Origin: Pleurostoma richardsiae
Lineage: Eukaryota > Ascomycota > Sordariomycetes > Calosphaeriales > Pleurostomataceae
Assembly: GCA_030052745.1 (NCBI GenBank)
Contig: JANBVO010000003.1
Coordinates: 1,054,001 to 1,118,000, forward strand
Direction: 5' to 3'
DNA: 64,000 bases
Position numbers and translations under genes: made by a program. The notes under the pieces are model-generated. The model had not been told where the DNA came from, did not search any database, and saw only the letters and a list, made by a program, of their open reading frames with translations. Below, in pieces: positions 1 through 64,000 of this stretch (its first letter is position 1; each line of letters begins with the position of its first letter).

Positions 1-3000
1 GTCCAAAGCAAGTCAATCACGACGCGACGGAAGATAAGGACGACAGTCCCGAGACGCAGGATTCCTGGAAAGCTGCAGACTTCTTGCCTCAAGCAGGCGG
101 CTCAAAGTCTGTTCAGAAGAGCGGAGGCAAGCAGAAGACTAAGTCGGCACCGACTACACCATCCGTCTTTTCTCGAGGGCGTGCCCGAGCAACCGCTGCG
201 GATGTTCGAGCTCAAACGACGCGCCAGAAGCAGCAGCCTCGCAATAAGAAACAGGAGCCCCCGCTCGTGGCAAAGCAAGTGGAACAGCTTGACCAAGTCC
301 CACCTGTGGACGGTCCTTTGGTTGTCAATGGCACTTGGACCCAGAATGCCAGCTCTCATTCAAACCCGCAATGGTACATGCATGGCAGCCAGCCTCTAGC
401 CCAACAAGCGCATACCCAGTACTTCAGTCAGGGAAACAACGGTCCTGGCTTCTACGGCGATGTCTTCCGAGGTCTTGTACCTCCTACGGGTGTCTCTCAG
501 CAACAACACAACATGGCACCTCCCATGGCTGGCCCTGGCAATGACTTTGCTGCTTTTTCAGCCGGTTCCAATGCTTACCGTCCGGGATTCCCTCCCCACG
601 GCGGTGGCAATACCAACGCTTCCCATGAAACTAGGATGTCATCGTCGCAGTTTGGCAAGAACGAATGGCCAGCCCAGCAGCAGTCTGTGCCGATGGGGTA
701 TCCTCCGGTGAGCCAGCCGCCATACTCCTCCAGCTCGCAGACAATGCTGCCGCCAGCTCCACCGCACATGAGCAACCATATGGTGCCCATGGCAAACCCA
801 CCGCCTTACTCTAGCCAAAACAAGAATGGCAACCGCCGCTATAGCGGCAGCTCGAATCAGTCCAAGAGACCAAACCCCAGGAGCGGCTGGGACAAGACGC
901 CGCACGACGACCCAGTTCACGGGCCTGTGTACTCGTACAACCGGGGTCGCCGACCCAAGAGCTCAGTGACCCCTCGTCGTCAGGACCCAGCCATGGATCG
1001 CAAGCCGCCAGCGAGACAGCTCACAGACCAGCCGGCCATGTACCAAGCAGCGGCAGGACAGCGGCAACCCGGAGGACCAGGCATCTGTATGAATGCGAAC
1101 AACTTCGGCACCTATATGGACTACGTCGAGTGCGCATGCGTGCGTTGCGAGAACGCATCCCGCAGCGTGTACGTTAGCAGGATCGACTCCACTGTCAGCA
1201 ACCCCCAGTTGCACACGAAGCTCTTAACATACATGGGACAGTTCGGCAGCGTCGAGAATGTCTTTATCAGGACACAACCACCGCGGTGTGCGTTCGTTAG
1301 GTAAGTCGTTTCTTCTTGGCCCTGGGTTCTTCTTCCTGCGGCGACGCGAGGAGAGTGAAACCGCGACAAGAGCCAAACGTATCTAACACAGTTTGCAGGT
1401 TCGCAAACTGCGCGATGGCAATCCATGCTGTCCGGACCTGCGAGAATGCGGGAGGCCTTCCCGCCGCAGGCCTTGGCACCAGGGACGGCCTCTACCTAGG
1501 ATTCCCAACGTACTCGAAGTTCTTCAGGTCCAAGGAGTCCAGGGACGCCCGGCCGTCTGGTCTGACGCCCTCACAAGAGGCCATGAGGCTTCTGGAGCAG
1601 TCGATGCACCGCAATCAAGTCCCCGGCGACCGGTACGTTGCAGGATGGCGCGTCTGGGAGCCCAAGCCTCAGCAGTCGCGCCCGCCTGCTCCGCCTAATT
1701 CATATCAAGGGCCTCAGCAGCACGGCTTCTCCGCTGGATTCCCGGGGAATAACCCGCAAACTCCGAACATGTACCAGACAGTCAACAGCATGGCCGCCGG
1801 ACCCGGCCCGGCTCACTACATGAACCCGCAGCATACGGTGTCCCAGCAGTATTACCCGCCGTCTTCTTCTCTAGGTCCGCCTCAGAACCTCGGTGGACGT
1901 CCTGACCTTTCCGGACGAGGTGTCTCATGCAATTTGCCGCTGGCTACAGAGTTTAACCCCGGAGACGAGGACAAGGACAAGAGACTCCCCTTTGACACTC
2001 TTGATCGAGCAAAGGAGAACTTCCGGTCCAAGCCACCATCAGAGGAGGCTTTGTCGGATGAGGGCGACGAGACCCCCAGCAGCTCAGATAACAACTCCTC
2101 GACCTCTAAGGCTATTCGCGTTCAGCTTCCGAGGACACCGCCAGACCAGATCATTGCAGACTTCTCGAACGGGTCCAGCGACGACAGCAGCAAGAAGACG
2201 GAAGAGACTGCTGCCAAGGCTCCGTCCAAGGTCGTGACTGAGCAAGACCAGCAGCAGAAGTCCAAGCCTGTGATTGTGGCTATCCCCAAGATCACATTGG
2301 TGCATCATAAGCAGTCACTTCCCAAGAAGGAGACTATCGCCATAGATTCTGACGAGTCGAGCTCTATGCTAAAGGCCACGCCCCCTGAGAGCCTGCCAAG
2401 CGATACTTGTGTGACCACTGATGGCACCCTGTTGGTCTCTGAGCATGAGGATAGCCAGCATGAAGACACTAGCAAGAACTCTCAGGAAAATACAAAGCTG
2501 TCTGAGAAGCTCAACGACTCTGCTAAGGCTGTCAGCGATGAAACAGCTCGTGCGGATGCCAAAGACAGCCAGGAACCCGCCCATGCGGCTTCCTCGGGCA
2601 ATGTCCAGGCTAACAACAACCAGCATATGAAGCCGAAGAGATTGAAGGGCGGGAAGAAGGGCAGGGTGCCCTCTGAAGCAACCACAGCACCGGAAATGAC
2701 AGGCGATGCTAGTGACGCCTCTTCCGCCACTCTCGAGGCTCCATCTGTCGATGGCGCGGGAGCGCAAGCAGCGGATGCGCAGAAGAAGCTTCAGCAGCTC
2801 AGGTCCAAAAAGAAAAACAACAAAAACAAGAAGAACAAGGCGAAGCAGCCAGTTGACGGCGACGGCGGTCGGACCACTGAAGGCGGCGCGACTGGAGCTG
2901 AGGAAGCGGCTTCCTACAAGGTGCCGGTGGTTAAGGACCCCGACAAGCATGCAGAAGCCAGCAACACTAGCAATAAGAATCCGTCGCAGAGCAACAAAGA

Positions 3001-4450
3001 TAACGGTCCGATTTCGCAGGCTGAACCTTCGGATGGCACAACAGGCGGACGCAACGGCTATCGAGTCGGTCGTGGTGGATCACTTCGGATGAAGAAGCAT
3101 CGCCCGCGTCCTTCGGCTAACAGCATCTTCAAGAGCGGCGCAGAGAAAGCTGCGCTGTCGACCATCGCCGAGCCGGAGCCTCCAAGCGCGGGACCAGAGC
3201 CGCTCGCTCCAGTCGTGGCTGTCCCGAAGCTACCTTTCTCCTCCGCGCCGGCAGCAAAGCAGGTCTCGCCGGACGCGAACTTGTTCAGCGGCCAGAAGTT
3301 CGAGATCGACATGATGAAGTCTCAGGCATCAGCTGCCTCCTGCGACAAGATGGCATATACCCCAGCTGCGGCCGCAGTCCCGAAGCATGTGGCTCCTGCG
3401 AGATTTGGGGGCCTGCCACCCAAGCCTCAAGCCTACCCGCGACCGGCGCTCCCGAAGCTGGTTAACATGTCTCTCCCGCGCGGCGACCCTTTCCCTCGCT
3501 GGCAGCAGAAGAGCCAGGGAGGAAACGCCAGCCTACGACAGATCAAGACCGAGGGCACCGCCACCCCCATTACGTCGCCAGCAGGAACAGCAGCTGAGAC
3601 TCCCGGCTCCATGGTGAAGAGTAAACTCAACCCATTCGCGAAGCCCTTTGAGGCGTCGCCGTCGCCCTCCATAGCTGGGTCTACAGACCACGCGCGGAAC
3701 TACTCGTCGCCCACCGTAAGCGTGGCCGCAGGTCATCAGCGCTACTACCAGCCGTCTCCGCGGAACCCCGAGCCGTCGCAGCGGTACATCACCCCGCTGG
3801 ATCAGATCACCCCGGATGTCGGGGCCGTGGCCTCCCCGCCTCCGCCGCCTACCAAGGAGAAGCGCGGCAACAACCGGCGGAATCAGGGCAAGCGGAGTAG
3901 TGCTCCCAATGTAGCTGATGGAACAAAGGGCCAGCAGCAGCAGCGAGGCCGCAATAACCAGCGCAATACAACGGCCCCCTTGGAGGCTGCTAGCACGTCG
4001 CGGGAGCGGCTCCGGAATCAGTCGGGGGAGAAGAAAGACGCGAAGCAGGCGCTCTACGAGGACGATTTCCCTCAGCTGCCGGCCGCGAAGAAGCCCACTA
4101 CGGAGACGAAGCCCATGATCACGGCCGAGCTGTGGCAGGCCGGTAAGAAGGGAAGCTCGCCACCTTGGGCGGCTGGCGGCGGCGGTAGTGCGTGGTCGCC
4201 TCCCGAGATGAAGAAGAGCGGAGGGTCGCCAGAGACCAGAAAGCACAAGGCAAAGAAGGACGAGGGGAATCAGGGCAGCTCGCCGTCTGAGGGGAAGAAC
4301 ACCCCGTCTGCGGAGTCAGGGGAGCGTACACCGTCGCCAGAGGCAAAGAAGGACGAGCCGTCCCCGGAGCGGGAGATCGAGAGCAACACGGAGAGTTCCC
4401 CGGCCGCTCGGCTGAAGGAGAAGCATCGCCGGGAGAGTGTCGACAACTAG
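1..4450 (+). CDS. Partial RRM-domain, low-complexity RNA-binding protein (5' end outside window)
   Basis: The frame is open from base 3, so the N-terminus lies outside the window. Exons visible: 3-1300 and 1399-4450; intron 1301-1398 starts GTAAGT and ends TTGCAG. The joined 1449 visible residues are mostly disordered (Q/P/S-rich, then acidic and lysine-rich). One folded part is an RRM at about visible residues 385-475: RSVYVSRID as the RNP2-like strand and CAFVRFAN as the RNP1-like strand. The intron falls inside RNP1 and its removal restores the RRM, which supports the splice. Near the C-terminus is an LYEDDFPQLP segment between charged repeats. The role is probably mRNA binding in a ribonucleoprotein; this is inferred from the RRM alone. 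I do not recognise a named orthologue. It ends with TAG at 4450, convergent with the NDUFA2 gene. Confidence 0.8.
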
Positions 4451-4901
4451 CGACTCCTCCGAGGTGGCGGCACGACGAAGGACATGAAGTAATGAGATAA
4501 TGGGAATAATGAGCTGTATAATGTTTATGATAGGGAGGACGAAAGATCTGCCGCTGAGGCCATCCACGAGACCATATCCTGCTAGGGATTTGGAAGGGGT
4601 AGAGGTCCTGGCTAGTTGTCCCTGAGATAACCGGGAAAGAGGATCGCCAAATCGAAGAATATGGCAACAGCTGCAACTAGCCAAACATGTCAGGATAGCT
4701 GTAAGATTATGGCGCCCTAGGAAAGCAGCCTTTTGAGGCAGATTCTCCAGCTTCATAGGTCAATGTGACTTGAGTGAAACCCAGGGTGGTAAGGGTAGCG
4801 AAGACACAGTGAGGTCGCATGCTCGTATGTTCACATGGCTTTGGGCATTGTACACATTGGTCAATATAGTCCTTCTGTCTTTGACTCCTGCTGCATCTTG
4901 A
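4451..4901. other. Convergent 3' intergenic region
   Basis: This stretch lies between the stop codons of the RRM gene (+) and the complex I subunit gene (-). It has an AT-richer patch around 4485-4530 that fits a 3' UTR or polyadenylation zone for the first gene. I see no gene in it. Confidence 0.5.
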
Positions 4902-5432
4902 TCATACACCGTTCTTCACCAGATTCGTCACTGCCTCCTCGATCTGCTTGTCTGAAAGTCCTGCGAAACGAGTCAGTCTTTAACAGCCCACGAGACAGCT
5001 CCTTTGGTGGCCGGATGGGAAAGTCTCGCATACCCTCTAGTGACTGGCTCTTCTCCTGACCAAGGTCTGTATATGGCATTAGACACTGTCCATGTGATAT
5101 TTCCGGCCTATTCAAGGGCGTAGGGAGACGCACCGTATCGCGCAAAGACCTTCGGTAATGTGCCTTGCGCCTCGCGCAGCATGATGGGTGTCGCTGGGTT
5201 GTACTTCTTCATCGTGGGGTAGGCTCTCGTCAAAAACGATCTGTGGCTCGAAGCATCAGTAAAAAATCCGGAACACATGGCCTAGCAACAAGAGAAGGAC
5301 AGGTTGAGGCACAATGGCTCTCAAGAACCCATGGAGAGGCACGTACCGGACAGCCGCGCTCTGTTCCGAGGTCTGGCAGAAGAGGAAGCGGACCTCCTTC
5401 AGGGACTTTGTGAAAGCGTATTTGGTCGACAT
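4902..5432 (-). CDS. NADH:ubiquinone oxidoreductase B8 subunit (NDUFA2 / 10.5 kDa)
   Basis: Accessory subunit of respiratory complex I in the mitochondrial inner membrane; thioredoxin-fold L51/S25/CI-B8 family. Four exons on the minus strand: 5432-5347, 5240-5134, 5066-5034, 4960-4902, giving 94 aa, the usual length. The start reads MSTKYAFTKSLKEVRF and continues LFCQTSEQSAAVRSFL, then TMKKYNPATPIMLREAQ, and ends DKQIEEAVTNLVKNGV; all of this is strongly family-like. Exon 3 is only 33 nt and is needed to join YDLGQEKSQSLEG to LSDKQ. Donors are GTACGT, GTGCGT and GTATGC. It shares a 508-bp divergent promoter with the Mpc2 gene. The splice model restores one uninterrupted family match, so confidence is high. 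Confidence 0.93.
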
Positions 5433-5940
5433 CTTCGTATATCGTGCCGGCGCGGCGGTGCGGGTGCTCGGCGTGGCTCAATTGCGACTTCGTGGGCCCT
5501 TTGCGCTGCGAACGAAGGTTGTCTGCAGTTCTGCAGCCGAGCTCCAAAGTCGACGTTCCGAAATGGCGAGGCTGCATAACTCGAGCAGTGCATAGCGTTC
5601 GTGCGTAATTATATAATCAGATTCTGCATAACTTATCCTGCACGTGCTGCTTCCGCGAATCGGGCTTTCCCCGTTGTTAAGTCCGCGACCCTCTTTGGCG
5701 GCATCCCCAACTTTTTGGTAGGGGGGGAAACCCTCCATCATCGGACCTTGAACGGCGCGCGAGCTACTCGATTATTCACTCAACGAGTCAACCCGCTCAA
5801 CTCTCCACTCAATTCCTCGACGACATCGCTCCGCGCTCCGCCTTAACACCGTCCAACCCACAAACACCAAGTCGAGGGCCCCGAAGACGAAGAGAATATA
5901 TAACAGAGCGACACCAAAGAGAGACTACAGATAGACAAAG
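5433..5940. promoter_or_regulatory. Shared divergent promoter of NDUFA2 and Mpc2 genes
   Basis: The 508 bp between two head-to-head genes for mitochondrial inner-membrane proteins must hold both promoters. An AATATATAA element at 5895-5903 lies about 40 bp before the Mpc2 start and could be TATA-like or simply 5' UTR. I see no coding exon here. Confidence 0.55.
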
Positions 5941-6555
5941 ATGGCCCCGACCGCCAACGTCTTCCGCGCCTCGCGGCCCCTCTTCCGCCAGCAGTTCGCC
6001 GCCGGCCAGACCAGATACGCCTTCACGCGCGCGACCGGCTTCCGCTCCTCCTTCCGCCAGGGCGCCGGCCGCCGGTTCCAGAGCACCACCGCCGACGGCG
6101 CCGCCGCCCCCCAGCAGCAGGCGAGCTGGGTGAAGCGCATGTGGGACAGCCCCGTCGGCCTCAAGACGGTGCACTTCTGGGCCCCCGTCATGAAGGTAAT
6201 GTCCCGCATAACACCTTCTCCTCCATCTCTGTCCCCCCTCCAAGGGACCCTTCCGCTGATTGTTGCAACACAGTGGGCGCTCGTCCTCGCCGGCGTCGCC
6301 GACTTCGCCCGCCCCGCCGAGAAGCTCTCGCTGACCCAGAACGCCGCCCTGACCGCCACCGGCCTGATCTGGACCCGCTGGTGCCTCATCATCAAGCCCA
6401 AGAACTACCTGCTCGCCGCCGTCAACTTCTTCCTCGGCATCGTCGGCATCGTCCAGGTCACCCGCATCGCCATGTGGCAGTCCTCCCAGAAGAAAACCCA
6501 GCTGCCCGCCGCCGAGGACGTCAAGGAGGAGGCCAAGGAGGTCATAAAGGCGTAA
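5941..6555 (+). CDS. Mitochondrial pyruvate carrier subunit 2 (Mpc2 family)
   Basis: Inner-membrane half of the heteromeric pyruvate carrier that brings cytosolic pyruvate into the matrix. Two exons, 5941-6195 and 6274-6555, give 178 aa. The first ~50 residues are basic and Ser/Arg-rich with few acids, as in a presequence. The family core follows: VGLKTVHFWAPVMKWALV spans the splice junction, then LSLTQNAALTATGLIWTRW, then LLAAVNFFLGIVGIVQVTR. The hydrophobic stretches fit the two to three TM helices of the family. The C-terminal tail is charged. The intron 6196-6273 is 78 nt with no in-frame stop, so reading through it would add 26 residues inside a conserved helix; removing it restores the family sequence. 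Divergent neighbour: a complex I subunit gene. Confidence 0.93.
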   Translation: MAPTANVFRASRPLFRQQFAAGQTRYAFTRATGFRSSFRQGAGRRFQSTTADGAAAPQQQASWVKRMWDSPVGLKTVHFWAPVMKVMSRITPSPPSLSPLQGTLPLIVATQWALVLAGVADFARPAEKLSLTQNAALTATGLIWTRWCLIIKPKNYLLAAVNFFLGIVGIVQVTRIAMWQSSQKKTQLPAAEDVKEEAKEVIKA

Positions 6556-7371
6556 GGCCGCTCTGTTCAGGGGAAAGGGACGCTTGGAGGACGCTTGGAG
6601 GGGGTTAGGAGTGGTGTTTGCCGCTTTGGGGATTTGACGAGTGCGTGTTTTTGGAATGGTTGGTGGACGATGTGACCCTTGGGGCATGCGAACTACTCGG
6701 AACGTAAAGGGGATAGGGTCTGCGTCCAAGGGGAGGGTGTGTGCTTTTTGCTCTCTCGCGAGGAGTGCCTTAGGAAAAGGCACTCGCTATGCTGGCTAGG
6801 GGATATACCGATCGGTATTTGGGGAAGTTTAGAGTGCTCCTTTACATCGGGAACCCATCTTCGAGGCCTTACCGGTGGTCTACATACAGGATTGGCTTTG
6901 TACAGTAGGGTAGTCCGCATTTACATGGTTACTTGATCAAAGGGCATGGCAACCTTCCAAAAAAGTGTCAATTCATCGGCCAAGATATCTAGCACTCGTG
7001 GCCGCATGTCCATCAAATAGCTCCTGAGGTTATCCCATCTCATCACCAGCGAGCACCCACCCCACAGTTCGAACGCCAGTCGCCGGGACGGAAATACAGT
7101 TTTCTGCCTTTTTAGTTGTACACGCGCTTCCTGCCAGATCAATTGTCTTCCCGTCCTCTCTCTTGACGCCTTCCCGCCGTGTATCGCCGAACATCAAGCC
7201 CCGAGCGTCTAAGTGTGGCATAGGCAGTACCGATTATTATGTTTTTGAGGGTGACCGGCCCCAGCTTGAGAAAAGCCCATATCTCGTAAATTTGGGCCCA
7301 TTAGATCGCAACAGACTTGCGGGCAGAAGTGGAAATAGCCTGGGAGAGCACCGAGTTACTCATCATGATAA
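6556..7371. other. Convergent intergenic region between Mpc2 and Skt5 genes
   Basis: These 816 bp separate two genes that point at each other and should hold their 3' UTRs. The short open frames here lack family resemblance and overlap one another in different frames. I see no supported gene, tRNA or repeat. Confidence 0.5.
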
Positions 7372-10371
7372 TCACATCACCACGCATTCTCCTTCCTGTT
7401 GCTTCCCGATTTTGCTGCGCGAGATGCGCTCTCGCTGCCGCGGCCCGCTCTTACCAGACCGCTTCAGCTCCTCGAGGCGCTCACGGGCCTTAGGGAAGTC
7501 CTGGGCTGCGACAGGCTGTCAGTTTCTCTGCATCCGAGCAGCGGTTGAATGGGGATGTACTACTCACCAGCAGCTCTCCAGTACCACCGCTTGGCGTCTT
7601 CCAAGTTCGCAGGGACTCCTATTCCCACCTCCGTGAAGTAGCCCATGGCGTACTCGGCCTTTGCCAGGCCGGCCATGGCCGCCTTCCGCGCCCACAGGTA
7701 CGCCTCGGTGTCGTTCTGCCCCAAAACGCCGTCGCTGCCCGTCAGATACCAGCCGCTGAGCGCCAGTTCGGACTGGTGTTCATCCTGTTGCGCGGCCTTC
7801 GAGTACCACATTATGGACAGGCGAGGGTCGATCGGGCAGCCCATCAGGCCGTACTCGTGCGCGCATCCCAGCCGGAACTGGCTGAACTTGTAGCCCAGCT
7901 CGGCTGCCTGCCGGAAGAGGGTCAGGGCGTAGGGCTCGTCCCGAATGATGACGTCGTTCGGCTGAGCGCTCTCGTACAACAGGCCCAGCTCGTGCAGAGC
8001 GTGAGGGTTCTCCGTGTCGGCACGTTCAGCGGCCCGCTTAAGCCAGCTGACTGCCTCGCGGGGATTCTTTGGCTGTCCGAGAAGGCCCTTCAGCAGTATC
8101 ATGCCGACCTTGTACATGGCAGGCGTGTCCCCGAGCGTTGCAGCACGCTTGTACCACTGGATGGCCTTGAGCGGGTCTTTTCGTGTGCCACCTCCTTCCT
8201 CGTTGCCTATCTCGCAGCACACGGCTGTTCGGTAAGCCGCAGCAGCATGGCCGAGTTTGGCTGCAGATTGATAAAGGGTAAAGGCTTCTTTATTGTCTGG
8301 TTCCCCTCCAAACATTCCCCGTCCCAGGTTATCGGCGAGGACGAACATGGCACCGGGATTGGTCGCATTGGCTAGCTTCTTGAGGATCTTGTGCGCGTCC
8401 ATGAGGTAGCGCTCCCGGGCTCTACCGCGGCATTTGGGGTCAGGAATGTTAGGCACAAGCACATCTGATGCCTCTATCAACCTCTTGGCAAGTCGCAACG
8501 CCATGTCCTGGTCCTGCGGGCTGGCCTTCACGATCGTACGAAGCCGCTCCAGCTCGTCTGACGTGACCGGCGTCTGGCTCTCAGATGGTCGAGGTTCTGC
8601 TGCGCTCTGTATTGGGGGGAGTACGGGGTTGTTGCCGCCTGGCGGTGTTCCTCCGTAGTTCCGAACAGGTGCGGGTTTGCTGCCCATCTGGCTGACCAGA
8701 GAATTCGGCATGAGGCCAGGTCTCACGGGCGTCGGATGAGAGGGGAGACCATCTGGGTTGATGCTTCCCTGCGAGGGCGCACGTTGGCTTCCGGCGCGCA
8801 TAGCCGCAGGATTACTGGGGAGGCCCGGGGCTTGGGGCGGTACGGGGCCATTCGGCGGTGGTTGCTCGAATGACGGGCGCTGGCCCGGATAGCCCTGACC
8901 TGGGTTGGGCATTGACGGCACCGGTGGGATATCACCGGCCATCTCGAAGACCGCTGCTTGAGGTTGTCGTAGATCCGGCTGCGATTTCGTCCTGCTAACC
9001 TCGGGAAATCGGCCAGGACCTCGTTGGCCCTGCTCCATCGGCCCGGCCTGCATGCTTTGATCAAAGGAGCTCCTAGCTCCCGGCGGAGCCGCATTGAAAT
9101 CAGGAGGGTCGGAAGGTCGGTGTGATTGAGGGTATCCGTTCGGCCGCTGCCCATCGTAGTATGAGTCGTAGACATCGTCGAAGGAGGCGGGGCGCTGCTG
9201 AAGCGACGGCCCATACCCCGAGTCCACAGAAGCGTAGTCGTAGTCTTGGTTTTGGTACTGCCCCTCTTGCGGTTGTGGCGGACCCTGGTTTGGAGGATAC
9301 ATTCTCTGGGGCGGAGGTCTGCTGCCCTGCGATGTTGAAGGTCGTGCCGGCATTCCTCGTCCGAGGGGGCCATTGTAGGGTGCGCTATCCGCTCGTGGAA
9401 GCCCAATGTCTCGCATGCCCATAGGAGGAGGGTTATTCGGCATAGTCATGGTCCGCGGAGGAGGGCCGTACGGCTCTTCCTGATAGTCGCTGTATCGGTC
9501 TGGGCCAAAACCACGTCGCTGGTCCGGGTATCCTTGGGCTCCGGGCGGGGGGTAACCACGGGGAGGTCCCCGTCCGTCCATTGGCGGCCGCCCGTAATCA
9601 TCGCCAGAGTTGACTCTGGGGCCTCTTTGGGAGCCTTGTGACCCCTGGCTTCGTATACTCGGGGGGGCCTGTCTCGTCCCAGATATGTCCATGGCGCCCA
9701 TCTGGTCTAAGACCTGGTGTTCTTCGTCCAGGTCCGTCTTTCGATTATGCCCTGGGAATGCTGGAAAGGGGCCCCCACCAAAACCACTTTCCACGGGACT
9801 TCTCGAGTCATTCATCGGCACCCGCGGGCGGTTCACTAGCTTCGTCAGCCATACTCAGTGTCCATGACCAGCGTGTTCATAACTCACTGCTCGGGTCTGA
9901 GGTTGCAGTTCTATCGGGAGGGGGAGGACGGCCTCGTCCTGGAGGGCCGTTCGGCGGGTATCCTCTTCCCGGCCCTGGCGGGCCTGGGTAGGGCACACGC
10001 GGACCATCAGCGGTTGGAGGCCTCTGCATTGGGGCACCACGACCTCCAGGTATGGGCGGTCTTCCACCTCCGGGGCCGCCGTTTGGTCCAGGCCCGTAGT
10101 AGTCTCTCTGGGGAGGGTAGTTCTGGTTCGGAGGACCGCGAGGTGCATAGTTCGCATCGCCGTATTGCCCGCTAAACCCCTGATCATAGTTTCCTCCGCC
10201 GTACTGGTCATAGCCGTAGCTGTAGTCGTCTTGATACTGGTCAAATTGTTGGGGTGCGCCGTATTGGTCTGGTCCAGGAGCTGCGGGGTATTGCCGCTGC
10301 GGCGCTGGCCTGGGGGCAACAGGGCCGTTGTACGGGCGCTGCTGGCCTTGGTAACCGCCATCGTATGCCAT
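7372..10371 (-). CDS. Skt5/Chs4-type chitin synthase activator with Sel1 repeats and CaaX end
   Basis: Regulatory partner of chitin synthase at the cell cortex, by homology to yeast Chs4/Skt5. Three exons: 10371-9888, 9835-7568, 7505-7372, giving 961 aa. Residues 1 to about 620 are disordered and rich in Gly, Pro, Gln and Tyr. From about 625 to 915 there are several Sel1-type (TPR-like) repeats, seen as recurring A-x-x-W-Y-K-R-A-A units such as KAIQWYKRAATLGDTPAMYK and EAVSWLKRAAERADTENP. The short last exon adds a basic tail ending ECVVM, a CaaX box with Cys958 as the likely farnesylated residue; the family is known to carry such a motif. The 52-nt first intron joins phase 1 to a codon completed as ATG; that second ATG is internal, not the start. 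Upstream is a long intergenic space shared with cbp4. Confidence 0.9.
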
Positions 10372-12761
10372 CGTGGCCGCTTTAACACCTCTCGCTCACG
10401 GGGAGCGAGGTCTCCGACAGAATGCTACGGGTGCGGGCTCAGCACGACCGGAGATCACTGTTCTCGTCGTTGTCGGTATGTTCCGGACTTTGGTTGGGGG
10501 ACGGACTGCGGTGCGCAGAGGAGAGAAATAGTGTTGTCGCGGAGGTCGGCACCAAGCTACGACGTGTGCATTGCGACAAGCAGCGTGGGCAGATGTGCTA
10601 TATTCGGTCGCCGCGTTTCGGCTCAATGCTGATCGACGGTTTCGACAGGGCTGCCGCAAGTGGAAGGGCTGCGGGAGCTGGGGCTGTTTCCAGAACCAGG
10701 TTACGCAGAGCGGCTGAAGGCGCCGGCGCGGTCTCAGGGAGCGGGAGGTGCAGAGGGTATTTCACTGAGAGATAGATAAGGAGTGAAGATATTGGAGATG
10801 TGAACCGAAGGAATGGCAGCTTGCACAGGCGGGCAAGAGTCGAGGCAGGAGGAAGAATAAAATAAGCGGCACTTCGTTTAAGGTGGGAGAGACGAGAGGG
10901 AGACCGAGCGCATCGTCTCCAACAAATTGTGGAGGGGGAACGGTTAGAGCCACTTGGTCCAAGTCTTAGGCACGTCTAGCGCGGCACCCCTCTCTGTTCC
11001 GGGGTCCTTCGTGCGCTTGCTTCACCTCGGGGGGGTCCCTCTGTATGCAAGGTACGGAATACGGAATACGCACACCATAGTGTAGTTAATCTGATAGGGG
11101 GGTCACTTGTTGTTTACATTCGTTGCCTTTCTTCCGCTTACAATCTACGCGCGGCATATCACAGGCTCAGGTTCTTCTCGGCCTGCGCTGTCCCCTCCGC
11201 ACAACCGCCATCATCATCCAGTCCTGGACTGCAGGTCGACTCTGTGCGACCTGGAGTCACACAGTGCCGGTGGAGTCCGCCGTTCTGCAGTGGCGGGGGA
11301 TCATGGCACGGCATTTCCGACTCCTGGACGGTGAATCACGGAGGTTCAGGGAGGCATCCAGCAACTCGCCAGTCGGCTAGGTCGTCAGGCGGAAGAGCCT
11401 TTCGGCGCGCATGACGGTTTACGATGGGTTCCATCACCGCTAAAAGATGATCGGCTGCCGTATTTTCTTGGCGGAGAAGCCCTTCGTTTTGGATTCTCCC
11501 CGCTGGACGAGCCTGCCTACCCGCTTTTCCACTCGGCATTGAGATCACTTTCCGAGTCAGTTCCTGGGTCGCACACGTTCTCCAGGGCAGTGTATCAAAA
11601 CTCCCAGCGCCGCTCTGCGATTGGGCCAGCGCATAACCCCTTGCTCGCTTGCAGGGGTCTGAGAAGTGGCACCCCGGGAACAACCAAGCTCAGGGTCACA
11701 GCATCAAGCAACAGCCAGAAGAGAACCCTTGTGATGTCAGCTTCTTCCTCGAAGCTCCTCCTTCCATCATTCCATGGGGAGACGTGCCGCGCTGTTCCGT
11801 TGTTCAGACGACGGGTGATCTGTCGTGAGCTACATGCATAGGGCTTGCCCAGGCGTACCGGTTCCAAGGTTGCCGCTGTAAGCCTGTAACCTTACATCGG
11901 GCAAAGGAACGCCAGAGCTGTCATCCCTGAGGCTGCATGACGGCAGCTTCCGGTCGAGGCTTCGGCGTTACTGCGCACAAAATACGCCGTAGCTTGTTGG
12001 TCAAAGGTCCCAGCATGTCAATTGTTGCCACTCAGGAGGCCTCGAGGCTGAGATGGCCTTTGTCCCGTTATCGCGAAGCTGTTGAACCGACGTCACGGTG
12101 GATGTGGTGTGGAGAGACCAGGTGCCAGCGGGAGGCTGTGTCGCCGAGTACGAGAGCACTCTAAGGACCCCAGCCCGGCCGAGAAACGGGTTGTTCGGCC
12201 TATTCCAACGTCAAGCAGCAATACAAGTGTCGTTACTGGCGATGACTAGCGCACGAATGCGATCCCTTGATGAACAGGCCCCTTTTCTTGCCGCGACTAA
12301 GCCACAATCTTGCCGTTCGAGGTGTGGAAGCTCCAGTGGATTTTCCAGCCTCGCAGCTGGGGGGCGATCGCGGGCTGTTGGACGGTTCGGCCAGTCAGAT
12401 TGCCAGCCACACATCCCATGATCAGAGTCCGAGACGACAGCCAATTCTGTACTACGTGTACGCATACTTGTAGAACTACCTGAGAAGTGTACGGAGAGCT
12501 CCGACCAGGTATCTAGATAGAATATCGTCATCAGCAGTGTCCAGTTCCTCAGTGACGAATTTACAAGCCTCATGAGACAGTGCCTGAAGAATCCTGGCAG
12601 AAATGAGGTGTAAATAATGTTAAACGGAGGTGCCAACGGCCGATGAGCCGAATCTGCCACTAGCGACCGCCTTTACGAACTGAGAGCTCATACAGATGAA
12701 GCTGGCATGTCCAGAACAATCGTAGCCTGGAAATCAACCGAATTCTTTTCTACCTCCAACG
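10372..12761. other. Long divergent intergenic region (Skt5/Chs4 and Cbp4 promoters)
   Basis: These 2390 bp lie between two head-to-head genes and should hold both promoters and 5' UTRs. A short tandem of TACGGAA units sits at 11053-11070. Open frames up to about 150 codons occur, but several frames overlap at once and none resembles a protein family, so I treat them as chance. Confidence 0.45.
11053..11070. repeat. Short tandem repeat, TACGGAA x about 2.5
   Basis: The 7-bp unit TACGGAA is repeated twice and followed by TACG. It lies in the promoter-side intergenic region of the Skt5/Chs4-type gene. No function is known to me. Confidence 0.7.
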
Positions 12762-13244
12762 ATGGCGCGGGGAAAGACAAATTGGCTCCTTTGGGGCAAG
12801 ATGCTCATCGGGTTGGTCGAAGAAACTCTCTTGTCAGGCCGTGTGTGATGCTGACCATTTTTTCCAGCGGCGCCGTGCTCTGTGTTGGCGGGCCGGCTCT
12901 CACAGTGTGGCTGAGGCCCACGGACGAGGAGCTGTTCATGAAGTACAACCCGGAGCTCCAGAAGAAGAGCCTGGAGAACAGATTCGAGAAGCAAAAAGAC
13001 TTCGATGACTTCGTCAACAAGCTGAAGGAGTACTCTAAGTCCGACAAGCCAAGTACGTTCCCCGCCCTCAAGGTCTGAAGCCCCTTTACTGACGACGCTC
13101 TCAGTATGGTTTGTGCAAGCTGAGGAAGCCAGGGCGCAGCAGGAGGCAAAACGCCAGCAGACAATCAAGCTGGTGGATGAAGAAAGGGCGCGGAGGGAGG
13201 CGATGAGGAAAGAGGCAGGCTTGCCGGCGAAAACGGATGGATGA
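12762..13244 (+). CDS. cbp4: Cbp4-type assembly factor for cytochrome bc1 complex
   Basis: Small single-pass inner mitochondrial membrane protein required for cytochrome b synthesis and assembly (Cbp4 family). Three exons: 12762-12811, 12868-13052, 13105-13244, giving 124 aa. The start [18 protein letters not shown] leads into the one TM helix, [15 protein letters not shown], followed by the conserved [20 protein letters not shown] and [19 protein letters not shown]. The tail is a charged, probably coiled helix rich in E, R, Q and K. Intron 1 has an unusual GTTGGT donor but a good CTGAC branch and CCAG acceptor, and removing it joins the TM helix exactly. Intron 2 uses GTACGT. An upstream in-frame ATG at 12707 is rejected because it would destroy the family N-terminus. 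Confidence 0.92.
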
Positions 13245-14066
13245 GCGCGGAGCCCGAGTTGCTCCTTACGCTCTGTACGATACTGTATCATAGCCAAACG
13301 GTGTTACGGTTACGGGTTGGGCCTGTCGGATTCGGATTATGGATTCTGTAGCATAAAGATATTCGATCATGCAACGATGGCAGGCATGGAGCAGAGCCGC
13401 CTTGATGCCTGCGCTGTCTCTCATGAGCTTTCCTGAGAGCGAGGAAGAATCGAGCAGCAGTCTCAAGTTGAGACTCAATGTCACCTTCGACCATGTCATA
13501 GCAAATGTACAGAGAGTAGGAGTCCTTGACTGCGTACACTTGCTCTTTCATACCTACCGACAGGTACGTTGGTGAGAAAAGATCACCTATATCTAGGGTA
13601 ACAGAAGGATCAGCCCTTCTTGCTCAACATTGCAGCGCATCCTCATCTCGTTCCTGCCGTTTTCGGCACCTGCCAGCCCGGATCCACCGTCCTGTCGAAG
13701 AAACTTGGGGGTGGTCCGTGCACCACGAATTTGGCGGGGACGAGGCAGTGAAGGAAAATTGATCTTGCGGGCTTGAATTCTCTTGGCGCACAAAATCTCC
13801 CTCCATTGCGGCTCTAAGCAAAGCTCACCGTCACCGGCCTATCACATCCACGACATACCCAGCGACATAGCGACGGTGAGTCCCCCGTTCCGGTCGAGAA
13901 ATGCGGCTCCCGTGGCTCTCGAGGCGCAGTCCTGAGCTCAGGAGCTGGATCAGCGTCGCAGCGTGACTGACAGCCCTTGCGCTACAGGCGGTACCTGTAC
14001 AACCACCCGACTTCCCCGCAGAACCCTTCTCGACTTCTCTCCATCCTCATCTTCGAAACAGACACC
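13245..14066. other. Intergenic region with possible 5' UTR intron of the NAC-beta gene
   Basis: This lies between cbp4 and the NAC-beta gene on the same strand. A GTGAGT donor at 13876 and a CTACAG acceptor ending at 13987, with GTGACTGACAG nearby as a branch region, would make a 112-nt intron in the 5' UTR of the downstream gene. I see no other feature. Confidence 0.35.
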
Positions 14067-14790
14067 ATGGCCGACGTCCAGGAGCGCCTCAAGAAGCTCG
14101 GTGCTAGCGCACGGATTGGTATGTGTGCCTCAGGTGGAATGCGGTCCCGGAAGTGAAAGTCAATTGCTAACATATTTCTGTAGGGTACGTATACTACGAT
14201 TCCGACCCGCCTACGATCAACAACTTCTCGATTTCCTCGGCTGCACATTGAACCATAGCAATTGGACGAAGGGCTAACATGGGAATACCAGTGGCAAGGG
14301 TACCCCCCGGAGAAAGGTCAAGCGGACCCCTCAGCGGTCCGGCACCGACGACAAGAAGCTCCAGCAGTCGCTGAAGAAGCTCAACGTCCAGCCCATCCAG
14401 GCCATCGAGGAGGTGAACATGTTCAAGAGCGACGGCAATGTCATCCACTTCGCGGCTCCCAAGGGTATGGAAATCCACCGCTGCCGTCCTCCTACCAGGG
14501 GGACCGCAGTCTGTTAGCTTGAGGCCCCGGTGACTAATGCCGTGATCAACATAGTTCACGCCGCGGTGCAGTCGAACACCTTCGCCATCTACGGCAACGG
14601 TGAGGACAAGGAGCTGACCGAGCTCGTCCCCGGTATCCTGAACCAGCTCGGCCCCGATTCGCTGGCCTCCCTGCGCAAGCTGGCCGAGAGCTACCAGAGC
14701 ATGCAGAAGGGTGAGGGCGAGAAGGAGGCTGACGATGACGACATCCCCGACCTGGTCGCTGGCGAGAACTTTGAGAGCAAGGTGGAGTAG
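14067..14790 (+). CDS. egd1: Nascent polypeptide-associated complex beta subunit (NAC-beta, Egd1/BTF3), with a one-base exon
   Basis: Ribosome-bound NAC subunit that, with NAC-alpha, shields nascent chains at the tunnel exit. Exons: 14067-14118, 14184-14184, 14292-14464, 14555-14790, giving 153 aa. The sequence reads [18 protein letters not shown], then [11 protein letters not shown] (the conserved basic ribosome-binding motif), then the NAC domain with [37 protein letters not shown] and [17 protein letters not shown], and an acidic tail ending [11 protein letters not shown]. The Gly-Gly before KGTP needs G (14118) + G (14184) + T (14292). Introns 14119-14183 (GTATGT...GCTAAC...TAG) and 14185-14291 (GTACGT...GCTAAC...CAG) are each complete, so base 14184 alone is an exon. 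Intron 3 is 14465-14554. No other splice choice I tried keeps both frame and motif. Confidence 0.93.
14119..14291 (+). other. Twin intron with a single-nucleotide exon at 14184
   Basis: Two back-to-back spliceosomal introns of 65 and 107 nt are separated by one G. Each has its own canonical donor (GTATGT; GTACGT), GCTAAC branch site and AG acceptor. Removing both gives ATT GGT GGC AAG, which restores the conserved RIGGKGTP of NAC-beta. Removing the whole block as one intron would lose one base and shift the frame. It resembles the fungal stwintron class, but here the inner junction falls one base outside the second donor. Confidence 0.85.
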
Positions 14791-15131
14791 GGTCGTCGCC
14801 GACGTCTTTGGTTGTGAGTCAGCGGTCAACGGGGAGCGTGAGAGCGGAAGGGAGCAGCAGCAAGGTTGAGGGCAGAATCGAGGTGTTGTTATAAAAATGG
14901 CACTGGGCAATCAACAGGGTCGGCTGGATGTTTGGTACATCATCTGCAATGGAGGGGGCCGGCCATCCGGACCGGCGTAAAGAACATAAAGTTAACCCTC
15001 AAGCTGCATTTACTGCGTCAACTTGGTTTGGCGTCCCGGCAAACAGTCTATTCCATTCTCATATTCAACGTCTGTGGTCGCTGTCGCGGCCTGTCACTCC
15101 AGGAATCTCAGCGTTGCCCGAGGCTTGCGGA
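14791..15131. other. Convergent 3' region between NAC-beta and Tad1 genes
   Basis: These 341 bp lie between two convergent stop codons and should carry both 3' UTRs. I see nothing else. Confidence 0.45.
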
Positions 15132-16595
15132 TCACTGTTTTGAATTGCCCTGGACACCTAAACTGAAGCCGCTGTCCCCCGAGTTGCGAAGCCAGCCATT
15201 CAACGCCTCCTGTCTTGCCTCTGATTTCACCCTCCTCCTCCCGGCTAGGAGCTCTCCATCTTTAACATCGTCATACGTCGCCGAGCTGAGCAGGGTCTGG
15301 GCCTCACTAGAGAACTCGCCCGATAAACTAGCAACTTCCAAGACCTTAGTCCACATTGCCCTCCTCGAGGTAAGACTAGCCCCCCGGGGATCTGACTGCT
15401 TTCGCCCCTGCAAGACGCCATTTATCAGCCCCTCCTCCATGCCGTGAGCCGTCCAGGCAACGGCGAGGTTGCTAGCCGCCACTTTCTCCCCCGGCCGCAG
15501 GCTCTGGCGGGAGTAGCTGAACTCCTGGGCGGTGGTCCGGACCTCGAACGGCACGAACGAGTAGCCGCCCGGCCACGACCTCCCCCGCACGGGACCCATC
15601 CGGCCGTCAGGCGAGAACGCCCGCTGGCATCCCGTCGCCGAGTACTGTGACTCAGGGAGGACGAGCGACCTGATGTAGGCGGCCTCCGGCGATACCAGGA
15701 GGGAGGTCAGCGAGCTGAGCAGCGAGGTGCACTGCTTGAGGGCTATCTTGTCCGAGCACGACTTGGACAGTGTGGGTGGTGCGTCGCCGCGCGCCGGCTT
15801 GCGGCGGACGATGCCCAGCTGGGAGAAGAAACCCCGGCCGGGGAGCGACACGTCGCCCGCATCGGAGCCGTCGGCGGCTGCGGGCGGCGTCTCCCAGGGC
15901 GAGGCGTCCTCCTGGGCTGCCATGGTCAGTTCCATGCTCGCATCTCCGCCTGCTCTTACGTGTTAGCAGACTTCACCTCCGGAAATGGTTGAGTTAGGAA
16001 AGAAGGAGAAGTATCGTACATGGTGCTTCCGAGCAGTACATATGCAGGGTCACATCGTCCCTCCAGGCGAACGGCTGGCCGTACCAGGCCTCCTCTTCAC
16101 GGCTGATCTCCTCCCCGCTCCGACGGCGAAGATACCGCGATGGCTCATCGGTCACGGCGGTCCTCTTGCATTCTTCCAAGACAAAGTGGTTGAATGCGCG
16201 GATAGCTAGAACTTCAGCATGCCAGTCGTGGAGGACTGAGCCATTAGCAGCTGGAATCTTTGCCGCGGGAAGGCATTTCATGCCTGTGCTATAGTTCGGG
16301 GTCAGCTATCAGACATGATAGTCGGTAGTGGGATGTACGTACGCCAGAGCTAAGCATTTCATGGACCCATCGCCACCTGTAAAGTTGCCAGACAGGTCAG
16401 AGAAGGAAGTCAGAGTCTCCTGGGTGACCCATGAGTTTTACCTCTCGCAACGATACCGCTGAGAGGAACCCATTCACGAGTTCCATTGTCTCTCACTGTT
16501 GGCTTCCTCTTTGGCGGAAGCTTGTCGAACTGTTCTAAGACGAGACATGCTATGGCGTCCGCTTCGGGGGTCCTTGAGGTTGTTGCCGTTTTCAT
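15132..16595 (-). CDS. tad1: tRNA-specific adenosine deaminase (Tad1/ADAT1 family)
   Basis: Predicted to convert A37 to inosine in tRNA-Ala, the known reaction of Tad1. Four exons: 16595-16442, 16376-16343, 16288-16020, 15949-15132, giving 424 aa. The A-to-I deaminase core is complete: GGDGSMKCLALATGMKCLP; then DWHAEVLAIRAF with zinc ligand His86 and catalytic Glu88; then MYCSEAPCGGDASM with Cys153; then SKSCSDKIA with Cys218. The 34-nt exon 2 supplies part of the ALATG segment, and all junctions restore family sequence. The insert between the two cysteine motifs (about residues 160-210) is low complexity, as in many fungal forms. I chose the ATG at 16595 because family-like sequence begins there; an upstream in-frame ATG near 16727 would add an unlike segment. 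Convergent with NAC-beta, divergent from L24. Confidence 0.88.
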
Positions 16596-17128
16596 GTGAA
16601 TCTGACTGATACGGAAATGAGGACGTGTACCACAGCACCTTCCGGCCTTACTACGTCGAACCAATGAACTTAGGCAGGACAGAAACGTAGATGATGGAAT
16701 AGGAGCTGTGGGAATCGCGTAGTGCATGCCGGGGAGAGGTTCTCTCGGGTAGTCGAGCTAGGCCGCAAGTTACACCTCATACTTGGCAGGCCGAATATTG
16801 AATTTTATAGTAACAGAAGCAGCGTCTCTGTAATCAATCATGATGCGACACTGAATTACTGTTCATCGCATGAGTTTTCCGACATTCGTTTCCCTTCATT
16901 ACACGAAGTTCTCTAACCCTAACCCGTGTTCATTAGCCACAAGAGGCAAGCCACATTAGCTTGTTTACGCCTGAGGCAGCAACTTTTTTTCCAGCAGCAT
17001 CGGTCCAGTCAGTGTCACGGGAACAGCCCTATCCAGAAGCGCACACGAAATTTAGCGAAAATCGACTGCGACGTAGAAAGTTCACCTCGACATCAAGGAA
17101 CAATCGGCACCACCACGACACCGACAAA
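16596..17128. promoter_or_regulatory. Divergent promoter region of Tad1 and L24 genes
   Basis: These 533 bp separate two head-to-head genes. The clearest element is a telomere-like repeat at 16913-16925, listed separately. A pyrimidine-rich stretch around 16981-16995 could be near the L24 transcription start. No coding exon is evident. Confidence 0.5.
16913..16925 (+). promoter_or_regulatory. Telobox-like element CTAACCCTAACCC upstream of ribosomal protein L24
   Basis: Two adjoining telomere-type units lie about 204 bp before the L24 start. Such ACCCTAA elements are known in ribosomal protein promoters of several fungi, where telobox-Myb factors of the Tbf1 type bind them. Use in this organism is inferred. 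Confidence 0.5.
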
Positions 17129-17887
17129 ATGAGAACGTACGACGATACCTTCTCCGGCCAGCGGATCTACCCCGGCAAGGTACGATATTATATCCCACGA
17201 CTTTCTTTCCCAATGGTTTCGGGTGGTGGATGGGGTCCGGCAAGAGAGGGGCGAAGGTCTTTTCTCATCTGGCGCCAGCCATCAACCATCGAGGCCATGA
17301 AACGAGAGATGCATCACGCGAGCAGGAAATCGAGGGCATACATTGCTGACGGTTCTGTGGTTATAGGGTAAGCTGTACGTCCGTGGCGACAGCAAGATCT
17401 TCCGATTCCAGAACGGCAAATCCGAGTCCCTCTTCCTGCAGCGCAAGAACCCCCGCCGCATTGCCTGGACCGTCCTCTACCGCCGACAGCACAAGAAGGG
17501 TATCTCTGAGGTACGCATCGAACACCGGAAACCAGCGTGGCGCGCCGGATGAGCCCCCCTCGAGAGGGCGGGAAGACCGGAGGCTAACAACCAGTGCAGG
17601 AGGTCGCCAAGAAGCGCACCCGGAGAACCGTCAAGGCGCAGCGAGCCATCGTCGGCGCGTCCCTCGATGTGATCAAGGAGAAGCGGACGATGCGGCCCGA
17701 GGCGCGCTCCGCCGCCCGCCTGGCTGCCATCAAGGAGAGCAAGGACAAGAAGGCCGAGGCCGCCGCCGCGAAGAAGGCCGAGAAGGCCAAGAACGCCGCC
17801 CTGGCGTCCAAGGGACAGACCCAGCGGGCTATCAGCAAGCAGGGTGCGAAGGGTGCGCCGGTGAAGGTCGCTGCGAAGAGCCGCTAA
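17129..17887 (+). CDS. 60S ribosomal protein L24 (eL24)
   Basis: Large-subunit ribosomal protein. Three exons: 17129-17179, 17367-17510, 17600-17887, giving 160 aa, the usual length for a fungal L24. The N-terminal L24e domain reads [37 protein letters not shown] and [20 protein letters not shown], then [19 protein letters not shown]. The C-terminal half is lysine/alanine-rich and helical, as in the family. The first intron is 187 nt, long for this window and typical of ribosomal protein genes, with a TTGCTGAC branch. The upstream region carries a telobox-like element. A run of CTG repeats (about 17918-17939) lies just after the stop. Confidence 0.96.
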
Positions 17888-18270
17888 GTTGCGTGACTTC
17901 TTGCTTTGGCTGGTGGGGGGATTGCTGCTGCTGCTGCTGGTGGATGTTCAAGGGACGGAGTCGGGTTCTCTTTACGTGTTTAACGCCTTGGACGGATTTC
18001 TTCGAACTGAAACGTCTGATAAAAATGGGCTGGTTGCATGGAATCCTACATTCGGGGGACTCGAGAGACTGGCACGGGGTAGCTCATAGAAATGACAGCC
18101 TGTGCATTCGCCGACCATATACGCTCTGCAGACACTGAAGAAGCTCCAGTAAAACAACGTTGTGAACTTGAACAGTCTCAATACGAGGGTGGATTGAGGA
18201 TTCGTTCTATATTAAATCTACGGCCTTCTAATCACGTAGTCCTCTAATAAGCCAATGTCGGTCCCTCGTC
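17888..18270. other. Convergent 3' region between L24 and peroxiredoxin genes
   Basis: The region holds the two 3' UTRs. A (GCT)n run lies at about 17918-17939 in the L24 3' UTR. No gene is seen. Confidence 0.45.
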
Positions 18271-18962
18271 TTACAGCTTGCTTAAGACCGCATCAACGCC
18301 AGAAACATCAAGAGCACCCATAGCAGTCTCCTTCTCGGCATATGTAACCTTGCCATGGTCGACGATCAGGGCGTACCGCGCAGTCCTGTCTCCCGCGTAC
18401 CAGCCGATGGGCTTAGAGAACTTCAGACCGTCATCCGACATGAAGAGCTTCTCAAAATGTCAGCAAACTACTCTTTCTTTGAACGCCCATACTGATGCTA
18501 TGAAGAGCTGACGGGGGCCACTTACGGTGTAGTCGTCCTGCACGCCGTTGGCCTTGCCCCAGGCGCTCATGACGAAGGCGTCGTTGTACGCGATGATGAT
18601 CAGGTTGTCGACGCCCTTGGCCTTGAGCTCCTCCTTCTTCTCCAGGAAGCCGGGCAGGTGGCGCTCCGTGCAGGTCGGGGTGAAGGCGCCGGGCACCGCC
18701 ACGACAACGACCTTCTTGTTCTTGAACTCTGGAAGAGGGGACAAGCGCCTGTTAGTCTTCAGGAAGCTCCGTGGGATTGGGTTTTCTGCTGCTCAGGATC
18801 AATTTGTAAGGTATGGCGGCGTTCCTCACCTTTGCTGGCATCGTACTTGATGGGGAGGCCGCAGGCGCCAAGGGAGGCCTTCTCCGGCGTGTAGGGGATG
18901 TAGGTGAAGGTGACGCCCTCCGGGAAGCTGTCACCGGCCTTGAGGGGAGTTGCGACGGACAT
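18271..18962 (-). CDS. Peroxiredoxin-5 type (Prx5/PMP20-like) with SKL peroxisomal signal
   Basis: Thiol peroxidase that reduces hydrogen peroxide and alkyl hydroperoxides. Three exons: 18962-18830, 18728-18526, 18447-18271, giving 170 aa. The peroxidatic motif [17 protein letters not shown] places the active Cys at residue 64, followed by [18 protein letters not shown] and [17 protein letters not shown], typical of the atypical Prx5 class. The protein ends VLSKL, a textbook type 1 peroxisomal targeting signal, so the peroxisome matrix is the likely site; this agrees with the PMP20 branch. The N-terminus shows no presequence. Splice donors are GTGAGG and GTAAGT. It is convergent with L24 and divergent from the DUF1348 gene. 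Confidence 0.93.
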
Positions 18963-20209
18963 CTTGACAGTAGTATTATTCTTCGCTGGAGATTCGTGTA
19001 ACACTAGGTATTTTGAGGTGTTTCTCAAAAATCCGGGTTTGAGGCTGTCACAGGTTGTCACGGTGGTCTTTATATCGTAGCTGCTCACGAATTGTGTAGA
19101 TCCCTCACGGAGAGTTTCAAACTACCGAGCATTATACTTGCCTGTATGCCCCGCCACCGACGTTGGGGACGCCGGTGCCGGCCACCTCACCAAGCCATAA
19201 AGGTATCCGCAGGGTCTGCGGAATTCAGGAGAAACTGACAGATCCGGACTCCACCAGGCTCTCGGCATCGCCCATGAGTATTGCATAATCTGGGTGATAG
19301 GCCGAGGCCAAGAGCATCGAGGCCACTTTTTGTTTCCTCATCAACGATCAGTTGCGAAGAAAAGCATCAAAGCCTGGTCCGTCCTCGGCCAAGGTCTTTG
19401 GAATCAAGTCTGCGGGCTACGCAAGTCGTATATACGAAGCTGCCCGGGTGTGCGCCCTGCCGGAGCAGTGAATCAGTCATCGCCTAACCCCGAAACTTGA
19501 CGACTCAAGTGTCCATGTACTTGACGTGGTAACCTGAGTCAGCCACGAGCACAGCGGGTATGTAGAACATTGAGTGTCCCTTGAGGGAAGGTCGACATGA
19601 GGTTTCAACTTATAAAAGCCTCCATATCTGACTAAGGGAAAGGCCTGGGGGTCCTGCAAATATGTACATCGTGCAATGATGCAGAGAAAATAATTCCTTC
19701 CACGTAAGACCCTTACGCAAGAGCCGCAACCGTGAGATCTTTATTTCCTCTGCCATAAAGTGAAGAGGTCAGATGGGACGTCATGTACTGTATCCCCCGC
19801 TTTGCTGACTCACACCATCCTCGTATGGCGCTGTCGCTATCCTCGTTTCTGGGGCTTCGTAAAGCCCTGTCCAACCCCAGAACGCTGGCTACGACATTCT
19901 CATGGTCGCTGACAAGGTAGAAAGCACTGTAGGCTAACTATTCAGGCGGGAAGCAGAGCGGAAAGGCGTACTGACATGGCGGGTCGACATACCGAACAGG
20001 AGATGATTCAGACCCCGACTAACAAGCTCTCACTCATGTTGGCCCACCTCGGGGTTTGCTTGTCAAAATATCTTCATTTAACGTGTATATAATGAGATTG
20101 CGGCACCTTTCCTTGGCGAGACAAATCCAATATCATAGAAACGCTTTCGAGTAACAAGTCAAAGGATCAAATCGTCCATTAGCAGAGCACAGGCTTTCCA
20201 CAATCCAAA
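18963..20209. other. Divergent intergenic region, peroxiredoxin and DUF1348 genes
   Basis: These 1247 bp sit between head-to-head starts and must include both promoters. No open frame here looks like coding sequence and I see no strong repeat. Confidence 0.45.
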
Positions 20210-20933
20210 ATGGCCGAGTCCAAGCCTCCTTTCCCTCCCTTCACTCTCGAGACCGCCCAGATCAAGGTCAAGGCAGCCCAGGATGCCTGGAATACCAAGT
20301 GTGTCGCCCCACGCAAGATGCGTCTTTCTCATTACCGCTTAGCAGAGCTGGGCTGACCAGAGACGGCTCGTACAGGAACCCGGCGGGCGTGAAGATGGCT
20401 TACACGCCCGACTCCATCTGGCGGAATCGCGGCACCTTCATCCAGGGCCGCGACGAGATCCAGGAGTTCCTGACCAAGAAGTGGATCAGAGAGAAGGAGT
20501 ACAGGCTGCGCAAGGAGCTTTTCGCCTTCACTGACAACAAGGTGCGGAAGGCCCGTCAGCAGCACGGTATCCCGTCAACTGCGTCCCATGCTCGTCAAGG
20601 AGGGCCGCTGGGCGGGGGAGACAAACACATTGAGACTCGTTCTCTACCTGTTCCTACGGCTGCCATAACGAGCCGGTACTGTGAGACTCGGAGAGTAACT
20701 AGCTAACGATTCACTGAAACACACAGATTGCAGTGCAGTTCTGGTACGAGTGGCACGACGACGACGGCCAGTGGTGGAGGACGTACGGGCTCGAGGACTG
20801 GACGTTCGCGGACAACGGGCTGATGAGGAAGAGGCAGATGAGCGGGAACGACGTAAAGATCACCCCTGAGGAGAGGTGGTACAAGGACGGCGTCGACGTC
20901 AACACGGTCGAGATCAGCGAGAAGCACTGGTAA
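20210..20933 (+). CDS. DUF1348 / SnoaL-like NTF2-fold protein
   Basis: Small cytosolic protein of the DUF1348 family, which has an NTF2-like fold; the substrate is unknown. Three exons: 20210-20298, 20376-20541, 20727-20933, giving 153 aa. Family features are clear: KVKAAQDAWNTKNPAGVKMA, AYTPDSIWRNRGTFIQGRDE, FLTKKWIREKEYRLRKELFAF, IAVQFWYEWHDDDGQWWRTY and WTFADNGLMRKRQMSGND. The N-terminal tract after the start is Pro/Phe-rich. The second intron is 185 nt. No function beyond the fold can be read from the sequence. It stands alone, followed by a 4.4-kb gene-poor stretch. Confidence 0.9.
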
Positions 20934-21525
20934 GGGCCAGAGAGCAGATCAGAGGTAGACCGGCACCGTTCCCCGGCTGCGTGGGGACGCAAGCGAAAAG
21001 GGGCTCTGCTACTGCAAGCCTGCCGATCGCAGGGACTGAAACAGAGTGTGTGATTCCTTCACCTCTTGTCTATACACCTCTAGATGCGAGACCCTAGGTT
21101 GCCCCTGAGTATGCAAGAGTGCCATCAAGTCTGTTATTCTGAGAAGGGTGTAGAAGCGTCAGTGTCAAGCCCGAAGAGAAGCAATGCCTGAATCTCAGGG
21201 TATGAGGAGCCTTATTCCTTCTCTCGCCAAGTCGTCGCCGACGGTGGCCCACTGCCTAGATGATTTCCCGCTCAAGACATTTTCTTCGTCCACCGGACGT
21301 TATGTCTCCTCAACGGTCCATATCGGCACGCCAGGCCCCACGAGACAACCTCGTGGTCAACGGTTCCAGAAAGGCCAACGCGCAGAAGCAACAGCAATCT
21401 TAACCGCTAGAGTCCAGAAGTCCAGGCTTTCTTCTTCAGCTTCCTTGGCTCACAATGCCGGTGGGGAGACGGAGAGCGATCTACCACAGTAGGACATGCA
21501 GCTTGTTCGTCCCCCCGAGACATAC

Positions 21526-21991
21526 TCAAACTGTGCTAAAGCATGCCGCCTCCCGGACGAAAAAGCAGCTCCTGGACAGTGTTGTCCGCCATATTCCCGC
21601 TGCGCAGGCCCGAACAGGTGCGTACCGTCCTCTGTAAAGGTGTACTGGGTAGTTCGCCACCCTACAAGCAAGGGAGGCAGTCCTGTCTGTCACCATCAGC
21701 ATTCTGCCTTTGCCGGCGGGTAGCTTCACCTGAACGACACACTGACCTATCTCCAGGCTCTAGATGCGCCGGCACCCCCGACTGGACGATTCTAGTACCA
21801 ACTTCCTCAGGTGGCACCGCGATGAACGAGACATATCGATTAGAAACAGCCTCCACAAAGATGTCCGAAAGGGCCAAGAGAAACCCTTCGAGAAGGATGG
21901 TTCGATCGCCTCCGCGGTGTCGAGACATGGTGGGTTCTATCCCGCCATACTGAGACAACACGGCCGGCAGCTCCACAGAGCGGGCATCCAA
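21526..21991 (-). other. Coding-like minus-strand segment without complete gene model
   Basis: A frame on the minus strand reads, from about 21925, MSRHRGGDRTILLEGFLLAL then SDIFVEAVSNRYVSFIAVPP and runs to LEPGDR near 21755. A second open segment in another frame (about 21744-21526) continues with VKLPAGKGRMLMVTDRT. The first part has balanced, protein-like composition. The GT and AG between the two are only about 17 nt apart, so no normal intron joins them. It may be a lineage-specific gene, a decayed gene, or chance. Confidence 0.25.
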
Positions 21992-22203
21992 ACCGTCTAG
22001 CTACTTAACAGACGTTTCCACACAGGGCAACGCTCTTCTTACAGTAGTGGCAAGTACCGACGAGAGCCAACACCCACTTTTCACCAGGGAGCTGCGCCAG
22101 GCGAATATGGCTAGCATAACTGTACCTGCATTATCAGGTGGAAGGGTCGGCTGAGAGTGGGCTGGGAGACACATGCACATGTGAACATGTCTTCGCATCC
22201 CGT

Positions 22204-22227
22204 GCAGCGCCGCTTGCAGCGCCGCTT
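22204..22227. repeat. Tandem 12-bp repeat, GCAGCGCCGCTT x2
   Basis: Two perfect adjacent copies of a 12-bp GC-rich unit lie in non-coding sequence. No function is evident. Confidence 0.75.
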
Positions 22228-23345
22228 CATGTCCAGTCTGGGCACGTCTCCCAACGATGGCACCAGAAGCAGATGGCTTTGTACGTAACCTGGACCCCGT
22301 TGTCTCACCCGAGGAGGTTTCATCCGAAGAAAGAGCTCTGGGCGTTGAGAACAGAGGGGCTGGAGTCATGGACGATCTCCTGTTCTGCCGTGTTCGTTCC
22401 TGTCCCTCCCCTCCCCCACCATGATGTGGGTGGTTATCGTACACTACGCCAAGGAATGGCGTCTAAGGCTTTTGCTCAGGCTAGCTGGGCTTGTTACCCA
22501 CCCGCCTGCGGAAGCGTCCCGTACTATTTGAGGCCTGTTAGTGCTTCCTGTGGAATTGTACGCAGCTCAGAGTTCGTGGGTATTTCCTTTCATCCTATGC
22601 TGTGTTCTTCTCTCGGAGACGCATAGAATATCATGCTCATGCCATAGTGAGGACAGGCTTGCGTAGAGGAAAGGAACGTCGTGATAGTCAAGATGCGTCG
22701 TTCACTGGGGTTGTCCTCGAATGCCAGCCAGCGGGGGTGGGACGTGGACGATCACCCGCAAGTCCCCACAGGTGACAAGAGATTAGCGAGGGATGAGAGC
22801 CAGGATTTCCGATCTCCGAGCATCCCAGCCACCGCTTTCTGCCTTGGATGATTGCCCTCAGGGATGCATGTCAGAATGTGACGTGTGATGATCAGCCAGC
22901 TGGCCAGCAATCTCTCATGAAAATTGAGGTTGAGCCAAAAGTCACGCGCAGGTACTTTCGAAGAGACGAAGAGAGGCAACCGAGTTCCCAGAGCTCTCGG
23001 AACCCGAGGATGTAGATGGATAGCTTGCAGGAGCAACGACACCCTTCGACCCTCCCATGCATCGCTGAGATCAGGTGAAATGATCCCGGTCAGTGCGCAA
23101 TACCCAACTACTGCGTGCTGAAAGCCGAGTTGAGCCCTCGACTCCCCGGCAGGAACCCCCCTTGCGCTCGGATGCGGAAGCTGGGGAGCTGGATCGACTC
23201 AATCAGGGAAATGATCAGCCGCCAGCGCCAATGGTGTCCTGGATTGATGTGCTACGGCTGCAGCCAGATTGACGCGGCGCGTCTCCAGGTCGCCGACCTA
23301 CCTGCGGCAAGGCACTCCGGCCCAAAACTAGGATCGCCCGGCCGC

Positions 23346-24451
23346 TCATGTACATACATTCGCTGTCGAGGGGCCATCGATGAGACAATGAGCACAGCGA
23401 TTGCGAGTCATTGTCTCTGCTGGTGGTAAATATGATATATCGGTTTTCTTCAGTTGCGTGGCCAAGGCAAAACAAAAAAAGAAGGATCCAGGCGCAGTAG
23501 CTCTCACAGTCTTTGCTTTTTGTCGGTCTTCTGGTCTCCTTCCTCTCTCTACTGGTAGATGGCAGACAGCCTGATGTTCTGATATGCGGTTATCGAGGCT
23601 CCCCGGGCTGATCGCTCCCAGGGTATGGGCGGTAATGCTTCCTGCATCTACGAGTACTACGCGCAGGTCGACGGCATTTCCCGCTTTTGTTTCGAGCCAG
23701 TCTACATCGTACAGTGTGCATGCTGTCTTGAGCCATTCTTTCAACTGGTAACTGGATGATACGGCAGTCCACGGATCCCCGGCGGTGTACTGTAGAGTCC
23801 GTCTTGCCACTTCAACAGATGGAAGGGCCTTCGTGTAGTTGATTGTCAGTCGAGTGCGCAATATTCCCAAATCTTTAAGCATGTCATGTCAGTTCGAAGG
23901 ATCTCGACCGCTGTATGTCTCAAGCAGCACGCTCGCTGAGCACGAACCCCATGTGGCCTTCTCGAGTCCTTTTTTTCTAGACTAAAGCGCTCCGTTGCCC
24001 TCGTGGAGCCGGGAACGACGAGGATGCATTGCTTCTCGGCCCCAATCTCGTGAGCGAGCCGTGTCTCATCTCCCTTGCCCCCCCAATCACGGCCTTTCTT
24101 CGCCTCGTCATTGACGATTCCACTCGGTCTGCCGTCCGCAATGTACTCTTTTGTGGCTTTAGATCCATGCCGGAGCTGGGAGGCGAGGACACCCTCTGCC
24201 GTGTAACCCGGTGTCTTATCAAGGAACAACAGGGACCCCCGACGGGGTGCGTCCGCCGGAAAGCCACGGCCCTTCGACAAGGGCCCAATCTTGGTGCAGC
24301 GGGGAGCGGGATTCGCACAACTGCATCTCTTTTCGTATCCCAATCTTTCTGGGAGGGGATGCTGGCCAGCTCTCGCCGGACCGGATCGACCTCGACTAGT
24401 GGACTTTAGCGTGCGCCTCGTCACTCGACATATCGGGCCAATCAAGCACAT
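23346..24451 (-). other. Two coding-like minus-strand frames, unresolved
   Basis: One frame (about 24320-23950) includes YTAEGVLASQLRHGSKATKE and KGRDWGGKGDETRLAHEIG; a second (23882-23520) includes YQLKEWLKTACTLYDVDWLE and VVLVDAGSITAHTLGA. Both have protein-like composition but no domain I recognise. I cannot find a splice that joins them with a convincing start. Competing frames are also open on both strands. Confidence 0.2.
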
Positions 24452-24818
24452 CTACCCACTGGCAGCCTTCCCCGATTGTCCCTCCATCACTGCGGTCCTC
24501 AAGGTACCCGAGAGACGGATGGGGACAGGAGCAAGAGGAGGACATGCAGGCTGCATGGGAGCGGTGGGCCAGCGGATTGCAACCCCCCCGTCGACGGCAT
24601 CGCGAGTGGCCCGCATAATATGGGGTTCCCCAAAAAAGTGCCGGTCATGATCAGAGTTGGCGCCGCTCCCCTGGCGGGAGCCGGACCGTACGTAGCTACG
24701 TGCTAGGGCCCTCGATGCGCGCTTCTCAGGTCCTCGTGCGCGCGGTGCTGTGCGACTACCTTAGCACGATGCTGCATGACGAAGTCCTGCGTCTCTAGAC
24801 ACCCCCCTCGACCTGGGC

Positions 24819-24846
24819 TGCTAGCCCGTGGGTTGCTAGCCCGTGG
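24819..24846. repeat. 13-bp direct repeat TGCTAGCCCGTGG, two copies
   Basis: Copies at 24819-24831 and 24834-24846 are separated by two bases. They lie about 470 bp before the RGS gene start. No function is known. Confidence 0.65.
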
Positions 24847-25314
24847 TGGCTGGCCTGAGTGGCAACCCTCGCCTGTGATAACGGTGACAAAAGGAAAAAA
24901 AGCCTCCATCGCGATGCAGCGCCCCTAGTGACACGAGGAGGCTAGTCCTTTCCCTCCTGCGTGGCCTTTGTATCTCCCTCCCTGCCCTGCCCCTCTCGCA
25001 CGCTTGGAGATAAGGTTCGGGCTGGGACAAGAATGGTTCCCTACTAAAAAGCGTGTTGGGTATTTGAGTCTCTGGCGTCCCGTTCCTGTCGATCTGCATT
25101 CCTGCTAACCTTAGACCTTCTGTGAAAACGTGCCGAACGTCGATAGAACCGCCGCATTCCAAACCTTGCTTCCATTGACTTTCCAATCGCCTGGGTGTCA
25201 CAACCATCATACTTTCCTCCCATCTCCACACTTCGCCTCATCTAACACCGTTCGCCGTTGCCGATTTTCTTTGCTGCCGCGTAGACGCCTCAGTGGGCCA
25301 CCGCATCTCTCGCA

Positions 25315-26791
25315 ATGGGGATCTTGGGTCTCGGCTACCGACGCCCGGCGTACGTCGACAAGGATGAATTCAAAAAGTCTCATCAGGAGCCTCCGGCATC
25401 TCCCAATCCGGGGAGCCCGGACTCCATCAGATCCGGGCGCTCGAGCGCCTCCGCCGGGATCCCGGACGCCCTGACGTTCGACAAGATCATGAACGGCGGC
25501 ACCTGCCCTGTAAGCCAGCACTTTTCCTAAGGAGCCATCCTCAGTGCTAACGCTGGCTGCTTAGCCCTGCACCGTCAGAGACTTCATGAACTACCTGATC
25601 TATGTCGAGAGGTCAGCAGAGAACCTCCAGTTCTTCCTCTGGTATAGGGACTATGTCAAGCGCTTCAACGACGCCAAGACATCGGACATCAGCCTGGCCC
25701 CGGAGTGGACGCAGACTATGGAGGAAGAGGCCCTCTTTAAGATTCAGAAGGAGCACGCGGAGAAGATTCGCCGCGAACCAGCCGTCGTCGGCGACATCTT
25801 CAAGGGCACCGACTTTGAGAAGTCGCAGGAGCCCGTCGTGGCGGAGATCCGGGACCCCTTTGGCACACCGCCGCAAACACCGCGGGAGAACGGGTCCGAC
25901 TTCGCGCCATCGAATCTCGTGAGCATCAGGTCTCAAGTGAGTGATGCCTTCAACGCGGCTGGTGTCAAGCAACCTTGTAAGTTCGCCCTCCGTGGGACTG
26001 CCCCCAACTCCAATCAAATCGGCACTGGCCTAACTTCATTCCCTCATATAGTCACCATCCAGCCCTTCCGAGAGGAGATTGACCGCGTGATCGCGACGTA
26101 CATCATGGACGACGCGCCGCGGCAGCTCAATTTATCTTCGAAGGAGCAGAAGGCGGTGCTGCAGGCACTCGCCTACACAACGCACCCCAGCGCCTTCCGG
26201 ATGGTCGCGCGGTCCGTGGAGTCGACTCTGCGGCAGCAGGCGCACCCCAACTTCATCCGGTGGTCGATCTGCAACGGCAACCACGCGCGCGTCTGCTTCG
26301 CCTGGACCCTGGGCATGATCCTCGTCGCGGCCGGCTTCGTGCTCGCGCTGCTGCTGACGCTGAGCAGCGCGCCGCGCGGGTGGCGGGCGCTGGCGGCGCT
26401 GGGGTGGCTGACGGGCATCTCGACGCTGGTGGGCGCGTACAAGGGCATGTGCGTGGTGCTGCACGGCATGCACCACCGGCACGTGCGGCCCTGGGAGCTG
26501 TTCGTGGACGAGGAGCAGCTGGACGAGATGTCGATCGTGCGCAAGGCGGGCGACAAGCACAGCTTCGACTCGTTCGGCAGCGCCAACAGCTACGAGGACG
26601 AGCCGTGGATCGTGCGCTACGAGCGGCGCAACGTCGTGCGCAAGATCTTCGACCGCGAGATCTGGATCCAGGAGCCGGCGCTGCGGCAGATCCAGGACAC
26701 CATCTTCGTGCAGAGCGTGCTGGCCGCGCTGCTGGGCACGGGCGCGCTGACGGCGCTGTTTGTGGCGGTCCCGGGCGGTGGCTTCTATTAG
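25315..26791 (+). CDS. RGS-domain protein with three C-terminal TM helices (Rax1/RgsB-like)
   Basis: Predicted regulator of G-protein signalling anchored in a membrane; the N-terminal RGS plus C-terminal TM layout matches fungal Rax1-type proteins. Exons: 25315-25509, 25565-25976, 26052-26791, giving 448 aa. The RGS region starts at LTFDKIMNG and continues CTVRDFMNYLIYVERSAENL and QFFLWYRDYVKRF, with a long middle insert, then IDRVIATYIMDDAPRQLNLS and HPSAFRMVARSVESTLRQQ. TM stretches: VCFAWTLGMILVAAGFVLAL, WRALAALGWLTGISTLVGAY and VLAALLGTGALTALFVAVP. Intron 2 (25977-26051, 75 nt) has no stop in frame, so retention would add 25 residues; splicing joins phase 1 to FTIQPF. The GC-rich 3' part makes long antisense open frames that are not genes. 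Confidence 0.85.
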
Positions 26792-27673
26792 GGTGTGCCT
26801 GGCTTTTTTGCATCTCTGTTCCCGCCTTCTTTCTGTGCGACATCCGTATTTCTTCGGGAGGGTCTCTCCGTCACTGGACGGCGTTTGCGTGTATAACAGC
26901 TACTACCTCCTCTGGGGTCTGGGCGGATCTTGTGCTGCATGTCTATGGAATGATTGGATGAGGTGGATGATGATATCGAGCGGCGTCATTTTGGACGCTT
27001 CGAAGGGAAGTGGAAAAGGACGCGACTATAGTCCATTGGAATCATGTCTCAATAGTATGGAATAGTATGTTTGATGACAATGAAGGGAAGCAAAATAGTA
27101 TGAGTATGGTATATATCAGACCTCAGGTAGAGAGAGAGAGAGCTCGACAGCATTGGATCTCATTTCGATGCCTTTTATGTGATGATCATTCAGAATTCGT
27201 CCATGGGAGAGAGATCATTGCACAATCCTAGGCTGCTTACCATTTTGTCATTGATGCTAAGTCCTTAAGTTCTGAGCCGATATCACGACTAGGAAGAAGA
27301 TGATCTGAGTAAGACGCATGTCCTGCTGTGCTACACCCTGAGGCGCAGTCACGAGCTCTGATGCCGCGTCCCGGGCGAAAAGGAACCCTCGGCGCCGGCA
27401 GCGGCGGGGCCAACAAGGGACCCTGCGATGAGCCTCGGGCAAATGGCCCCGCCGCCGACCCCAGGTGCTCATCAAAAATTTGCCTCGATCGCGGGGCACA
27501 AGGGCATAAGGGCGCATTTAGCTCCGCGTACACGTGTAGCTCAACAACCCCGGATGCGACGACAACCTCCGTTGCCGGCCAACTCTCGAGTCACAGCTTA
27601 TCATGTCTGTCAACTAATCACTAATCATTGATGACTTCTTAAATACGACCGCGCAAGATTCCCCTCCCCCGGA
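26792..27673. other. Intergenic region between RGS and pantothenate kinase genes
   Basis: Both flanking genes are on the plus strand. The region holds an (AG)7 run at 27129-27142 and near-tandem AATAGTATG units around 27051-27070 with another copy near 27095. No gene is seen. Confidence 0.45.
27129..27142 (+). repeat. (AG)7 microsatellite
   Basis: Seven AG units lie in the intergenic region downstream of the RGS gene. Confidence 0.8.
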
Positions 27674-29521
27674 ATGGCCTCGAGCCATCCCACCAGCAAC
27701 CCCACCATGTCCCGAGAACAAAACCAGACGGAGCAGCAGCAGCAGCAGCAGTCGCGAGGGGACGCAGACCGGCGCGGCGCCAGTGATGACCATGACAGCG
27801 CCATTGATCGCCATGACGACGAGACAGACGGCGAGGGCGGCCGGCCGCGCACGGCGACAACCACGGCCGAGATCGACAGCACCATCATCCACCCCGGCTC
27901 CGTCAAGATCAACGTCAAGGGCGCCTTCATCGTCGACCGCGAGAACAGGACGCCGGCCAGGAGCGGCTCCGGCTCCTCAGTCGACAACCAGAACCACCAC
28001 CACGAGACCAAGGACATCAGACTGCCAAACCACACAGCCGTCGTGAGCCACATAGCGATTGATGTACGTTCTTGCGGTCTATGAATCTGTTCACTCTTAG
28101 GATGGCATGTCGTACTGGACGGCGCGCCCCTAGATAGGGAAAGAGGGGAAGAGTAGAATGCGATCAAGCTGACACCAATTGACTCCCAGATCGGCGGCTC
28201 TCTAGCCAAGCTCGTCTATTTCTCCCGCGAGGCCTACTCTACCGAACCCGGCGGCAGGCTCAACTTCCTCAGCTTCGAGACTGACCGCATCGACGACTGC
28301 ATTGACTTCATGAAGCACCTCAAGGAGAAGCAGCAAACATTGAACGGATCCAAGCCCGGCCGGTTAACTGTCATGGCCACAGGTGGTGGCGCATACAAGT
28401 TCTACGATAAGATCCGGGAGGCATTGGGCGTGGATGTCATACGGGAGGACGAGATGGAGTGTCTCATTATAGGTTTGTCCACCCTCCGTCAGGCACAACA
28501 TTGTCACTACACTCCGGGACTAACATGCGACCTTTACCTATTTTCAGGGTTGGACTTCTTCATCACCGAGATCCCCCGCGAGGTCTTTACTTACAGCGAG
28601 ACGGACCCCATGCACTTCGTTGCCCCCAGCGAAAATACATACCCCTATCTGCTCGTCAATATCGGCTCCGGCGTGTCTTTCCTCAAGGTCTCCGGCCCAC
28701 GCGAGTACCAGCGCGTCGGCGGAACCTCCCTCGGCGGCGGCACCCTCTGGGGCTTGCTCTCGTTGCTGACCGGCGCTCGCACCTTCGACGAGATGCTGGA
28801 TATGGCTGCCCGTGGCGACAACTCCAAGGTCGACATGCTGGTCGGCGATATCTACGGCACCGACTACGGCAAGATCGGGCTCAAGAGCACCACCATCGCC
28901 AGCTCCTTCGGCAAGGTCTTCCGCATGAAGCGCGAGGCCGAGTCCGAGGCCGAGGACATGGGCGGCCTGAGCAACGGGGACAGGCAGTACCAGCAGCAGC
29001 ACCAGCATGCCCCACCCACCTCCTCGCTTTCCTTGGACGGGGGCAGCAGCGGCGCCGCCGCCACGGCGTCGTCCTCCCCGCCATCGCGCTTCTCCGGCGC
29101 CGACATCTCCCGCTCGCTGCTATACGCCATCAGCAACAACATCGGCCAGATCGCCTTCCTGCAGAGCCAGATCCACAGCCTGTCGCACATCTACTTCGGC
29201 GGCAGCTTCATCCGTGGCCACCCGCAGACCATGAACACCCTCAGCTACGCCATCAAGTTCTGGAGCGGCGGCGAGAAGCAGGCCTACTTCCTGCGCCACG
29301 AGGGATACCTCGGCGCCGTCGGCGCCTTCCTCAAGCGCCAGCCCCGGAACTGGGGCCGCAGGGGCAGCTTCGAGGAGCTGGTGGCGCCCGCGGGCGGCGG
29401 GAGGAGGGTGGACGGCCCCGTTGCTGCTGCTGCTGCCGCTGGTGGTGGTGGTGTTGGTGCTGACGGTCCTGCGGGGTCGATCTCTAGCTTAGGTGTGGGC
29501 AGCGAGGCGGCGGTGATCTGA
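27674..29521 (+). CDS. Pantothenate kinase, eukaryotic type II (PanK)
   Basis: Catalyses the first step of coenzyme A synthesis, ATP-dependent phosphorylation of pantothenate. Exons: 27674-28063, 28190-28472, 28548-29521, giving 548 aa. The first ~125 residues are disordered, with a polyglutamine run coded by CAG repeats near 27738. The kinase core starts at HIAIDIGGSLAKLVYF (phosphate-binding motif across the first splice) and has LTVMATGGGAYKFYDKI, YPYLLVNIGSGVSFLKV, RVGGTSLGGGTLWGLLSLL and IYFGGSFIRGHPQTMNTLSY. A low-complexity insert of about 45 residues (near 345-390) interrupts the core, and the C-terminus ends in a Gly/Ala-rich tail. The second intron is 75 nt and stop-free in frame; splicing restores GLDFFITEIPREVF. 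The start chosen is the first ATG in the open frame; a second ATG eleven codons on is possible. Confidence 0.93.
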
Positions 29522-30215
29522 GAGGGTGGTGGCCGCAGGTACAGATGTCGGGGATAATACCAGAGACAGCTGAGTGGAGCGTAGCATCAGAGCGGCATGA
29601 GCATTGGGAAGGTCACGCATATATAAACATCACATAGGTCCGGCGTTAGCGGCGCAGGGAGGATCCGGGCGAGGCGAGCGCAGACGGCCGCTGCTCCGTC
29701 TCCAGCCCGGAGTTGTAATATTTTTGTGCGGTTGGTGCCATTTACTCGCATCGTCCTGCCATATAATAGAGCAAAGACTCAGAAGAAAATAATCAGAATA
29801 TCATCAGCGGACTTACGGCTTGGAACATCGAGCGATTGTTATAGCCTTAGCAGGAGAGATCATTGGTTCCTCAGAGGTTCCCTGAGCGGAAGGCTACAGA
29901 TAGACGTGTATAAAGCATATGGAATGACAGGACCGTAACGGCAGAGAGAAAAGCGGGAAGAAATGGCAAGAAGACTGAAGCCAGGTCAGTAACTGTAGGG
30001 GGTATCTCCAGGCCTAGCAGCCGAACCAAATCTCCGTCTCCCCAGCACGCTTGCAGAACGCCGTGAAGTCAGAAAAAGACGATAACCGCTTCAACGAAAC
30101 CACCAAATCCACCAGTCCGCGGCCAGAGTAGGAAGGAGGGCATTCGTAAGCCAAGCTGCTTCCTTACACATGACTGAAAGAGCCAGGTATCCGGTCAATG
30201 GTGCCTCGAGTCACT
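29522..30215. other. Convergent 3' region, PanK and unrecognised protein genes
   Basis: These 694 bp lie between two convergent stop codons. AT-richer sequence around 29720-29850 fits a 3' UTR. Nothing else is seen. Confidence 0.4.
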
Positions 30216-32016
30216 TCAAACTCTCCAGTCGCACGGTGCAGTAGCACCGGAGACCCCGAAGAAGGCGTCTGGAGTCGTGGAAATGGGGTCGAAGAGGAGC
30301 TCATTGTCCTCCGCCCGAGGCGTCACCTCCTGCATCTCGCTCAGGTGCACGCCGGGTCTAGGATCGTAAGGATCTTCGAAGCTCATGTTCGGTGTTTCGA
30401 AGAGATCCACATCCATGCCTACCATATACGGATCGAAGAGCCCAGAGGCTTCGGAGGCCGGGGTGGAGTCGACCTCAGCATCGGCTCCAAATGTAGAACT
30501 CGCATCCAGCAGCATGCCTGCCGCGCTGAAGACGGAATCGGGATCGTGGAGGTGATTACCCTGGATGGGAAAGCGGTCCTCTCTGACCTCTACATCCTCG
30601 GATCCCTCGACCGGACGGAAACGAATCTGGCCAACCATTTCAATCACTGTGGTGTCTTTCTGCCCGAGGGCCACGTCGATGTACATGTCGCGAGCAACGA
30701 CGTCAGTTAGATCCGCCTCCGGATTGAATGTTCGTGGTCGAATTACAGCCTTTGCGACTGTGACAGGACACTCGTCAGTTAGATCAATCGTGGCCGGCTT
30801 TCTAGCGATCCTCGATCCCGATCGGGACTTGGGCTTGCAGCAGGTATGCGCAACAGAGCAATTGTCGTATATGCACTGAGCAGCTGCGGCGTCGGACTCA
30901 AAAGCACAGTGTATCTCGTGTCGGCACCCGTGCCGACAGTCGCTGTCTTGCCAGTGATAGTGGCGGGGATATTGGTCCACAAACGACGGGAGGATGCCGC
31001 CAAAAGCCCGCGTCTTCATGGGACAATCGGCTCCTAGGTTACAGCAGGTCGATGCCTAAGCTTCAGTCAATATTCCGAGCGCACCGGGCGGATTTGTCTA
31101 AGCATACATGGATGGACGGAAGAGAGGCGCTTACCGTTAACTGAGGCTGGCTAACCGGGTCTAAGCCATCCTGAAGTTTTCGAACCAGCTCTTCTTCGTC
31201 GTTGTCGATGTCAACCTGTGCCGGGCTATTGGATGGACCTGTGACGGGGAGATATGTAACAGTCTCCTCGACACCGGCATCCTCAACGTCCATCTTTGTG
31301 CTCTTCTGTCGCAGCACTGTTCGTCGGAGTGCAAGCTGGCGTTCGGGATTCTGCAGAAAGAATCTTTTCATGAAGAGCTCGTGTCTTCGCCGGTCGTCCT
31401 CGACGCGCTCCCAGGAAGGATTGCAGCTTTCCTTGACGACCTTCATGCCGGCGACTCGGCCGTCTCCTAGGCTCTGAACAACGAAATAGTGATCATAGCG
31501 ATTATGGAACTTTTCTGGGTGGCCAGCCCTCGTTATGATTTCCGACTCGGTCCTATCCTCCCAGTCTGGGAACCAGCAGAGGTCGAGCACATGCGCCTCT
31601 AAAGAGTCGAACGTTCGCAAATTGACAACCTGAACGATGTCCTTCTTTTCCTGGTCGTACTGGTTGGCGTATGCGACAAACCAGGCTGGATCACCACAGC
31701 AATACCTCCTCTCTCCGTCATTCCTCAAGAATATGCCGTGGACAGGGGCGTCGTGTGGGGACGGCTCCGTCAGGGCCAGGTTGTCGATTCGTCTGAGGAT
31801 GACTTTGTTATCCGCCTTTCCACCTATTTGGCGGGCGACGAACTTCCCAGTATTACCAAGCCCTACGGGCACCTGGAACTCGAATTCCGAACATGCCGCA
31901 CCTTTCTTGGAGCTACGACCGCGGAGTGGCACCGGGGTATGGCCCTCGATCTTGAATCTTTGGACTTTGACCGTCGACTGTAGTGTCATAAACGAAGGTG
32001 CCGGTGTTGTCGGCAT
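30216..32016 (-). CDS. Unrecognised protein with Cys/His-rich segment
   Basis: Two exons, 32016-31135 and 31055-30216, joined in phase 0 (GTAAGC...CTTAG), give 573 aa. I do not recognise the family. Residues 1-294 are mixed and look folded, with blocks such as GIFLRNDGERRYCCGDPAWF, HVLDLCWFPDWEDRTESEI and YDHYFVVQSLGDGRVAGMKV. Exon 2 begins ASTCCNLGADCPMKTRAFGG and continues QDSDCRHGCRHEIHCAFE and NCSVAHTCCKPKSR, about ten Cys and several His in some 75 residues (about 295-370), which suggests a metal-binding module. The remaining 200 residues are acidic and poorly ordered. There is no signal peptide or TM helix, so a nuclear or cytosolic role is likeliest, but that is inference. A start at the second Met (residue 10) is also possible. 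Confidence 0.7.
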
Positions 32017-33185
32017 AAATGGCTCTCCGACGTGACAGCGCAGCCTCCGTAACGATCCTACTCTGGATATGGCGAGCCGTCACCCGTAGGCGAGGTCGTG
32101 TATCCCAAACAGGTACACGGTGTAGGTTTCCAGTGCGCTGAGATTGTTAGTATACGAGGAAGATGTACAAGGACGACGTCGTCGGTGGTGCAAACGGACC
32201 AGAGAACCGTGGGTCGAATGATTACACTCAGGGGCCAGGATGACCGAGACCCTGGCCTGGCCACCGAGATGGCTAGGAGATGGAAATGAAGCAAAGATAA
32301 GTTATGAGGCTTGACTGAAAAGGGATAAGTGAGGTCTTGCGTAGAGTAGTCGAGGATATCTAGTCTTCAAGTACATGAGTCTCGGTCACGGTAGCACCTG
32401 AACTCAACACCAGTATGGAGAATGTAGGTAAAAGACAGGTTTCGTGGCTTAAGAGAGTTATTGCACCGACGGCCTAGGATCAAGAAGTGGATATAAGGGA
32501 GGATCAAGGACGTGTTGCGGCTATATACGTCAAGCATCGAAACGTGGTAAGGGGGGTCAAGAGCAGGCGGGGTCTATGATCTATGGCAGCCGCTGCGTTT
32601 CCTCTGGGGGGATCCTGGCGCGTAGAAGATGATGATGATGCAGATACTAGGAAGCAGTGCACTGGTGGAAGAAGCCGCTGCAGCCACCAAAATAAGTGGA
32701 AGACTTGGCTCAATCATGTATCCCTGCGACGAGTGACGACGAGAGCCTGACACTTGGGTCTCTGCGGTGAGCGACCTGCAGGCCACTAAGACTGGACCGG
32801 TCAGGTATGCATTAAGCGAGGTATTGGTGCCGGCACAGCGCGGCTCGCACTAGCTGGCCGTCGGCGTTGCAAGGGCCGCCTAATGGCTAGCCTGTAGGCT
32901 GTAGCTGCTGAAACTTCCGCTCAATTCTGGCTGTCGTCAACTGCAGTGAGGGAACCCCCGAGCAAGCTGCGGAGCAGATCAACAGCCACCGCGTGAACAG
33001 AAGTACAGAGTCACTAACCATTTTCAGGGGTTCATCCCACTGTAAATGGTGCTATTGGGGTATCGCCTATTAGCAGGTGGCCATTGAAACTTTTCTTTTT
33101 TCACAGCTTGCCTACAGGAGAAGGCATTCATTCCACAGAGACGGTGGATCGAAAAGCCGGTCATGTTGCCCCTGAATCGTCCAGC
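32017..33185. other. Intergenic region upstream of the Cys/His-rich gene
   Basis: These 1169 bp lie between two minus-strand genes and should hold the promoter of the Cys/His-rich gene and the 3' UTR of aim11. No supported coding sequence is seen. Confidence 0.4.
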
Positions 33186-33794
33186 TTAGTCCTCTTTATC
33201 CCGGCCGGCACCTTTGGCGTCCTCCTCCTTTTTCTTCTTTCCCTCCAAGGAGGCGAGGACACGTGCGGCCCACTCTGCGACCTCCTGCTCAGCCGCTTCA
33301 TCGATCCTCCCGGCCGGCCCGTACATGTGCTTCCGTGCTTTGGTCCTAAGTTCCTCTACCGTTGAGACGTCGAACGCCCAGGCTAGGCCACCCGTAGCCA
33401 TTATGGCGAAGCTGAAGACATTCAGGGTGGCTAGCCCCAGAGCCTCCACTGCGATCAAGGGGTCCTTTCCCTCCGGCTTTGTCGTTGGCGGCCGCGTGCT
33501 CTGCTGATAGAAGGTCGGGACGATAGTTTTTCGTGCCACTGCACGTCGAGTTACGAGGGTGGACAGCATCATGAAGGAGGCACCGGCGGCAAATAGCCCG
33601 AATTGCTTCATGGAACGCTCTGACAACAGGGAACTCGAGGCCCGCGGCATCTCCGGCATCTCGGCAATCTTGGGCGCTGTTGCTGAGACTGGTGCGGGTG
33701 CGGGTGCGGGTTGAGGGTGAGGCGGCTCGGCGTCGAGATCTGGAGCTGGAGCAGCTTCCTTGGCTTTCTTGCCGCCGGACAACCAGGAAAACAT
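33186..33794 (-). CDS. aim11: Altered inheritance of mitochondria protein 11 (Aim11 family)
   Basis: Small mitochondrial membrane protein of unknown biochemical role, named from yeast mitochondrial inheritance screens. It has a single exon of 202 aa, the usual length. The N-terminus MFSWLSGGKKAKEAAP leads into a Pro/Ala-rich linker. The family core has two hydrophobic helices: FGLFAAGASFMMLSTLVTRR (about 65-85) and AVEALGLATLNVFSFAIMAT then GGLAWAFDVSTVEELR (about 113-145). Between them is the conserved VPTFYQQSTRPP. The tail is a charged, probably coiled, lysine-rich segment. Neighbours show no functional link. Confidence 0.87.
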   Translation of the reverse strand: MFSWLSGGKKAKEAAPAPDLDAEPPHPQPAPAPAPVSATAPKIAEMPEMPRASSSLLSERSMKQFGLFAAGASFMMLSTLVTRRAVARKTIVPTFYQQSTRPPTTKPEGKDPLIAVEALGLATLNVFSFAIMATGGLAWAFDVSTVEELRTKARKHMYGPAGRIDEAAEQEVAEWAARVLASLEGKKKKEEDAKGAGRDKED

Positions 33795-34559
33795 CGTGAT
33801 GAGGAGAGAATGCAGCGGTGAGCCTGATCGTGGAATCGGGAGGAGAAGCGGTAAGCAGCGTGCTAGCCGTGATGGGTTTTGCCCGCTGCGGAAGAAGCAG
33901 TGAGGTGCCGACGGCCTGACGACGGCTCGATATTTGGTGTGGGACGTTGAAGAAGGCGACTTCAGCTCGGAAACGCCAACGCAACCCCACAGGGCACCGA
34001 TTGATGGATGCCTATTCTACTAAAAGGGGTATTGCCTCCCGGTAACTACGTATGAGAGATCTATGCAATTAAACAGGTAAGCCTCGAGACGATCCCCCCT
34101 CACTAACACGGACCTCGCAACATTACAATCTACACCGTAAAGGTTATGGAAGAACAGAAAAAGCAAACATGGACGCGCAGCAGGACCTGCGCTCAGCCTC
34201 AGTTCCGCATGGCGTACACAGTGCGAATTCACACAACTACATAGCTTCTTGAGTACGCGTGTACATGGATCGAATGCGACCTTTCTGCAGAGCATTTGTC
34301 CCCGTCTCGACGGCACTGGCTCATCTCTGCTGATGTACAGTACAACTCTTGTGGAGGACACAGGCGCAGCGGTCCCAGGGGTATGGATGACATCGGACAA
34401 AAGCTGAGCAACCCTGCAAGACAGGTCGATCGAGGTGTCTGATCGCCCAGGGCCCAATCTCACTGCTTTGCCACCTTTCCACCAATGCCCAACGCGGACA
34501 CGCTATCCCCTGCTCGGGATGATCCCGCGATTCGGAAGCTCCCCGGAACGTCGCCGCTC
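33795..34559. other. Intergenic region upstream of aim11
   Basis: These 765 bp should include the aim11 promoter and the 3' UTR of the next minus-strand gene. No supported gene is seen. Confidence 0.4.
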
Positions 34560-35413
34560 TCAATAGAGCCGAGGATTCAGCCTCCCCAAGTTCAGAAAGT
34601 TGTCCCGAGTGTCTGCGTCTTCACCATTAGTTTAGTTGAAGCGAGGGGCACATCCTTCTGAGGCAAATACATACCCTCGCAATCACACTCCGCATTGAAC
34701 ACGAAGCTATTTCCGTATCTGCCTTCGTTGCAAACAAGCCTAGGACGGATTTCCTTTGCACCGTGCGGTACGCAATGTCGCGGCAACCGTTTTGGATCAC
34801 GTATCATCCCGGCCAGAGTCGGCTGCGACCGTGAGCTACCGTAGCTGGCCCAGTTGTCGTATCGGATCTGAGAGCGGAGATCGCGTCTGTCCAAGAGGAT
34901 TTCCAGCTCTTCCGACCAATCTTTATATTCCGTTGGCAGTGTCAGCCGGGAGATCACGACGACCAGCGGCAGAGAGAGCTCCATATAGTGGAATCTGACG
35001 TCTTGGGACACTGCGTTCTTTTTGAAAAGCCCCCGTTGGGTGCCCTGCTCCCAGACGGAGAGAGACTTTCTGATGTATACTAACGCCGGTTTAAGCTCGA
35101 TCGGATGTGGTATGAACTCGCGGGACTGGAGTACGTCGCGATGGACACGATTGACTTCTTCGTAGGCTTGGACCATCAGCCTCCCGGCAGCTTTGCAGTA
35201 GGGTCTTAATAGCCCCTCTGCGTCTTCCGCCACCTCGTTGGCATAGTGGAAAGATTTGACCCATCCAATGGCTGGGAGCTTAGCTAGTTGTTCTAAGACA
35301 GCCTCGCGGGTGAGAGTGGGCAATTCGACCGTGTAGAATCCTCTTATGTCTGGATCGTCCTCAAGGACCTTTAGGCTAAAATTCAGGGGAAGCTGCAGAG
35401 TTGAGACGTTCAT
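34560..35413 (-). CDS. Unrecognised 265-aa protein
   Basis: Two exons, 35413-34675 and 34618-34560, give 265 aa. I do not recognise the family. The open frame reads MNVSTLQLPLNFSLKVLEDD, RGFYTVELPTLTREAVLEQL, LVYIRKSLSVWEQGTQRGLF and VRFHYMELSLPLVVVISRLT, with a hydrophobic beta-like strand but no TM helix or signal peptide. Without splicing the end would read into GMYLPQKD; a GTATGT donor, a CTAA branch region and a GAAG acceptor give a better tail, DTRDNFLNLGRLNPRLY. The first ATG after an in-frame TAG was taken as the start. It is divergent from the NMN adenylyltransferase gene across 1.9 kb. Confidence 0.65.
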
Positions 35414-37328
35414 CGCGTCGATTGTTGAATCCACCAGGCAAGGCTACCAAAACTCCAAGCGCTGGACACAGAGGGGAGTCTTGTCCTTAAAGAGGATATC
35501 GGCGACGTTTCAGTCCGAAAACAGGGGTGGGTAGTCCATCTCGAAGCGCGTCGAACATCGAGTGCATCCTGAGACCTATGTGCATACTAGTGCCGGTGCA
35601 CAAAGATGATCTGTAGCTTCCAGCGCGACGAGTCCCATCCCTTCCACACCTACCACGACGGAACCTGTCGATCCCACGGGATGACCCAGGCGTGCATACA
35701 GAGACAACAGGTAGACACAGTACGTTGCGATGTAACCTAGGTGGCCGATGACATTTGATGGTATTCTCACTATCCCAGTCCCCCCCATGCCCATTCGCAT
35801 GGGACGGTTCAATGAGACATGGCGCCGGAGTCCAATCATAACGCTGGTTGTCGGCAAGTAGATCACAGACAGCCGTGGCGCACAAGGGAGGCGGGGCAGA
35901 GGAAAGAACAGGGCCAGAAATGGTGAAGGAAAGAGAAGAGAAAAAGCAAAGAAGCTCGCGCGGCGCTGTCACCCAAGATTAGACATAATGCGAGAAGCCC
36001 GATCTGTCATTCCTTGTCGTGGCCCCTTGGCTGAACTTGGAATCGATAAACGAGAGCGTCTCACAATGGAGGATAAAAGGCTTTGACAAGACAACAAGGC
36101 ATGGTTGCACTTCTGGTTTTGCTTTACTGATTCTTATTAAGTGCATCAGCCCTCAGCCAAGACCGAGCTAGGCGTCGAAAGCCAACAGTAGAGAAGAGAA
36201 TCCCGGATCACTAATACGGGCGACAGGGTGAACAGGGTGAAGAGTTGTCTTGGTTGTCTTGTGACTCCGGCTTGTGTTAAAGAATGGTCCGGACAGCTCG
36301 AAGTGGGGATTCGGGTCATCGCACGAAAAGTCTTGCTCCGCATCGGCAGCCCTGTAATAGTAGGCGGTAGCCTGATCTCGAGGCTTCTTCCTTTTTGCCG
36401 GACTAGGGTTGTACTGGCGTATCTCCAGCGTGAGGAGTCACCACTAGACGCAAGGAGTGCTCTTCGACATCAATCCAATGCCGATCGACCCTGCTCTCAC
36501 TTGCGGATTGGACATTTGAAACGTGCCTGTCTGTACCTGTCGACTTAGCCACCAGCCTTGTCAGTGCAAGTGTCAACTGGTTTCTCAACTGGTTTGGGCT
36601 TCTCTTAAAACTGGCTTCGTCCGGACATAACGGAAAGTGTTAATTCCAAGGCACGTTTGCTGGGCTACTGCCGACGGCCCACGGCTGTAGGCGACTCCCG
36701 GTCCCCTTACAAAACTGTACGGATGTGCGGAGACGAGACCGGACAAGTCGGTCACACTACACAGTAAGGTAGCGAAGGGACTGCAAGGACAGAGCTAGTC
36801 AAACGAGGCCTCAATAACGCCTTCGAGGCCTTGACTTGCGAAAGAGCCATCCTGGTTCGTGCGCTACTGGCTTCCAGGCTTCTGGTGCAACGGAACCGGA
36901 CTGTCGAGATCGGAGGCCCAGGTCGATAAGTGTGGGGTCGGTACATTCTCCAAAGTTCCTGCTCCACGCAAGCGGCGGGGCTGATGCAGCATATCCTGGC
37001 CATTGATGAGTGAGCATTTCCGGCATTAACATTCTTCCGAACCCCTCAGTGGACCCTGAACAAGGCAGTGTCTGCCTTTTAAACCAACGACAAGCCCAGG
37101 GCGTTTTGTCATAGCGCCAAAGTCCCTCCACCATCCCACTAAGACACCCATCGCGACATTACACATCACTCATTCTGGATATCACGGAGCCTGTGCAATA
37201 TTCACCACCTCGACCAGCTTCCATAACCCGATCCATTCCTATCACCCTCAGCCTGCGAACAGAGAGGTCCCCGTCCGAGGGACTGCCCCGGCTGACGCTA
37301 CGCCTGGCATCCAGCGTCCCACATCACG
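35414..37328. other. Divergent intergenic region before the NMNAT gene
   Basis: These 1915 bp lie between two head-to-head genes. The last 150 bases before 37329 are pyrimidine-rich and look like a 5' UTR. Open frames of about 100-160 codons occur but overlap each other and show no family resemblance. Confidence 0.4.
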
Positions 37329-38597
37329 ATGTCGCAGGTGTCACTCGATCCTTACCAGTTCCCCGCAGACCGTCTGCGGCGGCGGCAGGCGCAGGAGGGC
37401 AAGACTCCTCTGGTTCTGGTGGCTTGTGGCTCCTTCAGGTATGTTTGCTCAACATCAATGAGATAAACGTAGCTAACTATGTCTTCCTACAGTCCAATTA
37501 CTTACCTGCATCTCCGGTACTTATCCAGAAAGCCCGATCTCGGCCTCGTACCGTGACTAATACCGTGCAGGATGTTTGAGATGGCTTCGGATTTCATACG
37601 CTTCAATACGGAGTTTGAGTTGATGGGAGGTTATCTCTCCCCTGTGTCCGACGCCTACAAGAAAACTGGGCTGGCGCCTGCACATCACCGGTATGTGCTG
37701 TCACTTGGTCCGCACACTGCATGCAGTACGCTAATGCGCGCACCGACAGCATACAAATGTGCACCTTAGCCGCCCAGGACACTTCGACGTGGCTGGCATG
37801 CGACCCCTGGGAGGCAATCCAAAAGGAGTATGTGCCAACAGCAAATGTGCTCGACGTATGTGTCCTTGACTTTGGAGCTGCTTTGCGGAATCGCCCAGAC
37901 AATCGTCTCGGCGATCCCTACTACAGAGGTAGCTCCATGCCATCTTCAGAGCAGACAGCTGACAATCACTCAGCACATGGATCACGAAATAAACGAGGTA
38001 ATTGGCGGTGTAGAAGATGTTCACGGTAACCGGAAACCTGTCCGGATTGCGCTCCTGGCGGGAGCCGACCTGGTAAGCATCCCTGAACTTGTTTCCTCAT
38101 GGATCGACACTTAACTAGCTACTAGATTGAGACAATGGGCACCCCTGGCGTTTGGTCGTCTCGTGACCTCGATCACATATTGCGGAAATATGGCACCTTC
38201 ATCATAGAGAGAAGCGGGACAGACATTGAAGAAGCCCTGGCCTGTCTGAAACAATACCAGGAGAACATCTACGTCATTCCTCAACTCGTCCAAAACGACA
38301 TATCCAGCACAAAAGTGCGACTGTTCCTCAAGGTAAGCCGTATCTCTGTGTTCAATATACCATACGCAGCTGGACTACCGACGAGCTGCTTCCGCTCAGA
38401 ACAACAAACTAATTGGAAACTACTTAAAGAGAGACATATCAGTCCGCTACCTCATCCCTGAGGTAGTCATTCGCTACATTCAGGAGCATGGTCTCTACGA
38501 GGAGGGGAAACGACAGGAAAAGGAGCAGCCTCAAGAGAAAGGCAAGGAAAGAGCGGGAACAGACGAGGGCACGCAGACCGAGCCACGTACAGGGTAA
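37329..38597 (+). CDS. Nicotinamide/nicotinate mononucleotide adenylyltransferase (NMNAT)
   Basis: Forms NAD or deamido-NAD from ATP and (deamido-)NMN; nucleus/cytosol in fungi. Seven exons: 37329-37438, 37493-37516, 37571-37690, 37750-37855, 37974-38072, 38126-38332, 38430-38597, giving 277 aa. Exon 2 is only 24 nt and carries part of the ATP-binding motif, GSFSPITYLHLRMFEMA, which spans exons 1-3. Further family blocks: GLAPAHHRIQMCTLAAQD, TWLACDPWEA, VLDHMDHEINEVIGGVED, IALLAGADLIETMGTPGVWS and the second motif DISSTKVRLFLKRDISVRYL with IPEVVIRYIQEHGLY. The tail is charged. Every junction follows GT-AG rules and restores family sequence, so the seven-exon model is firm. Confidence 0.93.
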
Positions 38598-39653
38598 CTC
38601 ATGTCTGGGTTGAGCGACTTCACTTACTAGATGTCACGATCACACGGTCTGCCTTCACGTCGGGATGATCGAGGAAAAGGCTCAAGATCCCTTTGAAGAT
38701 CTCCTCCAAGCGACGCACATCACGCCAGCAGCGTTTTTTCCCCCTGGGATGGTTGGACAGACGTCAAGAGAGCATAATGGCTCCTTTGTGCGAGATTTTC
38801 TACGTTATTCATCAAGATACCTTCAGCGGCTCAGGATATTAGAGCGAGGTTAGGCGGGGCCATATAGCGACCATACAGAGCCAGAGCGGACTTTTGCGAA
38901 AGATCTGCCGCTGCAACTCCAGCTTGGACATCGTAATAGTCAATGTCCAAGCTGACGGCATCCCGCGATGTCGCGGTGCTGTTTAATGGACTTTCCTCCC
39001 GCCTCATTGGGAACTAGTTGCAGCCTCTTATGATTTGCATGAGCATTATTGCTTGTATGATTCGACGTATCTATAATACCCAATAGCGAAAGTTTGATCT
39101 AGACAGACCTTCAATTCCCTTGGCGGGCAGACATGAATGAGCGGCAGCAAAGAGTTTGGGTCTTCTCCTCCGGCAACTCAAGGAATGCAAGCATATGTCA
39201 TCCCAACAGCCCGTTGCTCTCTCTGTCTCTTGAAGGCCACTCATACAACCGCTAGTTATCTATCCACTGATAAGGCAAATAAAGTTCGGGTTCTAAACTT
39301 GGCTGATCTTTGCCACTTCATGACTTAAACCATCGACTTTCTGCAATGAACTGCAATCACTCACCTACAGTCACCTGTTGATGCCCAAGATCTGCGCCGA
39401 GACGGCGTAATTTTGCCCCAACGTCACTCCCCAATTACTGTCGAATCATTGGCCCTTCACGATGGTGAGACACTAAGGTCAGGTGCATCTAGCTTCATGC
39501 GGGGAGAGTTACACACGACATCGAGACCGCCAGGCTGCCTTGGCTATCCAAATTCACGGGCGTAAGACGGCATCATCTCGGGAGCAACGTCAACCAGCGA
39601 GACTCCAAGACTCCAGCCACAAAACGACCCGCCACACTGATCCCGAGCAAGCA
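38598..39653. other. Intergenic region with a perfect hairpin
   Basis: These 1056 bp lie between two plus-strand genes. The notable part is a 12-bp inverted repeat at 38920-38954, listed separately. The rest is AT-richer and shows no gene. Confidence 0.45.
38920..38954. repeat. Perfect inverted repeat, 12-bp arms, 11-nt loop
   Basis: Arms CAGCTTGGACAT (38920-38931) and ATGTCCAAGCTG (38943-38954) pair perfectly around an 11-nt loop. It lies 323 bp after the NMNAT stop codon. It could fold in RNA or be a palindromic binding site or transposon-end remnant; nothing in the sequence decides. Confidence 0.85.
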
Positions 39654-41040
39654 ATGGCAAAGGACAAGCGGGACAAGGCTACCAAGGCGGGCTCAACCAG
39701 TAAGCTGAAGGCTTCGGAGACAGCCATCGCGGCATCAGCACCGCTTCTCTGGCCCGCCTTCAAGCCTCCGCTGCCCCTGATCGACCTGGCCCTTGAGGAG
39801 CTTGTGCCCGGCAAGGTGGTCATCATCCGGAACTTCTGGCCGAAGTCACTATGCAGGGACTACGTCTCCTTTCTGAAAACCCTGCCGTTGGCGCAAATTG
39901 CTGGCAAGCCAAAGAGGGGCATGGCCCCCCGGCAAAACGACCGCTTCCAGGTCGATGATCCGCAGTTCTCGACCCGTCTCTGGCTCGAGACGGGCCTGCG
40001 GGAGGCGCTGCTTGCGGAGGACATTGCGCAGTCGTGGTGAGTCTTGCCCAACGTGCCGCATTCCGTTGGCCACGGTGTGCCCTTCCTCCTCGCTGATCCG
40101 CATTGCCGACTGCAGGGGCGGTGACGTCGTGGGTCTGAGCCCGAACATCAGAGTTTACAGGTACTCAAAAGGACAGTTCTTTGATTGTCATTGTAAGTAC
40201 ACATTAACGTCTTGTGATGCCACACCTGCGTCTGCATTTCCATCATCTGCTGCCACCAACAGCACCCTGGGGAACGCGGGGAACGCTTGCTCGGCAGGTC
40301 CATCTGGATGGACTTGGAGTCCCAACACTGTGGTTGGGGCTGATACAGAGGCTTGCTTCTCAGGTCGCCGCTAGCGAATCGCACTGAAGCAAACATTGTT
40401 CAGCTATCTGCATCGGGTTACTCGCAAGCCTGCTGGACCAGGCTGAGTCTGACTTCTGGTTGAATTTCTCCCCGCGCCGTGCAGTGCACGTCCCCCTTGG
40501 TGGCTGTTCCCTACTCTGGTCTGTCTTGGACCCTGGCCGGTGATCTCCCGTTCGCCAAGGCTCTGGCCTTGCGAGCCCAAATTTGTCCAGCCCAAGCGCC
40601 CGAGCCGGGATGCCCTCGCGAGTCGCAGCAATGCTGTACCGGTGTGTGAGATGAGCTGACGCCTCGGCTGCGCTCCAGATGACGATTCCAATAGCCTGAC
40701 AGTCCAGTCGGATACATTGGAAAAGATCCCCGCTAAGACTACGTGGACGCTCCTGCTGTACTTGACGTCCGCCGCCGAGGGCTGCATAGGCGGTGAGACG
40801 GTCTTCTACCCCAACGACAGCAAGTCGCCACGGAACGCGATCGCCGTGCCGCCTGAGACGGGCATGCTGCTGTTGCACAAGCACGGAGACGACTGCATGC
40901 TGGTGAGTCTCCGACGCGTGCCGCGCCTCGTGGAGCGTCATGCATTCTGACGCATTGGTCACCTCTTACAGCACGAGGGGGCCGAGGTTACTGCTGGAGA
41001 GAAGTGGGTGCTTCGAAGTGATCTCTGCGTGAGGAGGTAG
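39654..41040 (+). CDS. 2-oxoglutarate/Fe(II) dioxygenase, prolyl 4-hydroxylase-like
   Basis: Predicted Fe(II)- and 2-oxoglutarate-dependent hydroxylase; the substrate is unknown. Exons: 39654-40036, 40116-40192, 40679-40902, 40972-41040, giving 250 aa. The double-stranded beta-helix motifs are present: HxD at His153 and Asp155 (QFFDCHYDDSN), and distal His229 in HEGAEVTAGEKWVLRSDL, with Lys239 or Arg243 as the 2OG-binding base. Other family-like parts: LVPGKVVIIRNFWPKSLCRD, LSPNIRVYRYSKG, WTLLLYLTSAAEGCIGGETV and VPPETGMLLLHKHGDD. No signal peptide is seen. Intron 2 is 486 nt, by far the longest in the window; removal joins CH to YDDS exactly. An upstream non-ATG extension to 39483 is not used, since family-like sequence starts later. 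Confidence 0.87.
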
Positions 41041-43207
41041 CGAAACTCGGGTAAAAAAGAAGCCAGTCGAGGACGACATCAGAGGTCATTATCTTCCTCT
41101 ACAACTCTCAGAGTATCTACGTCCAACCGGATAGACGCCCTTTGGGCGTGGAGGATAGCAGCCTAATCCCGGGGAACCCTTGCCGGGCTGAGCACGAACA
41201 GCCCAACTTTAGCGTACGCCAATGATAAGCGCTTCGAGAGAGAACCCCCAGCGCAAACATGTCTCACCTGTGATGGATGCTTCACTGATCCGAACAGCAG
41301 AAGACCCGGGCGGTATGCCGTCTTCCCTGGGAATACTGTATTGGGAAAATGCAACTACCGGGGATTTCTACTGCCTGCCAGGGTCCGCAAACTGCAAATG
41401 CAGATTCGTCCCGATCTGGGAGACGCTGCAGACGGCACGGTCACTACTTTCTGTCACATCCCGGCTACTGACAAAGATGAGATCGCTTATTCCCTTGATC
41501 GACTGGTTGAGTCGTCAAGTGGCAAGGTGAGACAGCTTTCGATGCCTCCCTCGCATTCATGCAGGGCGCGATCGAGTCCTCTCCTTCTTTATACACTACT
41601 GCTTGAGCGCCACCCAACATCAGGTCATCTTTGCGTCAACGGGTCCATTGGCAGCTTGCCATAGGCCTCGGAAGCAGGCTTCCTGAACCGAGTGGCCATG
41701 AATGTCTCAGACCCTCGGCGACCGGCGAAGCATGTCTTTCCACTCAAGGAATCCAAGATGCATTTCTTCCTGCATCTTGACAACTTCCAAGGCCCTCAGT
41801 CTCCTGGCTTTCCGGGTTTCCCAGTTGAGCATCGTGCGCGGGAGATCGAGGTGTCCGTCCGCTGCAACGCGCGGACAGGATGTGGGTGTATCTACTACGG
41901 CTGGGACGTCTCCAAGTGGCTTACGACGCCTGGGGTTCCTCGCCGTCTCTGCAAAGCTGCCTGATCGGCCGCACGACTATGCGGAATCCAGCACAACTGC
42001 CGCATCAAGCTGCACGAGATCTTCTTTTCACCACGAGTCCTTTCGATCCGGATCGAGGTAGCTTAACGTACCGTGACGGCCTGTCACGCACGGTGTACTT
42101 CTCCCTGCGAGCCCATACTCAAATGCTTTGATGATATGCACTGAACACTCTCTAAGGGCGTCCGAACCGGACTAAGTGTCATATGCTCCTCCTCTGAAGA
42201 CTTGGAAGTGCCCCAAGCAGGGTGTAGGCTTGATGCTGTGCGGCACGGCACGGCCCCCGGATTGCCATGGACGCCTTGAGACAGGGCAGAGCTACGTGGA
42301 ACCGGATATTCCCCTAAACGACCAAGAGGGGTGTGGCTTCCATCGGGCCTTTTAGGAACTTTGGATGTCATAATCACCACTGGCCATATACGTCAGACTT
42401 TGCAGAGGGTGCGTCGAAAGACCCAGCACTCCTCACCCTTTCCCGCCTCGAAGGTTGCCGAGGAAATTCTGAGGCGCTCCTTCGACCTGAGCACTCAGCT
42501 GCCTCACCCCGCATCAGTGGAAGATAGTCGTTGGATCGTCCTGCGGTCATTTTTGATTGATAGGTGATCGGGAAGAGCGAGAAGTCTTGCATCTCCTTCG
42601 CCTACCTCGACCAGGCGACTGGTATACGTCATATTGAAATGTCCAGATGCAGATGCGGGTAGATAGATGACTTATATATCTATTGTATAGACAGGAGCGC
42701 CGCCAGGACAACTCATGAAATGAATTCTTGAAATCGCTGCCAGCAATCTCACCAGTAGCCCGAGTTCTCGACGTTTTCGAAGAGGTGCCTCAGCATGCAA
42801 ATAGCCCTCCGGTCGAGGCGGTTCGTCAGGTAGCGTATGCTACCCATCACCGTGTATGGCTCTTTTTATATGATCATTTCGTATATCCAGAGTCTCTCAG
42901 TTCATGGACAGAAGAGAGCAGACGAGAGTCGCCATCGTTGCTTGATCTAGAGTAAACAAAGATACGGCGTAATCGACTACTGGGTCGGGAGCCAGCTGCA
43001 ACCTCAGCCAGGGAATATCGAAGCTATTTCCTCCTTCTCTCTCCATATCATACACGTGTCACTTGGAGACTTCTGTGTCCACAGTCCTCTCATATCCGAA
43101 CCCATGGACATTCAACTTGTCATGCACCATAGCCTAGGCCGACGACGACGCCTGCGTCGCTCGCACGATCTAGGGTGATCATGTAATATGAGGCCTCGAA
43201 AGAGCTT
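41041..43207. other. 2.2-kb region with coding-like but unresolved sequence
   Basis: This is mostly the unresolved interval described in the next entry, plus about 550 bp after it (42661-43207) in which I see only short chance frames and the 3' UTR of the minus-strand DUF7704 gene. Confidence 0.35.
41166..42660 (+). other. Coding-like open segments, possible decayed or unmodelled gene
   Basis: From 41166 a frame is open without an ATG and reads LSTNSPTLAYANDKRF, AQTCLTCDGCFTDPNSRRPG, RYAVFPGNTVLGKCNYRGFL, then ATDKDEIAYSLDRLVESSSG to a GTGAGA at 41527; a CATCAG near 41620 would add VIFASTGPLAACHRPRKQAS and a stop. Further segments follow in other frames: ESKMHFFLHLDNFQGPQS near 41757, RDGLSRTVYFSLRAHTQML ending at 42131, and VAEEILRRSFDLSTQ near 42460 with EKSCISFAYLDQATGIRHIE near 42585. 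Composition is protein-like, but no start and no single spliced frame joins them. It is either a pseudogene or a gene whose introns I could not resolve. Confidence 0.3.
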
Positions 43208-43786
43208 CTAGTCGCTCTTCTTGGGGCCATCAGGTGGTGCGTCCGGACCAAAGAGGCCGAGCAGGTATGCAGTCCTGGTCAAACAGAGTGCAGCCTTTTC
43301 ACCGTCAGTAGAGATCGGCACGCATGTAGGCCATCGCAAACCACGAACCGTTGCGCCGACATTCCCCCAAGTCATAGCATTCCATTGATCGACGGCCATG
43401 AATCTGTAGTACCCCAAGCCGAAGTAGCAGATGGCGATGTGACCAATGTCCGCGATCCACAGGGCGATGAGATAATTCCGCACCACTTTGAGCTCTGTGG
43501 TGGTGTACAGGACTGCTACCGCAGCGAGGAATAACAATCCGTAGACATTGCCGAGTTGCAGGGCCACCAGTTTTGCGTTGTTAGAAGACGGGACGGGGGA
43601 GTGCGAAACGAACTGCTCGTTGATGAACCAGTCTGGGTAGAAGGTTGCTCCTGCCCAGCCGCCGATACTTCCAACTTTGTGATTAGCACTCACTCAATAA
43701 TGCTAGAGGCCATGGTGTACGTACAGGCTTATGGGCTCGAGAATCGTGAAGACGACTCGAGGGACAAGAGGCAAACGTGAAGCCAT
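43208..43786 (-). CDS. DUF7704-type integral membrane protein
   Basis: Small multi-pass membrane protein of a fungal family without known function. Three exons: 43786-43725, 43667-43349, 43294-43208, giving 155 aa. The family pattern is complete: MASRLPLVPRVVFTILEPIS (TM1), then FYPDWFINEQF, KLVALQLGNVYGLLFLAAVA (TM2), VVRNYLIALWIADIGHIAIC (TM3), AVDQWNAMTWGNVGAT and LTRTAYLLGLFGPD (TM4). Intron 1 uses GTACGT with a GCTAATC branch; an ATG inside that intron can mimic a later start. Intron 2 (43348-43295, 54 nt) has a weak GTTCGT donor, a CTGAC branch and no in-frame stop; splicing gives the expected spacing before TRTAY. Confidence 0.85.
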
Positions 43787-44404
43787 CCTGTCCAAGGAGA
43801 AGGAGGAGATGACAACAGAACAAGAGGCTCAGTTTCAGGTCACAAATGAACAACGACACGCCGGTTAACCACAGCTATGTACAGGTGAGGAAGGCTTCTT
43901 ATAAACTCAGAGAAATATTAGGCTTCTGTTTCCTCCGTTAGTAAATCTCGCCCTGCCTTGAAAGGATGGGAGCATCACGACGGAAACTGTTTGTGGTTCC
44001 AGAGTCGGACGGGACGGGACTTTAAGAAGATGGTTGATACCCCGCGAATGCGTATATTAGCACGTAATTAGAACTAAACTATACATCAGTGAGGTTTCAC
44101 ACTAACAGAGCTGTGTAACACTAGATTTCTGCTCATCCTAGGACATACTGTACTGGGCTTGCACGTGGAGGGTTAATCTGGAACGGCACCTTGTCCTCTA
44201 GGAGAATGACATGGGTCTCTGAGCATACCAACTGCGAACTTTGTTGCCTCTTTTTCGGCGCCATCTCCCCTCTCAAGCCAACTAACAGCAATACCAACTT
44301 GGGTGTTGCTCTCTCATAACCCCCCTCTCCGCCGTCTCTTTCCATGATCCGAGAGCGTTCGCCGCCATAGGATCCAATGCCCTCCCCCAAGCCATTGTTC
44401 CACG
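43787..44404. other. Divergent promoter region, DUF7704 and double-Myb genes
   Basis: These 618 bp lie between two head-to-head starts. No open frame here looks like coding sequence. Confidence 0.4.
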
Positions 44405-46045
44405 ATGGCTACCATCGAGCCACGGCTGATGCATCTACTGAACGACTCAACATCGGCTCACCTGCCACCTCCTGATCTTCCTCCACTGCAGGTCTTCGCC
44501 TATTCCAAGTCGACCGGCCGCCCGGTCTCTCTTCCACCTCTCGAGCCCGATGCGGGGAGCCGGAGTGACAAGCCCGCTCCGAAAGCCCAGCTTGTCAACC
44601 AGCAAATCCCGCCGCTCTACGCTCTTGCCGACGAAGGCTCGTCTAGGCACCTTCCGCACAATGAACTCGAGTACCTCAAGGATCGGGAGCGGCCCCGACA
44701 ATCTACCCATCCGCTCCGGATGCTCCTCGATGATCCCGAAGTCAACGAATCATCCCACTCTCTTCGCCACATCCTCCGTGACACGACCCCTGACATCACG
44801 GACGACGGATTCACGAAGAAACGGCACCGGGCCCTTACTGTCAAGGAAGACTTTGTGCAACTGCCACAACCATTGAAGAAACAGAAGTCCAGCCAGCAGG
44901 TTGTTCCACCGATCATCAACGGCCTCCACGAGCCCCCGCCCAACGCTGGTGTCTTCCCGCCTATCTCCGGCTCATTTGACGACAACGAGAACAACATAAG
45001 TGTGAATATATTGAAGGATTTCAACGCCGTGGAGGACAGGGCTGCGTCAGGGACACCGGTGGAGTCCGATAAGAGCAGCGCGGCGAAAGTCAAACGGAGA
45101 GCGGCAAAGCCACGGCGGAAGTGGTCCGAAGAGGAAACGAATCACTTGTTGCTGGGCGTGAGTCGCCACGGTGTGGGCAAATGGACTAACATCCTGGAGG
45201 ATCCGGACTTCAGGTTCAATGACAGGACGGCAGGAGATCTCAAGGATCGGTTCCGCACATGCTGTCCTGACGAGCTCCGAAGTGCCTCTGGAGGGAAACT
45301 CAGCGTCCTGGATAGAGCTGCAGAAACTAACATCGACCCCAGACTGAGGGCGAAGACTGCTCTTCTCTTGGAGAACATCCTCATCGAACCTGACGAGCCC
45401 CCGGAGAGGGAAAAGGCGGCTTCTTCTCAGCAGGACTCCGATTCAGGACCCAAGCAGAAAAGGAGTAGGGCGCATCGGAAGAAGATTGAGGACTTGGAGA
45501 ACCTAGGAATACGTGGTCCTTTCAAGAAGTCACATCGCCGTGAGCGGAGGCTCTTCACAGAACAAGACGACAAGGAGATCCTGGAAGGGCTCGATCTATA
45601 CGGGCCGGCTTGGACGAAAATCCAGCGAGATCCGAGATTCAACCTGTCGAGCAGACAACCGACAGACTTGAGAGACAGGGTGCGGAACAAGTATCCCGAG
45701 ATCTATGCCCGTATCGAGAAGGGCAACTTCCAGGTCCAAGACCCGCCATCCAGGGGCAGCAATCTGCTCGAGCCATCTGTTACCACAACCATCGAGCATT
45801 CTCTGAACGGTCCCAAGTCGGGGCCACTGGAGCCGCACCTAAACCGAACGAGCTCGAAGGAGGATATGCCAAAGTGGCCCCTTCCCAACCTGATGGAACC
45901 AGGTGAATCGCTGCCTGGGTCGCAGACATTCGACCTGGCCGAGCCATCTGGTTCTAGCTTCATTGCCGGGGTTGTCGGCGGCGTGGGCGAGATGGACATA
46001 TCTCGACTCTTGCTCGACGATTCCCAGGTATATACTGAGAGCTGA
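44405..46045 (+). CDS. Double Myb (telobox-type) DNA-binding protein, Teb1/Tay1-like
   Basis: Predicted double-stranded telomere-repeat or promoter-binding protein. Single exon, 546 aa. The N-terminal ~235 residues are disordered. Myb 1 (about 238-290) reads KPRRKWSEEETNHLLLGVSR, HGVGKWTNILEDPDFRF and AGDLKDRFRTCCP. Myb 2 (about 378-432) reads RRLFTEQDDKEILEGLDLYG, PAWTKIQRDPRFNLSSRQ and TDLRDRVRNKYP. The [V/T]DLKDxxR pattern in helix 3 is the telobox signature seen in TRF, Tbf1, Teb1 and Tay1. Two telobox Mybs in one chain match fission yeast Teb1 and Yarrowia Tay1 better than TRF/Tbf1, which have one. A basic linker with KRSRAHRKK lies between them. The stop is followed by the S4 gene region. 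No intron is needed. Confidence 0.83.
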   Translation: MATIEPRLMHLLNDSTSAHLPPPDLPPLQVFAYSKSTGRPVSLPPLEPDAGSRSDKPAPKAQLVNQQIPPLYALADEGSSRHLPHNELEYLKDRERPRQSTHPLRMLLDDPEVNESSHSLRHILRDTTPDITDDGFTKKRHRALTVKEDFVQLPQPLKKQKSSQQVVPPIINGLHEPPPNAGVFPPISGSFDDNENNISVNILKDFNAVEDRAASGTPVESDKSSAAKVKRRAAKPRRKWSEEETNHLLLGVSRHGVGKWTNILEDPDFRFNDRTAGDLKDRFRTCCPDELRSASGGKLSVLDRAAETNIDPRLRAKTALLLENILIEPDEPPEREKAASSQQDSDSGPKQKRSRAHRKKIEDLENLGIRGPFKKSHRRERRLFTEQDDKEILEGLDLYGPAWTKIQRDPRFNLSSRQPTDLRDRVRNKYPEIYARIEKGNFQVQDPPSRGSNLLEPSVTTTIEHSLNGPKSGPLEPHLNRTSSKEDMPKWPLPNLMEPGESLPGSQTFDLAEPSGSSFIAGVVGGVGEMDISRLLLDDSQVYTES

Positions 46046-46927
46046 CCCCGAGCATCACGCAAAGAGGGAACGGCTACGTGCAAGTTGCGCCCTGAAGGTG
46101 TTGATGACCGCAGCTTTTCTTCCGTTGCTCAGCTTTGCGACATCTTTGCTGTGTCGCCTGCTCGCCGAGAGAGACTTGCGTGTGTTGTACCTGTTTTTCT
46201 TCACTGTCATGAGACTCAAAACGAGACTTTACAAGAAATGGAATTGATGCTGTGTTGCTATGGATGGGCTAGATAAATGGGTTCCTGTCATTACAGGTCA
46301 CAAAACTTCATGACGAGCTTTGTTTTTTCCGGAGTATGGCTGGAGAACAAATGGGTGTCCTGGCAAGCAGGACTGGATGGTATGTTAGACAATGGAGCGA
46401 TCTCTAGATTCAACGAAGCAAATTCAAGTTCTCTCTTTTCCTTCAAAACAAAGCTCAGCTCCATCATGCATACACCTGTCAAGGACTTCCGTGCCATGCC
46501 GGCGACCAATACTGTCCTCATGTCCGCATGCAAGACCACATGAAGCTCTTATGTACCCTGTATGCTTATTATCACAACCCTTGCAAGTGATCGAAAGTAT
46601 CGATTCCAGAATTTCAACGCAATCCTGGTAAAGCTGCTCACAGATGCGAAAGAATATGTTGCCATATAAGGATCTACTTCTGTCGGCTTCAGTCTGTCTT
46701 TCGGTGTGTGGCTCGGTGTGTAAATTTCAAGGTGGGTCAAATGGCTTCACCGGCAAGTCCCAGTATACCCTCTCTGATTGGCTGTTCTCCAATGCCAAGG
46801 CTAGTCCTGGCCCGTGCATCAGGGCTTTTTTCACTTCCACACAAAATATTTGAGTCCACCACTTCTTTTCTGAACCTCACCTCCCGAAGCCAAACCTTCA
46901 ATCTCAGATCGCCAACCAGCCGACAAA
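46046..46927. promoter_or_regulatory. Intergenic region with promoter of ribosomal protein S4
   Basis: These 882 bp follow the double-Myb gene and precede S4. A reverse CCAAT box (GATTGG) lies within 46770-46785, about 150 bp before the S4 start, in a TCTCTGATTGGCTG context. No telobox like that of L24 is visible here. No gene is seen. Confidence 0.45.
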
Positions 46928-48009
46928 ATGGGTAGAGGACGTAAGTAACATTAAATCCCCCTCAATGAACAGCGTCTTGTACCATTCAATCCATTGATCC
47001 TCGATTTCGGGGCATATCATGGTGTCCTTTGGCGCGGTCGTGAGCTCTCTACGAACCTGGGCGACGATTTCGCGGACCTTTGCTGATTTGAGTTCACCTT
47101 GTAGCGAAGAAGCACCAGAAGCGGCTTTCCGCCCCCTCGCACTGGCTGCTCGACAAACTGTCGGGCACCTACGCGCCTCGCCCCTCGGCCGGTCCTCACA
47201 AGCTTCGGGAGTGCATGCCTCTCATCATCTTCATCCGCAACCGCCTCAAGTATGCGCTCAACTACCGCGAGACCAAGTCTATCCTGATGCAGCGGCTGGT
47301 CAAGGTCGACGGCAAGGTTCGGACTGACAGCACCTACCCCGCCGGCTTCATGGACGTTATCACCATCGAGAAGACTGGCGAGAACTTCCGCCTGGTCTAC
47401 GACATCAAGGGACGCTTCACCGTCCACCGCATCCAGACCGAGGAGGCCGAGTACAAGCTGGGCAAGGTCAAGCGTGTGCAGCTCGGCCGCGGCGGTATCC
47501 CATTCTTGGTTACGCATGATGCAAGAACGTAAGTTCTGTCGACATCTGTCAGCCGTTGGACCAAGCTTTGGTCGAATCCTCTACGATTCACGATTAAAGC
47601 GAGATTTAACGGTTGGTATGTCCACATGTCCCCCATATGCTAACACGCTGCTCGCAGTATCCGCTACCCTGACCCTCTGATCAAGGTCAACGACACCGTG
47701 AAGATCGACCTTGCCACTGGCAAGATCACCGACTTCATCAAGTTCGACACCGGCAACCTTGCCATGGTCACTGGTGGTCGTAACATGGGTCGTGTTGGTG
47801 TCATCACTCACCGTGAGCGCCACGACGGTGGTTTCAACATTGTCCACCTGAAGGATGCTATTGACAACAGCTTTGCCACGCGGGAAAGCAACGTCTTCGT
47901 CATCGGCACTGACAAGCCCTGGATCTCCCTGCCTAAGGGCAAGGGTGTCAAGCTTTCCATTGCCGAGGAGAGAGACCGCAGACGCGCACACGCTCTGGCT
48001 GGTCACTAA
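46928..48009 (+). CDS. 40S ribosomal protein S4 (eS4)
   Basis: Small-subunit ribosomal protein. Three exons: 46928-46940, 47105-47528, 47658-48009, giving 262 aa, the family length. Exon 1 is only 13 nt (MGRG plus one base), a common layout for this gene. Conserved parts: [40 protein letters not shown], then the S4 RNA-binding region with [16 protein letters not shown], and the KOW-type C-terminal half with [20 protein letters not shown] and [20 protein letters not shown]. The last residues [10 protein letters not shown] are typical. The two introns of 164 and 129 nt use GTAAGT donors. Confidence 0.96.
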
Positions 48010-50206
48010 GCGGTGCGATGGATTGGGTCATTGGCAAAATGGATTTCTTAAAAGGACGCATGGTCGAGGGAGTTACTGGATGCTAGTTACTTCGAGTATG
48101 CCACGAATAGCCTCGAATAGCCTCAGGCCAACCACAAGCGTTGGCCGATGAATGAATTTATTGCGATGACCCCTCTCGGTTCTGGTGCCGCTAATGCTGT
48201 GACCTGGCCGGTTTACTGTTCTCAGTGAGTTGCGAAGCAGCGGGGATTGCATTTCGGCCTTGAGTGTCCCGATTCTCCCTTAGCAGTGAGACCGCAAACT
48301 CCAGGTTGTTCCCGGCCGGCGTGGGTGACATCCTTGACCCTCCGCAGCTTTGCGTCGTGGGGGAACCCTACTTTTTGGGCCTCTCGGGTTGCAGTTACCG
48401 ATATCGCCGTCGGTTACACAGCCCTTCCGACAACGTCTTCCGGCATGTCAAGTCTTGACATTACGTTACGGTATGGTCCAGATGTCGAGCAGATCGCTAC
48501 CGTATACTCCGGGAGGAGGACTCAGGTCCACTGTCAGGTTACTTGCCTCCACTCGATGATCGGCGGAGACGCTTCCGGGGCCGACCCTCGAGCCCCGGAG
48601 GTCTCCGGCGAAGGGAGTTGTATGCCGGCCTCCGTCCTGGAGAAGAATGCCAACTTCCAGGTTTTGTGGTAACCCCCACGCACCAAGACAACGGCCCTCG
48701 AGAGGAACCCATGTTCGGTCAGGTGCGCCATTTTAGCAGTTGTTGTATCCTTTGGGGACGTTCTGCTCTATGGCTCCCGTTCACGCGTCCTCAGGATCCA
48801 CGCCGGATCTACAAGGTCTTGCTCGCGTCCTCAGTGCTCATGCTCGGAAATTGTCCAGGTCGAACACGCAAGCGTCGGTGTTACGGTTCAGTAAGAAGGT
48901 GCTCAGTGACTTGCTACATAATTAGGTTCAAGTAGACGTGTTGCCCGAGGGGCATGGCATCGAAGCGGGCACGGTAGGTTCAGAGGATTGCCGCGATTCT
49001 TACATGCAGCACACTCTCTCTCCGGTGATTTAGTACAGTAATGACGACGTTGTATCAAGCGTCATCTCGTGACCCCGAGTTGACGTATAGGCAAATGGTG
49101 TGTGGTGGCATGCAGTCGAGATCTGGGCAACGCAAAGCATATCTCCGCACTTGTTGACCGGCTTACTGCATCTCTCCAGCAAGTCGCTGCCCCCTTCGGC
49201 ACAATAAGCCTGACCCCACGGATATCTGGGCACTCCATCATGGCAGTTGTGCCCGTGGAGGATTGCAATCCTCTCTGCTGCTCTCCTCTCCTCTCCACCA
49301 CTGACTAACTGCATGCGACCGGCAGCACTTCCGCCGTCAGCTTAGCAAATCGGTTTCACCGAGCCTCCTTCTTGCCCGAATAGGCAACTAGTTGCTCTCT
49401 TAGGCTCTGAGGCCACATTGATAGTAGGAGGCGAAAGGATCGAAGTCCTGGAGGGCATCAGCACACCAGGAATCCCCGCAGTTGTAATCGGAATAAGGAC
49501 AGATAGCGGCTTCTCACGAGTGCCCCAATGCCATGGTTCATCTGAGCCCTCCCCCTCCTCCCTCCTGCAGGTGTCCGTTCCCGGTCATTCTTTTTTCGCC
49601 TCCACAGATCCCCCTCCCAGGGGTGGACGTCTGCGGTCGAATTTCTCTTACGAAATGGTGCCTTGGGCAAGTGGCATAGGACATTTCCATTCGTTTTTAG
49701 CCCGGCGTGGATTCCTTCGGGTTGTGCGAGAAGAGGCCACTCGTGCCTACTCACAGCGGCCCAACTACCTACGCATGCAGCAGCCGCTCATGGGACGTGG
49801 TCACGTATGCGCTGTTCCTGGGCTCTCGGCTGCGTGGCGCCCAGGTCGCCTGCAGTCTATGCCCGGCCCGGCGCTGGCAATGTGGCGATAGCGGCGACAG
49901 CTGCTGAGTGCCAAACTCAAGAGCACCGGAAAGTCTTGTGTTGAGTGTCGAAAGCCTCTAACCTCTGCGGTTTGGCAAGTCCTGCAGGGCTTCTCGCGCG
50001 GATTTGGCCCGGGGGGGATGTGCATAGCGGGACCTCCGAAACTGCTAGTTGCCGTGCTATGGTGCCAAGTGCCCGGCAGAAGTAGCGGAATAAAGCTTTT
50101 GTTTTCCAATTGCGGCTACATGCGGGACTGTAACGGTTCCTGGGAGTGGTCGTTATCGTGTAATTTCGCACTTTGCCTGCCCGGCTTAGATTGTCGTTGA
50201 AGCTGC

Positions 50207-50246
50207 TTCTGCAAATGCAGAAGACGTTCTGCAAATGCAGAAGACG
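50207..50246. repeat. Tandem pair of 20-bp units, each a 7-bp palindrome
   Basis: The unit TTCTGCAAATGCAGAAGACG occurs twice without gap (50207-50226 and 50227-50246). Inside each, TTCTGCA and TGCAGAA are inverted around AA. The pair is perfect. It could be a double binding site for a dimeric factor or a recent duplication. Confidence 0.85.
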
Positions 50247-51289
50247 AAGAAGACGGTAGTGTTGTGTTACATTGCATGCCGGTAGCCGGTCTAATCCTCG
50301 CGACAACGGCTTCGTTCCACAGCATGCGTCCTGAGTTGTCAAGCAGCCTCCGTGTGTCGCCGGTGGGCGGGTCCAGGCAGGGCATTGTCAGCTTCTTGGG
50401 CTGATGATACAGTGTATGGTGTCTCTCATGTCTGAGTCACTTGAAACCATTCATGACAACCAGTTGGGCCTCGCAAGAGGGGTGACAGGTCCCCCTGGGC
50501 AGCACTCAAGTCATAATCTGGGCAGCTGCTGTTAAAATGCGCAGTCGTTGCATCCCAACATTGGTCCAGTCGTGTCCAGCAGCCTGCTCCGTTGGCCCTC
50601 CGTCGACCGGATCACGACAGCCAGCGGTTCGCAGGCCCAGTAGAAGTCATGAATGAAGGATGGCAACGCCCTGCACATGTTGGGCTATTCTTATAAAGCA
50701 AGCAATCAGTGCTTCCCAGATACAGGCGAGACGGGGCGGCCAGCCACAACATCTCCTGATATTCGCAGTTGGAGGAGAGACAGGCCTGCAGGCATGTAAG
50801 GTACTTACCTGTAAAGGCCTCGCCTTATTTTGGGTATCGAGATACATCATCTCGCATGGCAGGAAGAAGATTCTTGTCGGAAATCGTGGCCGCATCAGGG
50901 GATGTACGGTCTGTCCGACATGACAGCCCACAGCCAACAGACGGGCTGGGCTCGGATGGTGCAGGCCCTGCACATGCGGGCGATCTTCACAGAACCGTTA
51001 CGGCGCCATCAACTCGAATTGCCTGCATGGGCAATGGTACCTTACCCGCATCGGGCAACTTCCTTCGCTCCCATCGGTCGAGGACGGAAACCTGCATGTG
51101 CCTCCCATGCTGTATCGTGCATGGTTAAGCTTAAGGAGCGAAAGGGAGAGCGAATTTCCAAAATGCCCGACTTGACAGGCGGCCACCCCCCGGCGATCTC
51201 TCTTTTTTTTGCCGCAGATGCAGCCAGGGTTGTAAAGCCCACCGCAGTCATTTCATTCAGTGCACTTGTAACTCCGTAGGTGTGTTTCT

Positions 51290-51852
51290 TCACGAAGTCT
51301 CAACTTTCTTGGCCGGTTTTCTCTGTTGCTTCTTCTCGTCTCGAGGTTGTGCATTTATATCCACTGGCTCCAACAGTGCCTGGCTGTCCCTTAGGCCTGT
51401 ATGGATAGCGTAGGTGTCTCTCTCATCTCGTGTCGTCTCAATGGCATCATCGTCCTCCTCCACTTCGTTCTCCTCACGGCCATGCACTAGCCAGCAATAG
51501 CTTCCTTTTCCCGCTTCGCGCCCGCGCCCTTCTCCGCCTTTTCCCACGGCCGCTTCGGTGTAGCATGACCGGCCTTCGGTGCCCCTTCTCGGTAGTTCGG
51601 ATGACTGATTGGGCGTCTCTTCTCGTGTGTCTGCTCCACCGGAGCCCATTCCTGCACCGCTTTCCACCGAATGGGGCTCCTCCAGGCCAGCAGCCGAGTA
51701 CTTAACGGGTGCGATGCCGCTCCGATATGGGACGGGGCCGCACCTCGGACTGACTGACTGACGCACCCTTTCCCAGGTTCTTGGGTCACTGTCAGGTGCG
51801 ACCTATGCCGTGCCGTCATTATGTTCTCGGTACCTACCGGTTGCGGTCTCAC
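51290..51852 (-). other. Overlapping coding-like frames, unresolved
   Basis: One minus-strand frame ends near 51487 with HPNYREGAPKAGHATPKRP, WEKAEKGAGAKREKEAIAG. A different frame continues to 51290 with REENEVEEDDDAIETTRDE and SQALLEPVDINAQPRDEKKQ. Both have charged, protein-like composition, but neither has a supported ATG start or a splice joining the two. It may be a small lineage-specific gene or chance. Confidence 0.25.
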
Positions 51853-52236
51853 GCTCTCATATAACTGAACGAGGCCTCCCCTCGTCTTCTAAGCCCCTGA
51901 TTGTCTGTCGCCGTGGTCAGCATCTCCTTCGCTGGGACTTCCTCAACACCACCATTTGTCCTTCACTTTCGTGTCTCGGCTACCGGAAAAACTCGAATAA
52001 CTCGAGTTGAGCGATTTGTTGCTCGCTCATATTCTTGATCGTGGAAGACATACGACAGAAAATCATTTAGATTTTCCGTGGCGCAAACCCCTGAAAGGGA
52101 GCCGTTGAGTTTCGCAGTGCGGCGAGAAGACACAGGATTCGCTCTCTTGTTGAGAGATCCGCCGACGAATCTGACTTTCAACTGAAAATCCCCGCAGTCA
52201 TAAGGCGGTTTGCGTGTCCGTAGACAAGAGCCCCAA

Positions 52237-54370
52237 ATGCCTGTGAATTTTTTCTCTAGGAGCATACGGCCCCTCGCCCGGGCAGGCCGGGCACGGAAAC
52301 TTGTTCAACCTCAGCTGAGACGCGGCGTCGCCAACGGCGGTGGAGGCCACAAGGCCGGGTCCGGCACGGCGCCGGCGTGGCAGTGGACCGGGCAGCGCGT
52401 CCTCGGGATCGCCGCGGCAGCGGGGATACTCGGGTGGGGCGTCGCCTCCTTGTCTTCCCGGAGCGGCAGTAGAGCCATGCTATTCGATAGCCGGAAACCT
52501 CTGCCGCGGTATGCAAGCATACCAGAGATGGAAGTAGTAGGTTGCGAACGAGTCGAGGGGTAGTGCACACCTGTATAAGTCAGAACAGCGGCGCTATTCT
52601 CCGACGGCCCCTTTTCCCCAAAGAGAACCAGACAAGAAAGTTAACCACGTCGGGCGCAGGCACTCGAGGAGATCCGCCGTGAGGTCGGCGGAGAGGACAT
52701 CATCTCGACGGACCCGGAAGACCTGCACCAGCACGGCTACTCGGAGTGGTCGTCGACGAACCCGGACGGCCTCCCCGTGGCGGTGGCGTACCCGCGGTCC
52801 ACCGAGCAGGTGGCTGCCATCGCGCGCGTCTGCTACAAGTACCGCGTACCCATCATCCCCTATTCCGGCGGCTCGAGCCTGGAGGGCAATTTCTCGGCGC
52901 CGTTCGGGGGCATCAGCGTCGACTTCGCGTACATGGACAGGATCGTCCAGTTCAACAAGGACGACATGGACATTGTCGTACAGCCGAGCATCGGGTGGCA
53001 GGACCTGAATGAGCAGCTGGCGAAGATGGGGGCGGGGCTGTTCTTCCCGGTCGATCCTGGTATGTTGTCCAAAAAGGCATCTCGAGCATGTCGCCGACAT
53101 GAGCTGACGCGATAATGCTGCAAACAGGCCCAAGCGCGAAGATTGGCGGCATGATTGGCACCAACTGCTCGGGAACTAACGCTGTTAAGTACGGCACGAT
53201 GAAGGACTGGGTTATCAACCTGACTGTTGTGCTCGCGGACGGGACGGTCATCAAGACCCGGCGTAGGCCTCGCAAGTCTTCAGCGGGTTATAACCTCAAC
53301 GGGCTCTTCGTAGGATCTGAAGGCACCCTCGGATTGGTAACTGAAGGTGATATTCAAGCTGCTGCTTCTTTTCATCCCTTCTTAGACCGTACCTGATCTA
53401 ATCGTGGTTCAGCAACCCTCAAGCTCGCCGTCGTACCGGAGGACTTCTCCGTGGCGGTCGTGACCTTCCCGACGATCCGTGACGCGGCCTCCGCCGCCGC
53501 CGAGGTCATGCAGACGGGAATTCCCGTGGCCGCCATGGAAATCATGGATGAGGTCCAGATGAGGGTGGTCAACCTGGGGGGAGCCACCGCGCCGCGCACG
53601 TGGAAGGAGATGCCGACCCTGTTCTTCAAGTTCTCGGGCACCAAGGCCGGCGTCAAGGAGAACGTCGCGCGCGTGCAGAAGATCGCCAAGGGGCACAAGG
53701 GGAGCAACTTCGAGTTCGCCAAGGACGCGCGCGAGCAGAAGCTGCTCTGGTCCGCCCGAAAGGAGTCGTTGTGGTCGATGCTGGCACTGAGGAAGGAGGG
53801 CGAGGAAGTTTGTAAGTCTCCCACACCGACATTCAGGACGAGGAAGAGGATGTCAGAGACTAACAAGGAACTGCATCTCTAGGGAGCACCGACGTTGCGG
53901 TTCCGTTCAGCCGGCTAGCCGACATCATCGAGGTGAGCAAAAAGGAGATGGACGACCTGGGCCTCTTCGCCAGCATCCTCGGGCACATTGGGGACGGCAA
54001 CTTCCACGAGAGCATCATGTACAACCCCGAGAAGGAGCGGGACAAGGTCGAGGCCTGCGTCAAGAAGATGGTGAAGCGCGCCCTGCAGATGGAGGGCACG
54101 TGCACCGGCGAGCACTCGATCGGTTGGGGTAAGAAGGAGTCGCTGCTGTGGGAGGTCGGATCGGATACTCTGGGCGTTATGGTGAGCTTTCCTGTGCATC
54201 CAGTGTCTGGAATAGGGTTGGTGTCTTGCTAACACCGCGTGCAGAAAGCCATCAAGTCGGCCCTCGACCCTTACTGGATCATGTCAGTATCTGTCTTGAT
54301 TTCTATCTCGGTAGAAGCATACTTACCCTGTGACAGGAACCCGGGAAAGATCTTCGACCGTCAGGGGTGA
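52237..54370 (+). CDS. dld1: D-lactate dehydrogenase (cytochrome), mitochondrial, FAD-linked
   Basis: Oxidises D-lactate to pyruvate and passes electrons to cytochrome c. Seven exons: 52237-52536, 52660-53059, 53128-53346, 53413-53811, 53883-54181, 54245-54282, 54337-54370, giving 562 aa. The N-terminal ~80 residues are basic with an inner hydrophobic helix ([19 protein letters not shown]), as in inner-membrane forms. FAD-binding type 4 domain: [57 protein letters not shown] and [21 protein letters not shown]-terminal domain: [19 protein letters not shown] and [15 protein letters not shown], ending [11 protein letters not shown]. The last two exons are 38 and 34 nt. The first donor could be at 52534 (GTAGTA) or 52537 (GTAGGT); I prefer the second. 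A glycolate-oxidase-like substrate cannot be excluded. Confidence 0.92.
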
Positions 54371-55207
54371 AGTTCAGAGGAAGCTCTAGAGAGCCGCGGG
54401 GCATGAGGCATCTGAATGAATCGCATGGGCAACTGGCGTCCTTGGTCAGCGAATAGTGCTTGGCTGGCATCGGTATCTTTGCACGTCGGATGGTACGCAT
54501 AGTAGCATTTCGCGAACAGGCATCGCGTGGAAGCATTGACAGGCGCCTTAGAAAATTTTGGAAGATTCATGGGCCTCCAGTCACCAGGCCAGCATTAGGG
54601 ATAGAAGTCATCTGTCCGTCGCCTTAAATGCAATAGAACAGGCGATGCCGTCTTTTTTTTTACTCACCTTGACCATCTGAATATGGGTTGAATTGCAAGT
54701 AGTCATCATCTACTCCTAAACTAGGTATATCTATATATTTATCCTGCCTACCTTTTCCGGGTGTACGCATCACGGGTAGTATGTGAGTCTACGTTCCTAT
54801 CTCGTCTGACTGTCTGCTTTCATTCCATCCCAAGACGGCGCCTTTCGGGACGGAACACCTGTCATCGTTTTCTTCACCCGACTTGCCCCCGACCGCCTCT
54901 CCTAGATTGAGATGGCCCAGGCGAGAGATGATTCAAACTTGAGACTTGCACACCTCGTTCTGTCTGTCGGCGGCTACCCGCATAAGAAACAGGAAATATG
55001 GAAGCCAGCCGATGAGCAAACAGAAGCCTCTCTTTCTCGATGCGTATATCCTGCGTATCGCCGCAGCACCGTACAAATGCACCTAGATCGATATAAGTGA
55101 AGTCTGGGTGAAGAAACAAATAGAATTTCGTTGTCTCCTTGTAAGGAAGGTGCTGCCTTGTAGGTACTTGGACTTTGATCTCCATTGAGGAAGACAACAG
55201 AAGACAC

Positions 55208-55246
55208 CTACCTGGTAGGTACCTAAGGTAGGTACCTTACCTTATA
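55208..55246. repeat. Palindromic TACC/GGTA cluster upstream of RdRP gene
   Basis: CTACC, GGTAGGTACC, TAAGGTAGG and TACCTTACC units follow one another and can pair in several ways. A second, shorter cluster is at 55332-55354. Such low-complexity tetranucleotide tracts are frequent in intergenic DNA of Sordariomycetes, to my knowledge. Confidence 0.75.
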
Positions 55247-55331
55247 CTTCTGATATTGGATCAGATTACCTCGAGTGACGAGTGACGTTGTCCCTCATAG
55301 TCTTCAGCATATTCAGAGGCTGTCATTGCAT

Positions 55332-55354
55332 CTACCTTACCTACCTAAGGTAGA
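55332..55354. repeat. Second TACC/GGTA palindromic tract
   Basis: CTACCTTACC and TACCTAAGGTAG units, the latter palindromic, lie about 85 bp after the first cluster and 400 bp before the RdRP start. Confidence 0.7.
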
Positions 55355-55754
55355 GGCAGGTGCTCTGAGCCGGAATCACTGTTGTCGTCGCCTGTACTGC
55401 GACGGTACAGTGACCACAACAGCAAGCTCCGCCCATTCATCGCTACTGATAGCGGTCTACACCACGACAGCAGCAGCACAGTAAACAAAAGACACGTGCG
55501 CCTTCATGCAGAACGCGATCATTCAAGAGACCGCCGGCCTTTAAGCTCGGCCTCCTCTTACCTTCCTGGGCCGCCTCACCTCACCTTCCTTATACACCTC
55601 CCGCTCACTCTACCGAAAAAGGCGGTATACCTATCTCGCTCGAAAGTTAAAGCTTTCCCCGTGTCATCCCATCTATCAGTATCCGCCTCCTTCCATCATC
55701 CTTTATTCCGGCCCATCTACTCCTGCAACGCATCATCGGTTCACACGATCCAGC

Positions 55755-58700
55755 ATGGCTACGCCTTCTCCGTCGACGCCCTCGCACAGTGGCCCACGTT
55801 CAAGGCCGACCTCACACCGAGGCGAGATCGACGCAGCAGTGACCTGGCAGAGTTTCCGTAGTATCAAGATCACTCTCTTCAACCTCCCTCTCGATATCAC
55901 CACCCTGGAAATCTGGAATGCCATGCGGCAGCACGCCAATGTTGTGCACATTGACCTCCTTGAGAACAGACAGGGTGAGCCCATCGGCCGGGCAAACGTC
56001 CGAATTGAGCCGCCTCCTCGCCGGAACCCCTGGCGAAGATGGGAGTGTACCATCACTCGTACTCAGGGGACCATAGTGAAGGCGAGCGTCAGGTTCGACA
56101 GAGGCACCCCAATTGATGGCACCATGCGAAGTCCTCTAAACAACATCATCCTTGAGCGAGCTATCCTGCATCCTATGGCCTTGAGGTTCGGAATGATGGT
56201 GAAACAGTCAACCATGATGGAGATGCGGCGACTTCAGACCAGGACCCGACATCCTGACATAAACGTGACTGTGGACTTCTCGGTACGACTATTCAAGATC
56301 AGATTCATCGTCAGATTTGAGGACAGCGTTCCTCTAGCCGCACAGCAGTATGAGGCCATTATCAGGTTCTCGCACATCAAGAAGATCCACCGTGTCGAAT
56401 TGAGTCCAGGAAACTGGGGCATCCTTATTGTCCTGCCCAGTCCACCCTCCTTCTACCGAAAATCAGATGAGATTGCCGCAACCCATTCTGCAGATCGGCC
56501 GACCTGGGGCGAGTCCGATGTATGGCTGAGGCAGATCAATATCATGCGGGAACCTTGGCTCATGAAGAACCGCCCGGCGACCCTAGACAAAGCGGATCAG
56601 TTCATCGACATCGGCAAATGGACCACCTATTGCCTGGAACTCGGAGTGGAGGAGTTGGCTGGCTGGCATCGATTCGAGGGAGCTTTCCGAGATTTCAATA
56701 TCAAACTCGAGCTAATGCCGAACTTCAGCACGGTTCCGCCGGGAGATGCGACCTATTTCACCATCATGTCCTCTGTCACAGATTATAAGACCAGTCACGA
56801 TGCTCTGGCTCTCCTAGACAGCGTCCATCTCCCTTTCAGCGTCCGCTACCAGCTAGAGGTCTGCATATCTCACGGCGTCTTCAACGAGCACAACATTGAC
56901 ATGCGGTTCCTTGAGAAGCTTCAGAGCTACAGCAACGGTTCTGACAAGGCCAAGTGGATGCTCGAGTCCGCCGCTGAGGATAATGTGCCAATCTACGACC
57001 CGATGACCCTTTTCGAAAACCAGCGGGCTCTGTCGTATTACCCCAGCACAACGAAGCTCCCTTCGTACTGCACCGTTGTCCGGAAAGCCATGCTGACCCC
57101 TACCACCATGTATCTGAACAGCCCAACCGTTGAGGCCACGAATCGTGTCCTTCGAGAGTACAGGCATGTGAACGACCACTTCTTGCGTGTCTCGTTCACG
57201 GACGAGCTCACCCAGGGCAGGGTTTCTCCGAATTCGGATTCGAGGAGGGACGACGAGATCTACACCCAGGTGTTCCGTGCACTGAACAACGGCATCATCA
57301 TCGGTGATCGCCACTACCGCTTCCTGGCCTTCGGCAATTCTCAGATGCGGGAGAATGGGGCGTACTTCTTTTGTTCCACGGGCCATGTCACCTGTGACAG
57401 TATCCGCCGCTGGATGGGAGACTTGAAAGACATTCGATGTGTGGCAAAGTATGCGGCACGTATGGGCCAATGCTTCTCGACGACCAGGCAGATCCTAGGT
57501 ATCAACGTCCCGCAGATCAAGGAAATCCCAGATACCATAAGACATGGGCACTGCTTCACAGACGGCGTGGGAAAGATATCGGTCTTCCTCGCTGACATGG
57601 TCGCACATGACTTGAAGCGCGGCCGCGACACGCCATCGGCTTTCCAGTTCCGCATGGGCGGCTGCAAGGGCGTTCTGGCGGTCAGCTCCGACACCAAACC
57701 TCACGAAGTTCACATCCGGAGTTCCCAGGCCAAGTTCAGTGCGGTATATAACGGCCTCGAGATCATCAGATGCTCCACCTTCGCTACTGCTTCCCTCAAC
57801 CGCCAGACCATCACAATCCTGTCTACTCTTGGGGTGGATGACTCCGTTTTCGAGGATCTGATCTCCGAGCAGCTCTTCAACTACGACCGCGCAATGTGGG
57901 ACAAGAAAACGGCTATGGGCTTGCTCGGCCGGTATATTGACGAGTACCAGATGACGCTTATCATCGCTCAGATGGTCCATCACGGTTTCATGGACACCCG
58001 TGAGCCTTTCGTGTGGACCCTCCTCAGACTCTGGAGGTCCTGGTCTGTGAAATACATGAAGGAGAAAGCCCGTATCATCGTGGAGAAGAGTGCTTTCGTC
58101 TTGGGCTGTGTGGACGAGACTAACACGCTGAGAGGCCACTCCGACACGATGTACAAGGCAGCTGGCCTTGACGAATCTCTGCTCCCGCAGATATTCCTTC
58201 AGATACCAGACGGCGAGAACAGCACTGAGTACAAGGTGGTCACTGGACTGTGCTTGGTTGGTCGCAACCCATCGCTCCACCCGGGTGACATCCGAGTCGT
58301 TGAGGCAGTCGATGCACCCAGCCTCCGTCATATGAAGAACGTCGTTGTCTTCCCCCAGACCGGAGATAGAGACATCCCGAGCATGTGCTCCGGCGGCGAT
58401 CTGGATGGCGACGATTATTTTGTGATTTGGGATCAGAACCTGATTCCTCCAGAGTGGAACTACCCGCCCATGGACTACACGGCTGATAAACCGGTTACCG
58501 TGAATAGAGAGGTAGAGATTCACGACGTCATCCAGTTCTTCGTTCTTTACATGAAGAACGACACGCTGCCAAGGATCGCTCTTGCCCACCTGGCTCAATC
58601 CGACTGGCTGCAGGAGTGTGCTAAGCATCCAAAGTGTAAGTGACCCAAATATGTCGACTTATCTACGGCGTCCAGGACACTGACCTCTGAACTAGGTCTT

Positions 58701-60017
58701 GAGCTCGCTGCACTTCATTCGAAAGCGGTCGACTATGTCAAGTCTGGTAATCCTGCCGTGATGCCCAAGAAGCTTCGACCGCGAAAGTGGCCGCATTTCA
58801 TGGAGAAGCGGCCCAACATCTCGTATCATTCGACGAATATCCTTGGCAAGCTCTACGACAAGGTCAAGCGTATCGAATTTCACCCAGCCTACGAGATGCC
58901 CTTTGATAAGCGAATCCTGGAGCGGTACAAACTTGACGTCGATATTCTCAAGAAGGCTCGAAAGCTGAAGACTAAGTACGACACGGCGATGCGCCGTGTC
59001 ATGGCCCAGACCGAGGTCACTACTGAGTTCGAGATCTACACGACGTTCGTGCTCTCGAATCCGCGCCTCGGAACCAGCTACAAGCTGCAGGAGACAATCG
59101 GCCGCGAGGCCAGCGCCCTCAAGCAGCGCTTCGTCGCCGAGGCCATCAAGGAGGTCGACGCAAAGCATCGCGGCGACCGCGAGAAGCTCTGGCCCTTCAT
59201 CGCGGCCATGTACCAGGTGACCAACGAGGAGATCCGCATCGCGCTGCACGAAGCCCGCTCTGAGCAAATCAGCTCCGACGGGCGCCATTGGATCCGCCGC
59301 GTGTCGCCGGCGGCCATGCCACTGCTCAGCTTCCCCTGGATCTTCCACAGCGAGCTCGGCCAGATGGCCTCTGGTTTGGCAGCCAGTTTCAGTATCCCTG
59401 CGCTCACGAAGGACGACAATAAGCCGCCACAGGAGCAGGCGGGCCAGCCACAGCAGGGGGCTGAAGATGAGGAGGAGGCGCCCAAGCGCAAGTCGCTGGG
59501 CACCGAGGAGCTCCTGGAGATGGACTATGTGCGCACCGGCGACGGCAAGGTGATTCACCGCGGGGAGGTGCTCAACCTGTTCACCGGCCCGGACGTCGAC
59601 GTGGAGGAAATCCACATGGCCCAGCACTCCGATGATGAGCCGCAAATGCTGGACCAGCAGACGAACGGCTCGCCTACGCCTGCAACAGCATGTGTCCCTT
59701 CTGTTAACGGAGCGGATACCTCTGGAACGACTGCTCTTGTGACTGCATCTCGTCCGATCATGCCGGCCTCGGCCATTAAGCCACCCGTCCAGCTGCAGCA
59801 TACGGAGGCATCCTCAACAATCACGGCTCAGGCCACATCGTCCACTGCTCCGATGGCGCCCCCTGGCTTGGAGCCTCCCACTAACGGGCAGATGAAGGGA
59901 GATGAACACGGAGTGGAGGAGGTAGCTTTTGAAGAAGAGAGCGTCGACATCGACGAAGAGAGCGGTGATGCCGACGAGCAGACTGCCGTGGAGCGGATGA
60001 AGAAGCTTGGATTCTAA
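55755..60017 (+). CDS. Cellular RNA-dependent RNA polymerase (SAD-1/QDE-1/Rdp1 family)
   Basis: Predicted to make double-stranded RNA for RNA silencing (quelling or meiotic silencing) in the host cell; this is a cellular, not a viral, enzyme. Two exons, 55755-58635 and 58696-60017, give 1400 aa. Residues ~33-115 look like an RRM-type N-terminal domain: SFRSIKITLFNLPLDITTLE and ANVRIEPPPRRNPW. The RdRP core includes RHGHCFTDGVGKISVFLADM, FQFRMGGCKGVLAVSSD, VHIRSSQAKF and the catalytic MCSGGDLDGDDYFVIWD with metal-binding Asp882, Asp884 and Asp886. After the splice comes PAVMPKKLRPRKWPHFMEK, then a helical region and an acidic, disordered C-terminus. Which paralogue it is cannot be settled; the RRM-like N-terminus and DLDGD favour the SAD-1/Rdp1 side. 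Long antisense open frames opposite it are codon-bias artefacts. Confidence 0.92.
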
Positions 60018-60574
60018 ATCTCGGCGGTCCCAGCTGTGAAAGCAGTTATGTAACAAATTATGTATATACAGTCCACGCCAGGTTTCAAAAGTCTCGAAGA
60101 TGACGCACCGTAGATGAATCAAAGGGCAGCATAACTCATACTACTCTACAACCGCTTTGTGATAATTAATGGATTAATTAAAGGAGGTGAGACGGCTCAC
60201 GGAGTACAGGACAGTAAAATCCGGGGTTAAGGCCGATGCTTTATAGAGGCCCCGCAGTGCCGAAGCCGCCGATTCGCCATGTCGTCAGCGATCGCTTGCA
60301 TGAAACCCCCGGCAGTGCCTCCGATAAGACGACCGAACCTTATTCTCACTTTCCGTCGGGAACATCTTAGTCCCAGCATCTTGATACACGCAGTCCTTGG
60401 GAGGGTACAACTTATTCCTTGTTCATTTCAAGTCTCACCGTCACTGCATTGAAGACGGAGAGGCGCGGAGACACAGTGTAACTGACACCGCCGGTCTGGC
60501 CGGCGATAAGAGCTCGCCATCGCTTATCAATCATAGGGCGGTATCTCGACTCACCGAGAGCAAATAGGGACGCC
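60018..60574. other. Intergenic region between RdRP and WD40 genes
   Basis: These 557 bp hold the RdRP 3' UTR, with an AT palindrome TAATTAAT-GG-ATTAATTA at 60163-60180, and the promoter of the WD40 gene. No gene is seen. Confidence 0.45.
60163..60180. repeat. AT-rich perfect palindrome downstream of RdRP
   Basis: TAATTAAT and ATTAATTA are inverted around GG, 146 bp after the RdRP stop. It may lie at the 3' end of the transcript; a polyadenylation role is only a guess. Confidence 0.7.
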
Positions 60575-62771
60575 ATGAGTAACACGAGTCCAAGTGCGGA
60601 CGGCCACGGGGAGGAGGAAGGCTTCCTGGAGAGCATGGAGTCTTCGGACGTCCATGGGAGCGACTTCGAGGATGAGTACGGCCACCCCATCTTCGAGTCG
60701 ACCACCGAGGGGTCGGACACACATGATCATGATGATGAGGAAGATGACGAAGAGGAGTCGTCGGATGACGACCCCGACTATCACGACGAAGGAGATGAGG
60801 ATGAAGAAGATGATGACGAGTTTCATGGTCCGTCGAACATTCGTTGTCTTAAAAAGTTGAACAGGCATGCTAATCTGATAATGTGATATAGATGCCGAAG
60901 AGGGCAATATGGAGCTCGAAGTCATCTTCGAGGAGCCTGGAGATGGTGGGAACGATGAGGATGACGATGAGTTACCACGTCTAGCAGGCCTAATCGGTAC
61001 CTGATCCCACAGCATCCCACTTGCTCCAAGATTCGCCTTCACTAACACGCCCTGTAGGCGCTCGCGCGGGGGCAGGCTTCGTGACCCATAGGCACCTCCT
61101 GGCACTGATTCGTGGACAAGACCTGAGTGAAGTGCTGTTTCATGACCTAGATGACGATGGCTGGAGCAGCCGGAGGAGAAGACGGACACCCCCTGACCCG
61201 AACCGCTTCCCTAAGGTGCCTAGTGAAAAGGGGCGAGAGCTGATGGAGTCGGGCAAGTTTGGGTCTACTGATCGGCACATTGCCACGCAGAAGAAGCTTG
61301 CCAGGAGGATACTGGACCGGGAGCTGGGGATTGGGGATCGGACAAGTCGGCAAATTAACCAGGACGCGATGGCTCAGGTATGTCTCCTCTCCAGACCGAC
61401 CGGAATCAACAGGAACTAACTCCTCCATCAGAGCATGATACCAACTAGTGATGCCGACATGATAATCCACTATCGAAATCCTGTGTATTGCGGGCAGTTC
61501 TCTGATGACGGCAACTTCTTCTACTCCTGTGTCAAGGACTTCAAAGTGCGGATGTACGACACGTCGAACCCGTACAATTGGCGGCACTACAAGACAGTCA
61601 GCTACCCCTTCGGCCAGTGGGCGCTGACCGACGCACACCTGAGCCCAGACAGCAAGTGGCTGGCATACACGTCGCTGCAGAGCCACGTGTGTTTTGCACC
61701 TACAGACCCGAACGACACCGGTGACCCCTACACGCTCGACTTGGGAGATATGCGCGGTACTGGCGCGGCCGGCTGGCGGAACCACGTCAACTTCGCCATC
61801 TGGTCTATTCGCTTCTCGGGGGATGGTCGGGAACTCATCGCCGGCAACAACGCACAGTCAATCGTGGTCTATGATATTGAATCCCGGCGGGTGCTGCACA
61901 ACATCACCGGGCACGACGACGACGTCAACGCCGTGTGTTTCGCCGACGTGTCCTCGCCGCACATCCTCTACTCCGGGTCGGACGACGCGACCATCAAGGT
62001 CTGGGACCGGCGCAGCATGGGCGACGGGCGGGAGGCTGGGGCGTTCGTGGGCCATATGGAGGGCATCACTTACATCGACAGCAAGGGCGACGGGCGGTAC
62101 GTACTTAGCAACGGCAAGGACCAGACGGCGAAGCTATGGGATCTTCGCATGGCCATGTCGACGACGCGCTTTAACGAGCTCAACCCGCGGCAGTACACGC
62201 GGAATAGCGACTATGACTACCGGTGGGAGGACTACGACGAGGACTCGTGGCGCCCGCACCCCAATGACAACTCGCTCGTCACCTTCCGCGGGCACAGGGT
62301 CCAGCGCACGCTCATCCGCTGCCACTTCTCACCCCCCGGGAGCACCAACTCGCGGTACGTGTACTCGGGCAGCCACGACGGCAAGATCTACGTGTGGAAC
62401 ATGGACGCCACCATTGCGGGCACGATCGACGTCCGCAAGGCCACGGCCAACACGCGGCCCAGCTACGGGAGCAGGTCGAGGGCGCACCACGATGAGTTCG
62501 GGGGTTGGACGACGTGCGTGCGGGAGGCGCACTGGCACCCGAACGCGCCTATCATTGTTGGTAAGTTACTAACCGCCTGCATCCTCTTGACCTCTTTGGA
62601 GTTCTCGCTGACCGTCCGATGATAGCTTCTTCTTGGAATGGCTATGACATGAACTTTGGGACCTGCACGGTGCACTCGTATAACGAAGGCCCTGAGGACG
62701 AGGCGGAGCCGAAGATGGGCTTGAGGGTGAACGATCAGCTGGCTTATGACCCAGCGTTGTATCGCCTGTGA
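60575..62771 (+). CDS. WD40-repeat protein of DCAF11/LEC14B type
   Basis: Likely substrate receptor or adaptor of a CUL4-type ubiquitin ligase, by resemblance to DCAF11/LEC14B; this role is inferred. Five exons: 60575-60827, 60892-60996, 61058-61377, 61432-62560, 62626-62771, giving 650 aa. Residues 1-120 are very acidic (runs of D and E). A short basic part follows, then RHIATQKKLARRILDRELGI. WD units from about 230 on include NPVYCGQFSDDGNFFYSC, NFAIWSIRFSGDGRELIAGN, AQSIVVYDIESRRVLHNITG, LYSGSDDATIKVWDRRS, VLSNGKDQTAKLWDLR and VYSGSHDGKIYVWNMD. The xxVWDRR and xKLWDLR ends fit the WDxR/DWD pattern of DDB1-binding proteins. Splice phases are all consistent; the donor GTCCGT of intron 1 is weak. 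Confidence 0.9.
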
Positions 62772-63095
62772 TAGTAGCTGCCAAGGTACTAGGAATTGGA
62801 TATTCAAGCCCTGTGCAGGCACTGATCGAGAGCCTGTTGTACATTGTGCCCAAGACACCCTTAGATAATGATGCATTACGAACGTGGGATAGCCAACCCA
62901 TACATTCATTTTACCACGCCGTTTTTCAGGTATCGTCCCATCTACCCACTCCGAACTACACATGCCGATGCCTCGAATGCTCGTTGTATAATCGCATTGT
63001 CAACTCGCCTTCAGTCCCCATCGTCTAGCAAGTCTACCTCCCCGATAGAGAGTCTGTTTCTCTGCGCAATCCATCCTTGACCGTGGCAGCTTCGC
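62772..63095. other. Convergent 3' region, WD40 and Sec61-gamma genes
   Basis: These 324 bp lie between two convergent stop codons. Nothing beyond 3' UTR-like sequence is seen. Confidence 0.45.
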
Positions 63096-63506
63096 TTATG
63101 CTCCTCCGACGAGGACCCGGTTAAGAGGTATGTGGATGAGCTTGACCAGATAGCCGATAGCTATAATCGAAGAACATTCCCGTCAGTATATAGTGCAACG
63201 AATTCAAGCGAGGCGGCGGGGTCTTGCTCACCCCCCATGATGATGAAGCCGACGCCGACAGCTATTTGAGACTACTGTTAGCATCGTGTTGATAGAGGGT
63301 AGGGAAATCAGGCAAAGAGTGTATTTACCTTGCGAGATCTTGAGGAACTCCTTCTTGTCGGCTGTCACAAAGATGCGCTTTTAGCAGGTGAACATTTCCT
63401 CTCTTTCGTGGGCTGTGGACTCACGCTTCTCGCACTTGTTGATGAACAGCATGCCATCCTTGAGGAACTCCCGAGGGGCGTCGAGCACGTCCTGAACTGA
63501 ATCCAT
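63096..63506 (-). CDS. sss1: Sec61 translocon gamma subunit (Sss1)
   Basis: Single tail-anchored helix of the Sec61 protein-conducting channel in the ER membrane. Four exons: 63506-63425, 63361-63329, 63261-63232, 63160-63096, giving 69 aa, the family size. The protein reads MDSVQDVLDAPREFLKDGML, FINKCEKPDKKEFLKISQAV, then the TM segment GVGFIIMGAIGYLVKLIHIP and a short end LNRVLVGGA. Exons 2 and 3 are only 33 and 30 nt, and four exons for 69 codons is dense. All donors begin GTGAGT, GTAAAT or GTGAGC, and each junction restores the family sequence. Convergent with the WD40 gene. Confidence 0.93.
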
Positions 63507-64000
63507 TGCGCGAGGAGATTTGCTTCTGATGCGGGACTGAAGGATTGGTATCGGCGCGGAGGACAGGAGAGAGGAGAGAGTGATATGCTGGGATCGTTGG
63601 TTGTCGCAAGAGAGATACCAGATCGATGATGGATGGATGTGTCTTTCTCGAGAAGTTGCCAGCTTTTGGCAAAGCTGTGGCACGTGCAGCTAACTACCCC
63701 AGTTGAGCCTAGTCCGGGGCGGAAAGAGGAGCTAAATCAGGGGTGGATGCTTCAAGGGGGCAAGTAGAGCTTAAACTCCATTGAATGGTTATTGCATATT
63801 TTCTGTGATAGCTCGATACAGTCCTTTCCGGTAAAGATTAAGCGTGCTGTCACTTGCATAAGGTACGGAGTACATAACTTTCGTCGGAGATCAATCTCAC
63901 AGCCTTGTCAAGGGGCTCGAGCCTCCGCTGATTTTGTTGGTGCCCTATCATTTCTCAGGCAAATAAAACCATTAAACTGTTAGTGATTTATTCCGTGCCT
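63507..64000. promoter_or_regulatory. Promoter-side region of the sss1 gene to window end
   Basis: This stretch is upstream of sss1 and runs to the window edge. The first ~170 bases are likely 5' UTR and core promoter. No coding exon is evident. Confidence 0.4.

Follow-up and report, generated by a model that had tools for sequence, protein, structure and literature searches.

Single-nucleotide exons have been published for few genes (APC11, VPS55 and CYP621A). The reports describe one in Arabidopsis APC11, where the base is an A (PMC4674806), and others in plant APC11 and VPS55, with VPS55 isoforms both containing and lacking the base (PMC8831610, a 2022 paper that predates the Fusarium report). 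The third gene is Fusarium CYP621A, encoding a P450 of unknown function; its one-base exon has an AG/G/GT core, occurs in many Fusarium orthologues and has read support (PMC12940212). Outside the spliceosomal world, one base between two introns is also described for mitochondrial group II introns of fungi (PMC12308204). Related in layout are the stwintrons of Pezizomycotina, of which the types [D1,2], [D2,3] and [A2,3] consist of abutting short introns that require consecutive splicing (PMC5639578).

We analyzed a window of the Pleurostoma richardsiae genome, meaning the whole stretch of 64,000 nucleotides, in which the pre-mRNA of the NAC-beta gene very probably contains two complete introns around a one-base exon, G14184. 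With the Fusarium CYP621A exon the locus shares a spliceosomal and fungal setting, the AG/G/GT core, and a base that provides the second letter of a Gly codon within a conserved motif, with a phase 1 intron upstream and a phase 2 intron downstream (PMC12940212). With plant APC11 and VPS55 it shares one base between two complete introns and a frame that depends on that base (PMC4674806 and PMC8831610). The plant cases are backed by cDNA, reporters or RNA-seq, with the reporter work on APC11 carried out in protoplasts (PMC4674806), and the Fusarium case by reads and many orthologues, whereas NAC-beta is a conserved housekeeping gene known here from sequence alone and in one genome. The base is a G, in contrast to the A of Arabidopsis APC11. 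The mitochondrial example differs in its machinery, its introns being organellar ones of the self-splicing type in rnl. The stwintrons resemble NAC-beta in having abutting short introns, which in NAC-beta too would require consecutive splicing; unlike theirs, the splice motifs of NAC-beta are uninterrupted, its introns are parted by a coding base, and on paper either order of removal is possible (PMC5639578).

One-base exons are very rare, as the original prediction held, but they have these few precedents, and the G14184 exon probably joins this known arrangement. A literature search, largely confined to papers outside subscription, found no report of a one-base exon in EGD1/BTF3, and in the stwintron papers PMC12403724, PMC9024468 and PMC6616335 microexon or one-nucleotide wording occurred in reference-list entries only.

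Results

The NAC-beta gene and its product

NAC-beta (EGD1/BTF3) is a conserved helper protein associated with the ribosome. Its gene occupies 14067-14790 on the forward strand, from an ATG at 14067 to a stop codon ending at 14790 (Table 1), and after removal of introns 14119-14183, 14185-14291 and 14465-14554 the joined coding sequence gives 153 amino acids and a stop, with no internal stop. The product contains the NAC domain (PF01849, E 1.6e-24) and the N-terminal stretch RIGGKGT..RRK that marks members of the NAC-beta/BTF3 family, and it matches BTF3 in the PDB over residues 5-149 (E 1.7e-42), residues 5-17 of this alignment coming from exon 1. In the model that keeps G14184, RIGGKGT is identical to human BTF3 and aligned without gaps. 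Four of the six PDB sequences found at E <= 0.001 span the motif and all four are named BTF3, so that the motif comparison rests on a single distant protein.

Table 1. Parts of the NAC-beta gene, in window positions
Feature	Coordinates	Strand	Description
probable 5'-UTR intron	13876..13987	+	112 nt, GTGAGT...CTGAC...CAG, upstream of the NAC-beta start codon; predicted from sequence only
coding exon 1	14067..14118	+	17 residues plus base 1 of the following Gly codon; ends ATT G
intron 1	14119..14183	+	65 nt, phase 1, GTATGT / TTGCTAAC / TAG; GCTAAC branch; donor score 9.88
proposed one-base exon G	14184..14184	+	middle letter of Gly codon G14118-G14184-T14292; required for ungapped RIGGKGT
intron 2	14185..14291	+	107 nt, phase 2, GTACGT / GGGCTAAC / CAG; GCTAAC branch; donor score 8.76
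coding exon 3	14292..14464	+	opens T GGC AAG GGT ACC; joined frame and BTF3 alignment
intron 3	14465..14554	+	90 nt, ordinary, GTATGG / GACTAAT / TAG
last coding exon including stop codon	14555..14790	+	joined frame and protein match in genome

A protein search of the species' own genome (39.4 Mb, 136 contigs), in which the best candidates were scored, returned three matches at E <= 10, all of them exons of this gene. A retrocopy carrying the mature junction was considered and rejected, none being found among the candidates scored. No relatives were confirmed among the pattern stretches of viral_contigs (13) or genome_contigs (68), and the antisense frame 14197-14910 on the reverse strand matched no Pfam family.

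Elsewhere in the window, a gene for an RNA-dependent RNA polymerase (55548-58640; PF05183, E 1.6e-181) is seemingly broken by one in-frame stop at 58641-58643; this stop falls within a probable 60-nt in-frame intron at 58636-58695 (GTAAGT...CTGAC...TAG).

Two complete introns around a single base

The upstream intron reads GTATGT...TTGCTAACATATTTCTGTAG and the downstream one GTACGT...GGGCTAACATGGGAATACCAG, each complete with a donor, a CTAAC branch site and a YAG acceptor, and the lone G14184 stands between them. Direct reading thus agrees to the base with the original prediction of introns of 65 and 107 nt around a single G, and one base is flanked on both sides by a complete intron. That prediction had also held the conserved motif to be in frame only with the G kept. 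This is right for the exact RIGGKGT, which needs the base, but too strict for the frame, which is also preserved by a single intron at 14123-14291 that gives RIGIGKGT; the base is accordingly required for the frame and the conserved protein, apart from this one-intron variant with one more residue.

We enumerated the possible single introns within this stretch (at least 40 nt, with a GT or GC donor and an AG acceptor). Seventeen were in frame with the downstream exon, and only 14123-14291 kept both ARIG and GKGTPRRK with a single added residue. Six two-intron GT-AG models keep a 16-residue stretch of the protein in frame; the G14184 exon is common to four of the six, and among all six donor 14119 alone yields RIGGKGT. 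Donors were scored with a matrix trained on 19 further candidate introns from the window, a heuristic set that has some doubtful members and includes NAC-beta intron 3; the scores of the training set range from 2.82 to 10.54. On this scale donors 14119 and 14185 reached 9.88 and 8.76 and the competing donor 14123 scored 6.18.

The chance of the internal composite was studied by dinucleotide shuffling of the interval with the outer donor and the final AG fixed. The pattern CTRAC-N4..25-YAG-N-GTRNGT arose in 32 of 200,000 shuffles, 16 of which retained a G, and a looser form arose in 309; the composite is thus more than chance would be expected to give. Weighing against the one-base exon, a fully loose two-intron composite is expected 0.4 times per shuffled window and was observed at one place, the NAC-beta locus, where it is counted from two donors.

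Alternative readings of the junction

Two further points weigh against the one-base exon. The whole interval of 173 nt is no longer than a single intron can be here, since the 19 candidates found elsewhere in the window or as intron 3 span 54-191 nt, and our one-intron-at-a-time scan selected 14123-14291 for this gene. The resulting intron (169 nt, donor GTGTGC) is in frame, free of stops and of a length inside the window's range, its donor score lies inside the training range, and it predicts the join ATTGGTAT-TGGCAAG; the internal AG/G/GT would then be a chance feature or a relic. Such an intron, however, passes over a stronger donor only 4 nt upstream and inserts an isoleucine into a stretch that is otherwise ungapped against BTF3, lowering the bit score from the 148.4 of the G14184-kept model to 142.2, a loss of 6.2, and it leaves the internal composite without explanation. 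We consider it unlikely. A base absent from the assembly, or recently lost, at the 3' junction would make the one-base exon an artefact: the single intron 14119-14291 is off frame by exactly one base, and an extra G, making the exon start GTGGC, would restore an identical protein. Yet the junction CCAGTGGC contains no homopolymer, several long frames elsewhere in the window are intact, and the composite would again be left to chance, which together make a missing base very improbable.

The two abutting short introns, which would need consecutive removal, also recall a stwintron, where one of the external intron's splice motifs is interrupted by an internal intron. Types [D1,2] and [D2,3] need TACGT and ACGT, respectively, right after the internal acceptor, but here GGTACGT follows the TAG; for [A2,3] the TA should be followed at once by an intron and the downstream exon should start with G, but here GGGT follows the TA and the exon starts with T. 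None of the three types tested agrees with the sequence, in keeping with the original view of the locus as stwintron-like yet outside the usual type, and a true stwintron is extremely improbable. A one-base exon explains the sequence best, and this reading is very probably right.

Two ideas on the source of the introns were tried and dropped. Duplication of one intron into two would leave introns 1 and 2 alike, but their best local match was only GCTAACAT, equalled in 110 of 1000 shuffles, and a genome DNA search for a repeated introner-like intron with 14067-14464 hit only itself at E <= 0.001, a search in which repeats may be undercounted.

Genome-wide search for similar loci

Both strands of the genome were screened with the pattern CTAACN{4,25}YAGNGTANGT, which covers CTAAC branch sites and GTANGT donors only. 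The 20 matches correspond to about 4 in 100,000 per 173 bases, and against 48 in a reversed control the core pattern shows no enrichment, a point against the one-base exon; a [D1,2]-type core pattern likewise gave 84 matches versus 182 in the reversed control, as a pattern count alone. All 20 matches were screened for flanking sites, and only at the NAC-beta locus is a GTRNGT donor at most 200 nt upstream combined with a downstream branch site and YAG lying at most 300 nt away. Two loci fail on the donor distance, L006 at 321 nt and L013 at 210 and 222 nt. With the donor relaxed to GTRNGN within 200 nt, L006, L011, L013 and L024 also pass, their best joined frames having 12 to 34 open codons on the shorter side. 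Joined frames were checked for seven matches, two of which yielded no model, by a measure crude enough to rank the accepted NAC-beta model third at its own locus (49 and 75 codons). Besides NAC-beta, no second convincing one-base exon was found among the 20 core-pattern matches in the genome.

A stop-free run of 408 codons adjoins the branch-AG-A-GT composite of L024 (G000:C126:134475-134501, minus strand). The composite is probably a chance occurrence, because the opposite side is open for 34 codons only.

Discussion

The cell's splicing of NAC-beta through G14184, and the order of its steps, we infer from the sequence. Both introns would be U2-type and each would be recognized by intron definition, the mode by which splice sites pair in Pezizomycotina (PMC5639578). 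For APC11, the authors considered the simultaneous removal of introns one base apart very unlikely and proposed their consecutive removal (PMC4674806). In NAC-beta, too, simultaneous occupation of the sites flanking a single base is unlikely, so that introns 1 and 2 would be removed one after the other, judging from the spacing only. Removal of intron 1 first would give the intermediate ATTGG/GTACGT, a normal donor, and removal of intron 2 first would give CTGTAG/GTGGC, a normal acceptor; either order would end in the same mRNA, ATT GGT GGC AAG (IGGK).

A direct join of 14118 to 14292, skipping G14184, shifts the frame and leaves 44 residues before a stop at coding nucleotides 133-135, which ends 90 nt before the intron 3 junction (coding nucleotide 225); keeping intron 1 or intron 2 unspliced also leads to early stops. 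Early-stop NAC-beta products would be expected to decay, and the skipped-G transcript would be a likely substrate of nonsense-mediated decay. One could go further and see in G14184 a dosage switch, in which consecutive splicing gives protein, the direct 14118-14292 join leads to decay, and the ratio of the two is regulated; structurally, the locus would then form a class one step outside stwintrons, with one intron coming between the remainder of the upstream exon and the exonic G at position -1 of the following donor. We regard this proposal as quite unlikely.

The plant and fungal precedents lower the surprise of the arrangement, while the conserved host gene and the splicing order keep the NAC-beta case of interest. 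There is a practical warning in it, since a gene finder that handles introns singly will join this gene wrongly, as happened in our scan. If the reading is true, a conserved fungal housekeeping gene would offer a tractable case for how the spliceosome handles introns one base apart, in what order it removes them and with what error rate.
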